A stretch of 58,161 nt of DNA from Synergistaceae bacterium. GTDB lineage: Bacteria; Synergistota; Synergistia; Synergistales; Synergistaceae. The position numbers and the translations under genes are program-made. Positions 1-58,161 of the stretch are shown one piece after another (the first letter of the stretch is position 1; each line of letters opens with the position of its first letter). Location: NCBI GenBank assembly GCA_031269245.1, contig JAISZL010000083.1:1-58161 (forward strand), read 5' to 3'. The notes below the pieces were generated by a model. It was not told where the DNA came from. It searched no databases and saw only the letters and a list, made by a program, of their open reading frames with translations.

Positions 1-303
1 GACGTTGGGGAACGATATCAGGGGGTTGCGCTTGAGTCTCCTGTAGACTCCCTCCTTCTCCCTGGGCGCGGCGAATCCGATGACGACGGAACACGGTTCG
101 GAAAGCATATCGAAATACCCGCCGTCGCCCAGCACGACCGCGCCGTTACGAACCGTCCCGGGTTTGACCCCGTCGTCGACGAAGCCCAGTACGCGCGAGC
201 CGTCCAGGCACAGGGTAGACTTGACTATTTGCAACACCTCGCGGCCCAGCCCCCCAGCGCCGTATATTATGATTTTCCCGGGGCTCTCAGGCACATTCGT
301 CAC
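1..303 (-). CDS. PglD/NeuD-like sugar O/N-acyltransferase, N-terminal part (runs off the window)
   Basis: The reverse strand translates without a stop from a GTG at 303 (or a second in-frame GTG at 294) to the window edge. The first residues read VPESPGKIIIYGAGGLGREV, the Rossmann-like nucleotide-binding start of PglD/NeuD sialic-acid/bacillosamine acetyltransferases. A later stretch, LGFVDDG, also fits this N-terminal domain. The left-handed beta-helix catalytic domain would lie outside the window. It follows a PglC-like transferase and a DegT aminotransferase on the same strand, the usual Pgl-type trio, so it probably acetylates a UDP-amino-sugar for a surface glycan. The start is uncertain between the two GTG codons because neither has a strong Shine-Dalgarno. 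Confidence 0.72.
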   Translation of the reverse strand, partial: MTNVPESPGKIIIYGAGGLGREVLQIVKSTLCLDGSRVLGFVDDGVKPGTVRNGAVVLGDGGYFDMLSEPCSVVIGFAAPREKEGVYRRLKRNPLISFPNV

Positions 304-363
304 CCGCCGCTGTCATTATCACGCTGACCGATCGGGCACCCGCTATTCTCTCGAACGGCAAAT

Positions 364-969
364 TCATCTCTCCCCCTTGAACGGCGGCATCGTCGCCTCG
401 CCGGCGGCGGATATTCCCTCCCGCGCGGCAGCCTTCCTGATCGTCGACAGCAGTATGCGTATGTCGAGCAGGATGCTCGCGTGCTCCACGTACCAGACGT
501 CGAGCGCGAACTTCTCCGGCCACGATATGGAGTTGCGGCCGTTTATCTGCGCCCAGCCCGTGATGCCGGGCTTGACGTCGAGGCGTTTCCTCTGCGTGCC
601 GCTGTAGAGCGGCACGTACTCCATCAAGAGCGGGCGGGGGCCGACCAGGCTCATGTCGCCCTTCAGGACGTTCCACAACTGGGGCAGCTCGTCCAGGCTC
701 GTCGAACGTAGCCGCCTCCCCAAACCCGTCAGACGGCGCTCGTCCGGCAGGAGTTCTCCCTGTTCGTCCCGTTCGTCCGTCATGGTGCGATACTTGTATA
801 ATTTGAACGGCCTGCCCTTCAGCCCCGCCCTCTCCTGGACGAATATGGCGGGGGGCGACATCTCCCGCCGGACACAGAGCGCGATCCACAACATCAGGGG
901 GGAGAATATCACAAGCCCGGCCGCCCCGCAGACGATATCCATCAGCCTCTTGCACGCGGAATGAAGCAT
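364..969 (-). CDS. PglC/WcaJ-type undecaprenyl-phosphate sugar-phosphate transferase
   Basis: This 201-residue protein has the layout of small bacterial sugar transferases (monotopic phosphoglycosyl transferases). A hydrophobic N-terminal re-entrant helix (about residues 11-30, beginning KRLMDIVCGAAGL) is followed by the conserved core with FKLYKYRTM, SLDELPQLWNVLKGDMSLVG, RPLL and PGITGWAQINGR. The family transfers a sugar-1-phosphate from a UDP-sugar to undecaprenyl phosphate at the inner membrane, the first membrane step of glycan assembly. Its ATG directly abuts the TGA of the upstream aminotransferase, so the two are translationally linked. The neighbours (PglE-like and PglD-like) suggest a bacillosamine-type substrate. 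That substrate is inferred from context only. Confidence 0.9.
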   Translation of the reverse strand: MLHSACKRLMDIVCGAAGLVIFSPLMLWIALCVRREMSPPAIFVQERAGLKGRPFKLYKYRTMTDERDEQGELLPDERRLTGLGRRLRSTSLDELPQLWNVLKGDMSLVGPRPLLMEYVPLYSGTQRKRLDVKPGITGWAQINGRNSISWPEKFALDVWYVEHASILLDIRILLSTIRKAAAREGISAAGEATMPPFKGER

Positions 970-2142
970 TCAGCCCTTCAACTGCCGAAGTATCGTCTCC
1001 GTCACCCGACTCTGTTCATCGACGGAGAGGTTCGAGCCGGAGGGGATGCAGAGCCCGTTCCCAAACAGCGACGCGCTGACGTCCCCGGAGTCATGGGGGT
1101 AATATTTCGCCCCCGCGAACACGGGCTGAAGGTGCATCGGCTTCCACACGGGACGCGACTCTATGTCGCACGCCTCCAGCGCTTCCATGACGCGGAGGTT
1201 GGTCGTGCCGGACGCGCCCTCGTCTATGGTAAGGGCGGTAAGCCAGCGGTTCGAGAAGCTCCACTCCGGCTCCGGCATGAACGAGACGCCGGGTCTCCCC
1301 GACAGAGCCTGGAAATACCTGCCGAACACCGCCCTGCGCGCGGCCACGCGAGAGCTCAGGAGCTTCAGCTGCGCACGCCCGATGCCCGCTAGCACGTTGC
1401 TCATCCGAAAGTTGTAGCCCAGCTCGGAGTGCTGATACCACGGCGCTTTGTCGCGGGCCTGCGTGGAGAGGAAGCGCGCGCGCGCTATCGCCTCCTCGTC
1501 GTCGGAGAGGAGCATCCCCCCTCCGGACGTGGTGATGATCTTGTTGCCGTTGAACGAGTAAAACCCGAATTCGCCCAGCGACCCGGTCTGCCGCCCCCTG
1601 TATGCCGCGCCGAGCGACTCCGCCGCGTCCTCGAGCACAGGGACGCCGTACTCATAGCAGAGCGGGGCGATCCTGTCCATGTCGCACGGCTGGCCGTAGA
1701 GGTTGACCGCGACGACCAATCTCGGCGGGACGCCTCTTTTCGCCGCGTCGCCGAGCGCCCGCTCCAGCGCGGACGGCGACATGTTCCACGACTCCGGCTC
1801 GGAGTCGATGAAGGTGGGGACGGCGCCGCGCTGAACCAACGGCGCGAGCGACGCCACGAAGGTCAGCGACGAGCAGAAGAACGAGTCCCCTTGCCCTAGC
1901 CCCATCAGGACCCCGGCGAGATGCGCGGCGGCGGTCCCCGAGTAGAGCGCCAGCGCGGCGCGCACCCCAGCGAAACGCGCGCACTCCCTCTCGAACGCCT
2001 CGACGTGAGGCCCCAGCGGCGCCACCCAGTTCGTGTCGAACGCTTCCTTTACGTACTCTATCTCCTCGCCGCCCATGTGGGGGGATGAGAGATATATGCG
2101 GCCAGCTATCCGAAAAACCTCCCCCGCGAGGTCGAGCCTCAA
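970..2142 (-). CDS. DegT/DnrJ/EryC1 family PLP-dependent sugar aminotransferase (PglE-like)
   Basis: This protein of about 380-390 residues transfers an amino group to a keto-sugar nucleotide. Family marks are IYLSSPHMGGEE near the N-terminus, NWVAPLGPHV, the LYSGTAAAHLA cofactor loop, EDAAESLGA (PLP-stacking/Asp region), FYSFNGNKIITTSGGGM containing the Schiff-base lysine, and GYNFRMSN. It is the first gene of the glycan trio on this strand. The start is odd. The canonical TTG at 2142 has no Shine-Dalgarno and lies inside a dispersed repeat. By contrast GGGGGAGG (2118-2125) sits eight bases before an ATA codon at 2107-2109, exactly where family proteins begin (x-A-G-R-I-Y-L-S). The coordinates given use the TTG; real translation may begin at ATA 2109. 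Confidence 0.9.
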   Translation of the reverse strand: MRLDLAGEVFRIAGRIYLSSPHMGGEEIEYVKEAFDTNWVAPLGPHVEAFERECARFAGVRAALALYSGTAAAHLAGVLMGLGQGDSFFCSSLTFVASLAPLVQRGAVPTFIDSEPESWNMSPSALERALGDAAKRGVPPRLVVAVNLYGQPCDMDRIAPLCYEYGVPVLEDAAESLGAAYRGRQTGSLGEFGFYSFNGNKIITTSGGGMLLSDDEEAIARARFLSTQARDKAPWYQHSELGYNFRMSNVLAGIGRAQLKLLSSRVAARRAVFGRYFQALSGRPGVSFMPEPEWSFSNRWLTALTIDEGASGTTNLRVMEALEACDIESRPVWKPMHLQPVFAGAKYYPHDSGDVSASLFGNGLCIPSGSNLSVDEQSRVTETILRQLKG

Positions 2143-2202
2143 ACCGCGGGATCAAAACCGTGGGCTCTGCCCCGAGATCTTGCCTGTGGTTCGAGGTTGA
2201 AG
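2136..2202. repeat. Family B intergenic repeat, copy 1
   Basis: The stretch starts CCTCAAACCGCGGG and ends GTGGTTCGAGGTTGAA. The same two ends flank the longer copy at 55379-55507 (CCTCAAACCGCGGG ... GTGGTTCGAGGCTCAA). It overlaps the nominal TTG start of the aminotransferase gene. Confidence 0.6.
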
Positions 2203-2240
2203 ACGACCTCCCGACATTATTCGCGATAAAAACATAACCC

Positions 2241-2269
2241 TTGTTTCCACATGTATGATACCATATTAT
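2241..2269 (+). promoter_or_regulatory. Sigma-70 type promoter of the exported-protein gene, -10 inside a palindrome
   Basis: TTGTTT (2241-2246), a 17-base spacer and TATTAT (2264-2269) form a good vegetative promoter. The -10 box sits in the centre of the palindrome ATACCA-N6-TGGTAT (2258-2275), an operator-like arrangement. The predicted leader is about 40 bases, which supports the GTG start at 2318 and excludes any start upstream of it. Confidence 0.55.
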
Positions 2270-2317
2270 TGGTATGTGCCGCTTAAAATCAGCGCTTTCA
2301 TAAAAGGGGATGCCACA

Positions 2318-3388
2318 GTGAAATTCAATCTTAAACTCATGTTCGTCGGAGTGCCGTCGATGCTGATAGCGTCCATGATCTGCTTTATGGCGATGTCGCC
2401 GCCGCCGGAGGCGTTCGCCGCCTCGTCGATTTACAACGTGGAGGACCCCGAAAAACTCCTCTATACCATACATTTGCCCATGACAATCGGGGAGCTGGCG
2501 ACGATCATATTCCCGGACGGCGGATCTGTCGATGCCGGGAGGGTGAGGGCGGTCCCAGTGAAGAGCAGGCACCCGAGTTTCACCGCGAGCAAATACGGGA
2601 TAGGCGGCCAGGTCATCGCCACCGCCGCTAACGCGCACCACTTTCAGATCTCCGTGGAGGACGGCACGGGGCGGACGATGAGCCTCATACCCTCACAGAC
2701 GTTCGCGCCGGCCCCGGGTTACGGCACGTCCTTCGTGGTGGAGGGCGTCGGAGGTTCCGGTCTATGGGGGAGGTATGCACCGTTCGTCGGCAGCCCGGTC
2801 TACATAATCAACAGGGCGGGAATGCCCGTGCTGTTCAACAACCCTCTGCTCTTTCAGTACGCTGACGCCGTGGAGATTCGCGTGTACAAGCCTGAGCGGG
2901 AGACGGAGTACCTCGAGATCGAGAACGCGGCCGGAGGGCGCGCTTGGTATCACGACGCGGAGGGCGACCATCAGTTCGCGACGGTGGAGAGCGGGGTCTC
3001 GGGCACAGGACGCTTCGAGGGGACCCTCTACCAGGGGCTGGGGCAGGTCAGGGCGAACCACCCTGGCGTCATCTGCGTGAGCACCTCCCCCAAGCGGGAG
3101 ATAGGCGGGTTTCAGATCGTCCCGCTGAGTCACACGTACTCGAAGGAGATGCAGAAGACCCGCAACATGAGCCAGTACATCGTCCTGCGCGGGGTGGACT
3201 TCGAGGACATAGCGGGACAGCCGCCGTTCTTCCGCGGCTCGGTCCGCCCAGGCGACACCGACGACGCGGACTCGAAGACCGGCTGGGTGACGTGCAGGAT
3301 CGGCGGCAAGTGGCAGGAGATGCCCAGCGTCTCCGGCCTGACCGAGCACACGCTGGAGGATATAGAGGCGTTCAGGATCTTTTTATGA
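2318..3388 (+). CDS. Exported protein of unknown function
   Basis: I do not recognise this 356-residue protein. It begins with a clear Sec signal peptide: VKFNLK, a hydrophobic core around MLIASMICFMAM, and a likely cleavage after EAFA. The remainder is soluble and rich in beta-type sequence, without membrane segments or obvious catalytic motifs. One stretch (about residues 35-60, IHLPMTIGELATIIFPDG) might be a domain boundary. The GTG start at 2318 is chosen because AGGGGA lies seven bases upstream and a promoter lies just before it; upstream in-frame codons would fall inside the promoter. It ends 31 bases before pepF on the same strand, so the two may be co-transcribed. A periplasmic or surface location is inferred from the signal peptide. 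Confidence 0.75.
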   Translation: MKFNLKLMFVGVPSMLIASMICFMAMSPPPEAFAASSIYNVEDPEKLLYTIHLPMTIGELATIIFPDGGSVDAGRVRAVPVKSRHPSFTASKYGIGGQVIATAANAHHFQISVEDGTGRTMSLIPSQTFAPAPGYGTSFVVEGVGGSGLWGRYAPFVGSPVYIINRAGMPVLFNNPLLFQYADAVEIRVYKPERETEYLEIENAAGGRAWYHDAEGDHQFATVESGVSGTGRFEGTLYQGLGQVRANHPGVICVSTSPKREIGGFQIVPLSHTYSKEMQKTRNMSQYIVLRGVDFEDIAGQPPFFRGSVRPGDTDDADSKTGWVTCRIGGKWQEMPSVSGLTEHTLEDIEAFRIFL

Positions 3389-3419
3389 CGATAACCGTCG
3401 AGGGGATGGATGATATAGG

Positions 3420-5294
3420 ATGAATACATTTTTTCTGATTGGCTCACGCGCTCCGGCGCGGTCCGCCGCGGACGGCCTTTTGGGCGGCGAGGTGCCGGCG
3501 AGGTCGGAGGTGCCCGACGAGTTCAAGTGGAGGCTGTCGGATATATACGCGGCCGACGAGGAGTGGGAGGCGGACCTCTCGCGTCTGAGGTCCGAGCTGC
3601 CGAGGCTCTCCGCCCTTCGCGGGACACTGGGGGAGTCGCCCGAGGAACTCAGCGCGTGTCTGCGCCTGCGCGACGAGATGTCGATCGCGGCAGGCCGCGT
3701 CTATGTCTACGCCAGCATGAGGAGCCACGAGGACACGGCGGATCCGAAGTATCAGGACATGGCGTCTCGGGCGGCGACCCTGATGGTGGAGGCCGCGTCG
3801 GCAGCGAGCTTCGTCACGCCCGAGATCGCGGCCATCCCGGAGGAGACCCTGCACGGCTTCATGGACTCGCGCGAGACCGCGCGCCTGTTCGACGACTACA
3901 GGTTCACGCTGAAGGAGATAACGCGCCAGAAGGAGCACGTCCTCTCCCCGGAGGAGGAGGCGCTCTTAGCGAAGGCCGGCGACATGGCGGCCGTCTCCGA
4001 TAATGTGTTCTCCATGCTCACGAACGCGGACATGAAGTTCCCGACGATACGGGACGAGGAGGACCTCGAGGCGGAGCTCACCGACGAGCGGTACATGAAG
4101 TACATAAGCTCGCGCTCACGTGATGTGCGGATATCCGCGTTTGGCGCGCTCTACGAGACCTACGGCAGGAGCCGCAACACACTGGGCGCCGCGTTCAACG
4201 GGATGCTGAAGTCCTCCCGCTTCTTCGCGGACGCCCGCAAGTTCGACTCCGACATAGCCGCCGCGCTGGACGGCCCGAACATCCCGCTCGCCGTGTACGA
4301 CAACCTCATTGAGACGGTGGAGGCCAACCTGCCCCGTCTCCACAGGTACATGGAGCTGCGCAAGAGGGTTCTGCGGTTGGACGAGCTTCACATGTACGAT
4401 ATATACAACCCCCTCGTCCCGAACCCGTACAGGGGCATCCCGTGGGAGACCGCGAAGAAGATGGTCTCGGAGGCCCTCAGCCCCCTGGGTGACGAGTACA
4501 TGGCCCGGTTCAGGCTGGGCCTGGAGTCCGGGTGGATAGACGTCTACGCCAACAGGGGCAAGCGCGGCGGAGCGTACTCCTGGGGTTCGTATGGCACGCA
4601 CCCGTATATACTGCTGAACTACAACGGCGAGCTGTCCGACGTGATGACCCTGGCTCACGAGATGGGGCACTCGATGCACTCGCTCTATTCGCGCGCGAAC
4701 CAGCCGTACCCAACCTCCGACTACACCACGTTCTGTGCCGAGGTCGCCTCGACCGCGAACGAGGAGCTGCTGCTCGACCACATGCTGCGCTCGGAGGGGG
4801 ACCTCGAGAAGCGGATATACCTCCTGAACCAGAGGGTGGAACGGATAAGGGCGACCGTCTACAGGCAGGTCATGTTCGCCTCCTTCGAGAGGGACGTCCA
4901 CGCGCGCAGCCAGGCGGGGGAGAACACGACCGCCTCCGAACTGGGGCATATGTGGCGCGGGCTCAACGCGAAATACTTCGGCCCCGAGATGGTGATCGAC
5001 GATCCGATAAGCCTGGAGTGGTCGAGGATCCCGCACTTCTACTCGCCGTTTTACGTCTATCAGTACGCGACCGGCTACTCCGCGGCGGCGTCGCTGGCGC
5101 GGCGGATAACGGCCGAGGGTGAGCCGGCCAGGGCGCGCTATCTCGACTTCCTGAAGAGCGGCGGCAGCGACTACTCCATAGCGCTCCTGCGCCGAGCCGG
5201 CGTAGACATGAGCACACCGGCTCCCATACTGGACGCGCTCGATCTCTTTGCTGGCACCTTGGACGAGATGGAGAGCCTGCTGGCCGGAGGATAA
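3420..5294 (+). CDS. pepF: Oligoendopeptidase F (M3B zinc metallopeptidase)
   Basis: The protein is 624 residues, close to the 600 usual for PepF. It carries the zinc motif HEMGHSMHS with H413-E414-x-x-H417, followed by the third-ligand region FCAEVASTANEELL. The N-terminal helical part (SEVPDEFKWRLSDIYAADEEWE) is typical of the M3B family. These enzymes cut cytoplasmic peptides of roughly 6-20 residues. The first 24 residues are not family-like; a GTG at 3492 (VPARSEVPDEF) is an alternative start, although neither start has an ideal Shine-Dalgarno. The stop codon TAA is immediately followed by a family A repeat. Confidence 0.95.
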   Translation: MNTFFLIGSRAPARSAADGLLGGEVPARSEVPDEFKWRLSDIYAADEEWEADLSRLRSELPRLSALRGTLGESPEELSACLRLRDEMSIAAGRVYVYASMRSHEDTADPKYQDMASRAATLMVEAASAASFVTPEIAAIPEETLHGFMDSRETARLFDDYRFTLKEITRQKEHVLSPEEEALLAKAGDMAAVSDNVFSMLTNADMKFPTIRDEEDLEAELTDERYMKYISSRSRDVRISAFGALYETYGRSRNTLGAAFNGMLKSSRFFADARKFDSDIAAALDGPNIPLAVYDNLIETVEANLPRLHRYMELRKRVLRLDELHMYDIYNPLVPNPYRGIPWETAKKMVSEALSPLGDEYMARFRLGLESGWIDVYANRGKRGGAYSWGSYGTHPYILLNYNGELSDVMTLAHEMGHSMHSLYSRANQPYPTSDYTTFCAEVASTANEELLLDHMLRSEGDLEKRIYLLNQRVERIRATVYRQVMFASFERDVHARSQAGENTTASELGHMWRGLNAKYFGPEMVIDDPISLEWSRIPHFYSPFYVYQYATGYSAAASLARRITAEGEPARARYLDFLKSGGSDYSIALLRRAGVDMSTPAPILDALDLFAGTLDEMESLLAGG

Positions 5295-5383
5295 TACCGA
5301 CTTGAAATCATACCAATTCGCGGTCAACAGGCTGTTTTTGACAAGGCTGAATGGTCGATCGCGAGAGCCGCATCAAAAACAGC
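5292..5383. repeat. Family A palindromic repeat, copy 1 (begins at the pepF stop codon)
   Basis: The TAA of pepF is followed at once by TACCGACTTGAAATC and then ATACCAATTCGCGGTCAA. A strong hairpin follows: GCTGTTTTTGA (5331-5341) pairs with TCAAAAACAGC (5373-5383). The motif TCAAAAACAGC recurs in the copy at 5663-5775, and a close variant occurs at 45706-45757. Confidence 0.65.
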
Positions 5384-5400
5384 GAAGGGGGTGACTGGGT

Positions 5401-5640
5401 TTGCACTGGAAGGACGCCCGAGTCAGAGCGGTCATCTGTCACTGCAAGAACGTGACGAAGTACGACATAATAGCGGCCATCGACGAGGGGGCGCGCAACA
5501 TCGACGACATCAAGTCCAAAACAGCCGCCTGCACCGGCGACCCCGATAGGACCCTGAACCCGTCGGGCAGGTGTTGTTGCGGCGAAGTTCAGGAGATGCT
5601 GGATTTTTACGCTCCGCTCGCCGACGCGCTGAGAAAGTAG
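5401..5640 (+). CDS. BFD-like [2Fe-2S]-binding protein
   Basis: This 79-residue protein has the bacterioferritin-associated ferredoxin fold signature: CHCKNVTKYDI near the N-terminus, and TAACTG and CCCGEVQEML near the C-terminus. The C-x-C pair and the later cysteines would ligate one [2Fe-2S] cluster. Stand-alone BFD proteins act in iron-sulfur or iron-storage electron transfer, and similar domains are fused to NAD(P)H oxidoreductases; the partner here is unknown. The start is TTG at 5401, supported by the strong Shine-Dalgarno AAGGGGGTGA six bases upstream. The insert between the second and third cysteine clusters (GDPDRTLNPSGR) is somewhat longer than in classical BFD. It is flanked on both sides by family A repeats. 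Confidence 0.82.
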   Translation: MHWKDARVRAVICHCKNVTKYDIIAAIDEGARNIDDIKSKTAACTGDPDRTLNPSGRCCCGEVQEMLDFYAPLADALRK

Positions 5641-5662
5641 AAACGCTTCGGGTATTTACGTC

Positions 5663-5775
5663 ATACCAATTCTTGAAATCAAATGCCTGAAGGGTGAAGC
5701 GTTAAAACGGGTTTGGAGGACCGTTTCAGCCGCGCGTCAAAAACAGCCTGCTTTTCGCGAATCGCGAATTGGTAT
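5663..5775. repeat. Family A palindromic repeat, copy 2 (perfect terminal inverted repeats)
   Basis: This 113-base element is bounded by ATACCAATTC (5663-5672) and its exact reverse complement GAATTGGTAT (5766-5775). Its interior contains TTGAAATCAA, TTAAAACGG and TCAAAAACAGCC, which are shared with other copies. The right end overlaps the glmM stop: on the minus strand glmM reads ...TGA TAC CAA TTC. Confidence 0.75.
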
Positions 5776-7169
5776 CAGCGCTTCCGAAGCATCTTGCGTG
5801 AATTTTGGCCTATTTTTAAGATCGTCTCCTCTATATCCCGGCTGACCGCCAGCATCAGTGCCTCGTCGCGCGCCTCCACCAGGATGCGTATGAGCGGCTC
5901 CGTGCCTGAGGGGCGCAGGAACAGCCTGCCGGCGCCGGATAATCTGGCGCGCGCGTTCTCGCACGCCTCCTCCAGCATCGGTGACGAGAGCGCGGCTTCC
6001 CGGTCGTCTACCCTCATGCTTTTGAGCAGTTGAGGGTATCTGGGGAACCTGTCCGCGAGCGTGTCGATGTCCTCCCCCAACTCCGCGCACGACTTGAGGA
6101 AGAGTAGCCCCGTGCAGATACCGTCGCCCGTTGAGACGTAGTCCGAGGCTATCACGTGTCCCGACTGCTCGCCCCCGAGGCGCGAGCCGGTCTCGCGCAT
6201 CCTCTCCAGCACGTATCTGTCCCCCACCGCGCAACGGAAGACCTCTATCCCGTGCTCGCCCAGCGTCTCCTCCAGCGCCATGTTGCTCATCACCGTTGCC
6301 ACCACCCCACGGCCGAGCGCGCCAGCGCTCTTGAGACAGCGGCCTATGATCCAGAGCATTATGTCCCCGTCGATGACCCTGCCCGCGCGGTCGCAGAGCA
6401 GGACCCTGTCCGCGTCGCCGTCGAAGGCCATGCCGAGGCGGGACGAGCTGGACTTGACCGCGCCTGTCAGGCTGCCCATGTGCATCACCCCGACCCCGTC
6501 GTTTATGTTGACTCCGTCGTAGTCCGCCCCGCGGTAGAGTACGTCGCTCCCCCACAGCTCGAACACCTGCCGCGCGATGTCGGAGGCGGCCCCGTTCGCC
6601 GCGTCAATCGTCAGCCGGAACCCCCTCCCGCGGATCGCGGAGAGCATCCCCCGAAGCCACTCGACGTAAGCGCGCCCTCTATCGCCGGCCTCGACGAGCG
6701 ACCCTATGTCCCCTCCGGTGGGGCGCGGCCTCTCCTTTAGGGTTCCGCCCATGACAAACCCCTCCACGGCGGCCTCGTCGTCGTCCGTGAGCTTGAATCC
6801 GCGCGCGTCGAAGAATTTTATCCCGTTGTACTCGGCGGGGTTGTGCGACGCGCTTATCACGGCGCCCGCGTCAAAACCGCCCTGGCGCAGGACGAAGCTG
6901 ACCCCGGGCGTTGGGAATATACCGAGCGCGTGCGGTTCCGCCCCCTCCGACATCATACCGGCGTGGAGCGCGCGCTCTATCATCGTCCCGGAGATCCTGG
7001 TGTCCCTGCACGTCACGATTTTAGGGCGCGCGACACCCCTTCCCGCGAGAAACGACGCGTACGCGCGCCCAAAGGAGAGCGCGCTCTCGGGCGTCATCGC
7101 TCCCCTGTTCGCTATGTCCCTGACGCCGTCCGTGCCGAATAAGCGGCGTTCGCCCTCCCATGTTGTCAT
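5775..7169 (-). CDS. glmM: Phosphoglucosamine mutase
   Basis: GlmM converts glucosamine-6-phosphate to glucosamine-1-phosphate for UDP-GlcNAc synthesis. The 464 residues match the family length. Visible marks are LFGTDGVRDIAN at the N-terminus, the catalytic phosphoserine loop ISASHNP (S108), the metal loop FDGDADR, the sugar-binding GGEQSGH, and the phosphate-binding RPSGTEPLIRI near the C-terminus. It is the third gene of cdaA-cdaR-glmM, a conserved cluster in which GlmM binds and can inhibit the c-di-AMP cyclase CdaA in Firmicutes. The ATG at 7169 follows a purine-rich GGGGTGGGG. The stop codon overlaps the end of a family A repeat. Confidence 0.97.
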   Translation of the reverse strand: MTTWEGERRLFGTDGVRDIANRGAMTPESALSFGRAYASFLAGRGVARPKIVTCRDTRISGTMIERALHAGMMSEGAEPHALGIFPTPGVSFVLRQGGFDAGAVISASHNPAEYNGIKFFDARGFKLTDDDEAAVEGFVMGGTLKERPRPTGGDIGSLVEAGDRGRAYVEWLRGMLSAIRGRGFRLTIDAANGAASDIARQVFELWGSDVLYRGADYDGVNINDGVGVMHMGSLTGAVKSSSSRLGMAFDGDADRVLLCDRAGRVIDGDIMLWIIGRCLKSAGALGRGVVATVMSNMALEETLGEHGIEVFRCAVGDRYVLERMRETGSRLGGEQSGHVIASDYVSTGDGICTGLLFLKSCAELGEDIDTLADRFPRYPQLLKSMRVDDREAALSSPMLEEACENARARLSGAGRLFLRPSGTEPLIRILVEARDEALMLAVSRDIEETILKIGQNSRKMLRKR

Positions 7170-7229
7170 AATAGCCCCACCCCTTGGCTCATGCCGTTTA
7201 TTCGAAGTATTCGAGAAAGCATAATAATA

Positions 7230-8432
7230 TCATGGAACCGCCGCTGAGACCGACACCTGCCGAGGCTCTATCCGCAGGACGCTCGTCCCGCCGGCCGCGT
7301 TCCTCACCAGGACGGGGAGCGTTATCTGGGAGGCCACGATGTTCGTCACGTCCACGTACAGCTCCAGTGGGGGCTTGCCCGGGTCGAAGGGAGAACTCGC
7401 GATGAGTGAGCGCTCGACCGTGACGCTCGCCGATGGAGGTGAAACCCTCCACCTGTCCGGGTTCGGCGCCCCGTGGATGTTGATGCTCACCCCGGAGTAT
7501 GCCTTGATCTCGACCGCCGCGCGCAGCTCGACCGTCACGTTGACGTGGTCCGGCCCCACTATCGTCACGCCGCCGTCCGGCGCCTCGATCGGCATGTCCA
7601 CGTTCACGCTCTCGCTGTGGCTCGTCACGTCGATCGCGTTTACCTCCAGCTCCTTGATGCCCTCGAGCCGCTCCCGCGCCCCTCTGAGCGTGACTGAGTC
7701 GGGGGATGCCGCGACAGCGCCCACCTCGAAGCCATCGAGGGGCTCCCCTGTGACCTTCACCCTTATCGGGACGACGGCCTCCCTCATCGACTGCGTCCAC
7801 TCCGCCGACACCCTCACGGACGGCGGGTCGATCGCGAGGACCCGCGAGGCATCCCCTCCGCTGTCGAGGAGCACGGGAAGAGATTTTTCGCCGCCCGTCA
7901 GGTCCTTGGCGCTGCCCCTCACCTCGGCGCGCCGCACCGCCAGCACGTCGGCCTCGGGCCCCTTCACGGAGACTTCAGGCGGCGTGATCGTCACGTTCCC
8001 CAGCGACATGTTCTGAGGCGCCTCGCCCAGCAGCGTCAGGGACGGGCGCATCTTCCTCTCGATCATCCTGAACAGCTCGAACTCGACGACGCTGGGATTG
8101 ACGCTGGTCACCCGGATGTTTGGGGGGAGCGTCGAAATCTGGACGGGCAGTCGGTATTTGCCTGGCTTCAGGTCCCGCATCCCGACCGAGGCGGTTATGG
8201 AGTCGCCGTCGATCATCGCCAGCGCCTCGAATGAGCCCTCCAGTCTGACGTCCGCGGTTTGCGCCGCGCCGGACAGGGAGTATCCGTCCGCCATGTCCTG
8301 ATACTCTAGGGGGATCCTCATATCCTTTGAGATGAGCGAGGTCCCGTCCCACGTCACGAAGAACCACAGTATCACGGCGAACACCAAAGATGCCGCCCGC
8401 ATTATCCAGCGAGTCCTCTGCGCCTTGTCCAT
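7230..8432 (-). CDS. cdaR: YbbR-domain protein CdaR, regulator of the diadenylate cyclase
   Basis: The protein is 400 residues with one N-terminal membrane anchor (about residues 8-26, WIMRAASLVFAVILWFFVTW) followed by an extracytoplasmic region of repeated YbbR beta domains. Recurrent patterns such as V.LRG..E.L..I....... and PxxVxVxG are visible, for example VTLRGARERLEGIKEL and VSVKGPEADVLAVRRA, consistent with three or four repeats. In Firmicutes CdaR modulates CdaA activity from outside the membrane. It starts 18 bases after cdaA ends and precedes glmM, so the operon is intact. GGAGG lies eleven bases before the ATG. Confidence 0.88.
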   Translation of the reverse strand: MDKAQRTRWIMRAASLVFAVILWFFVTWDGTSLISKDMRIPLEYQDMADGYSLSGAAQTADVRLEGSFEALAMIDGDSITASVGMRDLKPGKYRLPVQISTLPPNIRVTSVNPSVVEFELFRMIERKMRPSLTLLGEAPQNMSLGNVTITPPEVSVKGPEADVLAVRRAEVRGSAKDLTGGEKSLPVLLDSGGDASRVLAIDPPSVRVSAEWTQSMREAVVPIRVKVTGEPLDGFEVGAVAASPDSVTLRGARERLEGIKELEVNAIDVTSHSESVNVDMPIEAPDGGVTIVGPDHVNVTVELRAAVEIKAYSGVSINIHGAPNPDRWRVSPPSASVTVERSLIASSPFDPGKPPLELYVDVTNIVASQITLPVLVRNAAGGTSVLRIEPRQVSVSAAVP

Positions 8433-8450
8433 GTCAGTTTTCGCCTCCGC

Positions 8451-9278
8451 TCATCTGCCAGCGCCCGGCCATTGGGCCTCTATCTCCTTCCGCAACCGCT
8501 GAAGGACGGTCAAGTTCTGCTCGTATGGGTTGAAATACCTGCGAATGAAGCGCGACACCTGGTCGTCGTTCAGGGGGCGCGAGAGCCTCCCCCGGACGGC
8601 GAGCGACACGTGTCCGCTCTCCTCCGAGACCACCAGCGCCTGCGCGTCCGATACCTCCGTCACGCCGACGGCCGCCCTGTGCCTGGTCCCGTGCCACCTG
8701 GAGATGTCCGGGTTGTCGGAGAGCGGCAGGTAGCACGCGGCGGCCGTTATCAACTGCCTGTCCATTATCACCGCCCCATCGTGAAGCGGGTTGTTGGGCC
8801 AGAATATGGAGAGCAGGAGCTCCTGGGTTATCTCGGCGCGCAGGTGGACCGCCGAGTGCCATATCTCCTTCAGCCCGGTGTCCCTCTGGAAGATGATGAG
8901 CGCGCCTATCCTGTGCTGCTGAAAGTACGCGACCGCCTTCACCAGCGCGTCGGCGTAGATCTCCGAGATGTCCGCCGTATGCCTTCGGCTGGACAGCAGC
9001 CTCCCTCGCCCCAGCTCCTCCAGAAGGCGCCTCAGCTCGGGCTGGAAGACGATTGGTATGGCGATGATGACCGCGCTCAGCAGGTAGCCAAGCAGCCACG
9101 AGATCACCTTCAGGTCGAGCGTCCGGGCCAGCGTCCCGAACACCACTATCACCAGCATCCCCCGCACCAGCTGCATCGCCCTCGTGTCCACGAAGAAGAG
9201 CAGCACCCTGTAGGTGAGGAACGCGACGAACAGTATATCCACTATGTCCTGCCATCTGACGCTCAAAAGTCTGGACAA
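8451..9278 (-). CDS. cdaA: Membrane diadenylate cyclase CdaA
   Basis: CdaA makes cyclic di-AMP from two ATP. Three N-terminal membrane segments (about residues 10-30, 36-52 and 58-78) precede the DisA_N catalytic domain. The signature residues are present as LHDGAVI (DGA near 169) and GTRHRAAVG (RHR near 201). The TTG at 9278 is preferred: GGGAGG (9285-9290) is six bases upstream, whereas an in-frame TTG at 9284 would touch the Shine-Dalgarno. It leads the cdaA-cdaR-glmM operon. About 120 bases upstream, a family A repeat separates it from nfo. Confidence 0.95.
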   Translation of the reverse strand: MSRLLSVRWQDIVDILFVAFLTYRVLLFFVDTRAMQLVRGMLVIVVFGTLARTLDLKVISWLLGYLLSAVIIAIPIVFQPELRRLLEELGRGRLLSSRRHTADISEIYADALVKAVAYFQQHRIGALIIFQRDTGLKEIWHSAVHLRAEITQELLLSIFWPNNPLHDGAVIMDRQLITAAACYLPLSDNPDISRWHGTRHRAAVGVTEVSDAQALVVSEESGHVSLAVRGRLSRPLNDDQVSRFIRRYFNPYEQNLTVLQRLRKEIEAQWPGAGR

Positions 9279-9301
9279 ATCCAACCTCCCTGAATGGCGT
9301 T

Positions 9302-9369
9302 ATACCAATTCGATTTCAACCGGGTGTTAAAATCTTTTAACTTTAGGGTCCTTGATTGCAAGTTGGTAT
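9302..9369. repeat. Family A palindromic repeat, copy 3
   Basis: This 68-base element begins ATACCAATTCGATTTCAA and ends CTTGATTGCAAGTTGGTAT. The interior contains an A/T-rich stem (GTTAAAATCTTTTAAC). It lies between nfo and cdaA and does not touch either stop codon. Confidence 0.65.
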
Positions 9370-9411
9370 TGGCCTGTTTTTTATGGAACCCGCCGAGACG
9401 GCCACGGACCC

Positions 9412-10257
9412 TCATGGGCGTCCCCTGAGCTTGCGCAGCAGGGCCAGGTTTCCCTCGTCCCCTATGCCGTCCTTCGGCGTCTCCAGTATCGCTGGGATGT
9501 CGGCGAAGCGCTCGTCGGAGACCAGCATCCCGAACGGCACGGCGCCGATCTCGCCCTCGCCTATGTGGGCGTGCCTGTCCGCGCTGCTCCCGAGGGTTCC
9601 CTTGTTGTCGCTCATGTGCCAGCACCCGATCCTCTCCAGCCCGACGTGTTTCGCGAGCGACGACACCAGCCTGGAGTATCCTCCCTCCGTGCGGATGTCC
9701 AAGCCGGCTCCGAACAAGTGGCAGAGGTCGGCGCATATCCCGAGCCGCCTGTCCCATCCCTGGCGGTCCAGGACGGACGCTATCTCATCCACGGAGGAGC
9801 CGAGGGTGCCTCCCTGTCCGGCCATCGTCTCCAGGAGCACCGATACCGTCGTGTCCCGCGTCCTGTCCAGTATCTCGTCGAGCGACTCGACCAAGCGGCT
9901 TAGCGCGTCGCGGCGGCTGCCTCCCTTCGACGAGCCGGGGTGGATGACCACGGAGTCGATGCCGAGCTGGTGGCACCGTTCTATCTCGCATATCGCCGCG
10001 TCCACGCTCATGCGCCTCACCGAATCCTCGGCCGCCATGTTTATGAGGTATGACGCGTGGGAGATGACCCTGGTTATCGAGCTGCCGAGCAACGCCCTCC
10101 TGAACGCATCCAACTCCGCGTCGGTGAGGTTTTTACCCCGCCACTGAAGGGGATTGCGGGTGAATATCTGCATGGCCTCGCATCCGAGGGCCTCGGCCCT
10201 GCCTATCGCCCTGCGGAGCCCCCCGGCCGAGGATATGTGCGAGCCTAGCAGTGACAT
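9412..10257 (-). CDS. nfo: Deoxyribonuclease IV (AP endonuclease)
   Basis: Nfo cleaves at abasic sites in base-excision repair with a three-metal centre in a TIM barrel. The 281 residues carry the family blocks GSHISSAGGL, QIFTRNPLQW, SHASYLIN, VIHPGSSKG, LLETMAGQG, GICADLCHLFGAG, HMSDNK and HAHIGEGEIG, which supply the His/Glu/Asp zinc ligands. It ends the dnaX-dnaE-pyk-nfo run, starting 13 bases after pyk. No obvious terminator separates it from upstream genes, so co-transcription is likely. Confidence 0.96.
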   Translation of the reverse strand: MSLLGSHISSAGGLRRAIGRAEALGCEAMQIFTRNPLQWRGKNLTDAELDAFRRALLGSSITRVISHASYLINMAAEDSVRRMSVDAAICEIERCHQLGIDSVVIHPGSSKGGSRRDALSRLVESLDEILDRTRDTTVSVLLETMAGQGGTLGSSVDEIASVLDRQGWDRRLGICADLCHLFGAGLDIRTEGGYSRLVSSLAKHVGLERIGCWHMSDNKGTLGSSADRHAHIGEGEIGAVPFGMLVSDERFADIPAILETPKDGIGDEGNLALLRKLRGRP

Positions 10258-10270
10258 GCCGCTTCGCGCA

Positions 10271-12031
10271 TCAGCCCAGCCTCAGGCGTCCCTCGTACAC
10301 GACGCCGTGGATGCCGTCCACCGTCACCAGCATTCCGTCCCTAACGCGCTCCATCGCGCCCTCGACGTTGGTCATACAGGGGATTCCAAGCTGCAGGGCG
10401 GTCATGGCGGTGAAGTTCGTCATGCCAGGCTCCTCGGTTATGAGCGCCGAGGCCTTCTTCATCGCGGGGATGTACTCCTGATCCGTCTTCGGGACCACCA
10501 GCACGTTGCCGGCGTTCATCTTGTCCGCTGCCTCAGCCGCGGTGTACGCCTTGCACACGAATCCGGACGCCTCGCGCTTGATGAGCGACGGGGAGTGGAA
10601 GAGCACGCGCCCCACCGTCTGGACGAGCAGCATGTTCGTCGTGCCCGAGACGAACACCGGAAACCCGGTCGTGATGACCACCGTGTCCCCCTCCACGACG
10701 TAGCCGTGCTTCAGGACCGACTCGATGGCCGCGTCGACCGCGCCCTCCGCGTCCGAGTACTCGTCGAGCAGGAGCGGCTTCACACCCCACATCAGCGACA
10801 ACGCCCGCCACGTCGACACCAGAGGGGTGGAGGCTATTATCGTGGCCTTGGGGCGGTACTTGCTGACCATCGCGGCGGTGCTCCCGCTGCGGGTCAGGGA
10901 TATCACGGCTCTCGCGCTCATGTCCTCCGCTATCCTCATGGCTGCGTGGCTCACGGAGTCCGCGACGTTCATCGAGCCCTTTATGTCCCTGCGGACGTAA
11001 TAGCGGCTCATGGCCTCGTTCTCCGTGCTGGTGACGATGCGGTCCATCATGCGCACGGCCTCCGCCGGGTACTTCCCCCCGGCCGTCTCGCCCGACAGCA
11101 TCACGGCGTCGGCCCCGTCGAGGACGGCGTTCGCCACGTCGCTCGCCTCGGCTCTCGTGGGCCTCGGGTTCCTTATCATGGAGTCCAGCATCTGTGTCGC
11201 GACGATGACGGGTTTCCCCTGATTGCGGCACAGCTCTATTATCTTCTTTTGAACCATCGGGACGACCTCAGTGGGCATCTCGACCCCGAGATCGCCCCTC
11301 GCCACCATCACGGCGTCCACGACCTGAACTATGTCCTCCAGGTTCTGGACGCTCTGCAGGGTCTCTATCTTGGCCATGATGTTTATCTTCTTGTGCCTGC
11401 CGCCGTGGTTCTCGACCACGCGGCGCACGTGCATTATGTCCTCGCGCCGTCTGACGAACGACACGGCGATGTAGTCCATGTCGTGGTCCATGCCCCACTC
11501 GATGTCCCTGATGTCCTTGTCGGTCAGCGTCGGCACGGACAGCTCGGCGCCCGGGACGTTCACGCCCTTGCGCTCCCCGAGTGTCCCCCCGACCAGGACC
11601 CTGCACACTATCCGATCCGGTTCTATGCCCTCGATTTTCAGGTGGATGGAACCGTCGTCGATGTAGACGTCCTGCCCCAGCTCCGCCTCCTCGGGCAGGT
11701 TGGCGTAGCTGATGCTGACCTGCTCGGCGTTCCCGGGGCATTCCTCGGTGAGCAGGGTGAATACCGATTCGGCCCTCACGTCGACCGGCTTGTGCCCCTC
11801 GAGCAGGCCGGTGCGAATCTCCGGTCCCTTCGTGTCCAGCAGCGCGGCTATGGGCATGATGCCCTCGCTCTCTATCCTCCTGAGCATCTCCAGCATCCTG
11901 CCGTGCCCCTCGTAGTCCCCGTGGCTGAAGTTGAATCGAGCCACGTTCATCCCCTCCGCGACCATTTCCCGCAACTTGCCCATATCGTCGCAGGCTGGCC
12001 CCAGCGTGCAGACTATCTTGACCTTTCTCAT
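10271..12031 (-). CDS. pyk: Pyruvate kinase with C-terminal PEP-utilising mobile domain
   Basis: The enzyme converts phosphoenolpyruvate and ADP to pyruvate and ATP. The barrel shows KIVCTLGPA, ARFNFSHGDY, LLDTKGPEIRTG, IMAKIETLQSVQN, MVARGDLGVEMP, PVIVATQMLDSMI and VMLSGETAGGKYP. About 100 further residues at the C-terminus (from about 485; TDQEYIPAMKKASALITEE) form the phosphohistidine-like PEP-utilising domain seen in Bacillus-type enzymes. The ATG at 12031 is chosen because GGAGGGGTGAGG lies just upstream and the protein then begins MRKVKIVCTLGPA as usual; the in-frame ATG at 12055 adds eight residues. It follows dnaE closely, as in many Firmicutes. Confidence 0.96.
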   Translation of the reverse strand: MRKVKIVCTLGPACDDMGKLREMVAEGMNVARFNFSHGDYEGHGRMLEMLRRIESEGIMPIAALLDTKGPEIRTGLLEGHKPVDVRAESVFTLLTEECPGNAEQVSISYANLPEEAELGQDVYIDDGSIHLKIEGIEPDRIVCRVLVGGTLGERKGVNVPGAELSVPTLTDKDIRDIEWGMDHDMDYIAVSFVRRREDIMHVRRVVENHGGRHKKINIMAKIETLQSVQNLEDIVQVVDAVMVARGDLGVEMPTEVVPMVQKKIIELCRNQGKPVIVATQMLDSMIRNPRPTRAEASDVANAVLDGADAVMLSGETAGGKYPAEAVRMMDRIVTSTENEAMSRYYVRRDIKGSMNVADSVSHAAMRIAEDMSARAVISLTRSGSTAAMVSKYRPKATIIASTPLVSTWRALSLMWGVKPLLLDEYSDAEGAVDAAIESVLKHGYVVEGDTVVITTGFPVFVSGTTNMLLVQTVGRVLFHSPSLIKREASGFVCKAYTAAEAADKMNAGNVLVVPKTDQEYIPAMKKASALITEEPGMTNFTAMTALQLGIPCMTNVEGAMERVRDGMLVTVDGIHGVVYEGRLRLG

Positions 12032-12069
12032 TTTCCTCACCCCTCCGGCGTCCATCCCCCGCCGCGAAT

Positions 12070-15000
12070 CTAAACGACCACTGCCGCGCGCCCCTGGGAG
12101 ATGGATTGTATCCTCGCCCCAAGGTCCGGTGCGATCGACGCCTTTATCGACCTCATCTTGAGCAGCGCCCGCTCCTCTGATGTGCGGATATCCAGCAGGA
12201 CCGGCGACCTGCCGGGGGTCTTCTCCAGTTCCGAGCGGAGCAGCCCGTAAAAGTCGTCCGGCAGGCCGTCCGCGGCGACCTCAATTCTGATGGCGGCCTC
12301 GCGCTTCGCCCTCGCCTCCGACAGCGGCTCCAGGTCCTCCAATATCAGGGAGATGTTCCCGTCGAGGCGCGGCGATCCCGTCACGAGGTACGGCGCCCCG
12401 ATCACGAGGCGCGATTTCACCTCCGGCCACTGCCTAGGGAAGCAGACCACCTCCACCTGGCTCTCGGAGTCCTCCAATATCATTATCCCCATCGGGTCGC
12501 CCTTCTTCGTGTATTTCTCCTTGAAGTTCGCCATCAGCCCCATTACCACCGGCGGGACGTCCGCCATCCTCCAGTGCGGCAGGTCCCTGATCCCGCAGGT
12601 GGCGTATCTGCGCTCGTCGCGCCTGAACTCGTCGTATGGGTGCCCCGATATGTATATGCCCACCGACTCGTGCTCCAGGTCCAGCAGTTTGCGCACCTCG
12701 AAGTCCGGGACGTCGGGCATCTCCGGCCCCGCGTCCTCCTCCTCCTCACGGAAGAGGGATAGCTGCCCCGAGCACTCGTCCTTGCGGGAGGCCATCTCCA
12801 TCATCGTGGGGAGTGACTCCAGCAGCTTGCGCCTGTTGGGCTCTATGGCGGAGAACGCGCCCGACTTCACCAGGTTCTCCAACACCCCGCTGTTGACGGT
12901 TCTGAGCTCGACGCGCGAGGTGAAATCCCACAGCGACTTGAACTCGCCTCCCGACGCTCTGGCCCTGAGTATCGCGTCTACCGCGGCGCTCCCCGCCTTT
13001 GCCACGGCCGACAGCCCGAATAGTATCACGCCGCCCGAGACGGAGAAGTCCGCCATCGACCTGTTGATGTCCGGACCCTTCACCTCGAAGCCCAGCCCTC
13101 GCACGGAGTCAATGTATTTGCCCAGCTCGTCCTGCTTATTGCCGGTTAGGGCCGACAGGTACGCGGCGAGGAACTCCGGCCCGTAGTTCGCCTTGAGGTA
13201 GGCCGTCTGATAGCTTATGAGGCCGTATGCGGCGCTGTGAGACTTGTTGAAGCCGTACCCGGCGAACTCCTCTATTATGTCGAATATCTCGCCGGCCTTG
13301 GCGGCCAGGACCCCGTTCCTCTCGGCACCCTCCATGAACTTGGCCCGCTGGGCCGCCATAACGTCCGTCTTCTTCTTGCCCATCGCGCGCCTAAGGAGGT
13401 CCGCCTCCCCGAGCGTGTAGCCCGCGAGGCTCGAGGCGCACTGCATGACCTGCTCCTGGTAGAGCACGACACCATAGGTCTCCGACAGCGCCTCCGCAAG
13501 CAGCGGGTGAGGATACTCTATGGGCTCCTGCCCGTGCTTTCGCTTGACGTAGGAGTCGGTCATGCCGCTCTTGAGCGGGCCCGGCCTGTAAAGCGCCATG
13601 AGGGGGGCCAGGTCGTCGAAGGAGTCCGGCTTGATGCGCTGCACGAGGTCCCTCATGCCGCCGGACTCCAGCTGGAACACGCCCAGCGTGTCCCCGGCCT
13701 GCAGCATCTCGAACGTCCTCTTGTCGTCCATCGGTATGGAGTCGAGGTCCACCGGGCCGCGTCCGCCGGCCTTTATGTTCTCCAGCGCCCGCTCTATTAT
13801 AGAGAGAGTGCGGAGGCCCAGGAAGTCCATCTTGACCAGCCCGAGCTTCTCTATCGGCTCCATTGCGTACTGCGTGCAGACCTGGTCGCTGTCCTTTATC
13901 CTGGTCACCGGCACCATCTCGGCGGTTGGGTTGGGCGTTATGACGATGCCGGCCGCGTGCTGCGACGCGTGGCGGGCCAGCCCCTCGACCTTGCTCGCTA
14001 TGTCGAGCAGCTTCCTCACCTGGGGGTTGGACTGGTACTCGTTCTTGAGCTCGTCGCTTGCGGTTATTGCCTCCTTTATCGTCTTTATGCCGGACTTTAT
14101 GGGGTCTGGGATGAGCTTGGCTATCCTGTTCACGTCGGCGTAGGGCATGTCGAGCGCTCGGCCGACGTCCTTCACCGCGGCCTTGCTCATCATGCGGCCG
14201 AACGTGATGATCTGAGCGACGTGGTCCGAGCCGTACTTCTCGACTATGTAGGATATGACCTCGTCGCGCCCCCTGTCGGAAATGTCGGTGTCGATGTCGG
14301 GCATGCTGATCCGCTCCGGGTTGAGGAAGCGCTCGAAGAGCAATCCGTGCGCTATGGGGTCGAGGTCTGTTATGCGGAGCGACCACGCCACCAGCGAGCC
14401 TGCGGCGGACCCCCTGCCCGGCCCCACCGGTATGCCCATGCCGCGCGCATACGCGATGATGTCAGAGACGATGCAGAAGTAGCCGGGGAACCCCATCTGC
14501 TCTATGACTCCCAGCTCGTAGTCCAGCCTGATGCGGTAATTTTCGGGTATCTCGTCCGTCCTGAGGCGGGAGCGCAGCCCGTCGCGGGATGTCCGGCGCA
14601 GGTAGGTCTCGAGTGTCTCTCCCTCGGGTATCTCGAAGTTGGGAAGGTAGTATTGATTCCCGGACTCCACCTCGACGCGGCATCGCTCGGCTATCGCCGC
14701 CGTGCTGACGAGCGCCTCCGGCGTCTCGCTCCCGAACAGATCCCACATCTCCTCCGGGGAGCGGAAGTAATAGTCGTCACCCGTGAAGCCGTACCTCTTC
14801 CTGTCGGTCACCTTGCTCTTGGTCTGGACACAGAGGAGTATGTCGTGCCATCCGGCGTCCTCCCGCGTCATGTAGTGCGCGTCGCTCGTCGCTATGAGAG
14901 GGAACCCGTGCCGCCTGGACATGTCTATGAGAGTGCGGTTCACCAGCGCCTGATCGGGTACGGAGTTGTGCTGTATCTCCAGGAAGAAATTGTCCGGCCC

Positions 15001-15501
15001 CATTATGTCCCGGTACAGCACCGCGCGGGCCAGCGCCCCGTCAGCGTCACCGGAGGTGATCAGCGACGGCACCTCGCCCGCGACGCAGGCGGACGACGCT
15101 ATGAGGCCGGAGCTGTAGCGCGACAGCAGGTCGTGGTCGATGCGCGGCTTGTGGTAGAAGCCCTCCGTGTGCGCTATCGAGACGAGCTTGACCAGGTTGC
15201 GGTAGCCCTGGTCGTTCTCCGCGAGGAGTATCAGGTGGTACTGCTCCTTCGCGTCCCGGCAGGTGTGCCCGCTGGGCGCGACGTAGACCTCGCAGCCTAT
15301 TATCGGGTTCACGCCGTTCTTCTTGCACTCGTTGTAGAACTCTACGCAACCGTACATGACGCCGTGGTCGGTGAGCGCGACCGCTCCCATGCCCATCTCC
15401 CCGGCCGCCCTCGCAAGCTCCGAGCACCTGTTCGCGCCGTCCAGAAGGCTGTACTCGCTGTGGACGTGCAGATGTACGAACGGTTTGTCTGAATTGGTCA
15501 T
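12070..15501 (-). CDS. dnaE: DNA polymerase III subunit alpha
   Basis: The replicative polymerase, 1143 residues. An N-terminal PHP domain starts FVHLHVHSEYSLLDGANR. The palm contains the catalytic aspartates in MPDIDTDISDRGRD (about residue 400) preceded by GPGRGSAAGSLVAW, followed by the helix-hairpin-helix region and a C-terminal OB fold (VVMGLMANFKEKYTKKG, about residue 980). This is the DnaE1 type, not PolC. The Shine-Dalgarno AGGGGT precedes the ATG. The gene starts 34 bases after dnaX ends, so clamp-loader and polymerase are co-transcribed. Confidence 0.98.
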   Translation of the reverse strand: MTNSDKPFVHLHVHSEYSLLDGANRCSELARAAGEMGMGAVALTDHGVMYGCVEFYNECKKNGVNPIIGCEVYVAPSGHTCRDAKEQYHLILLAENDQGYRNLVKLVSIAHTEGFYHKPRIDHDLLSRYSSGLIASSACVAGEVPSLITSGDADGALARAVLYRDIMGPDNFFLEIQHNSVPDQALVNRTLIDMSRRHGFPLIATSDAHYMTREDAGWHDILLCVQTKSKVTDRKRYGFTGDDYYFRSPEEMWDLFGSETPEALVSTAAIAERCRVEVESGNQYYLPNFEIPEGETLETYLRRTSRDGLRSRLRTDEIPENYRIRLDYELGVIEQMGFPGYFCIVSDIIAYARGMGIPVGPGRGSAAGSLVAWSLRITDLDPIAHGLLFERFLNPERISMPDIDTDISDRGRDEVISYIVEKYGSDHVAQIITFGRMMSKAAVKDVGRALDMPYADVNRIAKLIPDPIKSGIKTIKEAITASDELKNEYQSNPQVRKLLDIASKVEGLARHASQHAAGIVITPNPTAEMVPVTRIKDSDQVCTQYAMEPIEKLGLVKMDFLGLRTLSIIERALENIKAGGRGPVDLDSIPMDDKRTFEMLQAGDTLGVFQLESGGMRDLVQRIKPDSFDDLAPLMALYRPGPLKSGMTDSYVKRKHGQEPIEYPHPLLAEALSETYGVVLYQEQVMQCASSLAGYTLGEADLLRRAMGKKKTDVMAAQRAKFMEGAERNGVLAAKAGEIFDIIEEFAGYGFNKSHSAAYGLISYQTAYLKANYGPEFLAAYLSALTGNKQDELGKYIDSVRGLGFEVKGPDINRSMADFSVSGGVILFGLSAVAKAGSAAVDAILRARASGGEFKSLWDFTSRVELRTVNSGVLENLVKSGAFSAIEPNRRKLLESLPTMMEMASRKDECSGQLSLFREEEEDAGPEMPDVPDFEVRKLLDLEHESVGIYISGHPYDEFRRDERRYATCGIRDLPHWRMADVPPVVMGLMANFKEKYTKKGDPMGIMILEDSESQVEVVCFPRQWPEVKSRLVIGAPYLVTGSPRLDGNISLILEDLEPLSEARAKREAAIRIEVAADGLPDDFYGLLRSELEKTPGRSPVLLDIRTSEERALLKMRSIKASIAPDLGARIQSISQGRAAVVV

Positions 15502-15535
15502 TTCAATACCCCTATGCTTTCATTATTATGATTTT

Positions 15536-17245
15536 TTATAAATCCGTTGTATCGGCGGGATCCTCCATATTTTCGTCGGAAACAACTTGTTTTGACATGA
15601 GTATGTCCGCGCCGAGATACGCGGAGATCGCCTCGGCGGTCATGGCCCGCGGCGTCATGGGGGCCGGCGGCCCGTCCCCGGCTCCCTCCGGAGCGGAGGA
15701 GTATAGCGTGTCCTTAGTCTCCGCGCGCCCCTCCCTAATCCCGAACGCGCGTTCGAGCGCGAACTTCGCGCGGGGCGACGTGAGCACCGCCTTGGCCGCG
15801 GAAGATGCCTCGCTGAAGTCGAATGCCAGGCCGCTTTCGGAGAGGGTTGCCCTGACGCAGACCATGGCCGCCGCCATGGGCAGGTTGTCCTCGCAAAGGG
15901 CCGCTAGTGCCGGCGGCAGCTCTCCCGCGCGTTCACCGGGCTCCGCCGCGTCGGCGGGGGGTATTTTTTCGCGCGCGCCGCCCATTTGAGGCGTGGCGGC
16001 GGAGGGCTGCCCGCGCCCTATCCCCGGCCGGTCCTCCCGCGCTGCCCGCATGGGCCGGCTGGGCGGTTGGGGGCTCGAATCGGCTTCCATACCTGCCGCC
16101 GCCGCGCCCCCCCCCTCCCCGGCGATGGCCCGCATGGTCTGGGCAGGGCCCTCGTCCTGAAAGATGGAGGACAGCTCGAAGAAGAGCATACCTGAGAATA
16201 TCTCCGACCTCAGCCCCATCCGCGCCCTGGGAAACAGCGAGGCGCACGTCATGGCGGCTCGCCTCAGGCGCCACGCATCCCAGCGGGGCGCCTCCGACCG
16301 CAGGAAGTTTTTCTCCTCGTCCGAGAGGGACGTCCCGGCGAGCGAGGGCTCCCCCCACAGCGCGAATGCCCACATGTCCTTCAGCAGGGGGAACAGCGCG
16401 TCCAGGAACCTCTCCGGCGAGACGCCCTTGCCGAGCATCCCCCTGATGGCCTCCGACGCCTCGCGCGGGCTCGTCCTGAAGAGAGAGACGAATCTCTCCA
16501 TCTCCATCCTGCTGCCCCCGCCGAACAGATCCTGAACGGCCTCCAGGGACAGCCAGCCCTCTCCCGCCGCGACTGCCTGTTCCGCCAGGGAGAGCGCGTC
16601 GCGAAGCGCCCCGTCGGCGCTTCGCGCTATCTCCCACAGCGCCCCCTCGTCCGCCTCGAAACTTTCGCTCGCGGCCACGCGCCGCAGTTGTGTAACCATG
16701 TCCTCCGAGGATATTCTGCGAAACGGTATGTGCTGGCAGCGCGAGCGGATCGTGACCGGGACCTTGTGCGGCTCCGTGGTGGCGAAGATGAACAGCACCG
16801 ACGGGGGCGGCTCCTCCAGTGTCTTGAGGAGAGCATTGAACGCCTCCGCCGTGAGCATGTGTACCTCGTCCAGTATGTAGACCTTGGTGCCTCCGGTGAA
16901 CGACGCGAGCCCGACGTGTGACTTCAGCTCGCGTATCTGATCTATGCCCCTGTTGGACGCGCCGTCTATCTCCATCACGTCCATGTGTCCGCCTGACGTG
17001 ATGGAGGTACATGACTCACAGGCGCAGCACGGCTCGCCGTCACCGGCGGGATTATCGCAGTTTACGGCCTTGGCCAGCAGGCGGGCCGCGGTCGTCTTGC
17101 CGCAGCCGCGCGGCCCCGAGAAGAGGTACGCGTGACCGAGGCGCTTGTCTATGAGAGACTGCCGCAGCAGATTCACCGCCGCGTCCTGCCCCACGACGTC
17201 CTTGAAGATCTGCGGCCGGTATTTTCGGTACAGGGAGACGTGCAA
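15536..17245 (-). CDS. dnaX: DNA polymerase III subunit gamma/tau
   Basis: The clamp-loader ATPase, 569 residues. The AAA+ core has SLYRKYRPQIFKDVVGQ, Walker A GPRGCGKT (44-51), four zinc-binding cysteines (C63, C73, C76 and C79 region), Walker B ILDEVHML, sensor 1 IFATTEPHKVP and the arginine finger SRCQ. After about residue 370 comes a low-complexity Gly/Ala/Pro linker, then a short C-terminal domain. The TTG start at 17245 has AGGAGGT seven bases upstream. No convincing programmed frameshift for a shorter gamma form was seen. Confidence 0.97.
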   Translation of the reverse strand: MHVSLYRKYRPQIFKDVVGQDAAVNLLRQSLIDKRLGHAYLFSGPRGCGKTTAARLLAKAVNCDNPAGDGEPCCACESCTSITSGGHMDVMEIDGASNRGIDQIRELKSHVGLASFTGGTKVYILDEVHMLTAEAFNALLKTLEEPPPSVLFIFATTEPHKVPVTIRSRCQHIPFRRISSEDMVTQLRRVAASESFEADEGALWEIARSADGALRDALSLAEQAVAAGEGWLSLEAVQDLFGGGSRMEMERFVSLFRTSPREASEAIRGMLGKGVSPERFLDALFPLLKDMWAFALWGEPSLAGTSLSDEEKNFLRSEAPRWDAWRLRRAAMTCASLFPRARMGLRSEIFSGMLFFELSSIFQDEGPAQTMRAIAGEGGGAAAAGMEADSSPQPPSRPMRAAREDRPGIGRGQPSAATPQMGGAREKIPPADAAEPGERAGELPPALAALCEDNLPMAAAMVCVRATLSESGLAFDFSEASSAAKAVLTSPRAKFALERAFGIREGRAETKDTLYSSAPEGAGDGPPAPMTPRAMTAEAISAYLGADILMSKQVVSDENMEDPADTTDL

Positions 17246-17478
17246 TAACCCTACCTCCTCGCGCGCGAGGTCAACTGTACGACAATTTTATCATACCCAT
17301 TCCTCCCAAGCGAATGTTTTCTGTTTGTTCATCGATTGACCCGCATCTGCGGCATAATATTATGTGAAGGTGCATTTTGATCAATCGCCTTATACGCTTT
17401 TCAGGTATTCGCAATATGTTCTGGAGGGCCTTGTTGAACGGGTCAGCTATCGCCGGCTCTTTTTTTGCGCGTTTTGCA
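17246..17478. other. Divergent spacer between dnaX and fapR
   Basis: These 233 bases separate the minus-strand dnaX and the plus-strand fapR promoter. They contain the dnaX ribosome site (next to 17246) and a T-run (17458-17466). I see no RNA gene, repeat or credible small ORF. Confidence 0.5.
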
Positions 17479-17507
17479 TTGACAGGGAGGCGAAAAATTC
17501 ATATATT
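17479..17507 (+). promoter_or_regulatory. Promoter of the fapR-plsX-fab operon
   Basis: TTGACA (17479-17484), a 17-base spacer and TATATT (17502-17507) form a near-consensus vegetative promoter. The expected start of transcription is near 17514, with a leader of about 48 bases that contains the FapR operator and the Shine-Dalgarno GAAGGGGG. Confidence 0.85.
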
Positions 17508-17521
17508 AGCCCCAGCTGTTA

Positions 17522-17538
17522 TTAGTACCTACTACTAA
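17522..17538 (+). promoter_or_regulatory. FapR operator
   Basis: TTAGTACCTACTACTAA matches the FapR box known from Bacillus (TTAGTACCTgaTACTAA type). It lies just downstream of the predicted transcription start, so bound FapR would block initiation. FapR releases DNA when it binds malonyl-CoA, so this site should couple operon expression to substrate supply. No other copy was noticed in the window. Confidence 0.9.
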
Positions 17539-17561
17539 TTGAGAAGGGGGAAAATAGCCCG

Positions 17562-18152
17562 GTGCGTCAAGCCAGGTCCGAACTCAAGCAGAAGCGGCAG
17601 AAGCGGCTCATGGGCTTGCTGGACTCCGATCCGCTCCTCTCGGACAGCGAACTCGCCCGCGAGCTTAGCGTGAGCGTCGCCACCATTCGCTTGGATCGCG
17701 GAGCGCTGAACGTTCCAGAGCTCAGGGAGCGGACGAGGCAGATGGCGGAGATGGCGTCCAGCCGCCTGACCTCCATGAAACAGGAGGAGGTCTTAGGTGA
17801 GCTGATCGAGCTGGAGCCAAACCGGCTGGCGCTCTCCGTCTTGACGACGAGCCGCGAGTACGCGTTCAGGCACACCCTCCTCATCGCTGACCACTACATC
17901 TACGCTCAGGCGGCGACGCTGGCCATAGCGGCGGTCAAGGAGGACATGGTGATAGTGGGCTCCGCGCGGGCGCGGTTCCGGTACTCGGCTCACGTGGGGG
18001 ACAGGCTCATCGCGTGCGCAAAGGTCGGCACCCACAAGGGCAATAAGTATGTAGTCAGCGTTCACACCCGGATCGGGCTGACGGAGATTTTCGCGGCCCG
18101 CTTCGTGGTCGTCGCCATAGATAACGATGCCGGCGGCGATATAAGAGGATAA
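17562..18152 (+). CDS. fapR: Fatty-acid/phospholipid synthesis repressor FapR
   Basis: The 196-residue length is close to Bacillus FapR. The N-terminal DeoR-type helix-turn-helix (about residues 14-45, KRLMGLLDSDPLLSDSELA) is followed by a linker helix and a hotdog effector domain from about residue 85 (LIADHYIYAQAATLAIAAV ... GDRLIACAKV). That domain binds malonyl-CoA or malonyl-ACP and causes release from DNA. The gene leads the operon and has its own operator 24 bases upstream, so it is autoregulated. The GTG at 17562 is supported by GAAGGGGG upstream. Confidence 0.93.
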   Translation: MRQARSELKQKRQKRLMGLLDSDPLLSDSELARELSVSVATIRLDRGALNVPELRERTRQMAEMASSRLTSMKQEEVLGELIELEPNRLALSVLTTSREYAFRHTLLIADHYIYAQAATLAIAAVKEDMVIVGSARARFRYSAHVGDRLIACAKVGTHKGNKYVVSVHTRIGLTEIFAARFVVVAIDNDAGGDIRG

Positions 18153-18172
18153 GGCGGAAGTGGGGTGTAAAA

Positions 18173-19186
18173 ATGCTCTTTGCTCTTGACGCCATGGGCG
18201 GGGACAAGGCACCTGCCGAGCCCTGTATGGGGGCCGTGCTGGCGTGCGAGGAGAACGCCGAGATGTCGGTGGCCCTGGTTGGCAGGCGCGAGGCCATAGA
18301 GCCTCATCTGGAGGACGCGTCTTCCTCCGCGCGCTCGAGGATCGGCATAGTGGAGGCGGACGAGGTCATAGGCATGGGCGACAATCCGTCCGCGTCGATC
18401 AGGACGAAGAAGAACTCCAGCATGAGGGTCGCGATGGAGATGGTGAGGGCCGGGGAGGCTGTTGGCTGTATATCGGCCGGCAACACCGGCGCCATAGTCG
18501 CGGGAGGCGTGCTCGTCGTGGGCAGGATTAGGGGAATCGACAGGCCCGGCCTGGCCGTCCCCCTCCCTTCGCTCGAACGCCCCTCGCTGTTGCTGGACGT
18601 CGGCGCTACCGTGCGCTGCAAGCCGCTCAACCTGTACCAGTTCGCCCGCATGGGCTCGATCTACATGAAGTCCTTGACCGGGGTGGAAAGCCCCAGCGTC
18701 GGGCTCTTCTCGAACGGCTCCGAGGTCATAAAGGGCGACGAGGTCATATCGGAGGCGCGTGAGATGCTGCTGGAGTGCGGGCTCAACTTCGCCGGCTTCG
18801 TCGAGGGCAAGGACGTGCCGCTTGGCCGCACGGACATAGTAGTATGCGACGGGTTCACGGGGAATGCCCTGATAAAGTTCGGAGAGGGTATCGGCGAGCT
18901 GGTGAAGGTCATAGTCCGCGAGGAGCTGTCGGGCAAATTTCTGCCGAAAATAGGTGCCGCACTCATGATGCCGGCCCTGAAAAAAATATGGTCGCGCTTC
19001 GAGTACGAGAAGAACGGGGGGTCTCCCCTGCTCGGTGTGGACGGGATAGTGGTAAAGGCGCACGGCAACTCCAGCCGCAGGGCCATTGCCGGGGCGCTCA
19101 GGGTTGCCTCGGGGTTCGCGGGGCTGAGCGGGACCGATCTGATCAAGGAGAGTTTCGAGTCTCGCGCGGGCGGCGCTGGGCTCTAG
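18173..19186 (+). CDS. plsX: Phosphate acyltransferase PlsX
   Basis: PlsX makes acyl-phosphate from acyl-ACP, the first step of phosphatidic-acid synthesis in the PlsX/PlsY pathway. The 337 residues show the family start FALDAMGGDKAP, then SAGNTGAIVAGGVL, LLLDVGATVRCKP, VGLFSNGSE, DIVVCDGFTGNALIKFGEG and VVKAHGNSSRRAIAGAL. It starts 20 bases after fapR. fapR-plsX adjacency is conserved in Firmicutes. Confidence 0.97.
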   Translation: MLFALDAMGGDKAPAEPCMGAVLACEENAEMSVALVGRREAIEPHLEDASSSARSRIGIVEADEVIGMGDNPSASIRTKKNSSMRVAMEMVRAGEAVGCISAGNTGAIVAGGVLVVGRIRGIDRPGLAVPLPSLERPSLLLDVGATVRCKPLNLYQFARMGSIYMKSLTGVESPSVGLFSNGSEVIKGDEVISEAREMLLECGLNFAGFVEGKDVPLGRTDIVVCDGFTGNALIKFGEGIGELVKVIVREELSGKFLPKIGAALMMPALKKIWSRFEYEKNGGSPLLGVDGIVVKAHGNSSRRAIAGALRVASGFAGLSGTDLIKESFESRAGGAGL

Positions 19187-19201
19187 TTAGGAGGAGATTT
19201 T

Positions 19202-20200
19202 TTGTCAGCGGTTGTTGGAAGGCCGGTGGGCATCATGGGCGCCGGAGCGTGTATACCGAAAAAAATCGTGACGAACGACGACATGGCGAAGATCGTCGAG
19301 ACGTCCGACAAGTGGATAGTGGAGCGGAGCGGCATACGGGCTCGGCGCATAGCGTCCGAGGAGGAGTCGAACGCGTGTCTCGCCGCCGGGGCATCGAGGG
19401 AGGCGATCAGGAACGCCGGGATCGCGCCGGGCGACGTGGACATGGTGATCGTGGGCACCAACTCACCGGACACGCTGCTGCCCGGAGTGGGTCCCACGAT
19501 TCAGCACATGATCGGGGCGGTCCGCGCCGGAGGGATGGACATACAGGCCGGCTGCCCCGGAGGGCTCTGCGGCATGACCGTCGCGGCCGGGGGGATCGCG
19601 TCCGGGATATGGAATCACGTGGTGGTGGCAGGCTCCGAGGTCATGAGCCGGCTCGTCGACTGGTCGCATCGCAGCACGTGCGTCCTCTTCGGGGACGGCG
19701 CGGGGGCGTGTGTCATGGGGCCGTGGCGCGAGGGACTGCTAAAGGTGACGCACGCGGACATGAAGGCCGACGGCAGCCATAAGGACCTGATCTCGTTCCC
19801 CGGCGGCCTGGCCGCCGAACCGGCCACTGAGGAGACCGTGCGCCGGAGGCGGCACTTCCTCAAGATGAACGGCGCTGAAGTTTTTAAGTTCGTGAATCGC
19901 AAAATCCCGGCCTACATAGAGAATTTTTGCGAGAGTTGTGGTATAACAACGCAAGATATAGACTTTTGGATTTTTCACCAGGCGAACATCCGCATCCTCG
20001 AGGGGATAGCACGCAGGCTCTCCGTGCCGATGGATAGGTTCGCCGTAAATCTCGACAGATACGGGAACACGTCAGCGGCCTCCGTGATGATCGCGCTGAG
20101 CGAGGCATGTGCCGACGGCAGGATACGCTCCGCGCGGAGGACGCTCGTCGCCAGCTTCGGGGCGGGGATGACATATGGGGCTCTTTTGATAGAGTCGTGA
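19202..20200 (+). CDS. fabH: Beta-ketoacyl-ACP synthase III
   Basis: FabH condenses acetyl-CoA with malonyl-ACP to start each fatty acid. The triad is visible as C118 (QAGCPGGLCGM), H259 (IFHQANIRI) and N289 (YGNTSAAS). DKWIVERSGIRARR near the N-terminus and AGMTYGALLIE at the C-terminus also fit. The sequence around the nucleophile has Pro-Gly-Gly-Leu instead of the usual Ala-Gly-Phe, a small variation. TTG start at 19202 behind TTAGGAGGAG. Confidence 0.96.
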   Translation: MSAVVGRPVGIMGAGACIPKKIVTNDDMAKIVETSDKWIVERSGIRARRIASEEESNACLAAGASREAIRNAGIAPGDVDMVIVGTNSPDTLLPGVGPTIQHMIGAVRAGGMDIQAGCPGGLCGMTVAAGGIASGIWNHVVVAGSEVMSRLVDWSHRSTCVLFGDGAGACVMGPWREGLLKVTHADMKADGSHKDLISFPGGLAAEPATEETVRRRRHFLKMNGAEVFKFVNRKIPAYIENFCESCGITTQDIDFWIFHQANIRILEGIARRLSVPMDRFAVNLDRYGNTSAASVMIALSEACADGRIRSARRTLVASFGAGMTYGALLIES

Positions 20201-20231
20201 CGAGACGGGCGATCGAAACCGAGGTGTCGCA

Positions 20232-21179
20232 ATGTTCAGTTCTAACAGGATAACGAAGCTGTTGAATATCAAATACCCGATTATACAGGGAGCGATGGCC
20301 TGGGTCGCGGACGCCGATCTGGCGGCCGCTGTCAGCAACGGCGGGGGGCTGGGGGTGATAGCCGCCGGGAATATGCCGCCGGAGCTGCTGGAGCGCGAGC
20401 TCGTCAAGGTCAGGTCGCTCACGGACCGCCCGTTCGGGCTCAACATAATGCTCCTCTCCCCCACTTGGCAGGACGCGCTGGAGCTGGCGGCCCGGCACGA
20501 GGTCCCGGTGGTCACCACTGGCGCTGGGATGCCGGGCAAGGTCATAGACAGGCTGGCGCCGCTTGGGGTCAAGGTGATTCCGGTGATAGCCTCCGTGGCC
20601 CACGCCGAGCGGGTCAAAAAGCAGGGCGCGGCCGCGGTAATAGCGGAAGGGATAGAGGCCGGGGGGCACATAGGCGAGATCACTACGATGGCCCTGACCT
20701 CGCAGGTCTCCGACGCCCTGGACATCCCGGTGGCGGCGGCGGGAGGCATAGCGGACGGGCGCGGGATGCTGGCGGCGTTCGCGCTGGGAGCCGATGGAAT
20801 CCAAATGGGGACCCGCTTCGTCTGCGCCTCCGAGTGCAACGCGCACGTCAGCTTCAAGGGCAAGATAATATCGGCCAACGACCGTAGCACGGTCGTGACC
20901 GGGCGCTCGCTGGGACACCCGGTGCGCTCCATAAAGAACAAGTTCACCCAGGCGTTCCACGTCATGGAGGAGGAGCGCGTCCCGATAGAGGACCTGGACA
21001 AGTTCGGCTCCGGCAAACTTAAGGCCGCTGTGGTGGACGGGGACGTCGAGAACGGCTCCGTCATGTCCGGCCAGATCGCCGGCCTGGTGAGCAAGATACA
21101 GCCGGCGGCGGAGATAATAGAGGAGATAGTGCGCGAGGCATCGGAGAGAGCCTCGCGCATTGGACGCCGTTTTGATTAG
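20232..21179 (+). CDS. fabK: FMN-dependent enoyl-ACP reductase FabK
   Basis: FabK is a 2-nitropropane-dioxygenase-like TIM-barrel flavoenzyme that reduces enoyl-ACP, replacing FabI. The 315 residues include YPIIQGAMAWVAD, GGGLGVIAAGNM, RPFGLNIMLLSP, VVTTGAGMP, AEGIEAGGHIGE and DGIQMGTRFVCASECNAH, all typical. The position inside the fab operon between fabH and fabD makes FabK, rather than a nitronate monooxygenase, the right call. This is the only enoyl-ACP reductase seen in the window. Confidence 0.94.
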   Translation: MFSSNRITKLLNIKYPIIQGAMAWVADADLAAAVSNGGGLGVIAAGNMPPELLERELVKVRSLTDRPFGLNIMLLSPTWQDALELAARHEVPVVTTGAGMPGKVIDRLAPLGVKVIPVIASVAHAERVKKQGAAAVIAEGIEAGGHIGEITTMALTSQVSDALDIPVAAAGGIADGRGMLAAFALGADGIQMGTRFVCASECNAHVSFKGKIISANDRSTVVTGRSLGHPVRSIKNKFTQAFHVMEEERVPIEDLDKFGSGKLKAAVVDGDVENGSVMSGQIAGLVSKIQPAAEIIEEIVREASERASRIGRRFD

Positions 21180-21217
21180 GGAAACCTGATTTAAAAGAGT
21201 GAGAGGGGGCGTCATGC

Positions 21218-22177
21218 GTGTCGAATTTGAGGTACGCGATGGTATTTCCTGGCCAGGGGGCGCAGGAGGTCGGGATGGGCCGCGATTTTTACGAGATATA
21301 CGAGGAGTCGAGAGCGGCCTTCGACGAGGCCGACGAGGCGCTGGGGTTCAAACTGTCGGCCGTCGCGTTCGAGGGGCCTGATGACGAGCTGGTGAAGACC
21401 GCTAACACCCAGCCGGCGATACTTGTGACGAGCATAGCTATGCTGCGCGCGGCGGAGCGCGAGCTGGGGCGCCCGTTCGAGCCCCTGTTCTGTGCCGGAC
21501 ACAGCCTAGGGGAGTATACGGCCCTCGTGGCGTCCGGGGTGCTGCCGCTCGGCGACGCCGCTCGCATCGTTCGCAGGCGCGGCGCGCTCATGCAGGACGC
21601 GGTTCCCATGGGAAGAGGAGCGATGTCTGCGATACTGGGCCTCGGCTTGGACGCCGTGCTCGGCATATGCCGGGAGGCCGCATCTGGCGAGGTGTGCGGC
21701 CCCGCCAACGTCAACGCCGCTCTCCAGATAGTGATATCCGGCGACGCGCCGGCGGTGGAGCGCGCGGGCCAGCTCGCGCGGGAGCGGGGGGCCTCCAAGG
21801 TGATACCCCTCAAGGTGAGCGCGCCGTTCCACTGCGAGCTGATGAGGCCCGTCGCCGACGAGCTCGAACGCGAGTTCGAGTCGAGGCGTTGGGGCGAGCC
21901 GAGGTTCCCGATAGTGGCCAACGTCGACGCTTGCGCAAAGAGCTCCGCTGATTCCATACGGAACGCGCTGTATGCCCAGACGTATTCGCCGGTGCTCTGG
22001 TCCGACGCGGTATCCGCGATGGTGGAATCGGGGGTTGATGCGTTCCTGGAGTTCGGGCCTGGAAGCGTGCTCTCCGGGCTGATCAAGAGGATAGCCAAGG
22101 GCGCCGTGACCGCCTCGGTGAGCCGCGTCCAGGACGTGGCGCGCGCGCTCTCCCTTATCGGAGGGAAGGGGGTGTGA
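21218..22177 (+). CDS. fabD: Malonyl-CoA:ACP transacylase
   Basis: FabD loads malonyl onto acyl carrier protein. 319 residues with FPGQGAQEVGMG near the start, nucleophile S96 in GHSLGEYTAL, and the partner histidine in SAPFHCELM. It starts with GTG at 21218 after GAGAGGGGGC. Its TGA overlaps the GTG of fabG, so the two are translationally coupled. Confidence 0.96.
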   Translation: MSNLRYAMVFPGQGAQEVGMGRDFYEIYEESRAAFDEADEALGFKLSAVAFEGPDDELVKTANTQPAILVTSIAMLRAAERELGRPFEPLFCAGHSLGEYTALVASGVLPLGDAARIVRRRGALMQDAVPMGRGAMSAILGLGLDAVLGICREAASGEVCGPANVNAALQIVISGDAPAVERAGQLARERGASKVIPLKVSAPFHCELMRPVADELEREFESRRWGEPRFPIVANVDACAKSSADSIRNALYAQTYSPVLWSDAVSAMVESGVDAFLEFGPGSVLSGLIKRIAKGAVTASVSRVQDVARALSLIGGKGV

Positions 22178-22917
22178 GCGCGTCAGGCAGGGTCGCCCTG
22201 GTCACCGGCGCTAGCCGGGGGATAGGACGCGCCGTGGCGATAGAGCTGGCCGCAAGGGGTTATCGCGTCGCGGTGAATTACCGGAGCTCGGAGTCCACGG
22301 CCATGGACGTCGTGCGCGCGATCGAAAGGCTCGGCGGGACCGCGATGGCGGCCCGCGCGGACGTCTCGGACCGCGAGCTGGCGGACTCGCTCGCGGCTCA
22401 GGTCGAGCGCGATCTGGGGCCGGTGGAGATACTGGTGTGCAACGCCGGTATAACGAGGGACAACCTGCTGATGCGGATGAAGGACTCGGAGTGGGACGAC
22501 GTGCTGCGCACCAACCTGAGCTCCGTCTACTACTGCGTCAAGGCGGTGATTCGCGGGATGATGAAGGCACGCTTCGGCAGGATACTGGCCATGGGCTCGG
22601 TGAGCGGGCTGGTGGGCAACGCCGGGCAGGCCAACTACGCGGCGGCGAAGGCCGGCATCGCGGGGCTGATCCGAAGCGTCGCGCGGGAGGCCGCGGGCCG
22701 CGGCGTGACGGCCAACGTGATAGCGCCGGGTTACATAGACACGGATATGACCTCCGGGCTGCCGGACGACGTGAAGAGCGGTATCCTGCCGCGTATCCCG
22801 GCCGGAAGGTACGGACGCCCGGAGGACATCGCGAGCGCCGCGGCCTTCCTCGTGTCGGACGAGGCCGCTTACATAACGGGCCAGGTACTGGCCGTCGACG
22901 GCGGAATGACCATGTGA
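22174..22917 (+). CDS. fabG: 3-oxoacyl-ACP reductase
   Basis: NADPH-dependent short-chain dehydrogenase of 247 residues that reduces beta-ketoacyl-ACP. It has the cofactor loop TGASRGIGRAVA, NAGITRDNLLMRM, the catalytic set S142-Y155-K159 (GSVSGLVGNAGQANYAAAK) and the C-terminal GQVLAVDGGMTM typical of FabG. The start codon GTG overlaps the fabD stop. Confidence 0.96.
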   Translation: MSASGRVALVTGASRGIGRAVAIELAARGYRVAVNYRSSESTAMDVVRAIERLGGTAMAARADVSDRELADSLAAQVERDLGPVEILVCNAGITRDNLLMRMKDSEWDDVLRTNLSSVYYCVKAVIRGMMKARFGRILAMGSVSGLVGNAGQANYAAAKAGIAGLIRSVAREAAGRGVTANVIAPGYIDTDMTSGLPDDVKSGILPRIPAGRYGRPEDIASAAAFLVSDEAAYITGQVLAVDGGMTM

Positions 22918-23017
22918 TACTGATTTGCGAGTCAGGGGCCTGAAGTTGAAAGATCGATGAATCATAAGGTTCCTTGAAGAAACAGAATGACGGTACACTG
23001 GAAGGAGGTGTTACCAG

Positions 23018-23269
23018 ATGCAGTCGGAAGAAGTTCTGGCGAAATTGAAGGAACTAGTCATTGATCGTCTCAATGTGGAGGAGGAGCAGATCAAACCTGA
23101 CGCCTCTTTTGTGGAGGACCTCGGGGCGGACTCGCTCGACATCGTCGAGCTCATAATGGGTATCGAGGAGGAGTTCGACGTCGAGATCCCAGACGAGGAC
23201 GCCGAGAAGCTCACCAACGTGGGGGAGGCTTTAGCCTATGTGAAGGCCAAGCTCCACGTGGAGGACTAG
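23018..23269 (+). CDS. acpP: Acyl carrier protein
   Basis: Small acidic carrier of 83 residues. S39 in the motif [10 protein letters not shown] is the 4'-phosphopantetheine attachment site. The sequence is highly acidic and helical as expected. The strong Shine-Dalgarno AAGGAGGTG precedes the ATG. It lies in a 100-base gap after fabG and is followed by an intrinsic terminator, so it may be expressed at a higher level than flanking genes. Confidence 0.97.
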
Positions 23270-23285
23270 TTATCGGAGATCTTTG

Positions 23286-23316
23286 GGGCACGCTTTTTGA
23301 CGGCGTGCCCTTTTTT
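23286..23316 (+). terminator. Intrinsic terminator after acpP
   Basis: GGGCACGC (23286-23293) pairs perfectly with GCGTGCCC (23303-23310) around a nine-base loop, followed by six T. It lies between acpP and fabF inside the operon. Partial read-through would give more acpP than fabF/rnc transcript. Confidence 0.82.
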
Positions 23317-23330
23317 GAAGGAGTGATTTT

Positions 23331-24566
23331 GTGAGAAAAGTCGTCATCACCGGTCTAGGAGTCGTAAGCCCAATAGGCTGCGGCAAGGATGACTACTGGG
23401 ACGCGCTCTCCGAGGGGCGCAATGGGATTGGCAGGATAACCCTCTTCGACACCGAGGGGCATTCCGCGAAGATAGCGGCAGAGGTTCACGATTTCGACGT
23501 CGAGCCCTGGATGGACAAGAAGGAAGCTCGAAAGACCGACAGGGTCATTCACTTCGTGATCCCGGCGGCGGACATGGCGGTACGCGACGCCGGGCTCCCC
23601 TTGGACGATATAGACCGCAACGCCTTCGGAGTCTACATCGGCAGCGGGGAGGGCGGCATAACGACCACGCACGAGAACTACGACATACTGAAGGAGAAGG
23701 GCCCCGGGAGGGTCAGCCCGTTCTTCATCCCGATGATGCTCTCCAACATGCCCGCGGCTTACGTCGCCATGAGGTTCGGCGCGCGCGGCCCGAACATGGC
23801 TGTGGTCACCGCCTGTTCCACGGCGACCCACTGCATGGGGGAGGCGATGCACGCTATACGCAGGGGCGACGCCGACATAATACTGGCGGGCGGGGTCGAG
23901 GCCGCCATCACGCCCATAGCCATAGCCGGATTCGCCAACATGAAGGCGCTCTCCACGCGCAACGACGAGCCCGAGAGGGCTTCCCGTCCGTTCGACCGCG
24001 AGCGCGACGGATTCGTCATGGGGGAGGGCGCCGGCATACTCGTCTTCGAGGAGCTGGAGCACGCGAAGAGGCGCGGCGCGCGCATCTACGCCGAGGTCAC
24101 CGGCTACGGCAACACCTGCGACGCGTACCACATCACGGCTCCAGACCCCGAGGGAGACGGCTCGATCCGCGCTGTCGGCGCGGCGCTCCGCATGGCGGGG
24201 TGGAACGCCGGCCAGGTCGACCTCTACAACGCCCACGGTACCTCCACCCCGCTGAACGACAAGACGGAGAGCGGTGTGGTGCGGCGAGTCTTCGGCGACC
24301 ACGCGGAGCGCATGCCGGTCCATTCGACGAAGTCGATGCTGGGGCACTGCCTCGGCGCGGCGGGGGCGCTAGAGACGATAGCGGCTATGATGGCCATAGA
24401 GCGAGGAATAATCCATCCTACGATAAACTACGAGTTCCCAGATCCCGAGTGCCGCGTCAATATCTCCAACGTTGCGATCGAGCGCCGTGTCGACCGCGTA
24501 ATAATAAACAACGCCGGGTTCGGCGGGCACAACGGGGTATTGGCGATCGAGCGTTTCAAGGGCTAG
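23331..24566 (+). CDS. fabF: Beta-ketoacyl-ACP synthase II
   Basis: FabF elongates acyl-ACP by condensation with malonyl-ACP. The 411 residues carry the Cys-His-His triad C162 (VTACSTATHCMGEA), H302 (NAHGTSTPLND) and H339 (MLGHCLGAAG), plus KVVITGLGVVSPIGCG at the start. The GTG start at 23331 has GAAGGAG upstream, located just past the T-tract of the acpP terminator. Confidence 0.97.
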   Translation: MRKVVITGLGVVSPIGCGKDDYWDALSEGRNGIGRITLFDTEGHSAKIAAEVHDFDVEPWMDKKEARKTDRVIHFVIPAADMAVRDAGLPLDDIDRNAFGVYIGSGEGGITTTHENYDILKEKGPGRVSPFFIPMMLSNMPAAYVAMRFGARGPNMAVVTACSTATHCMGEAMHAIRRGDADIILAGGVEAAITPIAIAGFANMKALSTRNDEPERASRPFDRERDGFVMGEGAGILVFEELEHAKRRGARIYAEVTGYGNTCDAYHITAPDPEGDGSIRAVGAALRMAGWNAGQVDLYNAHGTSTPLNDKTESGVVRRVFGDHAERMPVHSTKSMLGHCLGAAGALETIAAMMAIERGIIHPTINYEFPDPECRVNISNVAIERRVDRVIINNAGFGGHNGVLAIERFKG

Positions 24567-24575
24567 CCAGCCGCC

Positions 24576-25328
24576 ATGTCGCATGACGGCGGAGATTTCG
24601 AGCGGGAGATCGGATACGCCTTCAAGTGCCGCCCGCTCTTTGAGGAGGCTCTGACGCACGCGTCCTACGCCAACGAAAACGGTATGCCGCGAAGCAACGA
24701 GCGGCTGGAGTTCCTCGGCGACGCCGTGCTGGAGCTGTGCGTCTCCGAGAAACTTTTCTCCTCCTGCCCCGAGGGCAACGAGGGGGTCCTGACGACGGCC
24801 AGGTCTCTCATCGTTAGGGAGGCCGCGCTCGCGTTCAGAGCTGCTTCCACGTCCCTGCCGGGCCTGCTGAGGCTCAGCAGGGGGCTGGAACTGCAGGGCG
24901 GCAGGAGCAACCCGTCCATACTCGCCGACGCGATGGAGGCGGTGTTCGGGGCGGTGTTCGTCGACGGAGGCTACGAGGCGGCGCGCGATGTGGTGTGGCG
25001 CTTCATAGGGGACGCGGAGGCGGAGGTAGCGAGCGTCGTCGGGAGAACGGGGCGGCACGACAAGGACGCCAAGTCGCTCCTCCAGGAGATGCTGCAGGCG
25101 CTCGGCGACAAGCCCCCGGTCTACCGTCTGATAGGGCGCGCCGGGCCGGACCATGCCGCGAGCTTCGAGGTCGAGGCGTCGAGGGCCGACGGCTACGTGC
25201 TGGCAGTCGGCCGGGGCAACTCCATCAAGACCGCGGAGTTCGCCGCCGCCGCATCCGCGCTGGAATATCTGGAGAGCGCTTCGCGGAGGGACAAAAGCCG
25301 CGCGAGGCGAAAGAGCGCGAATAAATGA
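24576..25328 (+). CDS. rnc: Ribonuclease III
   Basis: Double-strand RNA endonuclease for rRNA and mRNA processing. 250 residues: the catalytic domain with the signature NERLEFLGDAVLELC (41-55) and the second metal-binding stretch LADAMEAVFGAVF, then a double-stranded RNA-binding domain from about residue 170 (KSLLQEMLQALGDKPPVYRL ... KTAEFAAAASALEYL). It follows fabF directly, as in many bacteria. The last four bases overlap the next gene. Confidence 0.97.
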   Translation: MSHDGGDFEREIGYAFKCRPLFEEALTHASYANENGMPRSNERLEFLGDAVLELCVSEKLFSSCPEGNEGVLTTARSLIVREAALAFRAASTSLPGLLRLSRGLELQGGRSNPSILADAMEAVFGAVFVDGGYEAARDVVWRFIGDAEAEVASVVGRTGRHDKDAKSLLQEMLQALGDKPPVYRLIGRAGPDHAASFEVEASRADGYVLAVGRGNSIKTAEFAAAASALEYLESASRRDKSRARRKSANK

Positions 25329-26158
25329 AACGCCGGGCCTTCGCGATATTCCGCGCGCTGGAAGCGCTGGCGGTACTGGTGCTGTTGTTCGCGTCGTCCG
25401 CTCATGCCTCCGTGGCTCCTCCGGCCAGGCCCGTCTTCGTTACAATCCCCTGGCTCTCCGGCATCGCCCGCTTCATAGTCGGAACCACCACGGCGGTGCA
25501 GCCGCTGGCGTCGTGGGCGCCGGACGGCTCCCTGCGGGCGTCCAAAAGGATGCCTCAGAATCCGACGGTGATAGCCATCGACCCAGAGGATGCCGCGAGA
25601 TACAACCTCAAGCCCGGCCAGAAGGGGCTTTATCTGTTGTACGGGAAACTCCCCATAGGAGAGGAGGACAGGATTTCCATGTTCTTCGACCCCTCCATAC
25701 TGCCGTTCCTGAGCCAGCGCATGTTGGTAATACTCTGCGAGCTGGAGCCGGACAACTACCCGTTCTACCAGCGCAGGCTCGCGGAGTTCCAGTCTCGCCT
25801 GGAGAGCACGCTCGAAGTCGGCAGGAGCTTGATCGGCAGCTTCCCTATACTTGACCTTGCGGGCGCGGCCAGCCCTTGGGTGAGGGCAGCCTCGCCTCGG
25901 GCCGTCAGACCGCCGGACGACCTCTGGGCCGCTTGGGCGGAGGGTGCCAGGAGGGAGGAGCTCTCGCTGGCGCTGAAGGAGGCGGCGAGACGCGGCTGGC
26001 CGATACTCGTTGACGCGTGGACTCCCGCGCGCATCCGCTCGCAGGTCCTGGGGGCGTACAAAAATATTTACGTGGGGCCGCCTGAAGGGGATTATGAATT
26101 CTTCGCGTTTCTGCACGACATCTACCTGAAAATTTGGAGTGAATCCACGGGAAATTGA
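25325..26158 (+). CDS. Exported protein, possibly a degenerate ZnuA-type solute-binding protein
   Basis: 277 residues with an N-terminal signal peptide (hydrophobic core LEALAVLVLLFASSAHA). The mature part resembles metal-binding ABC lipoproteins only in outline: PVFVTIPWLSGIARFIVG near the start recalls their first strand and helix, and DNYPFYQRRLAEFQSRLES recalls their long linking helix. The metal-binding histidines of that family are not apparent (where an H-x-Y/F motif is expected the sequence is WAPDGSLRASKRMP), and there is no lipobox cysteine. The ATG overlaps the rnc stop by four bases (ATGA), so it is the last gene of the fatty-acid operon. Function unknown; the ZnuA-like fold is a guess. 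Confidence 0.6.
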   Translation: MKRRAFAIFRALEALAVLVLLFASSAHASVAPPARPVFVTIPWLSGIARFIVGTTTAVQPLASWAPDGSLRASKRMPQNPTVIAIDPEDAARYNLKPGQKGLYLLYGKLPIGEEDRISMFFDPSILPFLSQRMLVILCELEPDNYPFYQRRLAEFQSRLESTLEVGRSLIGSFPILDLAGAASPWVRAASPRAVRPPDDLWAAWAEGARREELSLALKEAARRGWPILVDAWTPARIRSQVLGAYKNIYVGPPEGDYEFFAFLHDIYLKIWSESTGN

Positions 26159-26169
26159 TTAAAAATACA

Positions 26170-26185
26170 TGTTACACGTGAAACG
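26170..26185. promoter_or_regulatory. Degenerate parS-like site
   Basis: TGTTACACGTGAAACG matches the parS consensus TGTTTCACGTGAAACA at 14 of 16 positions, including the CACGTG core and the right arm. It lies in the convergent spacer between the fatty-acid operon and the zinc-ribbon gene, about 20 kb from the better sites near parB. Confidence 0.45.
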
Positions 26186-26249
26186 TCGCACACCTTGACA
26201 CGCGCCAGGGTGTATAGACGCCGCCGTCAAGGTCCCCCGGCTTCACGCG

Positions 26250-26270
26250 CCCGGCCGCGGATTGGCGTTA
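26250..26270. repeat. Possible family A remnant at the zinc-ribbon stop codon
   Basis: On the minus strand the gene ends TAA followed by CGCCAATCCGCGG, resembling the element end (TAA/TGA)TACCAATTCGCG. Only this end is convincing. Confidence 0.35.
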
Positions 26271-26942
26271 CAGCCCGAAGAAATAGGCTCCCCACAGGCC
26301 GCAGCTCAGACCGACGAGGAATATCGCGGCAATCAGCGCCGCTATGACCAGGAACTCCTGCAAGCTCTTTTTCTCCGGCGCCTTAGGCGCGCGAACGGCC
26401 TCCTTGAGGGGGAATCCCGACTCGTCGGGATGGATGAAGTCGGGGAACGTGTACTCCTTGATCTCTGCCTCCAGAAGATCCGATATCAACGCGTCGAGCG
26501 TGTACGAGATGTTTTTGAGCGCCTCCTCGTGCACGTCGAAATCACCTGCCGGAGCGTCGCCCCTGTCGTCGCTCCGCTCGTCGGAGGAGTTCATGGACGC
26601 TAAGCCCTGCTCCATTCTGTCCAGCTTGGCCAGCAGGCTCTCGTGCCTGGGAGACACGGTGTATGGATTGGGCTCATCCCCGCCGGCCGTTACGCCGGCA
26701 CCCGAGACGGGCAGCCCGCCTCGGCCCACGCCTACCGGGAACGCGCTGGTCACGAGCAATTTGTTGCCGCACCTGGCGCAATAGAGCGAGGACACCGCGT
26801 TGGAGGAGCCGCATACGGAGCATTCGACGGTTTCGTCGGAGGATGCGTCGATAACGGTGGACGCAAGGGACAACTCGCGGCCGCACATGGAACATACCCG
26901 CGTGTCGTCGGAGTTGTCGAATCCACAGTAACGACAGTACAT
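26268..26942 (-). CDS. Double zinc-ribbon membrane protein of unknown function
   Basis: 224 residues. Two C-x-x-C pairs near the N-terminus (C3, C6, C17, C20: MYCRYCG and CSMCG) form one zinc ribbon, and a second set (CSVCG ... CARCG, about residues 41-59) forms another. A Gly/Pro and charged linker follows, then a single C-terminal membrane helix (about residues 199-221, FLVIAALIAAIFLVGLSCGL). This tail-anchored zinc-ribbon layout is common in poorly characterised proteins. A strong promoter and Shine-Dalgarno GGAGG precede the ATG, so it is transcribed on its own and not as the tail of the ATPase operon. Confidence 0.78.
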   Translation of the reverse strand: MYCRYCGFDNSDDTRVCSMCGRELSLASTVIDASSDETVECSVCGSSNAVSSLYCARCGNKLLVTSAFPVGVGRGGLPVSGAGVTAGGDEPNPYTVSPRHESLLAKLDRMEQGLASMNSSDERSDDRGDAPAGDFDVHEEALKNISYTLDALISDLLEAEIKEYTFPDFIHPDESGFPLKEAVRAPKAPEKKSLQEFLVIAALIAAIFLVGLSCGLWGAYFFGL

Positions 26943-27004
26943 ATTACAGCCTCCGATCCGGTGATATGTGTTCGGTGTGTCAATTCTGCCATTATTACGT
27001 ATTG

Positions 27005-27033
27005 ATTATAGCCAATGGTTTCAAATCACGCAA
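27005..27033 (-). promoter_or_regulatory. Promoter of the zinc-ribbon gene
   Basis: On the minus strand TTGCGT (27033-27028), a 17-base spacer and TATAAT (27010-27005) stand about 60 bases before the ATG at 26942. Confidence 0.6.
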
Positions 27034-27098
27034 TACAATTTACATAGTTTAAGTGGGACTATAGGCTCATTTTCAATGTGTAAACTACCGAATATGCC

Positions 27099-27141
27099 GG
27101 CTTCGGGCCAAACGCCGATGTTTTCCATTTGGCCCGGAGCC
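27099..27141 (-). terminator. Inverted repeat downstream of the V-type ATPase operon
   Basis: GGCTTCGGGCCAAA (27099-27112) pairs with TTTGGCCCGGAGCC (27128-27141), 13 of 14 positions, with a 15-base loop. It follows atpB by 21 bases on the minus strand. There is no T-tract, so it may act as a transcript-stabilising hairpin or a weak terminator. Confidence 0.5.
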
Positions 27142-27162
27142 GGGACAATTCGTACGCTGGAC

Positions 27163-28536
27163 TCAGTCTTTTATATGAGTTTTTATTTCGTCCAGGGAGA
27201 CCCTGGTGAGCTCGCCCCTCGGCAGGGAGGAGAGTATGTCCCAGCCCATGTCGAGGGACTGGCCTATCTCCCTGTCCTCGTCCTTGCCCTGCTTCAGGAA
27301 CCTGTTTTCGAAGAACTCGCCAAAGGTGATGGACTGCTTGTCGGCCTTCGAGAGCTCGTCCTCCCCCACGACGCCTGCCAGCGAGCGCACGTCCTGCACA
27401 TGGCTGTACGAGGCGAAGAGCTGGCTGGCGAGGTTCGGGTGGTCGTCCCTGGTGAACCCGCGCCCGATGCCGTCCTTCATCAGGCGGGAGAGGCTGGTCA
27501 GCACGTCGATCGGCGGGTATATTCCCTTGCCGTCGAGTTCCCGGCTCAGGACTATCTGCCCCTCCGTGATGAAGCCGGTCAGGTCCGGTATCGGGTGCGT
27601 TATGTCGTCGTTGGGCATCGTCAGAATCGGAAGCTGGGTCACGCTGCCCGTCAGCCCCCGCACCACACCGGCCCTCTCGTAGAGCGACGCCAGATCGCTG
27701 TATAGATACGCGGGGTAGCCCTTGCGGCTGGGCACCTCCCCAGCGGCCACGCCTAGCTCGCGGACGGCCTCGCAGTAACTCGTCATGTCGGTGATTATGA
27801 CGAGTACGTGCAGCCCCAGCTCGTAGGCCATGTACTCCGCCGCGGACAGAGCCATCCTCGGGGTGGCTATGCGCTCTATGACGGGGTCGTCCGCGAGGTT
27901 GAGGTAGGTGACGATGTTGTTCGTGCGCCCCCGCGACGACAGTTCCCTCAGGAGGAACTCCGCATCGTCGTGCTTCACCCCTATCCCCGCGAAGACGACC
28001 GCGAAGTTCTTGGCCCCCATCAGCCTGGCCTGAGTCGCTATCTGGACCGCGAGCTGGTTGTGCGGCAGACCGTTGCCGGAGAAGATCGGGAGCTTCTGCC
28101 CGCGTATGAGGGTGGCGAGCGTGTCTATGGCGGATATCCCGGTGTGGATGAAGTCCTTCGGGTACTGGCGCGCCATCGGATTGAGCGGCATCCCGTTCGA
28201 GTCCGCCCGCTTGCCGCCGAAGACGGGGCCACAACCGTCCGCCGGCTCGCCCAGCCCGTTGAACGTCCTCCCAAGTATTGTCGGGGAGAGCTGTACCTCG
28301 AGCGTCTTGCCCAGCATCCTCACCCTCGTCTTGCTCGGCACCAGCCCGTCGGTACCGGAGAACACCTGCACCAGAGTAGCCCTCTCGGAGAGGGAGACTA
28401 TCCTGCCGCGGCGAACCCTGCCGCCCGGCGTCCTCACGTCGACCAGCTCGCCGTAAAACGCGTCGCGCCCGGCGTCTTCGAGCAGTATAAAGGGCCCGGT
28501 GACCTGCGATATCCCTACGTATTCAGTCTGCGGCAT
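27163..28536 (-). CDS. atpB: V-type ATP synthase subunit B
   Basis: Non-catalytic nucleotide-binding subunit of the V1 hexamer, 457 residues. Family blocks visible are TEYVGISQVTGPFILLE, GRTFNGLGEPADG, NPMARQYPKDFIHTGISAIDTLATLIRGQKLPIFSG, VFAGIGVKHDDAEFLL and VIITDMTSYCEAVRELG. As expected it lacks a true P-loop. Its ATG overlaps the atpA stop by one base (TAATG). It is the last gene of the nine-gene operon. Confidence 0.97.
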   Translation of the reverse strand: MPQTEYVGISQVTGPFILLEDAGRDAFYGELVDVRTPGGRVRRGRIVSLSERATLVQVFSGTDGLVPSKTRVRMLGKTLEVQLSPTILGRTFNGLGEPADGCGPVFGGKRADSNGMPLNPMARQYPKDFIHTGISAIDTLATLIRGQKLPIFSGNGLPHNQLAVQIATQARLMGAKNFAVVFAGIGVKHDDAEFLLRELSSRGRTNNIVTYLNLADDPVIERIATPRMALSAAEYMAYELGLHVLVIITDMTSYCEAVRELGVAAGEVPSRKGYPAYLYSDLASLYERAGVVRGLTGSVTQLPILTMPNDDITHPIPDLTGFITEGQIVLSRELDGKGIYPPIDVLTSLSRLMKDGIGRGFTRDDHPNLASQLFASYSHVQDVRSLAGVVGEDELSKADKQSITFGEFFENRFLKQGKDEDREIGQSLDMGWDILSSLPRGELTRVSLDEIKTHIKD

Positions 28537-30347
28537 TATCTCGCGCCTCCCTGCTCACGGGTCCTCTCCGCGCCGACCCTGTTGAGGTGGTTGTTCAGGC
28601 GCTTCAAGGCCCGGTCGAACGACGACTTGTCCTCGGCCCCGAACTCGCGCAGGTGGGTGATCTCCTCCACCGCGTCGTTCTCGCGTATGAGCGATATGGG
28701 CACGCCCTGCCTGACGAGTTCGAGCCCCCTGTCGTAGAAGTGCATTATCATCTCGAGTATGGCGAAGCCCTTCTCTGGAGGCGAGTACGAGTCCGAGCCG
28801 AACGCCGCCTGCTGCAGATAACCGCTCTTCACGAGGAACGCCGTGTAGTCGAGCAGCCTCTGGTCGTCGGGGAGTACGTCCTCGCCAACGAGCCTGATCA
28901 CCTGCTGTATCTTCTCGTCCTCGAGCAGTATCGCGCGGGTCTTCTCCCTCAGTTCGCTCCACCTCGGGTCGACGTTGCTCTGGAACCACTCCTCGACCTC
29001 GGCGGCGTACTCGCTGTACGACTCCAGCCACGATATGGCTGGAAAGTGGCGGGCGTTAGCCAGGTTCTTGTCCAGCCCCCAGAAGCACCTGATGAACCTC
29101 TTGGTGTGGCGCGTCACCGGTTCCGTGAAGTCCCCCCCGGGAGGTGACACGGCCCCTATGATGGAGATGCTGCCGTTCTCGCCGTACTGGGTGACCACGC
29201 GCCCGGCCCGCTCGTAGAACTCGGCGAGGCGCGACGGGAGGTAGGCGGGGAAGCCCTCCTCGGCGGGTATCTCCTCCAGGCGGCCGGATATCTCGCGCAG
29301 CGCCTCCGCCCAACGGCTCGTGGAGTCCGCCATGAGGGCAACGTCGTAGCCCATGTCGCGGAAGTACTCCGCTATCGTTATGCCGGTGTAGATCGACGCC
29401 TCGCGGGCCGCCACCGGCATGTTCGAGGTGTTTGCGATGAGTATGGTGCGCTCCATGAGGGGCCGCCCGGACCTGGGGTCCTCCAGCACCGGGAACTGCT
29501 CCAGGACGTCCGTCATCTCGTTGCCGCGCTCGCCGCACCCGATGTACACCACGACCTGCGCCTCGCTCCACTTGGCCAGCTGGTGCTGCGTGACGGTCTT
29601 GCCGGTGCCGAACCCCCCTGGAATGGCAGCCGTCCCCCCCTTGGCCAGCGGGAAGAGCCCGTCTATGACCCTCTGCCCCGTGACGAGCGGCTCGTTGGGG
29701 CGGAGCCGCTCTCGGTAGGGGCGCGGGACGCGCACCGGCCAGCGCTGCGTCAGCGGCACGTCCACGGTGCGCCCCAGCGCGTTCTTCACCCTGGCTATCA
29801 TGCCCCCGCTCGCCACCAGCCCCCGCGGTGCGATCCAGACCACCTCGCCCTCTATGCCGGGCGGGCAGATTATCCGATGCAACATGAGCCCCGTCTCCTG
29901 GACGGTCCCAAGGAGCGTCCCGGACGACACCATATCCCCCGGGGAGACCTCAGGGGTGACGTTCCACATCCTGTCCGGCGGTATCATCGGCACCTCGATG
30001 CCCGGGGATATGTACATTCCCTCCTTGTCCAGCAGTGCCGAGAGGGGACGGCCTATCCCGTCGAAGAACCCCCCGATCAGGCCCGGACCGAGCGAGACGG
30101 AGAGCGATTCGCCGGAGCCTATGACCCTCTCGCCGACCCGCATCCCCTGCGTCTCCTCGTAGACCTGTATTATGGCCTCGTCCCCGTCCATGCGTATTAC
30201 CTCGCCCAGCAGACGGGCCTCGCCCACGTGAACCATCTCCCGCATGGCGAAATTGGCCATGCGGGAGGCGTGAATGACCGGTCCGTTTATCAGGGAGACC
30301 TCTCCCGTATTGGAGCCGCCGTCCTTGGGCTTCGTGTTGTCCGCCAA
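28536..30347 (-). CDS. atpA: V-type ATP synthase subunit A (catalytic)
   Basis: Catalytic V1 subunit of 603 residues. It shows [19 protein letters not shown] at the start of the barrel, the V-type specific non-homologous insert, a P-loop PGGFGTGKT, the catalytic-Glu region [13 protein letters not shown] and [22 protein letters not shown]. The TTG start at 30347 is chosen because AAGGGGGG lies eight bases upstream; a longer frame continuing to 30470 runs back into atpE and is not family-like. It starts 14 bases after atpE. Confidence 0.96.
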
Positions 30348-30361
30348 ACCCCATCCCCCCT

Positions 30362-30976
30362 TCAGAGCAGAGACAGGAGGCGATCCGCCAGGGTGTCGGC
30401 CATCTCCTGAGTTCTCGACTGCCAGTCCGCGTTTATCTGGCGCCTGCCGTCCTCGCTTGCCACCCAGCATCCGCCGATGATCGGCGCCGGATCCGGGTCA
30501 AACGCCATCGCCGGGCCGGAGAGCTTACGCGTCGCCTCCGACGCCACGCTTGGCCCCAGATGGGCGTCGATGGCCGACAGCTTCAGCCTCATGGCCGCGG
30601 CGCCCGGGAGGAGCCGCGCCGACTCTATCGCCAGCGCGGTCAATATTTTCTCGTAGTCGCCGCGCTCCCTGAGCCGGACTAAGCCGTCCTGGAACCTCTT
30701 CAGTGCCTCGTTGAGCAACCTGTTCTGCTGTCTCAGCGCCTCTGTGGATTTCTCGCGCTCCGCTGAGAGGATCTGCCTTCTGTGTATGTCCTCCGCGCGC
30801 GACTTGGCGTCAGCCAGCACGACCGAGGTCTCTCGCTCCAGCTTGGCCATCTCCTTGGAGAGCCATGCCTCGGCCTCCTTCCTGGCGTCGGTTGCCAGTG
30901 CGGCCCTCTGCTGGTTTGCGTGCTCCAGTATTATGTTCTGCAGCGCCGTGATTTTTTCGTTCGGTATGTCGGTCAT
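30362..30976 (-). CDS. atpE: V-type ATP synthase subunit E (peripheral stalk)
   Basis: 204 residues, with an N-terminal coiled coil rich in Ala, Glu, Lys and Arg (about 10-110) and a C-terminal globular domain (GGCWVASEDGRRQINADWQSR near residue 170), the classic subunit E layout. It forms the stator with the G/H-type subunit. The last codons of atpF overlap its start. Confidence 0.9.
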   Translation of the reverse strand: MTDIPNEKITALQNIILEHANQQRAALATDARKEAEAWLSKEMAKLERETSVVLADAKSRAEDIHRRQILSAEREKSTEALRQQNRLLNEALKRFQDGLVRLRERGDYEKILTALAIESARLLPGAAAMRLKLSAIDAHLGPSVASEATRKLSGPAMAFDPDPAPIIGGCWVASEDGRRQINADWQSRTQEMADTLADRLLSLL

Positions 30977-31284
30977 TCCATCTTCACTCCAATTGCGTCC
31001 CTGACGTACTTTGTCAAAAAGTCGAAGCTCCGCTTGGTGCCGTGCCTGTCCGGTATCTCGACGACAATCGGCAGTTCGCCGTGCTCCCTGAGGCGCTGTA
31101 TCGCGTCTGGCATCATCTCCGATATCTTCTCCGTGACGGCCAGGATCGCCACGTCCTTCATGAGCATGGCCTCGGTCATCGCCCTGCGCGCGGCTTCGGT
31201 CCCGTGGACGACCACTCCGTCGATGCCGGCGAGCCTCATGCCGACCAGGGTGTCGTGGTTGTCGCTGATCAGGTAGGCCCGCAC
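30973..31284 (-). CDS. atpF: V-type ATP synthase subunit F (central stalk)
   Basis: 103 residues with the subunit F pattern YLISDNHDTLVGMRLAGIDG at the start and ILAVTEKISEMM in the middle. It belongs to the rotor with subunit D. It starts with GTG at 31284, eight bases after atpK, and overlaps atpE by four bases. Confidence 0.92.
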   Translation of the reverse strand: MRAYLISDNHDTLVGMRLAGIDGVVVHGTEAARRAMTEAMLMKDVAILAVTEKISEMMPDAIQRLREHGELPIVVEIPDRHGTKRSFDFLTKYVRDAIGVKME

Positions 31285-31292
31285 GGCTTGCC

Positions 31293-31724
31293 CTATCCCG
31301 CCAGTTTGCTGAAGATGAGTATCGATATGACTATGCCGTATATCGCGACGCCCTCCGCCAGCCCGACGTATATGAGCGTCGTGCCTATGGCTCCGGGCTG
31401 CTCTCCGACTAGTCCCAGCGCCGCCGATCCTACGCTGCCGACCGCGATCCCGGCGCCGATGCAGGCGAGCCCTGTGGCCAGCGCCATCCCGATGAAGCCC
31501 ATGCCGTTGCTCGCCGCCGAAGCGGCGTCAACGGCCGCCGCGGGCGCGGAAGCGGCCGAAGCCGGGGCGAGGGAGAACAGCGCCCCCGCGAGTAAGAGGC
31601 AGCACGACGCCGACACGATCCCGACTAACATCCCTTTGGAGCCGCGAAAACGCGCTCTGCGCATCAAAACCCCGAGGCAGATGGTGCCCGTCACGGCGAA
31701 CGCGCTCAGAAACAGTCCAAACAT
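31293..31724 (-). CDS. atpK: V-type ATP synthase subunit K (membrane rotor ring)
   Basis: About 143 residues. Two N-terminal membrane segments (about 1-19 and 32-51) are followed by an Ala/Ser-rich loop and a canonical rotor hairpin: GLACIGAGIAVGSVGSAALG, the turn GEQPGAIG and a second helix with the ion-binding glutamate (IYVGLAEGVAIYG). Only this last hairpin carries the carboxylate, so each protomer should transport one ion. The ATG at 31724 is preferred because GGGGG lies nine bases upstream; an in-frame ATG at 31733 touches the Shine-Dalgarno. Whether the ion is Na+ or H+ cannot be settled by eye. Confidence 0.93.
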   Translation of the reverse strand: MFGLFLSAFAVTGTICLGVLMRRARFRGSKGMLVGIVSASCCLLLAGALFSLAPASAASAPAAAVDAASAASNGMGFIGMALATGLACIGAGIAVGSVGSAALGLVGEQPGAIGTTLIYVGLAEGVAIYGIVISILIFSKLAG

Positions 31725-31777
31725 CAGTATCATCCCCCTGTATAGTTTTATAATTTATAATCCGAAGGCTGGCCGGC

Positions 31778-33727
31778 TCACGACTTGAGAAGCGGCTTGT
31801 CCCTCTTCCACGTGACGGGCTTGAACACGTTGCCGCCGCCCCGGTAGAACTTGCCGAAGAACTCGTAGTACTCCAGGCGCAGGACCTGGATGAACACTAT
31901 CAGCCCCTCCAGCCCCACTATGAAGATATTGCCCAGTATCAGCACCAATATCTTGAGCGCCATCCCGCCCGGCAGGTCCTCCATCATCCCCGATATGAGT
32001 ATCACGGCGAACGACAGTGCCACGTGGTTCAGCGCGAACGCGGCCAGCCTGACGAACGACGCGGTGTTGGTGAAGTAGTTCATCAGGTTGTGCAGCACCT
32101 CGAATATCTGGAGGGCCGGGGACTCGCGCTCGACGCGCTGGTGCAGCAGCGTCCGCGCCAGGGTGTCTCGGAAGAGCGTCAGCAGCATCACCGCCAGGAT
32201 CGCGTACCAGAGGTAGGCGACGGAGAAGGGTGTCTCGATGCCATTGACCGAGATGAATATGGCTATGGCCGCCCCCCAGTACACGAAGAGCCCGGCCAGC
32301 CCCTGCCCGTCGAAGAGGAGCTTCCCGAAATTTCTCTCGCGGTATCGTATTACCATGTTCAGTATCATCCCGACGCTTATCATCACCACGCCTGCGGCTA
32401 TCGCCACCATAAAGAGCTCCACGGTGTTGTGCATGGGGGAGAGCCAGAGCGCGGGCAGTTTCCCCTCGATGCCCATCACGCTGCCGTAGAGCAGCCCGAA
32501 GACGACGGAGCTGCACGATGCGCACTTCATGACGTACGCCAGCGATCCGTTGAGCACCTTCCGCCTTCCGAGGTACGCCGCGCCGAGCCAGAGCAGCACG
32601 CCGTGCCCTATGTCCCCGAACATGAAGCCGAAGAACAGCACGAATGTTATGGCGACGAACGGGGACGGGTCGACCTCCCCGTAGGACGGGACGCTGTATA
32701 GCGCTACCACGTCCTGGAATGCCCGGACCATCCTGTTGTTTCGGAGCATCGTCGGGATCCTGACCCCGGAGTAGGCCATGTTCTTCACCTGCTCGGTCGT
32801 TATCGACGACCTCGGGGCTTCGAGCGCGATCTTGTCCTTTATGCCCTCGTAGGTGTCCTCCGGTATCCACCCGGACAGCACGTACATGCCGCTGATCTCG
32901 CCGCGCCCTTTGCAGAGGTCGTACACCCTCTGCATGGTGTAGAGCCTGGAGTAGAGCTTCTCGAATTCATTTCTGTGGTCGTTGAGTATGTTTTTGGCCG
33001 CGTCCTCCAGCCCTTTTATGGAGTTTTTATGAAGCTCGATGTCTTGCTCCACCTGTTTCAGCGGGTTCTCGCCGGACAGCCTGTCCGCCATCTCGGCGAG
33101 AGAGAACTCCTTGAAGTAGACGGCGTCGAGTATCTTCTTGGCGCCCTCCCTGTAGCCGGGGACGGTGAAGACCAGTATCCACGCGTTGTCGTGCTTGCGG
33201 GAGAGCTCGACCGCCAGGAGGGGCGCGTCCATCGTCGTCTCCTGGAGTCTCGTAAAGTTGTCCAGGGATATCCTGCCGAAGCGCGGCAGGGCGAACCGGG
33301 TCTCTGCCAGCTCCCTGGGCTTCATGTCGATGTTGCGGAGCGCCTCGACGTAGCTCCTGGTCGCCTCCAGCCTCTCCAGCTCGTCCGAGAGCGTCTCCCT
33401 GCGCTGGTTCCAGTCCTCGATCTTGCCCGCGGCCTCGTCCACCACTCGCTTCGCCCTGTAGTAGTTGAAGTCCTGGTCCAGCTTGATCGGTTCTGGGTCC
33501 GGCATGGGTTCGCCCGCCATCTTCCACACCATCGACATCTTGTTCAGCAGTTCGTCGTAGGGATTGTCGCTCTCCGTGGTCACTCTGGCCCTCAGATTCC
33601 TGTCGTTTATGAGGAAGTCGAGCGGCAACGGCTGGAAGCCTCCAGAGAGGACCATTTGCCTGGCCACCGGCTCCATCTCCTCGTGCGGCCCCACCATCGT
33701 GAGGGCTATCATTTTCATAACTGCCAT
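31778..33727 (-). CDS. atpI: V-type ATP synthase subunit I (membrane stator, a-subunit homologue)
   Basis: 649 residues. The N-terminal half is soluble with long coiled coils (for example GKIEDWNQRRETLSDELERL and about 220-290). The C-terminal half has about seven membrane segments starting near residue 360 (FVAITFVLFFGFMFGDIGHG) and contains FVRLAAFALNHVALS with the essential arginine. It forms the ion channel against the K ring and links to the peripheral stalks. Start ATG with GGGAGGTG upstream; the start overlaps the end of atpC by 13 bases. Confidence 0.95.
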   Translation of the reverse strand: MAVMKMIALTMVGPHEEMEPVARQMVLSGGFQPLPLDFLINDRNLRARVTTESDNPYDELLNKMSMVWKMAGEPMPDPEPIKLDQDFNYYRAKRVVDEAAGKIEDWNQRRETLSDELERLEATRSYVEALRNIDMKPRELAETRFALPRFGRISLDNFTRLQETTMDAPLLAVELSRKHDNAWILVFTVPGYREGAKKILDAVYFKEFSLAEMADRLSGENPLKQVEQDIELHKNSIKGLEDAAKNILNDHRNEFEKLYSRLYTMQRVYDLCKGRGEISGMYVLSGWIPEDTYEGIKDKIALEAPRSSITTEQVKNMAYSGVRIPTMLRNNRMVRAFQDVVALYSVPSYGEVDPSPFVAITFVLFFGFMFGDIGHGVLLWLGAAYLGRRKVLNGSLAYVMKCASCSSVVFGLLYGSVMGIEGKLPALWLSPMHNTVELFMVAIAAGVVMISVGMILNMVIRYRERNFGKLLFDGQGLAGLFVYWGAAIAIFISVNGIETPFSVAYLWYAILAVMLLTLFRDTLARTLLHQRVERESPALQIFEVLHNLMNYFTNTASFVRLAAFALNHVALSFAVILISGMMEDLPGGMALKILVLILGNIFIVGLEGLIVFIQVLRLEYYEFFGKFYRGGGNVFKPVTWKRDKPLLKS

Positions 33728-34815
33728 TCGGTTTCACCTCCCGATATTATGGGCCTTGTGAGGTAGGCCGCGGCGTGCCGCCTGTCGTATCCGTAGCGCA
33801 CGTACTCTATTATCCTCACGATATCCGTTATCTCGAATTCCTTCAGCGTGAAGTAGCTCACCGCCGTGTGGAAGCCGGGCAGTCCTTCGTTGAAGACCCG
33901 CGCCGCCCGCTCCCAGACGTGCCTCTTTATGTTCCGCTCGAGCGCCAGTTCCGGCTCCGGGTCCTCCGCCGCGTCAGACAGCAGACGACCATACCCCGGG
34001 TATCTGGACCTGGTCATCTCGGCCATCCGCTCGTGCCCGTCCGCCCTCGCGGCCTCCCGGAGGAAGTCCAGCGTCACCCGCCAGCGGGCAGGCAGGGTCC
34101 TGTTCAGTATCTCCTCGGGCGTCATGTCGTAGAAGCGCATCGAGCGGTGGAGTATATAGAGATTGAACAGATCGACGCGGGCGCCGAAAATGGGCATAAG
34201 CAGCGTCCAATCCGCCCTCGGCATCTTCTTGAGCGCCCTGAAGAGCGACAGCTCGACGAACATGTCGAGCGCCGCCTCCAGAGGGAAGAGTCTTTGCTCC
34301 TCCCCGGAGTGGAGCTTCTTCAGCGGCTCGGCGAGCACGCGGAAAAAGCGAGTCCCCCTCAGCGCGTCGGACAGCTCAGAGAAATCCCGCGCCGAGAGCA
34401 CGTTGTCGTAGGAGAGCTTGGAGCTTTTGGCCGAGTAGAGCCTGCGCCGGAACTCGTCCCTGTCGCTCCTGCCGGACGCGATGAACCGGAAGACGCTCTT
34501 CAGGTTCTCCGCCTCGTGCGAGCTCATCATCGCCCGAAAGAAGACGTCCCTCGGGCTGCTCATGTGGATGAGGAAGTTCTCCGCCTGCTTCAGAACTGTG
34601 GTCTTGATCGCGGACTCCAGGTCCTGTCTGTGGGGTTCGGCGGGCATCGTCCGAATGGACTCGTCGTAGGCGGTCGCGCACAGCTTTTGGCCCACCTCCC
34701 TCACCGTGTCGCTGCCCAGCAGACACCAGTAGTCGTCCTCCGACAGGAGGCGGCTGCGGAGGACATGCGCCTTCACGCCTATCGACAGGCACTCTCCCTG
34801 GGATGAGTAGGGCAA
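33715..34815 (-). CDS. atpC: V-type ATP synthase subunit C
   Basis: 366 residues, mostly helical; the V-type C/d subunit that docks the central stalk onto the membrane ring. Features that fit are KAHVLRSRLLSEDDYWCLL near the start, NLKSVFRFIASGRSD in the middle and the C-terminal FTLKEFEITDIVRIIEYVRYG, which resembles the family end (E-x-x-N-I-R-x-I). TTG start at 34815, directly after the G/H-like gene. Identified partly from operon position because sequence motifs in this family are weak. Confidence 0.87.
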   Translation of the reverse strand: MPYSSQGECLSIGVKAHVLRSRLLSEDDYWCLLGSDTVREVGQKLCATAYDESIRTMPAEPHRQDLESAIKTTVLKQAENFLIHMSSPRDVFFRAMMSSHEAENLKSVFRFIASGRSDRDEFRRRLYSAKSSKLSYDNVLSARDFSELSDALRGTRFFRVLAEPLKKLHSGEEQRLFPLEAALDMFVELSLFRALKKMPRADWTLLMPIFGARVDLFNLYILHRSMRFYDMTPEEILNRTLPARWRVTLDFLREAARADGHERMAEMTRSRYPGYGRLLSDAAEDPEPELALERNIKRHVWERAARVFNEGLPGFHTAVSYFTLKEFEITDIVRIIEYVRYGYDRRHAAAYLTRPIISGGETEWQL

Positions 34816-34817
34816 TG

Positions 34818-35156
34818 CTACCGTGCCCCCGACATGATCCTGTCCACCGTCTCGGCGAGCACCGCCGCTATGACCGAGTCGACGTTCTCCTCGAAACGCC
34901 TGTTCACCCGCTCGCGCTCCTCGCGCCCCAGGTCGAGTATCTGCTTGGCCTCGGTCTGCGCGGATGTCAGCGCGTTCGCCATCAGACTCTTCGCCTGCTC
35001 CCTGGCCGACGCCATCCGGCTCTCCCTGTCGGGGGTGAAAATCTCCTGCGTAGTCCTGATCACCTCGGCGGACTCGCTCTTCGCGTCCTCGACGATCCGT
35101 TTCGCCTCGCCCTCCGCGCCGAGGAGAACGGTCAGAACCTCCTGCAATGCGCTCAT
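34818..35156 (-). CDS. V-type ATP synthase G/H-like peripheral stalk subunit
   Basis: 112 residues, almost entirely alpha-helical with a charged heptad pattern (EGEAKRIVEDAKSESAEVIR ... REQAKSLMANALTSAQTEAK). It fits the small coiled-coil partner of subunit E in prokaryotic V-ATPases. It sits between atpD and atpC, overlapping the atpD stop (ATGA). Family assignment rests on size, coiled coil and position. Confidence 0.8.
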   Translation of the reverse strand: MSALQEVLTVLLGAEGEAKRIVEDAKSESAEVIRTTQEIFTPDRESRMASAREQAKSLMANALTSAQTEAKQILDLGREERERVNRRFEENVDSVIAAVLAETVDRIMSGAR

Positions 35157-35836
35157 TTTATCTTCCTCCCGTTTGCTGTGTCGGGTTTTTCTCGCGCGAG
35201 GGCCTCGGAGTCTCGTTTCTTGCGCTCCCTGCTGCCCTTGGCGATTTTCATCCTGACGAAGTCCTCTCGTTCGCCCTCCTCCAGAACCCCCGCTATGAAG
35301 GCGCTCTCGGCCCTGTTCGACGGGATAACCACCTTCTCCAGGGCGTTGACCCTCCTGTGGGTGCGCCGTATCTGCACCGCGAGGCGGTAGACGCTCGTCT
35401 CCACCTCCGCGAGCTTGAGCAGCGTGCCCAGCACCCTTCTGAACGCGCAGTACGCCTCGTCCATGGCTCCCGTCGAGCCCATGAACGAATAGCTGGGCTT
35501 TATGGAGCAGTCTATCTCGTCGATGTCGGGAATCTCCACCCCCATGACGGAGCGGAGCCTCACAACGAGCTCGTCCGTGGCCGGGACGGAGTTAGCCATG
35601 TCCTCCACGGTGTCGATGCCCAGGGACAGGTTCGCGCGGCGGAGCGACTTGTATGCCTCGTCGAACACGCCTACGACCTCGCGCTGCAGGTCGCGCGCGG
35701 AGTCTATGTGACGGACGAGCTCCATCATGAGAACCTGTCGCTTCTGCTCCAGCAGGTCGTGCCCGCTTGAGGCCTGAGTCATGGATTTTTGAAGCGCCAC
35801 CAGATTTCCCCTTGTGGGGGCCATCTTTCGAGCCAT
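35153..35836 (-). CDS. atpD: V-type ATP synthase subunit D (rotor shaft)
   Basis: 227 residues with the family start PTRGNLVALQKSMTQASSGHDLLEQKRQVLMMEL and the C-terminal helix RRTHRRVNALEKVVIP. It forms the central coiled-coil shaft. It is the first gene of the operon, with AGAGGAG before the ATG. Most bacterial V-ATPase operons place D last, so the order is unusual. The last about 30 residues are very basic (KGSRERKKRDSEALAREK). Confidence 0.95.
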   Translation of the reverse strand: MARKMAPTRGNLVALQKSMTQASSGHDLLEQKRQVLMMELVRHIDSARDLQREVVGVFDEAYKSLRRANLSLGIDTVEDMANSVPATDELVVRLRSVMGVEIPDIDEIDCSIKPSYSFMGSTGAMDEAYCAFRRVLGTLLKLAEVETSVYRLAVQIRRTHRRVNALEKVVIPSNRAESAFIAGVLEEGEREDFVRMKIAKGSRERKKRDSEALAREKPDTANGRKIK

Positions 35837-36005
35837 TTTAAACTCCTCTTGCTCTGCGAATAAATATATTTTTTTGTTATAATACTACTTGGCCGCGCAA
35901 AATCCAGCCCCTACACGTGGCTGATTTTAGACCTCACGATGAAAAAAACAAGAGGCTAATGTGGGATACCGGGGCAAATATCCGTCAGGAGGAGTGATTG
36001 TCCAA

Positions 36006-37001
36006 ATGTTCTTGCTGTTTATCAGCGGCACCGACCTGTCTAAGATCCCCGGCCTCTCGGCCGCCGGCTCGAACCTAGACGTTTTGCCGCTCACGTCACC
36101 GGCCGACGCCGACGTTATACGCTACGGTTTTCCCAAGGCCATAGACTGCTTCCCGATGGACCCGGAGGGGCATCCCACCCCGGCCATCATAACGAGGGCG
36201 GCGATTGAGGAGGCGGGGATTCCGGTCTGCGTAGTGCGCGCCGGCGCCTATCTGCCTCCCGCGCCGCCTTACGTGGAGCTCGGCGCGTCGCATGGGCGCG
36301 ATGCGCGGGTCGAGCCCGCCGTCGCTGACGCGCGCGAGATTTTCGAGCGCGCGTCGTCGTTCGCCTCGAACGCCGCGCCGCGAGGCAAGCACGTCATGCT
36401 CGCCGAGTCGATACCGGGCGGGACGACGACGGCTCTTCTCGTCCTGCGGGCACTCGGCTACAGCGGCATGGTCTCCTCCGGCGGCGCGAGCAACCCCGTC
36501 GGCCTTAAGGAGGAGGTGTGGGCCGCCGCGTCGTCGCGCGTTGGGATAAAGTTAGGCGACCTGAGGAACGATCCACTGCGCGCCGTCACGGAGCTGGGCG
36601 ACCCGATGCAGGCGGCGGTGCTTGGGTTCGCGATGGGCCTCCCCAAGGACGTCGAGCTGACGTTGGCCGGCGGCACCCAGATGATCGCCGTCGCGGCGCT
36701 GATCAAGTCGCTCGGCGGAAGCCGCGTCCCGCTCGTCGCAACCACGAAGTACGTGGCGCAGGACTCCTCGTCGTCCTTCTCCGGCCTGGCCGGCCAGATC
36801 GGCGTCGAGACGTACATAGCGCCCCTGGACTTCTCGTCCTCGCCGCACAAGGGGCTTGCCGACTACGAGAAGGGTTACGTCAAGGAGGGGGTTGGCGCCG
36901 GAGGCTCGGTCCTCTACGCCGGGAGGACGGGCGTCTCGGTCGACAGGGTCATAGCCCGCGCCAACTCGATATACGAGAGGATATCGAAGCAAAACTCCTG
37001 A
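36006..37001 (+). CDS. CobT-like (TIGR00303/UPF0284 family) phosphoribosyltransferase homologue
   Basis: 331 residues resembling the archaeal/cyanobacterial family related to nicotinate-nucleotide:dimethylbenzimidazole phosphoribosyltransferase (CobT). Visible blocks are FLLFISGTDLSKIPGLSAAG, AGAYLPPAPPYVELGASHGRD, MLAESIPGGTTTALLVLRALG and LAGGTQMIAVAALI, all typical. In cobalamin assembly CobT activates the lower-ligand base; the exact activity of this family is less certain. The ATG at 36006 is chosen with AGGAGGAG upstream; GTG at 35994 is possible but touches the Shine-Dalgarno. Its stop overlaps the start of the permease gene (ATG in TGATG), tying it to the transporter. Confidence 0.85.
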   Translation: MFLLFISGTDLSKIPGLSAAGSNLDVLPLTSPADADVIRYGFPKAIDCFPMDPEGHPTPAIITRAAIEEAGIPVCVVRAGAYLPPAPPYVELGASHGRDARVEPAVADAREIFERASSFASNAAPRGKHVMLAESIPGGTTTALLVLRALGYSGMVSSGGASNPVGLKEEVWAAASSRVGIKLGDLRNDPLRAVTELGDPMQAAVLGFAMGLPKDVELTLAGGTQMIAVAALIKSLGGSRVPLVATTKYVAQDSSSSFSGLAGQIGVETYIAPLDFSSSPHKGLADYEKGYVKEGVGAGGSVLYAGRTGVSVDRVIARANSIYERISKQNS

Positions 37002-37993
37002 TGGAGCACGCTCCCGTATCCCATCGCCTGCCGGCGGCTTACGGCTACGCCGCCGTCCTGGCACTCCTGTTTTTAGCGGTTCTCTCAGGCCTCTGCTCCG
37101 GCGACATACGGATGCCCCTCTCAGACCTCTTCGAGATGCTCCGGCTCGGTCCGGGGGCCAGGCCGGAGGATGCGATACTGCACGACGTGGTGTGGCGCAT
37201 AAGGATGCCGCGCCTCCTTTCGGCGCTGATCTCCGGCGCCGTGCTCGCGTCCGGAGGCGTGATATTCCAGGCGGTGCTCCGCAACCCTCTGGCCGAGCCC
37301 TACACGCTGGGGGTGGCGAGCGGTGCCGCGTTTGGCGCCGCCTGCGCCATATCGCTAGGCGGTTTGTGGTTGACGGCTGCGTCCTTCGCCGGAAGCATGG
37401 GGACGCTCTTTGTCGTGTGGGCGCTCGGCGAGAGGAGCGGGGACTCTGACAGGTCTCGCCTCATCCTGGCTGGCGTGATAGTTGGCAGCATCCTGGGCGC
37501 CGGCCTGACGTTGATCAAGGCCCTCGCGGGGGAGCGGGCGCTCGCCATTGTGGTGTGGCTGATGGGCAGCTTCGCTGATTCCAACTGGTTCGACTGCTCC
37601 CCTCTCTTCGTGGGCTTGAGCGTGCTGGTCATCATCTGCTCCGTTTACGTCCAGGAGCTCGACATAATGACCTCCGGCGCGGACGGCAGGGCGCTGGGGC
37701 TCGATGTGCGCAGGACCCGGGTGATTCTGCTGGGCGGGGCCTCCCTGGCCGTCTCCTTCGTTGTAAGCCGGTTTGGCGTCATCGGCTTCGTCGGCTTGGT
37801 CGTGCCGCACCTGCTGAGAATCCTCTTCGGCCCCATGCACCACAGGATACTGCCCCTCTCGTTCCTCGGCGGCGCCGCGCTCCTGGCCTCCGCCGACGCG
37901 GCCGCTAAGAGCATGAACGAGCTGCCTGTGGGGGTTTTGACCGTGCTTGCGGGCGGCCCGATATTCTGCTTTATACTGTGGAGGCGCAAGTAG
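37001..37993 (+). CDS. FecCD/BtuC-type ABC transporter permease
   Basis: 330 residues with about nine or ten membrane segments. Family marks are RMPRLLSALISGAVLASGGVIFQAVLRNPLAEPYTLGVASGAAFGA and, near the C-terminus, GVIGFVGLVVPHLLRILFGPMHHRILPLS. It would import a corrinoid or iron-siderophore. The ATG at 37001 overlaps the CobT-like gene's TGA. Coupling with a CobT-like gene favours a corrinoid substrate (inference). Confidence 0.93.
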   Translation: MEHAPVSHRLPAAYGYAAVLALLFLAVLSGLCSGDIRMPLSDLFEMLRLGPGARPEDAILHDVVWRIRMPRLLSALISGAVLASGGVIFQAVLRNPLAEPYTLGVASGAAFGAACAISLGGLWLTAASFAGSMGTLFVVWALGERSGDSDRSRLILAGVIVGSILGAGLTLIKALAGERALAIVVWLMGSFADSNWFDCSPLFVGLSVLVIICSVYVQELDIMTSGADGRALGLDVRRTRVILLGGASLAVSFVVSRFGVIGFVGLVVPHLLRILFGPMHHRILPLSFLGGAALLASADAAAKSMNELPVGVLTVLAGGPIFCFILWRRK

Positions 37994-37996
37994 GCC

Positions 37997-38797
37997 ATGC
38001 TGTCTGTGAAAAATCTCGCCGTGTCGCTCTCCGGGAGGGAGATCATCCTTCCAGAGACCATGTCGTTCGAGATCGGCCGGGGCGAGATCGCTGCCCTGCT
38101 CGGGCCGAACGGCAGCGGAAAGAGCACGCTCCTCGGCGCCCTGTGCGGGTTGGTGAAAAAACAGGGTGGCGGCATACTGTACGACAGCATAGACGTGGAA
38201 TCGCTGACGGCCAGAGAGAGGGCCAAGATCTTCGCTCACGTTCCGCAGAGCGAGCGCCCGACGTCCGACTACACGGTGCTGGAGAGCGTTGTGATGGGGC
38301 GCTACCCCCACTTGAAGAGCTTCGACGGATACAATCGCGATGACTACGAGATAGCGAGGGAATCCCTGAGGCGGGTCGATTTGGCCGGTTTCGAGGAGAG
38401 GATCGTAACGAAGCTGTCCGGCGGCGAGGCGGCCCGCACCGTGATCGCCCGCGCGCTCGCGCAGGACTCCCCCGTCCTGCTGCTGGACGAGCCGGCCGCC
38501 GCGCTCGACCCGAAACACGCGCGCATAATAATGGATCTGACGAAGGAGCTCGCTGGCGAGGGGAGGACGATCCTCATGGCGATGCACGACATCAATCTCG
38601 CGATAAGCAGCTCCGACAGGCTGATTTTTATCGTGGGCGGTTCTATCGCGGACGACATGCCCTCGTTGAGGGTGACCGAGGACGTGCTCGAACGGGTTTA
38701 CGGTATCTCATGGGAGATATGGTCCACCGGGGGCGACGCCTCCAAACTCGTGGCCATTCCCGGAGCCGTCGCGCAAGCGGAAGACCACTCACCCTGA
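37997..38797 (+). CDS. BtuD/FecE-type ABC transporter ATP-binding protein
   Basis: 266 residues with Walker A GPNGSGKST, Q-loop FAHVPQSERP, signature LSGGEAARTVIARALAQ, Walker B VLLLDEPAAALD and the switch histidine AMHDINLA. It pairs with the permease three bases upstream to form the import engine. The signature has Ala-Ala-Arg instead of the more usual Gln-Arg-Val after LSGGE. No substrate-binding protein gene is in this operon. Confidence 0.95.
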   Translation: MLSVKNLAVSLSGREIILPETMSFEIGRGEIAALLGPNGSGKSTLLGALCGLVKKQGGGILYDSIDVESLTARERAKIFAHVPQSERPTSDYTVLESVVMGRYPHLKSFDGYNRDDYEIARESLRRVDLAGFEERIVTKLSGGEAARTVIARALAQDSPVLLLDEPAAALDPKHARIIMDLTKELAGEGRTILMAMHDINLAISSSDRLIFIVGGSIADDMPSLRVTEDVLERVYGISWEIWSTGGDASKLVAIPGAVAQAEDHSP

Positions 38798-38814
38798 TTA
38801 TTTCCGGGGAATAA

Positions 38815-38904
38815 CAGGGTTCTTTGGGAAGCGCTTAACCGGGTGGTTGCCCAAGTCCGTTTTAACGCCACACTCTTTAGGCCTTTGATTTCAAATGGGC
38901 ATTA
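38815..38904. repeat. Family A palindromic repeat, copy 4 (diverged; ends at the AsmA-like stop codon)
   Basis: The right end reads TTTGATTTCAAATGGGCATTA; on the minus strand this is TAA (stop of the AsmA-like gene) followed by TGCCCATTTGAAATCAAA. TTTTAACG and CTTTAGGCCTTTGATT also match copies 2 and 3. Confidence 0.5.
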
Positions 38905-41900
38905 GAAATCCAACAGCCCCTTGATGGCCTGGTCTATGACCTGTCCCCCTACCTGTCCCCCGATGCCGTCTCCCGATCCACTCTTTCCTCCGGGTCCCAC
39001 GGGGAACTCGATCTTTATGTTTATCCTCTCCGTGTCCTTTTCCCGTGAGTTCTCTGGGTCGGCGAGCTTCTCCGGGACGACGTCGAGTCTGGCCGGGTTC
39101 GCCACCGTCACGTCGAAGAACCTCATGTCGCCGGGTTTGCCCGAGACCTTGAGGCTCACGTCCCTAAACTCGTTTCTGGAGAAGCCGGTTATTGCGCTGC
39201 CCAGGAAATTTTGCAGCATGTCCTCCGTGTTCTTGCCCTCCATAGCGGCTGAAAGCGCGCCCTGTACCCCCGCCGCGAAGGCGTTCAAAGCGCGTATGTT
39301 GACGTTGCCGACACATGAGAGGTTGGTCTCCCCCTCCAGCGTCGTGCTTCCGTCTATCATGACGTATTTGAAGATCGGGTCGCCGCTTGGGGCCGAAACC
39401 CTGCTGCCTGGAAGGAGGTATATGGTCTTGCCGTCGATGTTGAGCGAGAAGAGCGCGGAGCGGAATCGCAGGGGTTTGCCCCTGACCAGCTTGGATACAG
39501 CCTTGGCGCCCTCGAAGCCCGATACCTCCCCGTCCGTGACCTCGATGTTCCCATTCCCATCCTGCATACTCGTCCTCCTGGTATCCCCGGCGAAGCGCAT
39601 CGTCAGGTTGACCGTCCCCGTGATGCTCCCCTCGGAGTCAGGCATTAAATCCCTGAGCGCCGGCGCCATGTCGGCGCTGGACACCTTTATCCTCCCCCCC
39701 CAGTTGGAGAGGTCGAGGTCCTTGGCGACCTGAGCGCTGACCACACCGCCATAAGCCTCGGCGGAGGACTCCTCCACGAGGATGAAGCCCTCGGTGATCA
39801 TGAAGGGCGCCTCCACGTCTGTCAGCGTTACTCCCCTGACCGTGAGCTTCGGGACCTTGGCCATGCCCCTCCCCGTGAACGAGTCAATGCCGCCGAGACC
39901 CTCGAATTCGAAGTCGAGCGAGCCCGTTATGGCCCTCCTGGCGTCGTCGTCCAGAGAAAACGTAAGGCTGCGTATGTCCACGCTGCGCCCGGCGGCCTTC
40001 ACCGTGCCCTTCCAGTCCCCCGACTTGGCGGCGAGCGATCCATTCGCCTCTATCGTTCCCCTTCCGACCAGTGCCCGCACCTCGGGGAAATCTATGTGCG
40101 ACGAGTTACCGCTCAGGCCGTTGATCTGCACTGACGGCAGGAAGAGACCGAAAGCCCTGACCGAGGACAGACGCGCGTTCGCGGTGAACGACGGTGACGC
40201 GAGGTTCCCCCCTATGTCCGCGCTCCCCTGGACTATTCCCTGAAATCCCCGGGAGAGCGGGTTGAAAAGCCGCGATATCCGGCCCACGTCGGCGCTCGCG
40301 ATGGAGGCCGTCAGGTCGAGCGGCATCTTCCCAATGTCGCCCCCCATGACGTTCCCTATTTTCCCGTTCAGGCTGATGTACCCCATGTTCAAATCGGTCC
40401 GCAGATTGTCGATCAGGAGGCTGCCCCCGCTCAGCGTTAGCAGACCCTTGAAGCCCGACACATCCAGGATGTTGGAGTATCTCAGGCTCGATTCCCTGAA
40501 AAACACCCGGAATGACGGTTCGTCCCCGGTTTTCCAGACTCTGACATCGCCGTCCAGACCGCCCGATAAATCGGCGGAAATGCCCCCGATATCGGCGATA
40601 TCCTTGGGGTCGAGATGTTTGAAACTTCCCTTTATGTCGTACTCGAGCGGACGCTCGCCGGCGGGGGGCGACACCGAGCCCGCCGCCGACAGAACGGCAT
40701 CCCCGACGCGCCCCCGCGCCTCCGATATCGTTATTTTGGAGGACTGATAGCCTCCGGAGGCCTTCACGTCCCTCAAAACGATCTTTTTCGCCGATAGGAG
40801 CCTGGCGGCGGATACGTCTACGCTGACCGCCAGATCGCTGGCGGTTCCCCCCAGAACCCACGATCCTGACAGGGTCCCCGCTATGTCGTTTTCCTTTATT
40901 GCCGTCAGCTCATCGCCCAGCCGGGATATCTCCAGGTTCGTTATCCTCCCCCTGAAATCCAGGGGAGGCGCGGCATCCCTCCTGCTGAAATCAGACCTGC
41001 CCTCCGCGGTGATCGTCGAATCGCGCCAACGCGCGCGGGCGTTCCTGATGGTGAGGGAGTCCTTAGAAAATTCGAAGTCCGCGCCGGCGTCGCCTATGGA
41101 GTGCCTTTCGCCGAAGCTGAGCGCCTCCGACGATACCGTCCCTGAGATGACGAGATCGGATGGATCACCGGCCACGGCGAGAAAGAGCGCTCCCTCGCCG
41201 TGGCCGCCAGCTTCTTTGATTTGGGGATATTTTTGGGACAGTTCGTCCAGCGAAACCCTGGGGAGCTCCGCCTTCACGTCTATCTTGAGCCCGGGTGACA
41301 GGGAGATCGCGGCTGTGCCCGCGAGAGGGGATCCGTAAGAGGTTCCCTCGAAGGCCGCTGACAGCGCGGAGCCCTTCGCTATGTTCACCGCCGCGCGGAT
41401 CTCCGAGACGCCGAAGCCCGCTATCTGAAACGACTTAGCGCTGACCTCAGCCGTGCCGCTGAGTCCGTCCAAGGGCCCTTTTATCTCGCACGAGGCCGCG
41501 TCTATCACCCCTATGAAGTCCTTCATCCACTGTAGGGAGCCCTTCATGGTCCGAGTGTCTATAGACTCCGCCGAGAGTTCGAGGGAGAGGGATGGTTTTG
41601 CGCCGCTCGCGAGCTTCACGGCGGCGTCACCGCGCATTGTGCCGCCGAACAATTCCGCCGAGATGCCGCTGAGCTCTATGGTCCCGCCGCGGTATCGCAG
41701 GGAGGAGCGCATCTCGTTGAACGGGATAAACCATACCATACCCGATTTGGAGGAGACAGTTCCCTCCGCCTCGAGCCCTTCTCCATCAAACACTCTGAAT
41801 TTGCCGCCGTAGACGCCGCTCACCGTCGATCCGCGCGCCTCAGGCAATATCTCGTAAACCCTCTCGGTGTCGAGCCGCTCGGCCTCGCATGAGAGGTCGA

Positions 41901-42540
41901 GGGATGGGTATATGGCCCCTCGGGCGCTGATACTGGCCTCGTCGATCCGGGCGATCAGGGAGTCAAACTCCAGTTTGCCGAGAGAGGCGCTGATTTCCGC
42001 CTCCAGCGAGACGTTCCTGCCGCCCAGCGACCCCTCCAGCGTGACCGCGTAGCCCGACGCCCCGATCCTCACCTCGAAATCATCGGCCTCGAGCTCTCCC
42101 CACGGCGTGGAAAGGGAGGATTCTCGGATCGCCAGGCGCTCTATAGGAGGCGCCTGGACCCCTTCCCCCTGTCCGGCGGGCATGTTCGCCCGCGCGAGCT
42201 CGAAGTCGGCGCTCAGGCCCAGGATGTCCATTCCGGCCAGTTTGGGGTTCCGCGATAGAATGGTGCCGAGCGCGAGGAAGATGTCGAGTTCATCGGCTGT
42301 CGCGATCACGGTCCCTCCGCTGGAGATCGTGACCCCGCCGCACGACACCCCTGTGATGGGGTTGCCGCTCACGCGCTCTATCCTCAGTTCATAGCCCGAC
42401 TGCCTGAACGCGTCCCCAACCTTTTCCGTCACCAGGCCCGCGTAGAATGTTCGTCCTGATAGAAACAGATAACCACCAGCCGCGGCTAGGCACAGCAACA
42501 ACGTGGCGAATATGGATCGCTTTTGCTTTGCGAGTGACAA
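38902..42540 (-). CDS. Large AsmA/TamB/YhdP-like envelope protein
   Basis: About 1212 residues. An N-terminal membrane anchor (SIFATLLLCLAAAGGYLFLSG) is followed by a very long series of beta-strand repeats with alternating Gly, Ser and Asp, of the kind that forms the hydrophobic groove in AsmA-like proteins that carry phospholipids between membranes. The C-terminal part (GSITGTVNLTMRFAGDTRR; GNIEVTDGEVSGFEGAKAVSKL) is typical of AsmA-like C-terminal domains. Family assignment is at superfamily level; a TamA partner was not seen nearby. The TTG at 42540 is preferred, with GGAGG (42550-42554) nine bases upstream; a GTG at 42597 is an alternative. Stop codon abuts a family A repeat. Confidence 0.85.
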   Translation of the reverse strand: MSLAKQKRSIFATLLLCLAAAGGYLFLSGRTFYAGLVTEKVGDAFRQSGYELRIERVSGNPITGVSCGGVTISSGGTVIATADELDIFLALGTILSRNPKLAGMDILGLSADFELARANMPAGQGEGVQAPPIERLAIRESSLSTPWGELEADDFEVRIGASGYAVTLEGSLGGRNVSLEAEISASLGKLEFDSLIARIDEASISARGAIYPSLDLSCEAERLDTERVYEILPEARGSTVSGVYGGKFRVFDGEGLEAEGTVSSKSGMVWFIPFNEMRSSLRYRGGTIELSGISAELFGGTMRGDAAVKLASGAKPSLSLELSAESIDTRTMKGSLQWMKDFIGVIDAASCEIKGPLDGLSGTAEVSAKSFQIAGFGVSEIRAAVNIAKGSALSAAFEGTSYGSPLAGTAAISLSPGLKIDVKAELPRVSLDELSQKYPQIKEAGGHGEGALFLAVAGDPSDLVISGTVSSEALSFGERHSIGDAGADFEFSKDSLTIRNARARWRDSTITAEGRSDFSRRDAAPPLDFRGRITNLEISRLGDELTAIKENDIAGTLSGSWVLGGTASDLAVSVDVSAARLLSAKKIVLRDVKASGGYQSSKITISEARGRVGDAVLSAAGSVSPPAGERPLEYDIKGSFKHLDPKDIADIGGISADLSGGLDGDVRVWKTGDEPSFRVFFRESSLRYSNILDVSGFKGLLTLSGGSLLIDNLRTDLNMGYISLNGKIGNVMGGDIGKMPLDLTASIASADVGRISRLFNPLSRGFQGIVQGSADIGGNLASPSFTANARLSSVRAFGLFLPSVQINGLSGNSSHIDFPEVRALVGRGTIEANGSLAAKSGDWKGTVKAAGRSVDIRSLTFSLDDDARRAITGSLDFEFEGLGGIDSFTGRGMAKVPKLTVRGVTLTDVEAPFMITEGFILVEESSAEAYGGVVSAQVAKDLDLSNWGGRIKVSSADMAPALRDLMPDSEGSITGTVNLTMRFAGDTRRTSMQDGNGNIEVTDGEVSGFEGAKAVSKLVRGKPLRFRSALFSLNIDGKTIYLLPGSRVSAPSGDPIFKYVMIDGSTTLEGETNLSCVGNVNIRALNAFAAGVQGALSAAMEGKNTEDMLQNFLGSAITGFSRNEFRDVSLKVSGKPGDMRFFDVTVANPARLDVVPEKLADPENSREKDTERINIKIEFPVGPGGKSGSGDGIGGQVGGQVIDQAIKGLLDF

Positions 42541-42790
42541 TTTCAAAAACCTCCAAAACCGTAAAAACGTGTATTTGTCGCAAGGCAATGTTATCACCTG
42601 TCATATAATTTGAATAGACAGAAACTTAATGCAATATTAATAGCTAAAAATAAATAAACATTGGTAGTATTTACTGTTTATATAGCTACAAAACATCAAA
42701 TACCACTAAATATCCGCGCCAAACCTCCACTCTCGCTTTTTAGATTTAATAGTGTCTCGCGTAAAACCTGTAATTCTATTAAAAAAAAGA

Positions 42791-42796
42791 TATAAT
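42791..42796 (+). promoter_or_regulatory. Likely -10 box for parA-parB
   Basis: TATAAT lies about 100 bases before the parA ATG in AT-rich DNA. The -35 region at the right distance (CTGTAA near 42768) is weak. Confidence 0.45.
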
Positions 42797-42844
42797 ACTA
42801 GAGTGAATGCTTCGGAGGGCAACAGGCCAGCGCGCCATAGAGAG

Positions 42845-42884
42845 CCTCCTCCCGTCGTTGCGTTCGCGCGAGTTTTGGAGGAGG
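42845..42884 (+). promoter_or_regulatory. Hairpin that may mask the parA ribosome-binding site
   Basis: CCTCCTCC (42845-42852) is the exact complement of the parA Shine-Dalgarno GGAGGAGG (42877-42884), with a 24-base loop. In the mRNA the eight G-C/A-U pairs would hide the ribosome site. Confidence 0.45.
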
Positions 42885-42894
42885 TGTTATCAGT

Positions 42895-43665
42895 ATGAGG
42901 GCAATCGCCATTGCCAACCAGAAGGGCGGAGTGGGCAAGACCTCCACCTGCGTCAATTTTTGCGCGGGATTGGGGCTCATGGGCAAAAAGGTGCTGCTTG
43001 TGGACATGGATCCGCAGGGCAACAGCACGAGCGGGCTGGGTGTGGAGAGGGGCGCGCTCTCCCTGAGCGTATACGACATGCTGGTCGACGGCGTGTCCCT
43101 GGAGGAGTGCGTGAAGCCCACCGAGTGGGAGGGCGTCTTCATCGCTCCGGCTACCATAGATCTCGCGGGAGCTGAGGTCGAGCTGGTATCCGCGATGAGC
43201 AGGGAGACGCGCCTGAAAAAATGCCTGAGGGGCACCGACAGGTATGACGCGGCCATCATCGACTGCCCCCCATCCCTAGGGCTTCTGACTTTGAACTCGC
43301 TCGTCGCGGCCGACTCGATAGTGATACCGATACAGTGCGAGTACTACGCGCTGGAGGGCCTCTCGCAGCTCATGAAGACAATCGACCTCGTCAGGTCTCA
43401 CCTGAACGCCGAGCTGGAGATGGACGGGCTCCTGCTGACTATGTTCGACTCGCGGACGCGCCTCTCGAAGGACGTGGCGGAGGAGGTCCGAAACCGCTTT
43501 CAGGACAAGGTCTTCGATACCACTATCCCCAGAAGCGTCCGCGTCAGCGAGGCTCCGAGTCACGGGATGCCAATTCAATACTATGACCCGGGCAGCCCCG
43601 GCGCAGTTGCGTACAATAAATTTACGGAGGAGGCCGTTAAGAGATGGCAAAACAAAGAGGCCTAG
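42895..43665 (+). CDS. parA: Chromosome-partitioning ATPase ParA (Soj)
   Basis: 256 residues. The deviant Walker A motif NQKGGVGKTS is near the N-terminus, then VDMDPQGNST (A' motif) and IDCPPSLGLLTLNSL (Walker B). No N-terminal DNA-binding extension, so it is the chromosomal Soj type. ATP-bound ParA binds DNA nonspecifically and is cycled by ParB to move the origin region. Start ATG 42895 with GGAGGAGG upstream. It overlaps parB by 22 bases. Confidence 0.96.
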   Translation: MRAIAIANQKGGVGKTSTCVNFCAGLGLMGKKVLLVDMDPQGNSTSGLGVERGALSLSVYDMLVDGVSLEECVKPTEWEGVFIAPATIDLAGAEVELVSAMSRETRLKKCLRGTDRYDAAIIDCPPSLGLLTLNSLVAADSIVIPIQCEYYALEGLSQLMKTIDLVRSHLNAELEMDGLLLTMFDSRTRLSKDVAEEVRNRFQDKVFDTTIPRSVRVSEAPSHGMPIQYYDPGSPGAVAYNKFTEEAVKRWQNKEA

Positions 43666-44552
43666 GAAAGGGACTCTCCTCTCTCATCCCCGCCGCCGCG
43701 GAGCTGCCGCTTCATCTGCCGGAGGAGGAAAAAACGGAGGAGCCGTCAGGGCTTATGTTAGCGTGCGATTCAATTGCTCCAAACCCGTTTCAGCCACGCA
43801 GATCTATGAACGAGGAACAGCTGCTGGAGCTCGCCTCGTCGATAAAGGAGCACGGCGTCCTCCAGGCGGTTCTCGTGAGACGTGCGGGCGATGCCCATCA
43901 GATAGTCGCGGGAGAGCGCAGATGGAGAGCCGCGATGCGAGCGGGCCTGAAGGAAATTCCTGTGAGAGTGCTTGATCTGACCGACGCTCAAGCTATGGAG
44001 CTGGCTCTTGTGGAGAATTTGCAGCGCGAGGATCTGAGCGCTATGGAAATTGCGCGGGGAATAAACGAACTTGTGACGAAGCTATCGCTCACGCATGAGG
44101 ACGCGGCAGCGAAGATAGGCCTCAGCCGCGCCGCGGTGACGAACAAATTGAGACTCCTTCAGCTCCCTGACGAGGTAATATCCATGCTGGAGAACGACGG
44201 GATAACCGAGGGACACGCACGCGCCCTTCTCTCACTTCCAAATGCGGAGAAGATGATTGAGTACGCCTCGATGACGGCCGAAAAATCTCTCAACGTGCGT
44301 CAGTTGGAGGAGTTGGTCAGAAACGCGCAGCAGGCGGACAAAATATCCGCGGCATTCCCCCGCAGGGAGAATCAGCCCGGTGATTTCGCGGAGGAGATAA
44401 ATAAACTGCACGCGAATTATAAGTTGAACATAAGGGTCGCGGGAAACAGGAAAAACATGGGAATACTGATAAAGGGCCTGAAAAGATGGCAGATTCAGCT
44501 GCTCCTGGAGTACATAGAGCAGCACAATGAGGAGCTATTCCCTCGGGAATAG
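43644..44552 (+). CDS. parB: Chromosome-partitioning protein ParB (Spo0J)
   Basis: 302 residues with the N-terminal ParA-stimulating start RGLGKGLSSLIPAA, the ParB CTPase/clamp domain (NPFQPRRSMNEEQL ... IVAGERRWRAAMRAGLKEIPV), the helix-turn-helix that reads parS (LSLTHEDAAAKIGLSRAAVTNKLRLLQLP) and a C-terminal dimerisation part. It loads at parS and spreads as a CTP-dependent clamp. Its own target sites are about 1.2 kb downstream. AGGAGG precedes the ATG. The 3' end and stop codon lie in a strong palindrome. Confidence 0.96.
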   Translation: MAKQRGLGKGLSSLIPAAAELPLHLPEEEKTEEPSGLMLACDSIAPNPFQPRRSMNEEQLLELASSIKEHGVLQAVLVRRAGDAHQIVAGERRWRAAMRAGLKEIPVRVLDLTDAQAMELALVENLQREDLSAMEIARGINELVTKLSLTHEDAAAKIGLSRAAVTNKLRLLQLPDEVISMLENDGITEGHARALLSLPNAEKMIEYASMTAEKSLNVRQLEELVRNAQQADKISAAFPRRENQPGDFAEEINKLHANYKLNIRVAGNRKNMGILIKGLKRWQIQLLLEYIEQHNEELFPRE

Positions 44553-44555
44553 CTC
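44532..44555. other. Perfect palindrome across the parB stop codon
   Basis: GAGCTATTCCC and GGGAATAGCTC flank a two-base centre. There is no T-tract, so a terminator is unlikely. The centre belongs to a recurrent TATTCC-x-GGAATA motif seen elsewhere in the window. Confidence 0.5.
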
Positions 44556-44569
44556 TGGGAGGGTATATT

Positions 44570-45085
44570 ATGGATATTCTGAGAGCTCCCTGGAGGATGG
44601 ATTATATAAGAGCTTCGGGCGATAACACGGAAGGCGGCTCAAAAAACGAAAAGTGCATCTTCTGTTCGTTCGCCAGGGAGAAGGACGACGAGGAAAATCT
44701 CATCTTGGCGAGAGGCGAGGCCGCCTACGTTGTGCTGAACCGGTACCCGTACAGCTCGGGCCACGTCATGGTAATTCCGTACCTGCACACCTCCGACTTG
44801 CGAACCCTCCCATCTGGTGACGCGGCAGAGATATTTTCCTTGGCACAGAAGGCGATTCACGCCATAGAGCGCGCTATGGGCGCGGATGGCTTCAACCTGG
44901 GCATGAACATAGGCCGCATCGCCGGGGCTGGGATAGACACACACCTCCATCTCCATGTCGTCCCCCGCTGGAATGGGGATACCAATTTTATGTCCGTCAC
45001 CGCCGAGACGAAGGTGCTCCCGGAAGCGCTCAAGGTGACGAGGGAAAAACTGCTCAAGGCATGGATTTCCGCGGAACAGAGTTAA
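44570..45085 (+). CDS. HIT-family nucleotide hydrolase/phosphorylase-like protein
   Basis: 171 residues with the histidine-triad motif THLHLHVVPRW (H-x-H-x-H) and the usual upstream blocks CIFCSF, RYPYSSGHVMVIPYLHTSDL. The longer N-terminus (APWRMDYIRA) matches the Ap4A-phosphorylase-like branch of HIT proteins. It probably splits dinucleoside polyphosphates or AMP conjugates; substrate unknown. GGGAGGG precedes the ATG. It overlaps the next gene by 25 bases. Confidence 0.9.
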   Translation: MDILRAPWRMDYIRASGDNTEGGSKNEKCIFCSFAREKDDEENLILARGEAAYVVLNRYPYSSGHVMVIPYLHTSDLRTLPSGDAAEIFSLAQKAIHAIERAMGADGFNLGMNIGRIAGAGIDTHLHLHVVPRWNGDTNFMSVTAETKVLPEALKVTREKLLKAWISAEQS

Positions 45086-45708
45086 AGGAGGGCCAATATC
45101 TCTCCATCGCGGCGACGGTCGACCTGGAGCGCACGATAAAACGCTCGCGTTTCATAGCGTCGATACGCCGCGCGGCGACGAGGGACGAGTTCGACGCGGA
45201 GATGCGCGCGATAGAGAAACTCTACCCAAAGGCAACCCATTACTGCTGGGCCTACAGATTCAACGCGATGCCAATCCTGGAACATGCATCCGATGCGGGG
45301 GAGCCGGCGGGTTCGGCCGGCCGCCCGATACTCGGAGCTCTTAAAAAATATTCGCTCTCAAATACAATGGCGGTTGTGACGAGATATTACGGCGGGATAA
45401 AACTCGGAGTGAAGGGCCTTATAGCCTCCTACGGAGATACGGCGCTCATGGCCCTGGAGGGAGCTCAAAGGGCGATATTCGAGCCGATGTCCCTGGTCCG
45501 GTTCATATCTTCCTACGAGCTCTACGACATTCTCCTGGCCCGCCTCGATCGTCATAAGATTTCAAACAGCTCCATCAAAGCAAAATTCGAAGAAAAAATT
45601 TCCGGGGAAATAGAGATCCCCAATTCAATGCGGGAGGCGCTGGAGGGAGAACTTTCCCGCCTTTCCCCCGGAGGCAAAAATTTTTCCTACTCGATCTCCC
45701 CTCGTTAA
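45061..45708 (+). CDS. yigZ: YigZ/IMPACT family protein (UPF0029)
   Basis: 215 residues with the family core IKRSRFIASIRRAATRDEFDAE, THYCWAYRF, SDAGEPAGSAGRPILGAL and AVVTRYYGGIKLGVKGLI, and a C-terminal RNA-binding-like domain (about 140-215). Members are related to IMPACT, which affects translation under stress; the bacterial role is not settled. Oddly, the best Shine-Dalgarno (AAAGGAGGG, 45084-45092) lies inside the annotated gene, just after the HIT stop, with no in-frame NTG behind it, so the upstream ATG is used. The stop TAA begins a family A repeat. Confidence 0.9.
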   Translation: MDFRGTELKEGQYLSIAATVDLERTIKRSRFIASIRRAATRDEFDAEMRAIEKLYPKATHYCWAYRFNAMPILEHASDAGEPAGSAGRPILGALKKYSLSNTMAVVTRYYGGIKLGVKGLIASYGDTALMALEGAQRAIFEPMSLVRFISSYELYDILLARLDRHKISNSSIKAKFEEKISGEIEIPNSMREALEGELSRLSPGGKNFSYSISPR

Positions 45709-45757
45709 TTCCAACTAAATACCGCAAAAACAGCCCGTCAATCGCGAATTGGCGTTA
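45706..45757. repeat. Family A palindromic repeat, copy 5 (begins at the yigZ stop codon)
   Basis: TAATTCCAACTAAATACCGCAA begins at the yigZ stop; AAAAACAGCC and TCAATCGCGAATTGGCGTTA follow, matching the interior and right end of copy 2. Short, probably internally deleted. Confidence 0.55.
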
Positions 45758-45763
45758 GCTCTC

Positions 45764-45779
45764 TGTTTCACGTGAAACA
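45764..45779. promoter_or_regulatory. parS centromere site, perfect consensus
   Basis: TGTTTCACGTGAAACA is the exact 16-base palindromic ParB-loading site known from Bacillus and many other bacteria. It lies 1.2 kb downstream of parB. Confidence 0.95.
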
Positions 45780-45812
45780 TATGAAATGACCGCGACCACG
45801 AGCGGCGGCCTT

Positions 45813-45828
45813 GGTTTCACGTGAAACG
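45813..45828. promoter_or_regulatory. Second parS site
   Basis: GGTTTCACGTGAAACG keeps the 14-base core GTTTCACGTGAAAC of parS. It lies 49 bases from the perfect site. Confidence 0.85.
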
Positions 45829-45869
45829 TGAATGAAAGATTTATTTCCCGAGAAATAATCTCGAACGAG

Positions 45870-45961
45870 GCTCGAACCACAGGCAAGACCTCGGGCCCTG
45901 TCCCGAACCCCGCAAGGATAACAGTCCTCTTGACTCCGTTATTATTTTTTATTTTCACCCT
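45870..45961. repeat. Family B intergenic repeat, copy 2
   Basis: GCTCGAACCACAGGCAAGACC, CCCGAACCCCGCAAGG and CTTGACTCCGTT match the inverted form of the copy at 55379-55507 and the copy at 56150-56335. It lies between parS and the pbpC stop. Confidence 0.55.
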
Positions 45962-48324
45962 CAATTAATTATGTTTTTCCCGGCCTCTTTAGCTGGGGCA
46001 TATATGTCCTGTGGTTTTTGAACGTGAAAGCGCGCCGAGTCGGCTTCGCCGTTTGACATGACGCTTGCTCTGTGGTTTCCCTCCCCAACATCAACGGTAA
46101 TGCCCCTGCCGGTTATGTCGGCCCCTGTAAATTTCCCGTCGATGTACCAGTAATGCGGTGGGTCTCCTTCGGCGGATAAAAATATTTTTTCCTTTGCGTT
46201 CTCATTTTTGAGTATCACCGTGTCCCCCGGTGACGGGCGGACTATCTTGATCTTGTGCTTGGAGACGGATGGCGCTTCAACGGTTCGCATCCACGCGCGA
46301 AGTGATTGAGGCCATACCGTTACCGTCACTCCGTCGATGTTTTTATGTATCTCACAGCGCGAAATTGGTGAGACGTCCTTTATCGCGAGATCCAGCGTCC
46401 GCTGACGGCAGTTTTTCGTGGGCAGCGAGCCGGAGACCGCGCAGACCGTTCTCGAGTAAACGCCGCCAGGTTTTTCGATTTTCCTGTCAGCCTCGCTCCA
46501 TATATCTCGGATGATCTTGAGAGTTATGGGAGCGGCGGACCGCAGTCCGGTCAGGCGCGAGTCGCCAGCGCCGGACGGCGAGCCCAGCCAGGTGACGACG
46601 GTGTGTTCTTTTGAATACCCCGCGCACCAGGCATCCCTGAAGCCGTGGGACGTTCCGGTCTTGAACGCGATACGCATATCCCTCTCCTCGAAGATCTCTT
46701 TATATAAGGGCATCATGCCGCCCGCGTTCTGAAGTATGTCCGTCGTCAGGTATGCCGCCTCCTCGCTGGCGGCCCGCAATGGGGCGAATGAGGGCGTGTT
46801 TTTCGTCCATCGCAGCGGAATGAACATGCCCCCGCCCGCCATCGCTCTATAGGCCGCGGCGAGTTCCGCCAGAGTGACCTCGCATCCTCCGAGGATAAGG
46901 GAGTCGGTGTAGTGGGAGCTCTCGCGCGTCAGGTGGGAAAAGCCGAACTCGCGAAGCCGTGCCAGTGCGGACGAGTAACCTATCATTCTGAGCACCCTCA
47001 CGGCGGGAGCGTTGAGGGACGAGGATAGGGCGGTGCGGGCGCTCACCGGTCCCCTGTAGGATAGGTCGAAGTTTCGGGGCGGCGCCCCCCGGAAAAGGAG
47101 AGGGGTATCGGCCAGGAGAGAGGCCGGTGTGAGCAGACCTCGTTGAAACGCCTCGGCATATAAAAATGGTTTTAACGCGGAGCCAGGGGAACGAGGCGCG
47201 TCGCCGCAGTCCACCTGAGCGCCTGGCAGAGATTCTCCGTGCCGGGCGTTTCCGACGTATGCTCTGACCTCTCCGCTCCGGTTGTCGACTATTATCCCGG
47301 AGGCACTTATATTTTGAGGATATTCGCGCAAGGCGTCCCTGATCGTGCGCTCCAGCAGGTACTGAAATTTCATGTCGAGCGTAGTGGTGATTTGTTGGCG
47401 ATTATGTAATACCGATTCGCGATCAATAGTTTGATGCGGTTGAGCGGCGCCCTTGATTTCAAATTGGTATGATTGATTTGTCGCGTGCGTAACCGCCATC
47501 GAGGCCTCGTTTGGCATTGGGTGGCGTCCCGCCGCGACTGGCTCGATTTTTGCCATATCAATGTTTTCCTGGGGAATGAGCTCACGCAGCCTCTTGTTCT
47601 CCAATGTTCTGTTCCGCGCATCAAGCGCGCGCTCCGGGTATCTGTCGGGGCGAAGCCTGCTTGGCGAGCGGAGAAGGGAGATCAGCATCACGGATTCTCC
47701 AAGGGACAGGGAGGACGCGCTCTTGTTGAAGTAGGATCTGGCCGCCGCCTCCACACCGCGTATGTTTCCTCCGAATGGAGCTCGGTTGAGATACAGCTCC
47801 AGAATATCACGTTTGTTCATGACGCGCTCCAGGCACGCCGCCTTCCAGAACTCCGATAGCTTCGTCCGCACAGTCCTGGGGCGAGGGTCGGATATTCGTA
47901 TGAGCTGGCTCGTGATAGTCGATGCCCCGGATATCACTCTTCCCTCCTTCACATTGGAATAAAGCGCGCGCAGTATCGCCATCGCATCCATCCCGCGATG
48001 TTCGTAAAATCGCTTGTCCTCTATGGCTGTCACAGCGATTGGCAGCCATCTTCCCATATTGTCCAGCGATATGGGCATACACCATTCGTCCGCGGCGGAG
48101 AGGGAGACGTTTATCACGTTTCCCTCCCTGTCGAGCGCGATGCCGGACGAGTCATAATTCTTCACGTCCTCGAGGATGAATTCCGGCATCTGTGAAACAC
48201 GAAGGATGACGATAGAGGCAGTGAGGAGGCTCACCGCAAAGCAGACGCACGTTCTCTTGATTTTTTTGAAAGGAGGGAGAGGGCGAAGCTGCTTCTCCGC
48301 CCTCTCCGGGCACTGGGGAGTCAT
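45961..48324 (-). CDS. pbpC: Penicillin-binding protein 1C with an in-frame repeat insertion
   Basis: 787 residues. After an N-terminal membrane anchor (about 24-44), the glycosyltransferase domain has EDKRFYEHRGMD (catalytic E102), GASTITSQLIR and AACLERVMNKRDILELYLN. The transpeptidase domain has S382-x-x-K (SPGSALKP), SLN (436-438) and KTGTS (555-559). The C-terminal BiPBP_C-like domain starts near 690. Residues 286-305 are encoded by a family A repeat and lie in the linker between the two catalytic domains. It starts 19 bases after the alpha-2-macroglobulin gene, the usual partner. PBP1C polymerises peptidoglycan at the outer face of the inner membrane. Confidence 0.94.
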   Translation of the reverse strand: MTPQCPERAEKQLRPLPPFKKIKRTCVCFAVSLLTASIVILRVSQMPEFILEDVKNYDSSGIALDREGNVINVSLSAADEWCMPISLDNMGRWLPIAVTAIEDKRFYEHRGMDAMAILRALYSNVKEGRVISGASTITSQLIRISDPRPRTVRTKLSEFWKAACLERVMNKRDILELYLNRAPFGGNIRGVEAAARSYFNKSASSLSLGESVMLISLLRSPSRLRPDRYPERALDARNRTLENKRLRELIPQENIDMAKIEPVAAGRHPMPNEASMAVTHATNQSYQFEIKGAAQPHQTIDRESVLHNRQQITTTLDMKFQYLLERTIRDALREYPQNISASGIIVDNRSGEVRAYVGNARHGESLPGAQVDCGDAPRSPGSALKPFLYAEAFQRGLLTPASLLADTPLLFRGAPPRNFDLSYRGPVSARTALSSSLNAPAVRVLRMIGYSSALARLREFGFSHLTRESSHYTDSLILGGCEVTLAELAAAYRAMAGGGMFIPLRWTKNTPSFAPLRAASEEAAYLTTDILQNAGGMMPLYKEIFEERDMRIAFKTGTSHGFRDAWCAGYSKEHTVVTWLGSPSGAGDSRLTGLRSAAPITLKIIRDIWSEADRKIEKPGGVYSRTVCAVSGSLPTKNCRQRTLDLAIKDVSPISRCEIHKNIDGVTVTVWPQSLRAWMRTVEAPSVSKHKIKIVRPSPGDTVILKNENAKEKIFLSAEGDPPHYWYIDGKFTGADITGRGITVDVGEGNHRASVMSNGEADSARFHVQKPQDIYAPAKEAGKNIIN
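47409..47470. repeat. Family A palindromic repeat, copy 6, inside the pbpC coding sequence
   Basis: 62 bases from ATACCGATTCGCGATCAA to CTTGATTTCAAATTGGTAT. On the coding strand it reads ATACCAATTTGAAATCAAGG at the 5' end. It is read through in frame with no stop and encodes residues 286-305 of PBP1C. Confidence 0.75.
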
Positions 48325-48343
48325 GCGGCGCTCGAAGCCTCCA

Positions 48344-51300
48344 TCAGTGGATTATTACCCGGGATGTCTCGCCGATGCTCCTTATCCCCGGGGAATACAT
48401 TCCATCGGCCGCTATCGGAGGGAGAGTGAACGTGCCCGAAGTGACAGCGCGGGCGATGAAATTCCATGCGAACTCCCTATTGACCTCGTCGACGAACAGC
48501 AGGAGCCTGTCGTCGCGAATCTCAGCCCTGGCGTTCACATATTGGTTGTGTTCGTCCTGATTCACGTTTGGCTCCGTGCCCGTGAACCCCGGGCTCTCTA
48601 TCTCCAGCCCTCCCGCCAGCGGGACGCTGACGACGATGTTCTTGAGTATTCCAGCGGTTGGCCGCAGCTTTATTTTGCCGGCCAGCTTCTCTCCCCTGGA
48701 TATGCGTGCGTTTGCGTGGATAGGTGTTCCAGACGAGTCGGTGTACTCCACGGACGCCTCGACGCCTATGTTTTCAGTTGCGGGCTTGTCGAGCGGGACC
48801 CCAGCGACGCTCCATGAGGCGAAGCCTGCCCCGTCTCCCCTGTTTCTGACCGAGAGTTTGCCCGTTCCGTCCCCTATCGTGACGTTAACGCTCTCCTCCC
48901 CGATGGCCGTGGCTATGATGGAGCCGTCCGCGTCCATCAGTTCGAGCTCCGCCTTGCCCTCCTCGTTGTTGTACGAGAAGAACTCAGATAGGCTCAACAC
49001 GGCGAAGCCGGTCTCCTGAGTCGTGTAGTACAGTGAACCGTTCAGCGAGCGGATCAGCTCCGCCGCTGCCGCTGCCGCGCTGGCCGAGGTGGGGTCTATC
49101 GCGTTCCAGGCCAGCAGTTGGAGTGCCTTCGTCCTCAGTTGCGAGTCGTAGTTCGGCTGTTCGATCTCGCTCTCTGACTTCGGGATTAAGGGTGGGGCGT
49201 ACTCCGCCGCCATCGAACGGGCGACGTCCCTCAGGCCGCCTCTGGCGTAGGCGGCCGCCAGCAGGAAGCGGCCATATGGCGGCATCTCCGCGATATTGTC
49301 GCGCAAGAACGACATCCAGGCGAGCGGTGGTTCCCCGTTGTCCGCCAGGACATACGAGGCGTAAGCGCGCAGCGCCAGCCCATGCCTGAATTGCCATTTC
49401 GACTCGTTCTCCATTGGTGAGGCGTTGAGCCCTCTCAAGTATACGAGAGCGGCTCGGAGCGGCTCGGACGGGACCGGGCAGCCCTTCCTATCGAGTGCTG
49501 TGAGGAAGTGAGCGGCGTAGACGCTGCTCCAGTCGTCTACCGCGCTCATCGGCCAGAGCGAGAAGCCTCCGCCCTGTACCTGCATCGACTGTATCCTCAG
49601 CAGGCAGCGCGACAGTTGGCCGCTCATCCGCTCGCGCGCCGCGAGATTTGGATCGATCTTGGCCACTAGCTCAGGAAGCGAGAGGAAGAGCCAGCCGGCG
49701 GACACGGTTTGTTCGAGGCAGGAGTAAGGATAGTGGAGCAGGAACCGTGCCGCGTCGGCAAGCCCTATCTCCGGCATCCCGCTCATCGCTACCGAGGCCC
49801 GCCTCGTTCCGGGGAACCAGCCGGCCGGCAGCTCGACCGGGGCTGTCTCGCCCGGTCTGACGCGCAGAGTGCCGGTCGCGGTGATTCGGGGGTACGGAGG
49901 CCGAACCGCCAGTTCCGTCGTCTGCCTCTGCTCTCTCCCTCCATACGTCGTGACGAGCGTGACGGAGGCGACTCCGGACTCGTCATCCGCCCTCATGCGG
50001 AGCGGCGTCGCGTGCAGCGAGTCCTCGGGCGGCAGAGCTAGATCGAGCGACAGTTTTTTCTCAGCGCCCCCGGCATCGCCGCCAGCGCCGAGTATCGAGA
50101 GCGGCCCGGTCATCTCCAGCTCCACCCTGACGTCGAGCGACGCGCCCGATCTGTTGAAGAGCTGTATCTGCGCGTCGAAGGTGTCCCCAGGCGCCAGAGC
50201 CCGCGGCAGCGTCACATCCGAGACCACGTCCCGCGCGATCGTCAAAAACTTCTCCGACGCGCCGAACGACCGCGCCCCGACGGCAACGGCCATCAGGCGG
50301 GCCCTGCCTGAGAACTCCGGGACGTCGAACGAGAATGCGGCCTCCCCATTGTGGTCAGTTGTTATGCGCTTGACCTCGGTCAAGATTTTGAATCGTTCCG
50401 CCTTGACAGGGGAGAGCGACGCATCGAGGATCGACAGAAGCGCGTCGCCGCCTCCGGGCGCCAGGAGGACCGGCCTCTTGAGGTAGAGCGGCATGAGCGC
50501 CTCGTATATATCATAGGCTCTTACAGTAAGCATTCTCCTTCTGGTGTATTCATAAAGGAAGTCTGGGGTCCTGTATTGCGTCAGCGAGAGCACCGCGTCG
50601 TCCACCAGCATGACGACCGCCTCTCCCCGCGCCGCCCGCCCCTGTCCGTCCTTGAGCCGGATCGAGAAGTCGTTTCTGGCGGATGGCTCTATCCTCTCCG
50701 GCTCGCTCGTCTCCACATCAAGCGCCAGATCGGAGCAGTCGACCGTGAGCGGGACGGCGCCGAACGCCCTGTGGGACGACCACACGTCCTCGGAGACGGC
50801 CGCCCTAACGCGGTGCGCCGTGACCCACGCGTTGGGCATCATCTCCTCCGTCACCTCGAACGTGAACACGTTCTCGTTCTCTCCGCTCTCCCTCGTCTCG
50901 CGGCGCAGCACGGAGTCCGTCTCCACCGTCAGCAGAGCCGACCCCGCGAACGACCCGGATACGCGCGCCGTCGCGACGTCGCCGACGGCGTATACATCCT
51001 TGTCCAGGCGAATGTTGAGCGATTCCGGCAGAGTTGCCTCCGCATCGCTGTACGACCAGTAGGGATCGCGGACGTAGAACTTAATCGCCGCGGCCGCGCC
51101 GGAGGATGGATCCTCGACCACTATCTGGTAGTGCCCGCCGTTGAGTGCGGCGCTGGACGAGTAGACCCCGTCCTTGAACGAGATGCTCAGGTTTTCGTAT
51201 CCGTCGATCGGCGTGTACTCGTAGCGAATCTCACCGCGCCTGACCCCGTCAACGGTGGTGATTATGCTGTAGCTCTTTACCCTGTTGATGGTCACGCGGG

Positions 51301-53779
51301 CGTTCTTTGGATCGACCGGCTGTCCGGAGGTATCTATCGCGGCTATTGAAAATGGAAAGGGCACGGAGGGCGTCCCCCAGGCTTCCGGCAGTTGTATGCC
51401 CAGCAGCGAGTCCCTCGGGTAGTAGGGCAGAGTCACGCTCTTGTATACCCATCTCCCGCCATCCTCCATCACGCCGGCGAGATAGGTGACGTCCAAGATC
51501 GAAGAAGGCGCATCCTCGATCTTGGGCAGATCGGCGCTCGCGTATCCATCCGCCGAGAGAACGCCCGTTGCCTCGGTGCCGGATCTCTGCGAGTAGGAGA
51601 TCCGGGAGTCCGAGAATCTGTATCCGCTCCACTTCGGGTGAGAGTATTCCCGGGGAATAAAAGTCGCCGATATCTCGTAGTTGAGGTTGGCTCCGGGAGC
51701 GCCGAAGAGGTATTCGGCGAACAGGTCCAGCGTGACTCCCTCCCCGCGCCGGATCTCCTGTTTGTCCGCGCTCACCGCGACGAGGATCTTCGGCGGAGAG
51801 AAGTCCTCGACCAAAAAGCTGGTATGCGCTACGGGAGTCCCGTCCCCAGGTATGAGCACGTCAACGGTCCACGCGCCGGTGGGCGATGCATCGGATAGCC
51901 TGACCTCGCTCGACGCCATGCCCATCTCCGACAGCGTCACTGCCGATTTGCTCCACTCGCGCCCCGATGACGCGCGAACCATGATCTGGACTGGGAACGG
52001 CTTCTCCGCCGACAGGTCGGCGTTACGGATTATCACATCGACCGGCACCGTCTCCCCTGGGCGGTACACGCCGCGCGGAGTGAAGCACATGCCCTGATAC
52101 TCTCCGCTCGGATATGGTCTCCCCGCGTAGCTCGCGTCCCCGATTTTCCATATATTGTCGTTCAGGTGCAGGATGGAGACGTCCGAGCCGAGTTCCAGCA
52201 TCGCCATCATGGGCTCCAGGTTGACATCCCAGGGGGTATCCCTCTTTATGACGCACACGCCCTCTTCGTCCGTCACGCCGCTCGCGACGAGCTGGTGACT
52301 GCCGGAGTATACGCCCACGCGCACGCCGCTCAAGCGTTTGCCCGTGAGTATCGAGTTGGTCCATATGAGCGCTCCCCTGTCGGATATCTTAGCGCCGCCG
52401 GCGATGTCGGTGACGTTGACCACGCGGGATATCTCGTTCCACCATCCGCCGACCTGCGAGACCCTCACGTCGAACAGACCCGTTCTGCCGTCGAGTATTT
52501 TCTTGAGGTCGAGGGAGAACTCGTACTTTTCGTTGGGGTTGGCCGAGACGTCGAACTCATCGAGGAATATCCGCTCCGAGAGGTCGTCGGGGTAATACGG
52601 CCATCCGCCGCGAGCGGCGAAGGCCACGTTGTTGTCGTAGACGCGCAGCACCGTCACCCGCACCGCCTCGATGTTCACGGACGATATGGGTATCAGCATC
52701 TCGTCGTTGGCGGAGGACATGAAGTATCCCGGCGACGTGAATTCGAGCTTGGGATTGAGGTCCGGCACTATGAAAGCCCTCTCCCACAGTTCGGTTATTG
52801 TTGTATGGTTGGAGTCCATTGCCGGCATCCCCTTGAGGATTTTGACGGTGACGATCTCCCGCGGCTTGAAGCCGCCGATTATCGCTATGGAGTTGCCCCA
52901 TCGGGGTTCCACGCGGAAATCGATGTCCGGCGATATCTCGATGAACGCCGCCGCCCTTTCGATGTTGACAGGGACGGAGGTCTCGACGATGATCTTCGGC
53001 TCGGAGTATCCCGAGTCCGACATATATGAATTGAGCACCCGCATAGAGAGTTCTATGCCCACGTCGAATGACACCGTTTCGGGCAGACCGAGGGAGCCGT
53101 TCGCGGCCGGCATCCCCTCCTTTACGCTGAACGTCATGGGCGGCGCGCAACGCAGGGCGGTTCGCAGCGAGAGCGACCGCGAGGGCCTCTGGTCCCTGAG
53201 GAAGTAGGGGACGTCCCGGCCGTCCGCGTCGCGCACGCTCAAGAAGCCCTCCAGCGTAGCCGGGGAGACCGGCATGTTGAAGGAGAGCGAGAATTCGAGG
53301 AATTCCTCCCCCAGGTTGAATGAGGTCTGCCGCGCGGAGAGGAAGGCGGGCGGGGGAGTGTTGAAGGAGAACGCGGTCTGCCCGCTTAGGGGAGTGCCGT
53401 TCAAATCCTTGAGGCTCTGAGAGACGGAGACCTCGTACCTCGTCGCCTCCGCGAGATAATTCGCCGTAGGTTGGTAAATAAAAGTCAATGCGTCCTCCCA
53501 CTTTCCAATGCCCCTAAGCCTGGGCGAGATGGAGAGCGGCAGATCGTCCTCGGAGAGCGCGCGCCCGATGTCGAGGCTCTTCGCCACCTCGGAGGAGAAC
53601 ACGATTTTGATCGTGGGACTGCTGGCGCCGACCTCCCCCTGAGGGGAGAACTCCCGCACCGTTAGGAGAGCTGGGGGTGCGTTCGTGCGAGAGGCAGCGG
53701 CCATCCACAGTATCAAGCCGATTACGAGGAGCAGTGTCAATGCGCGCGCCGGTGGTTTGGGCAGTATGCGTACTTCCAT
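48344..53779 (-). CDS. Bacterial alpha-2-macroglobulin family protein
   Basis: 1811 residues. An N-terminal hydrophobic segment (about 13-30, ALTLLLVIGLILWMAAAS) leads into MG domains, the bait region and the thioester domain. The thioester motif C-L-E-Q (C1354-Q1357, in PYSCLEQTVSAGWLF) is intact, so it could covalently trap attacking proteases in the periplasm. It lies directly upstream of pbpC in the same direction, the standard pairing; the two are thought to defend and repair the wall. Unlike E. coli YfhM there is no lipobox cysteine after the hydrophobic segment, so it is either secreted or held by an uncleaved anchor. Confidence 0.95.
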   Translation of the reverse strand: MEVRILPKPPARALTLLLVIGLILWMAAASRTNAPPALLTVREFSPQGEVGASSPTIKIVFSSEVAKSLDIGRALSEDDLPLSISPRLRGIGKWEDALTFIYQPTANYLAEATRYEVSVSQSLKDLNGTPLSGQTAFSFNTPPPAFLSARQTSFNLGEEFLEFSLSFNMPVSPATLEGFLSVRDADGRDVPYFLRDQRPSRSLSLRTALRCAPPMTFSVKEGMPAANGSLGLPETVSFDVGIELSMRVLNSYMSDSGYSEPKIIVETSVPVNIERAAAFIEISPDIDFRVEPRWGNSIAIIGGFKPREIVTVKILKGMPAMDSNHTTITELWERAFIVPDLNPKLEFTSPGYFMSSANDEMLIPISSVNIEAVRVTVLRVYDNNVAFAARGGWPYYPDDLSERIFLDEFDVSANPNEKYEFSLDLKKILDGRTGLFDVRVSQVGGWWNEISRVVNVTDIAGGAKISDRGALIWTNSILTGKRLSGVRVGVYSGSHQLVASGVTDEEGVCVIKRDTPWDVNLEPMMAMLELGSDVSILHLNDNIWKIGDASYAGRPYPSGEYQGMCFTPRGVYRPGETVPVDVIIRNADLSAEKPFPVQIMVRASSGREWSKSAVTLSEMGMASSEVRLSDASPTGAWTVDVLIPGDGTPVAHTSFLVEDFSPPKILVAVSADKQEIRRGEGVTLDLFAEYLFGAPGANLNYEISATFIPREYSHPKWSGYRFSDSRISYSQRSGTEATGVLSADGYASADLPKIEDAPSSILDVTYLAGVMEDGGRWVYKSVTLPYYPRDSLLGIQLPEAWGTPSVPFPFSIAAIDTSGQPVDPKNARVTINRVKSYSIITTVDGVRRGEIRYEYTPIDGYENLSISFKDGVYSSSAALNGGHYQIVVEDPSSGAAAAIKFYVRDPYWSYSDAEATLPESLNIRLDKDVYAVGDVATARVSGSFAGSALLTVETDSVLRRETRESGENENVFTFEVTEEMMPNAWVTAHRVRAAVSEDVWSSHRAFGAVPLTVDCSDLALDVETSEPERIEPSARNDFSIRLKDGQGRAARGEAVVMLVDDAVLSLTQYRTPDFLYEYTRRRMLTVRAYDIYEALMPLYLKRPVLLAPGGGDALLSILDASLSPVKAERFKILTEVKRITTDHNGEAAFSFDVPEFSGRARLMAVAVGARSFGASEKFLTIARDVVSDVTLPRALAPGDTFDAQIQLFNRSGASLDVRVELEMTGPLSILGAGGDAGGAEKKLSLDLALPPEDSLHATPLRMRADDESGVASVTLVTTYGGREQRQTTELAVRPPYPRITATGTLRVRPGETAPVELPAGWFPGTRRASVAMSGMPEIGLADAARFLLHYPYSCLEQTVSAGWLFLSLPELVAKIDPNLAARERMSGQLSRCLLRIQSMQVQGGGFSLWPMSAVDDWSSVYAAHFLTALDRKGCPVPSEPLRAALVYLRGLNASPMENESKWQFRHGLALRAYASYVLADNGEPPLAWMSFLRDNIAEMPPYGRFLLAAAYARGGLRDVARSMAAEYAPPLIPKSESEIEQPNYDSQLRTKALQLLAWNAIDPTSASAAAAAAELIRSLNGSLYYTTQETGFAVLSLSEFFSYNNEEGKAELELMDADGSIIATAIGEESVNVTIGDGTGKLSVRNRGDGAGFASWSVAGVPLDKPATENIGVEASVEYTDSSGTPIHANARISRGEKLAGKIKLRPTAGILKNIVVSVPLAGGLEIESPGFTGTEPNVNQDEHNQYVNARAEIRDDRLLLFVDEVNREFAWNFIARAVTSGTFTLPPIAADGMYSPGIRSIGETSRVIIH

Positions 53780-53835
53780 CGAGGATCACGTCCTTTCGGC
53801 CTATGGGCCAGCTCTGTTTTGTGTATATTGTATAT

Positions 53836-54327
53836 TTATTGGTTGTGCGGCGGCTCGTAGTTCGTCCCCATCAATTTTTTCCAGTCGACGTTTTCGTCGA
53901 GCAAGTTCGGACAAGTCGAGTCCGGGTAGAACCAATGTCTTCCGAGCCCCATCAGGACCTGCCACCAGTCGTGGACGTCGGGCGGGATCATCTGCCCCTC
54001 CGGGCCTATCCGCCGGAGCTCCCTGTATATGAGCGCTATCATCTGGCTGTCGTCAAGGCACGCCGTCGTCTTCCCGTAGAACTCCATCATATAGAAGTAG
54101 GAACACGCGCCGAGCTGAAAGAGCACGTCCCTCCATTTCTCCGGCACCCTCGCCGTGCGCGCGAGGACGATGCTCTTCTTGGAGCCGGACGATTTATGGT
54201 TGACGACGAAGAGGATATGGTCGGCGTCAATGTGCCGGAGCTCCTCGTATTTCTTGATGAGCGAGTCCGCTAGCGGTCTGATGCGGGAATTGCATATTTC
54301 AAAATCAAATTCGTGGCTCGGTTCCAT
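53836..54327 (-). CDS. Metallopeptidase-like protein lacking the catalytic histidines
   Basis: 163 residues. The overall pattern recalls the small putative phage-type metallopeptidase family (Pfam PF18894 type): RIRPLADSLIKKYEELRH near the start, a beta hairpin with ILFVVNHKSSGSKKSIVLARTAR, then MIALIYRELRRIG followed by VHDWWQVLMGLGRHWF. In active members the middle motif is H-E-L-x-H; here both histidines are arginine (R-E-L-R-R). If the family call is right this is a non-catalytic homologue. ATG 54327 has AAGGAG nine bases upstream; a TTG at 54351 is upstream of that Shine-Dalgarno. It is 56 bases before the alpha-2-macroglobulin gene in the same direction and may be co-transcribed with it. 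Confidence 0.65.
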   Translation of the reverse strand: MEPSHEFDFEICNSRIRPLADSLIKKYEELRHIDADHILFVVNHKSSGSKKSIVLARTARVPEKWRDVLFQLGACSYFYMMEFYGKTTACLDDSQMIALIYRELRRIGPEGQMIPPDVHDWWQVLMGLGRHWFYPDSTCPNLLDENVDWKKLMGTNYEPPHNQ

Positions 54328-54404
54328 GACACACAACTCCTTATTCTTCAATTGGGGAAACGCCGATCTACAGAGCCTGAAGGACCTCGCCTCCCCTTGA
54401 TTGA

Positions 54405-54434
54405 ATTATACAGCCTCCGTCCGCGGGCCTTCAA
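54405..54434 (-). promoter_or_regulatory. Likely promoter for the metallopeptidase-like/alpha-2-macroglobulin/pbpC unit
   Basis: On the minus strand TTGAAG (54434-54429), an 18-base spacer and TATAAT (54410-54405) lie about 80 bases before the ATG at 54327. Confidence 0.5.
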
Positions 54435-54489
54435 AAAGGCATAAAGGTCAAAAATGATCAAGCCTTGCGCACACATTCCAGAATCACCC

Positions 54490-54570
54490 TCGGGTGAAAA
54501 TAAACGCAAAAAGGGTCCAGGGAGCTGGTTCCCTGGCGGGTGCGGGCAGAGCCCGCGCTCTTGATCCCGC
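54490..54570. repeat. Family B intergenic repeat, copy 3
   Basis: TCGGGTGAAAATAAACGC, AAAGGGTCCAGGGAGCTGG and GCGGGCAGAGCCCGCG closely match the second half of the copy at 56150-56335. It contains two nested GC-rich hairpins (CCAGGGAGCTGGTTCCCTGG and CGGGCAGAGCCCG). Confidence 0.65.
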
Positions 54571-54577
54571 TCACGTC

Positions 54578-54622
54578 ACGCGAAGAGGGCGCCCCTCGGG
54601 GAGGGAGGCGCCCTCTTCGCGT
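54578..54622. terminator. Strong hairpin between convergent/divergent units near bioY
   Basis: ACGCGAAGAGGGCGCC (54578-54593) pairs perfectly, 16 of 16, with GGCGCCCTCTTCGCGT (54607-54622). Four T follow on the plus strand (AGTTTTC); there are none on the minus strand. It lies 22 bases past the bioY stop, so it probably ends or protects bioY mRNA, although the T-run faces the other way. Confidence 0.6.
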
Positions 54623-54644
54623 AGTTTTCTCGATCAATATGCTC

Positions 54645-55271
54645 CTAGCCGGGCGGTCTGGTTCTCCTGGAGAGTATGGAGGAGACGGCCACGACGGCGC
54701 CGATCTTGAGCAGGTCCGGCAGTATAAAGGGCAGGAGCCCCATCGTCACGGCTCCGTGGAGCCCTGTCGCGTGTCCCATGACGTAGTTGATGTTCAGGTA
54801 GAGCCCCAACACGCCTATCGCGTCGTAGACGGCCATGCCGGCGAGGCAGGAGACAGCGCGGGCCGCGAGTTCGGCCCTTGCCGCGCGTCCGAGGCGCTCC
54901 GCTTGTTGAACAGAGACCTCGAATATCCTCCCCGTCAGCCATGCCGCCGGTATGAAGCCTATGACGAAGCCGAACGACGGGGAGAGCACGGACTGGATTC
55001 CGCCGCCATTAGCGAAGACGGGCAGGCCGACGATCCCCAGCAGCATGTAGAGCGTCATGGCGGCAGCCCCGCGCCGTGCCCCGAGGAGCACGCCGGAGCC
55101 CAGCACCACCGCGGTCTGCAGGGTCATCGGTACCGGCCCGAACGGCAGCGGGACGCTAATCTTGCCGCCCGCGGCGGTGAGAACCGCGGCGAGCGACACG
55201 AGCGCCATGCCGCGCGTCGATATCCTGGAGCGCGGCATGACCCCCGGCTGAAATGGATCGAAACTCTTCAA
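54645..55271 (-). CDS. bioY: Biotin transporter BioY
   Basis: About 208 residues with six membrane segments. Family blocks are ALVSLAAVLTAAGGKISVPLPFGPVPMTLQT, LLGARRGAAAMTLYMLLGIVGLPVFANGGG and SPSFGFVIGFIPAAWLTGRI. BioY is the substrate-binding S component for biotin, working alone or with an ECF module, which is not in this window. The TTG at 55271 is chosen because GGGAGGGG lies about nine bases upstream; an ATG at 55238 is also possible. It is a single-gene unit flanked by family B repeats. Confidence 0.93.
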   Translation of the reverse strand: MKSFDPFQPGVMPRSRISTRGMALVSLAAVLTAAGGKISVPLPFGPVPMTLQTAVVLGSGVLLGARRGAAAMTLYMLLGIVGLPVFANGGGIQSVLSPSFGFVIGFIPAAWLTGRIFEVSVQQAERLGRAARAELAARAVSCLAGMAVYDAIGVLGLYLNINYVMGHATGLHGAVTMGLLPFILPDLLKIGAVVAVSSILSRRTRPPG

Positions 55272-55308
55272 CTTTACATCCCCTCCCGCGCACAAACGAT
55301 CTCGGCAA

Positions 55309-55363
55309 AACCGCGGGCTCTGCCCGCGCCCGGCAGGGAAACAGTTCCCCGCACCCTTTTTAC
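55309..55363. repeat. Family B intergenic repeat, copy 4
   Basis: AAACCGCGGGCTCTGCCCGC, CGGCAGGGAAACAGTTCCCC and GCACCCTTTTT match the first half of the copy that begins 70 bases downstream, so two units stand in tandem. Confidence 0.65.
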
Positions 55364-55378
55364 ATATTTTGATTATAC

Positions 55379-55507
55379 CTCAAACCGCGGGCTCTGCCCT
55401 CGCCCGGCAGGGAACCAGTTCCCCGCGCCCTTTCGGGGTCAAGGGGACCGGTCCCCTTGCGGGGTTCGGGGCGGAGCCCTGAGGTCTTGCCCGTGGTTCG
55501 AGGCTCA
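55379..55507. repeat. Family B intergenic repeat, copy 5 (long unit)
   Basis: Runs from CCTCAAACCGCGGGCTCTGC through GGGAACCAGTTCCCC, AAGGGGACCGGTCCCCTT and GCGGGGTTCGGGGCGGAGCC to GTGGTTCGAGGCTCAA. At least three perfect hairpins are nested in it. This is the most complete copy and defines the family ends. Confidence 0.7.
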
Positions 55508-55660
55508 AAATGAGCTAAAAGGCGTTGACTTTATTTGATCAATTTATCCCGGATGACGATGAGCGGGTTGTAGTTTGCCCGGCCCGAGCCCACTATATAG
55601 AGCAGAGGGAGGGGCCCATCCCTCGCCAGCACGAGACTGAGTATGAGGAGGAGTTTAGAA

Positions 55661-55879
55661 ATGGCGGCACTAAGCGAGTTGTCAGGCAAACTGGTATTCA
55701 AGATGAACACCGGAGAGGTCCGAGACGGCAGGACGGTCTACCGCGGCCTCTCCATCGGAGGAGTGAAGAGTTCCTCTCCGGCGGACGACCTCGCGGCGAT
55801 CCTGGACGTGGTGGAGGATCTCGTCCAGTTCCCGGTGGAGCAGACGTCCTTGACCAGGGTCGATCTGCTCAGCCGTTAA
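55661..55879 (+). CDS. DUF1659-like small protein
   Basis: 72 residues (MAALSELSGKLVFKMNTGEV ... LTRVDLLSR). Size, the K-L-x-F/Y-x-x-x-x-G start and the neighbouring DUF2922 gene fit the DUF1659 family, small beta-type proteins of unknown role common in Firmicutes. The ATG at 55661 is supported by GAGGAGGAG seven bases upstream; earlier in-frame starts lie before that Shine-Dalgarno. It is the first gene of a five-gene run that ends with a sigma factor. Confidence 0.78.
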   Translation: MAALSELSGKLVFKMNTGEVRDGRTVYRGLSIGGVKSSSPADDLAAILDVVEDLVQFPVEQTSLTRVDLLSR

Positions 55880-55926
55880 ACGGGTACGGCGGCTGTACAC
55901 CTTATTATATTGAGGAGGAGAAAATC

Positions 55927-56136
55927 ATGAGCGCAAACACTGTTCTCAGCATGAAGTTCGAGACGGCGGCCGGGAAGAGCGCCATCGTCAACATCCAGCC
56001 GTGCAAGCCCGACGTCACGGAGACCGTTGTGTCATCGGCGATGGACGCCATGATCGCGAGCGGCGTGTTCGTCAAGGACTTCAGCGGCAAGCTCGGCGCG
56101 AGCCTGGTGGAGCGGACCGTCACGGAGCTGTTCTAG
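55927..56136 (+). CDS. DUF2922-like small protein
   Basis: 69 residues (MSANTVLSMKFETAAGKSAI ... VERTVTELF). The pattern of a short first strand (L-x-M-x-F-x-T-x-x-G-K), a central helix (VVSSAMDAMIASGVF) and a terminal A/Val-x-x-T-x-x-E-L-F fits DUF2922. DUF1659 and DUF2922 genes are usually side by side, as here (47 bases apart). The role is unknown. GAGGAGAAA precedes the ATG. A longer frame starting at 55525 merges unrelated upstream sequence and is rejected. Confidence 0.78.
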   Translation: MSANTVLSMKFETAAGKSAIVNIQPCKPDVTETVVSSAMDAMIASGVFVKDFSGKLGASLVERTVTELF

Positions 56137-56149
56137 CGCCGGCATCCCT

Positions 56150-56335
56150 GGGGGAGCGGGGGCCCCAAACTACAGGCAAAACCTTGGGGCTCCCGCCCCA
56201 AACCCCGCAAGGGGACCAGTCCCCTTGACCCCGTTTGTTTTTTGTCTTCACCCTCGGGGTGAAGACAAAAAAACGAAAGGGTCCGGGGAGCTAGTTCCCT
56301 GGCGGGCGCGGGCGGAGCCCGCGGTTTTCAGATAA
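56150..56335. repeat. Family B intergenic repeat, copy 6 (two inverted units)
   Basis: The first half (CTACAGGCAAAACCTTGGGG, CCCCGCAAGGGGACCAGTCC) is an inverted unit, the second half (AAAGGGTCCGGGGAGCTAG, GGCGGGCGCGGGCGGAGCCC) a direct one. Between them TTTTTTGTCTTCACCC (56238-56253) pairs perfectly with GGGTGAAGACAAAAAA (56257-56272) around a three-base loop. It lies inside the small-protein operon, between the DUF2922 and YvrJ genes. Confidence 0.7.
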
Positions 56336-56356
56336 GCGGTTGGAGGTGAGTGCTCA

Positions 56357-56521
56357 ATGGAGGATTTCATGGCTGGGGCGCTGCAGGGGGTCTTTTCCGT
56401 CGCGGTCGCCGGATACCTGCTCGTCAGGATGGAGGACAGGCTGGACAAACTGACCACCGCCATAGCGCGCCTGGAATCGGCCATAGATGGCGTGTTCAAA
56501 AGGGGTGGAGACGCGCGGTAA
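56357..56521 (+). CDS. YvrJ family small membrane-associated protein
   Basis: 54 residues, too short for most gene finders. An N-terminal hydrophobic helix (about residues 3-23, FMAGALQGVFSVAVAGYLLV) is followed by RMEDRLDKLTTAIARLE, which matches the YvrJ family pattern (Y-L-L-x-R-M-E-x-x-L). In B. subtilis yvrJ lies next to the sigma-O genes sigO and rsoA. Here too a sigma-factor gene is two genes downstream. GGAGGTGAG precedes the ATG. Its stop TAA overlaps the first codon (GTA) of the M15 peptidase gene. Confidence 0.8.
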   Translation: MEDFMAGALQGVFSVAVAGYLLVRMEDRLDKLTTAIARLESAIDGVFKRGGDAR

Positions 56522-56856
56522 GGAACGACGTCAGGGTATCTCCGCACTTCAAGCTCAGGGAGTTCGAGTGCCGCTGCTGCGGGGCGGTCATGATCTCGGC
56601 TCTGCTGCTCGACAGGCTGGAGGCGCTGCGGGCCGCTTTCGGCCGCCCGCTGGTGATAACGAGCGGCTACCGATGCGCGGAGCACAACGCGCGGGTCGGA
56701 GGCGCCGCCGGGAGCCTCCACCTCACCGGGCGGGCCGCCGATGTCAGGGCGGATGCCGCGGATCAGCTCCAGTTGAAGCGGTTGGCCTGTGATTTGGAAT
56801 TTCAAGAAGTGATTTGCGGGAACAAAAAACATTATATCCACCTAGCGCTTCGTTAG
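56518..56856 (+). CDS. Peptidase M15-type (M15_3, D-Ala-D-Ala carboxypeptidase-like) with a non-canonical start
   Basis: 112 residues beginning VRNDVRVSPHFKLREFECRC. Marks of the M15_3 family are the LREFEC start, ITSGYRCAEHN, the zinc-ligand block GSLHLTGRAADV (H and D) and the C-terminal HYIHLAL. Such enzymes cut peptidoglycan stem peptides, and many are phage-like endolysins. There is no ATG, GTG or TTG at the domain start. GGTGGAG (56504-56510) is seven bases before a GTA codon at 56518, which would overlap the YvrJ stop as GTAA. The only upstream NTG in frame is a GTG at 56350, which would run through yvrJ. The true start is therefore unresolved. Confidence 0.75.
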   Translation, partial: VRNDVRVSPHFKLREFECRCCGAVMISALLLDRLEALRAAFGRPLVITSGYRCAEHNARVGGAAGSLHLTGRAADVRADAADQLQLKRLACDLEFQEVICGNKKHYIHLALR

Positions 56857-56942
56857 TCGCCTGTGATAGTCTTGTCCGGTCAGGCGCCTGACAATAAATC
56901 GGTCTTTTCGTTGAAAATCCATAAAGAATAGGGTGAGCTTGA

Positions 56943-57506
56943 TTGAGTATGACGTGCGGGCGCGTGTGTTGCGCGGATGACGATGGGGATGATTGGATGG
57001 GCGACGGGGATATGCTCGATTTGGTGACGGCATACGAGCCGCTCGTGGCAAAGATGGCCTTCAAGTACGGGGGCAGGGGAGCGGAGGTCGAGGATTTGAG
57101 GCAGGTGAGCTATATGGCGTTGCTGGTGCTGGCCCGGAGGGTATCGAGGAAGAGGCTTGGCCTGGCGCTGTCGAACTTCGTCCCGGGCATGGTGCGCGAC
57201 GCCGCGGCTAAGATGAGGTACAGGGGCTGTGAGGTGCGGATGACGTGCGATGACGACGGCGACGAGGGCGGCGACCCGCTCGAAACGCTGGCGGCGGAGG
57301 ATCGGACGGCGGCGGAGGACCGGGATCGAGTTGAGCTGATGGACGCCCTGGAGCGCCTGCTCACCCCGTCGGACCTGGAGATAGCCGAGAAGCTGATGCG
57401 GGGCTTCACGCAGGGCGAGATAGCCGCCGAGATGGGCGTCTCACAGCAGGCGATCTCAAAGCGCGTGCAACGGATAAGGTTACTCGCGAGCAGCCTGAGG
57501 AATTAA
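56943..57506 (+). CDS. Small sigma-70 family sigma factor
   Basis: 187 residues. A region 2-like part (about 22-100, LDLVTAYEPLVAKMAFKYGG ... FVPGMVRDAAAKMRYRG), a highly acidic linker (about 102-125), and a region 4-like helix-turn-helix (about 140-180, LTPSDLEIAEKLMRGFTQGE, IAAEMGVSQQAISKRVQRIR) are visible. The shape recalls group 4/phage-like sigma factors rather than the housekeeping type. TTG at 56943 follows GGGTGAG; an ATG at 56997 would give a shorter protein starting MGDGDMLDLV. Linkage with YvrJ, DUF1659 and DUF2922 suggests it controls this module and perhaps the exported protein downstream. Confidence 0.8.
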   Translation: MSMTCGRVCCADDDGDDWMGDGDMLDLVTAYEPLVAKMAFKYGGRGAEVEDLRQVSYMALLVLARRVSRKRLGLALSNFVPGMVRDAAAKMRYRGCEVRMTCDDDGDEGGDPLETLAAEDRTAAEDRDRVELMDALERLLTPSDLEIAEKLMRGFTQGEIAAEMGVSQQAISKRVQRIRLLASSLRN

Positions 57507-57512
57507 TCGCTA

Positions 57513-57539
57513 GGGGGGGGCGGCCTCGGCCGTCCCCCC
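57513..57539 (+). terminator. GC-rich hairpin after the sigma-factor gene
   Basis: An eight-G run and GGCC pair with GGCC and a six-C run. No T-tract follows, so it may be a weak or factor-assisted terminator. Confidence 0.45.
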
Positions 57540-57580
57540 GTCTCCCAGCGCCGTCAGTCACCGCCCTCGATTACCGCGGA

Positions 57581-57632
57581 AGATCCCGGGCGAGGCCCGA
57601 GCTCGGCGGGAAGCAAGCTCCCCGCCCTCTAT
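57581..57632. repeat. Family B intergenic repeat, copy 7 (remnant)
   Basis: GGCGAGGCCCGAGCTCGGCG, GGGAAGCAAGCTCCCCGCCC resembles the GGGAAcnAGTTCCCCGC stem of the other copies. Confidence 0.4.
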
Positions 57633-57814
57633 ATCATAAATTTTCTTTCACCCGAACCGCCCTTATGTCCCGTTCATTCAACCCGGTTATATCAAGTTTT
57701 CGGGCTCCTCGGCTCTTTGCACGGCGGAGTCCGCGCCGCGCGTTCGAGCTTAATTTTTTCGCGTAATTTCGATGCGCGTTCGTCATTTTGGGGCGGTTTC
57801 TCGCATTATGCTTT

Positions 57815-57844
57815 TTGTAGCCGAGATACTTTATCGGCTATATT
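57815..57844 (+). promoter_or_regulatory. Promoter candidate with internal inverted repeat, upstream of the exported protein
   Basis: TTGTAG (57815-57820), an 18-base spacer and TATATT (57839-57844). The inverted repeat TAGCCGA (57818-57824) / TCGGCTA (57834-57840) fills the spacer, as an operator would. Confidence 0.45.
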
Positions 57845-58118
57845 TGATGTGTCTGAAGCGTATTGAGAAATCTTGAGGATTACGTGTTTGATTTGGCGTC
57901 GCTGCCGGCAAAATACGGTTTTTTATTGGCGTAAATCGCGTTATCCTGCTGCAATGCGCGAATCTATCTTGGGAAGGGGTTGATGCCGTGCCGGGAAGCC
58001 GTTGAAATTTGTCGTGTTGGGCATGTGGTCTTGAGTGGGAAGGGCATCGGCGGATGATTCCGCTCCCTCGCGAGTGACCTGGGGGAAGTCAATATTAATT
58101 TTTTAGGAGGTTTTTAAG

Positions 58119-58161
58119 ATGAAGGGTTCGAGTAAGATACTGGCGGCCATCCTGGCCGTAG
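58119..58161 (+). CDS. N-terminus of an exported protein (signal peptide only)
   Basis: The frame starts ATG at 58119 with AGGAGG eight bases upstream and reads MKGSSKILAAILAV before the window ends. A basic N-region followed by a hydrophobic core is the beginning of a Sec signal peptide. Similar starts are common in S-layer and porin-like proteins of diderm anaerobes; nothing in the 14 residues proves this. The long leader and strong Shine-Dalgarno suggest a highly expressed surface protein. Confidence 0.65.
   Translation, partial: MKGSSKILAAILAV

Follow-up and report, generated by a model that had tools for sequence, protein, structure and literature searches.

In Clostridium perfringens, the UviA/UviB locus brings together a sigma factor, a small holin, an amidase and the bacteriocin Bcn5, and at TcdR/TcdE and other clostridial toxin loci a dedicated sigma factor lies beside holin and endolysin genes (PMC9527704). 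Holins of the BhlA/TpeE type consist of one N-terminal transmembrane (TM) helix followed by an amphipathic helix, and the same work cites the holin and endopeptidase of Type 10 secretion (PMC9527704). YvrJ, a small protein that has not been described as a holin in this setting, belongs to the SigO-RsoA regulon of Bacillus subtilis (PMC8103513).

The window, by which we mean the whole 58,161-nucleotide stretch analyzed here, is a complete contig and ends in five forward-strand genes that encode a DUF1659 protein, a DUF2922 protein, YvrJ, an M15 peptidase and a sigma factor (Table 1). This is the module that a sequence-only reading had placed here, and in family profile searches all five proteins score above curated profile cut-offs. 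The cassette resembles UviA/UviB in pairing a sigma factor with a one-TM small holin, here probable, and an endolysin, and in the proposed release of leaderless protein; UviA/UviB, however, has a BhlA-family holin, an amidase endolysin and an adjacent cargo bacteriocin, whereas here we find a YvrJ-family protein, an M15 enzyme, DUF1659 and DUF2922, and no bacteriocin. With TcdR/TcdE it shares the placing of a dedicated sigma factor next to holin and endolysin genes, again probable ones here; TcdE, however, comes from a different, multi-TM holin family and serves a large toxin cargo, of which there is none here. The SigO-RsoA system is alike in having YvrJ within the sigma factor's own regulon, with sigma genes adjoining yvrJ in Paenibacillus-type loci; it differs in that the sigma factor is split in two and that neither a hydrolase nor the DUF pair lies beside it in the loci examined. 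Type 10 secretion (the Serratia chitinase system and its relatives) offers a further likeness, namely a holin with a peptidoglycan endopeptidase, a diderm envelope and a phage origin. Those systems employ spanins and have known cargo, and we know of none with a sigma factor encoded in the operon.

Table 1. Positions of the cassette genes and of the candidate promoter in the window
Feature	Position	Strand	Evidence or remark
Candidate own-sigma promoter-like motif, GGTTGT-N19-CACTATATAG	55565..55607	+	upstream of DUF1659
DUF1659 protein, 72 aa	55661..55879	+	PF07872 31.1 bits, cut-off 24.1; no signal peptide
DUF2922 protein, 69 aa	55927..56136	+	PF11148 65.9 bits, cut-off 25.5; no signal peptide
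YvrJ, 54 aa, probable single-TM holin	56357..56521	+	PF12841 41.8 bits, cut-off 29.5
M15 (M15_3-type) peptidase, probable endolysin	56518..56856	+	Peptidase_M15_3 PF08291 83.3 bits, cut-off 23.2
Single-chain sigma factor, 187 aa from first TTG	56943..57506	+	TIGR02937 48.2 bits, cut-off 42.9

We interpret the cassette as a chromosomal, phage-derived holin–endolysin unit controlled by its own sigma factor, a reading to which we assign a probability of roughly 0.62. Across 53 genomes from the window's family, YvrJ is present in 31, DUF2922 in 35 and the sigma factor in 31. The cassette genes are co-located at most sigma-bearing loci, and because most of these loci repeat the order DUF1659-DUF2922-YvrJ-M15-sigma, that order is not due to chance. 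Flanking genes differ between genera while the cassette itself is kept across the family, and no conserved cargo gene was found among the neighbors of cassette loci in relatives. In the window, the genes upstream of the cassette encode BioY, a putative phage metallopeptidase (PhageMetallopep), an alpha-2-macroglobulin and a class A penicillin-binding protein.

The sigma factor comprises regions 2 and 4 only, in an ECF-like (group IV) layout; its Sigma70_r2 score falls just above the cut-off and the region 4 profiles score below theirs. Its true start may lie later than the first TTG. No anti-sigma factor was recognized within the cassette by profile search or neighborhood. Both regions reside in one chain, unlike in the two-protein SigO-RsoA. 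Other members of the window's family and Clostridium/Alkalithermobacter likewise have a single sigma protein after YvrJ, with DUF1659-DUF2922-YvrJ-sigma in C. drakei, C. carboxidivorans and Alkalithermobacter. Paenibacillus and Sporosarcina instead combine YvrJ with a split SigO-like and RsoA-like pair, the Paenibacillus loci encoding the SigO-like protein, YvrJ and an HTH_16 protein of RsoA type one after another. The suggestion that YvrJ recurs with sigma-70-type factors in distant lineages is borne out in these groups.

Sequences 5' of DUF1659 in relatives share TTTGT, exactly 19 nt and CACTaTTAt. The pattern TTGT-N19-CACT occurs at 14 of 20 sigma-positive loci and at none of 10 sigma-negative loci, and it was absent at 23 other spacings; since the motif was recognized by eye beforehand, counts on these initial loci are descriptive, and the unbiased evidence consists of the spacing controls and the matches beyond the training set. 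Three sigma-negative cassettes carry an ordinary TTGAC(A/T) / TATCCT promoter in its place. The exact pattern occurs once in the window, where about 0.5 occurrences are expected by chance, so the weight of this site rests on conservation. A sequence-only motif model built from 17 sites and searched across all 53 genomes yields a single match in the window's own genome (E 0.007), before DUF1659. Where operons are split, both halves have the motif: beyond the training set, genome G046 has it before YvrJ-M15-sigma, with the DUF pair elsewhere behind its own site, and G044 has it before M15-sigma, with the DUF pair on another contig. Further sites beyond the training set precede DUF1659 genes (G018, G036) and orphan sigma paralogues (G015). 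By genome, the motif is present in 17 of 31 with the sigma factor and 2 of 22 lacking it (p 0.001, uncorrected for phylogeny), and is absent at E ≤ 0.05 from the other 14 sigma-positive genomes. No sigma-70 promoter-like sites were found between 55,300 and 58,161, where about one is expected by chance. Because the motif tracks the sigma gene and marks both split halves, while three sigma-negative cassettes carry an ordinary promoter, the likeliest target of the sigma factor is the cassette that encodes it. The notion of a self-contained unit is borne out, and the cassette has its own promoter motif.

YvrJ has one hydrophobic helix (a 15-mer) followed by an amphipathic helix, as judged by hydropathy and helical moment. 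This layout is like that of BhlA/UviB holins, yet profile searches do not place YvrJ in the BhlA family: PF10960, its profile, matched nothing in the 53 genomes, nor the window's YvrJ at E ≤ 1. The link to holins comes from another family. An IMG/VR scan recovered nine YvrJ-like loci on viral contigs, and the viral YvrJ proteins tested match the PHROG holin phrog_4898 with E down to 2e-9, as do a plasmid YvrJ (E 4e-6) and a same-family YvrJ (E 7.5e-4); the window's own YvrJ gives no match to phrog_4898 at E ≤ 1, and the link thus runs via relatives. Gene order is in keeping with this assignment. On three viral contigs an Amidase_2 gene lies one to three genes after YvrJ, and in Bacillus phage KonjoTrouble a YvrJ-related protein annotated as a holin directly precedes the endolysin; comparably, the window's YvrJ is directly upstream of an M15 endolysin-type frame that begins at the YvrJ stop. 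From these comparisons, YvrJ is a probable holin.

The M15 protein is a probable endolysin by the same kind of evidence, matching the endolysin phrog_894 (E 1.8e-29) and the muramoyl-pentapeptide carboxypeptidase 1lbu (E 5.7e-7). Its zinc ligands are kept in the SxHxxGxAxD motif (GSLHLTGRAADV, aligned to 1lbu) and a C-terminal histidine, which appear in the frame as SLHLTGRAAD and in YIHLALR. Inspection of relatives with clear starts indicates that the enzyme has no signal peptide. Nearly all relatives begin M15 with ATG, GTG or TTG, in many cases within an ATGA or GTGA that also holds the YvrJ stop, whereas the window has GTA at 56,518; comparison of GTGA, TTGA and ATGA in close relatives with GTAA here shows that the YvrJ stop was kept and the M15 start lost. 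The lack of a standard start codon could mean that the window's copy is defective, that translation begins at a rare start or that the sequence contains an error. We considered a programmed frameshift joining YvrJ to M15 and rejected it, as relatives show ordinary separate starts.

To survey YvrJ in other lineages, we took one genome per species with Firmicutes-type YvrJ, giving 80 loci. A peptidoglycan hydrolase lies within 2.5 kb at 18 of 35 loci with the DUF pair and at 1 of 44 with neither DUF (Fisher p 2e-7, for a sample that was pattern-selected and is not independent by descent). At fourteen DUF-pair loci the hydrolase gene lies downstream of YvrJ and codirectional with it, and encodes an Amidase_2 or Amidase_3 enzyme, never M15. 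Clostridia thus have the DUF1659-DUF2922-YvrJ trio followed by an unrelated wall hydrolase in place of M15, and this exchange of M15 and amidase behind the trio is the pattern expected for a holin–endolysin cassette. One alternative gives YvrJ the part of a membrane anchor or regulator and the hydrolase a part in remodeling the wall during normal growth or development, with neither lysis nor export. Some Paenibacillus YvrJ loci do have sigma genes and no hydrolase nearby, and the literature we searched contains no paper testing YvrJ or tying it to holins. Hydrolases that lack a signal peptide require an exit route, however, phage YvrJ occupies the holin position, and the class of hydrolase varies while the arrangement stays constant; we therefore regard remodeling as unlikely.

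The 612-base spacer (57,507–58,118) and strong ribosome site are as the sequence-only reading described them, with AGGAGG preceding an ATG at 58,119. The spacer has no Rfam match. Because the contig ends at 58,161, 43 bases after the first base of this start and 14 codons in, the encoded protein cannot be identified; a signal peptide on it is plausible. That reading had further proposed an envelope-response or surface-protein control unit and, as a check, a search for a promoter common to 55,661 and 58,119. In the fuller form of this proposal, an envelope-responsive sigma factor drives exported neighbors and the peptidase remodels the wall for their passage. The common promoter was sought, and the motif occurs only before DUF1659. 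The exported gene is not conserved beside the cassette in relatives, and at most cassette loci the gene downstream of the sigma factor varies or lies on the opposite strand. Surface-protein control does keep some footing in a weaker sense, in that large exported proteins come next on the same strand after several sigma genes, both in cassettes (the window, G026, G040, G045) and at orphan paralogues (G015, G005, G031), among them a YadA-type adhesin and DUF6273/Big_2 proteins, and the orphan sigma genes of G015 bear the motif. No cassette motif precedes the exported genes examined, however, and at least two of them, those of G040 and G031, carry canonical TTGACA-type sites. From gene arrangement, this sigma family may be linked to surface proteins, but an envelope-response role is disfavored because YvrJ resembles a holin and M15 an endolysin, and we consider control of the envelope or surface proteins quite improbable as an account of the cassette. 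Finally, it is very unlikely that the cassette is a prophage lysis region in decay that does nothing for the host: the holin and endolysin are of phage families, a PhageMetallopep gene is nearby and the window's M15 start codon is lost, but the closest upstream genes are BioY, alpha-2-macroglobulin and penicillin-binding protein, and decay would not preserve order and promoter motif across many genera.

DUF1659 and DUF2922 have no detectable relatives of known function, and DUF2922 has no match in phages or viral contigs. AlphaFold2 predicts a beta-beta-alpha-beta fold for each (pLDDT 90.7 for DUF1659 and 73.5 for DUF2922). The matches from fold look-ups (phage p56, p6, T7 Gp2, RNAP epsilon and unrelated entries) all had Z below 5 and were too weak to be informative. 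A paralogous relationship between the two was rejected, a clean profile comparison giving it a probability of 1.7%. They could be cargo, anti-holins or regulators. Both have good ribosome sites and come first behind the sigma-linked promoter motif, with the holin, hydrolase and sigma genes following, and genome G036 has three DUF1659-like genes, each with the motif and with no lysis genes nearby. That the two proteins themselves are what a sigma-gated export system releases is a tentative and rather doubtful idea.

Returning to the holin–endolysin unit, gene content, conserved order, the links to holin and endolysin families, endolysin swapping and the sigma-linked motif are established by sequence comparison, and from them we infer that the sigma factor recognizes this motif, that YvrJ forms pores and M15 cuts the wall, and that release follows, as well as what is released. 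Some signal would raise the level of active sigma factor, and polymerase bearing it would read the TTGT-N19-CACTaTTA promoter before DUF1659, transcribing the whole cassette; inclusion of the sigma gene in the transcript would create a positive-feedback switch. The front of the transcript would yield two small leaderless proteins, DUF1659 and DUF2922. Acting as a small holin, YvrJ would then perforate the inner membrane and so let through the M15 peptidase, which has no leader and would cut peptidoglycan peptides. Either the expressing cell would lyse or holin-dependent export would take place, and cell contents or one specific protein would be set free.

The sigma-holin-endolysin logic is already known from UviA/UviB and TcdR/TcdE; what is new here is the set of components, their promoter, the probable nature of YvrJ and the presence of two leaderless proteins in the cargo position. 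The cassette would extend this logic of clostridial toxin and bacteriocin loci to a lineage with no visible toxin cargo, and its promoter motif would provide a direct handle on the switch. If DUF1659 and DUF2922 are indeed cargo, the arrangement would represent a minimal, cargo-first form of sigma-gated export that Firmicutes have in common with the window's lineage, and a holin-dependent release step would be suggested for the SigO regulon of B. subtilis as well. More generally, our analysis suggests a holin role for the YvrJ under SigO-RsoA control in B. subtilis, and it offers a testable function for YvrJ, DUF1659 and DUF2922, three families with almost no literature.

The M15 peptidase (probable endolysin) gene of the window reads GTA at its start-codon position, within a GTAA overlap (56518-56521), where relatives have GTGA or ATGA. 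One of two G+C-rich palindromic sequences in the window occupies the DUF2922/YvrJ gap.

Further features of the window
Feature	Position	Match	Remark
Putative phage metallopeptidase gene	53836-54351	PF18894	between BioY and alpha-2-macroglobulin genes
G+C-rich palindromic intergenic sequences	55310-55480 and 56140-56335		look like repeated REP-like elements

The cassette at locus L053 (genome G034, contig C78) lies inside a perfect inverted duplication with arms of >5 kb each and zero mismatches, which is probably an assembly artefact. At L075-L077 (G016, G017), up to three copies of the DUF1659-DUF2922 pair occur near a diverged sigma gene, and both YvrJ and the M15 gene are absent. SigO-like and RsoA-like genes flank YvrJ at six Paenibacillus loci (L143, L157, L160, L163, L164, and L167).

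A leader sequence, AAGAACGGGAGCAGGGGGTGAT, is common to L045 and L216, loci from two different genera, where it precedes exported genes; an Rfam search with it returned no match. Genome G015 carries the sigma gene in five orphan copies (L206-L210), every one of which is preceded by the promoter-like motif TTGT-N19-CACTaTTA. At most of these loci an IS-type element separates the sigma gene from a gene for an exported DUF6273/Big_2 or YadA-like protein.
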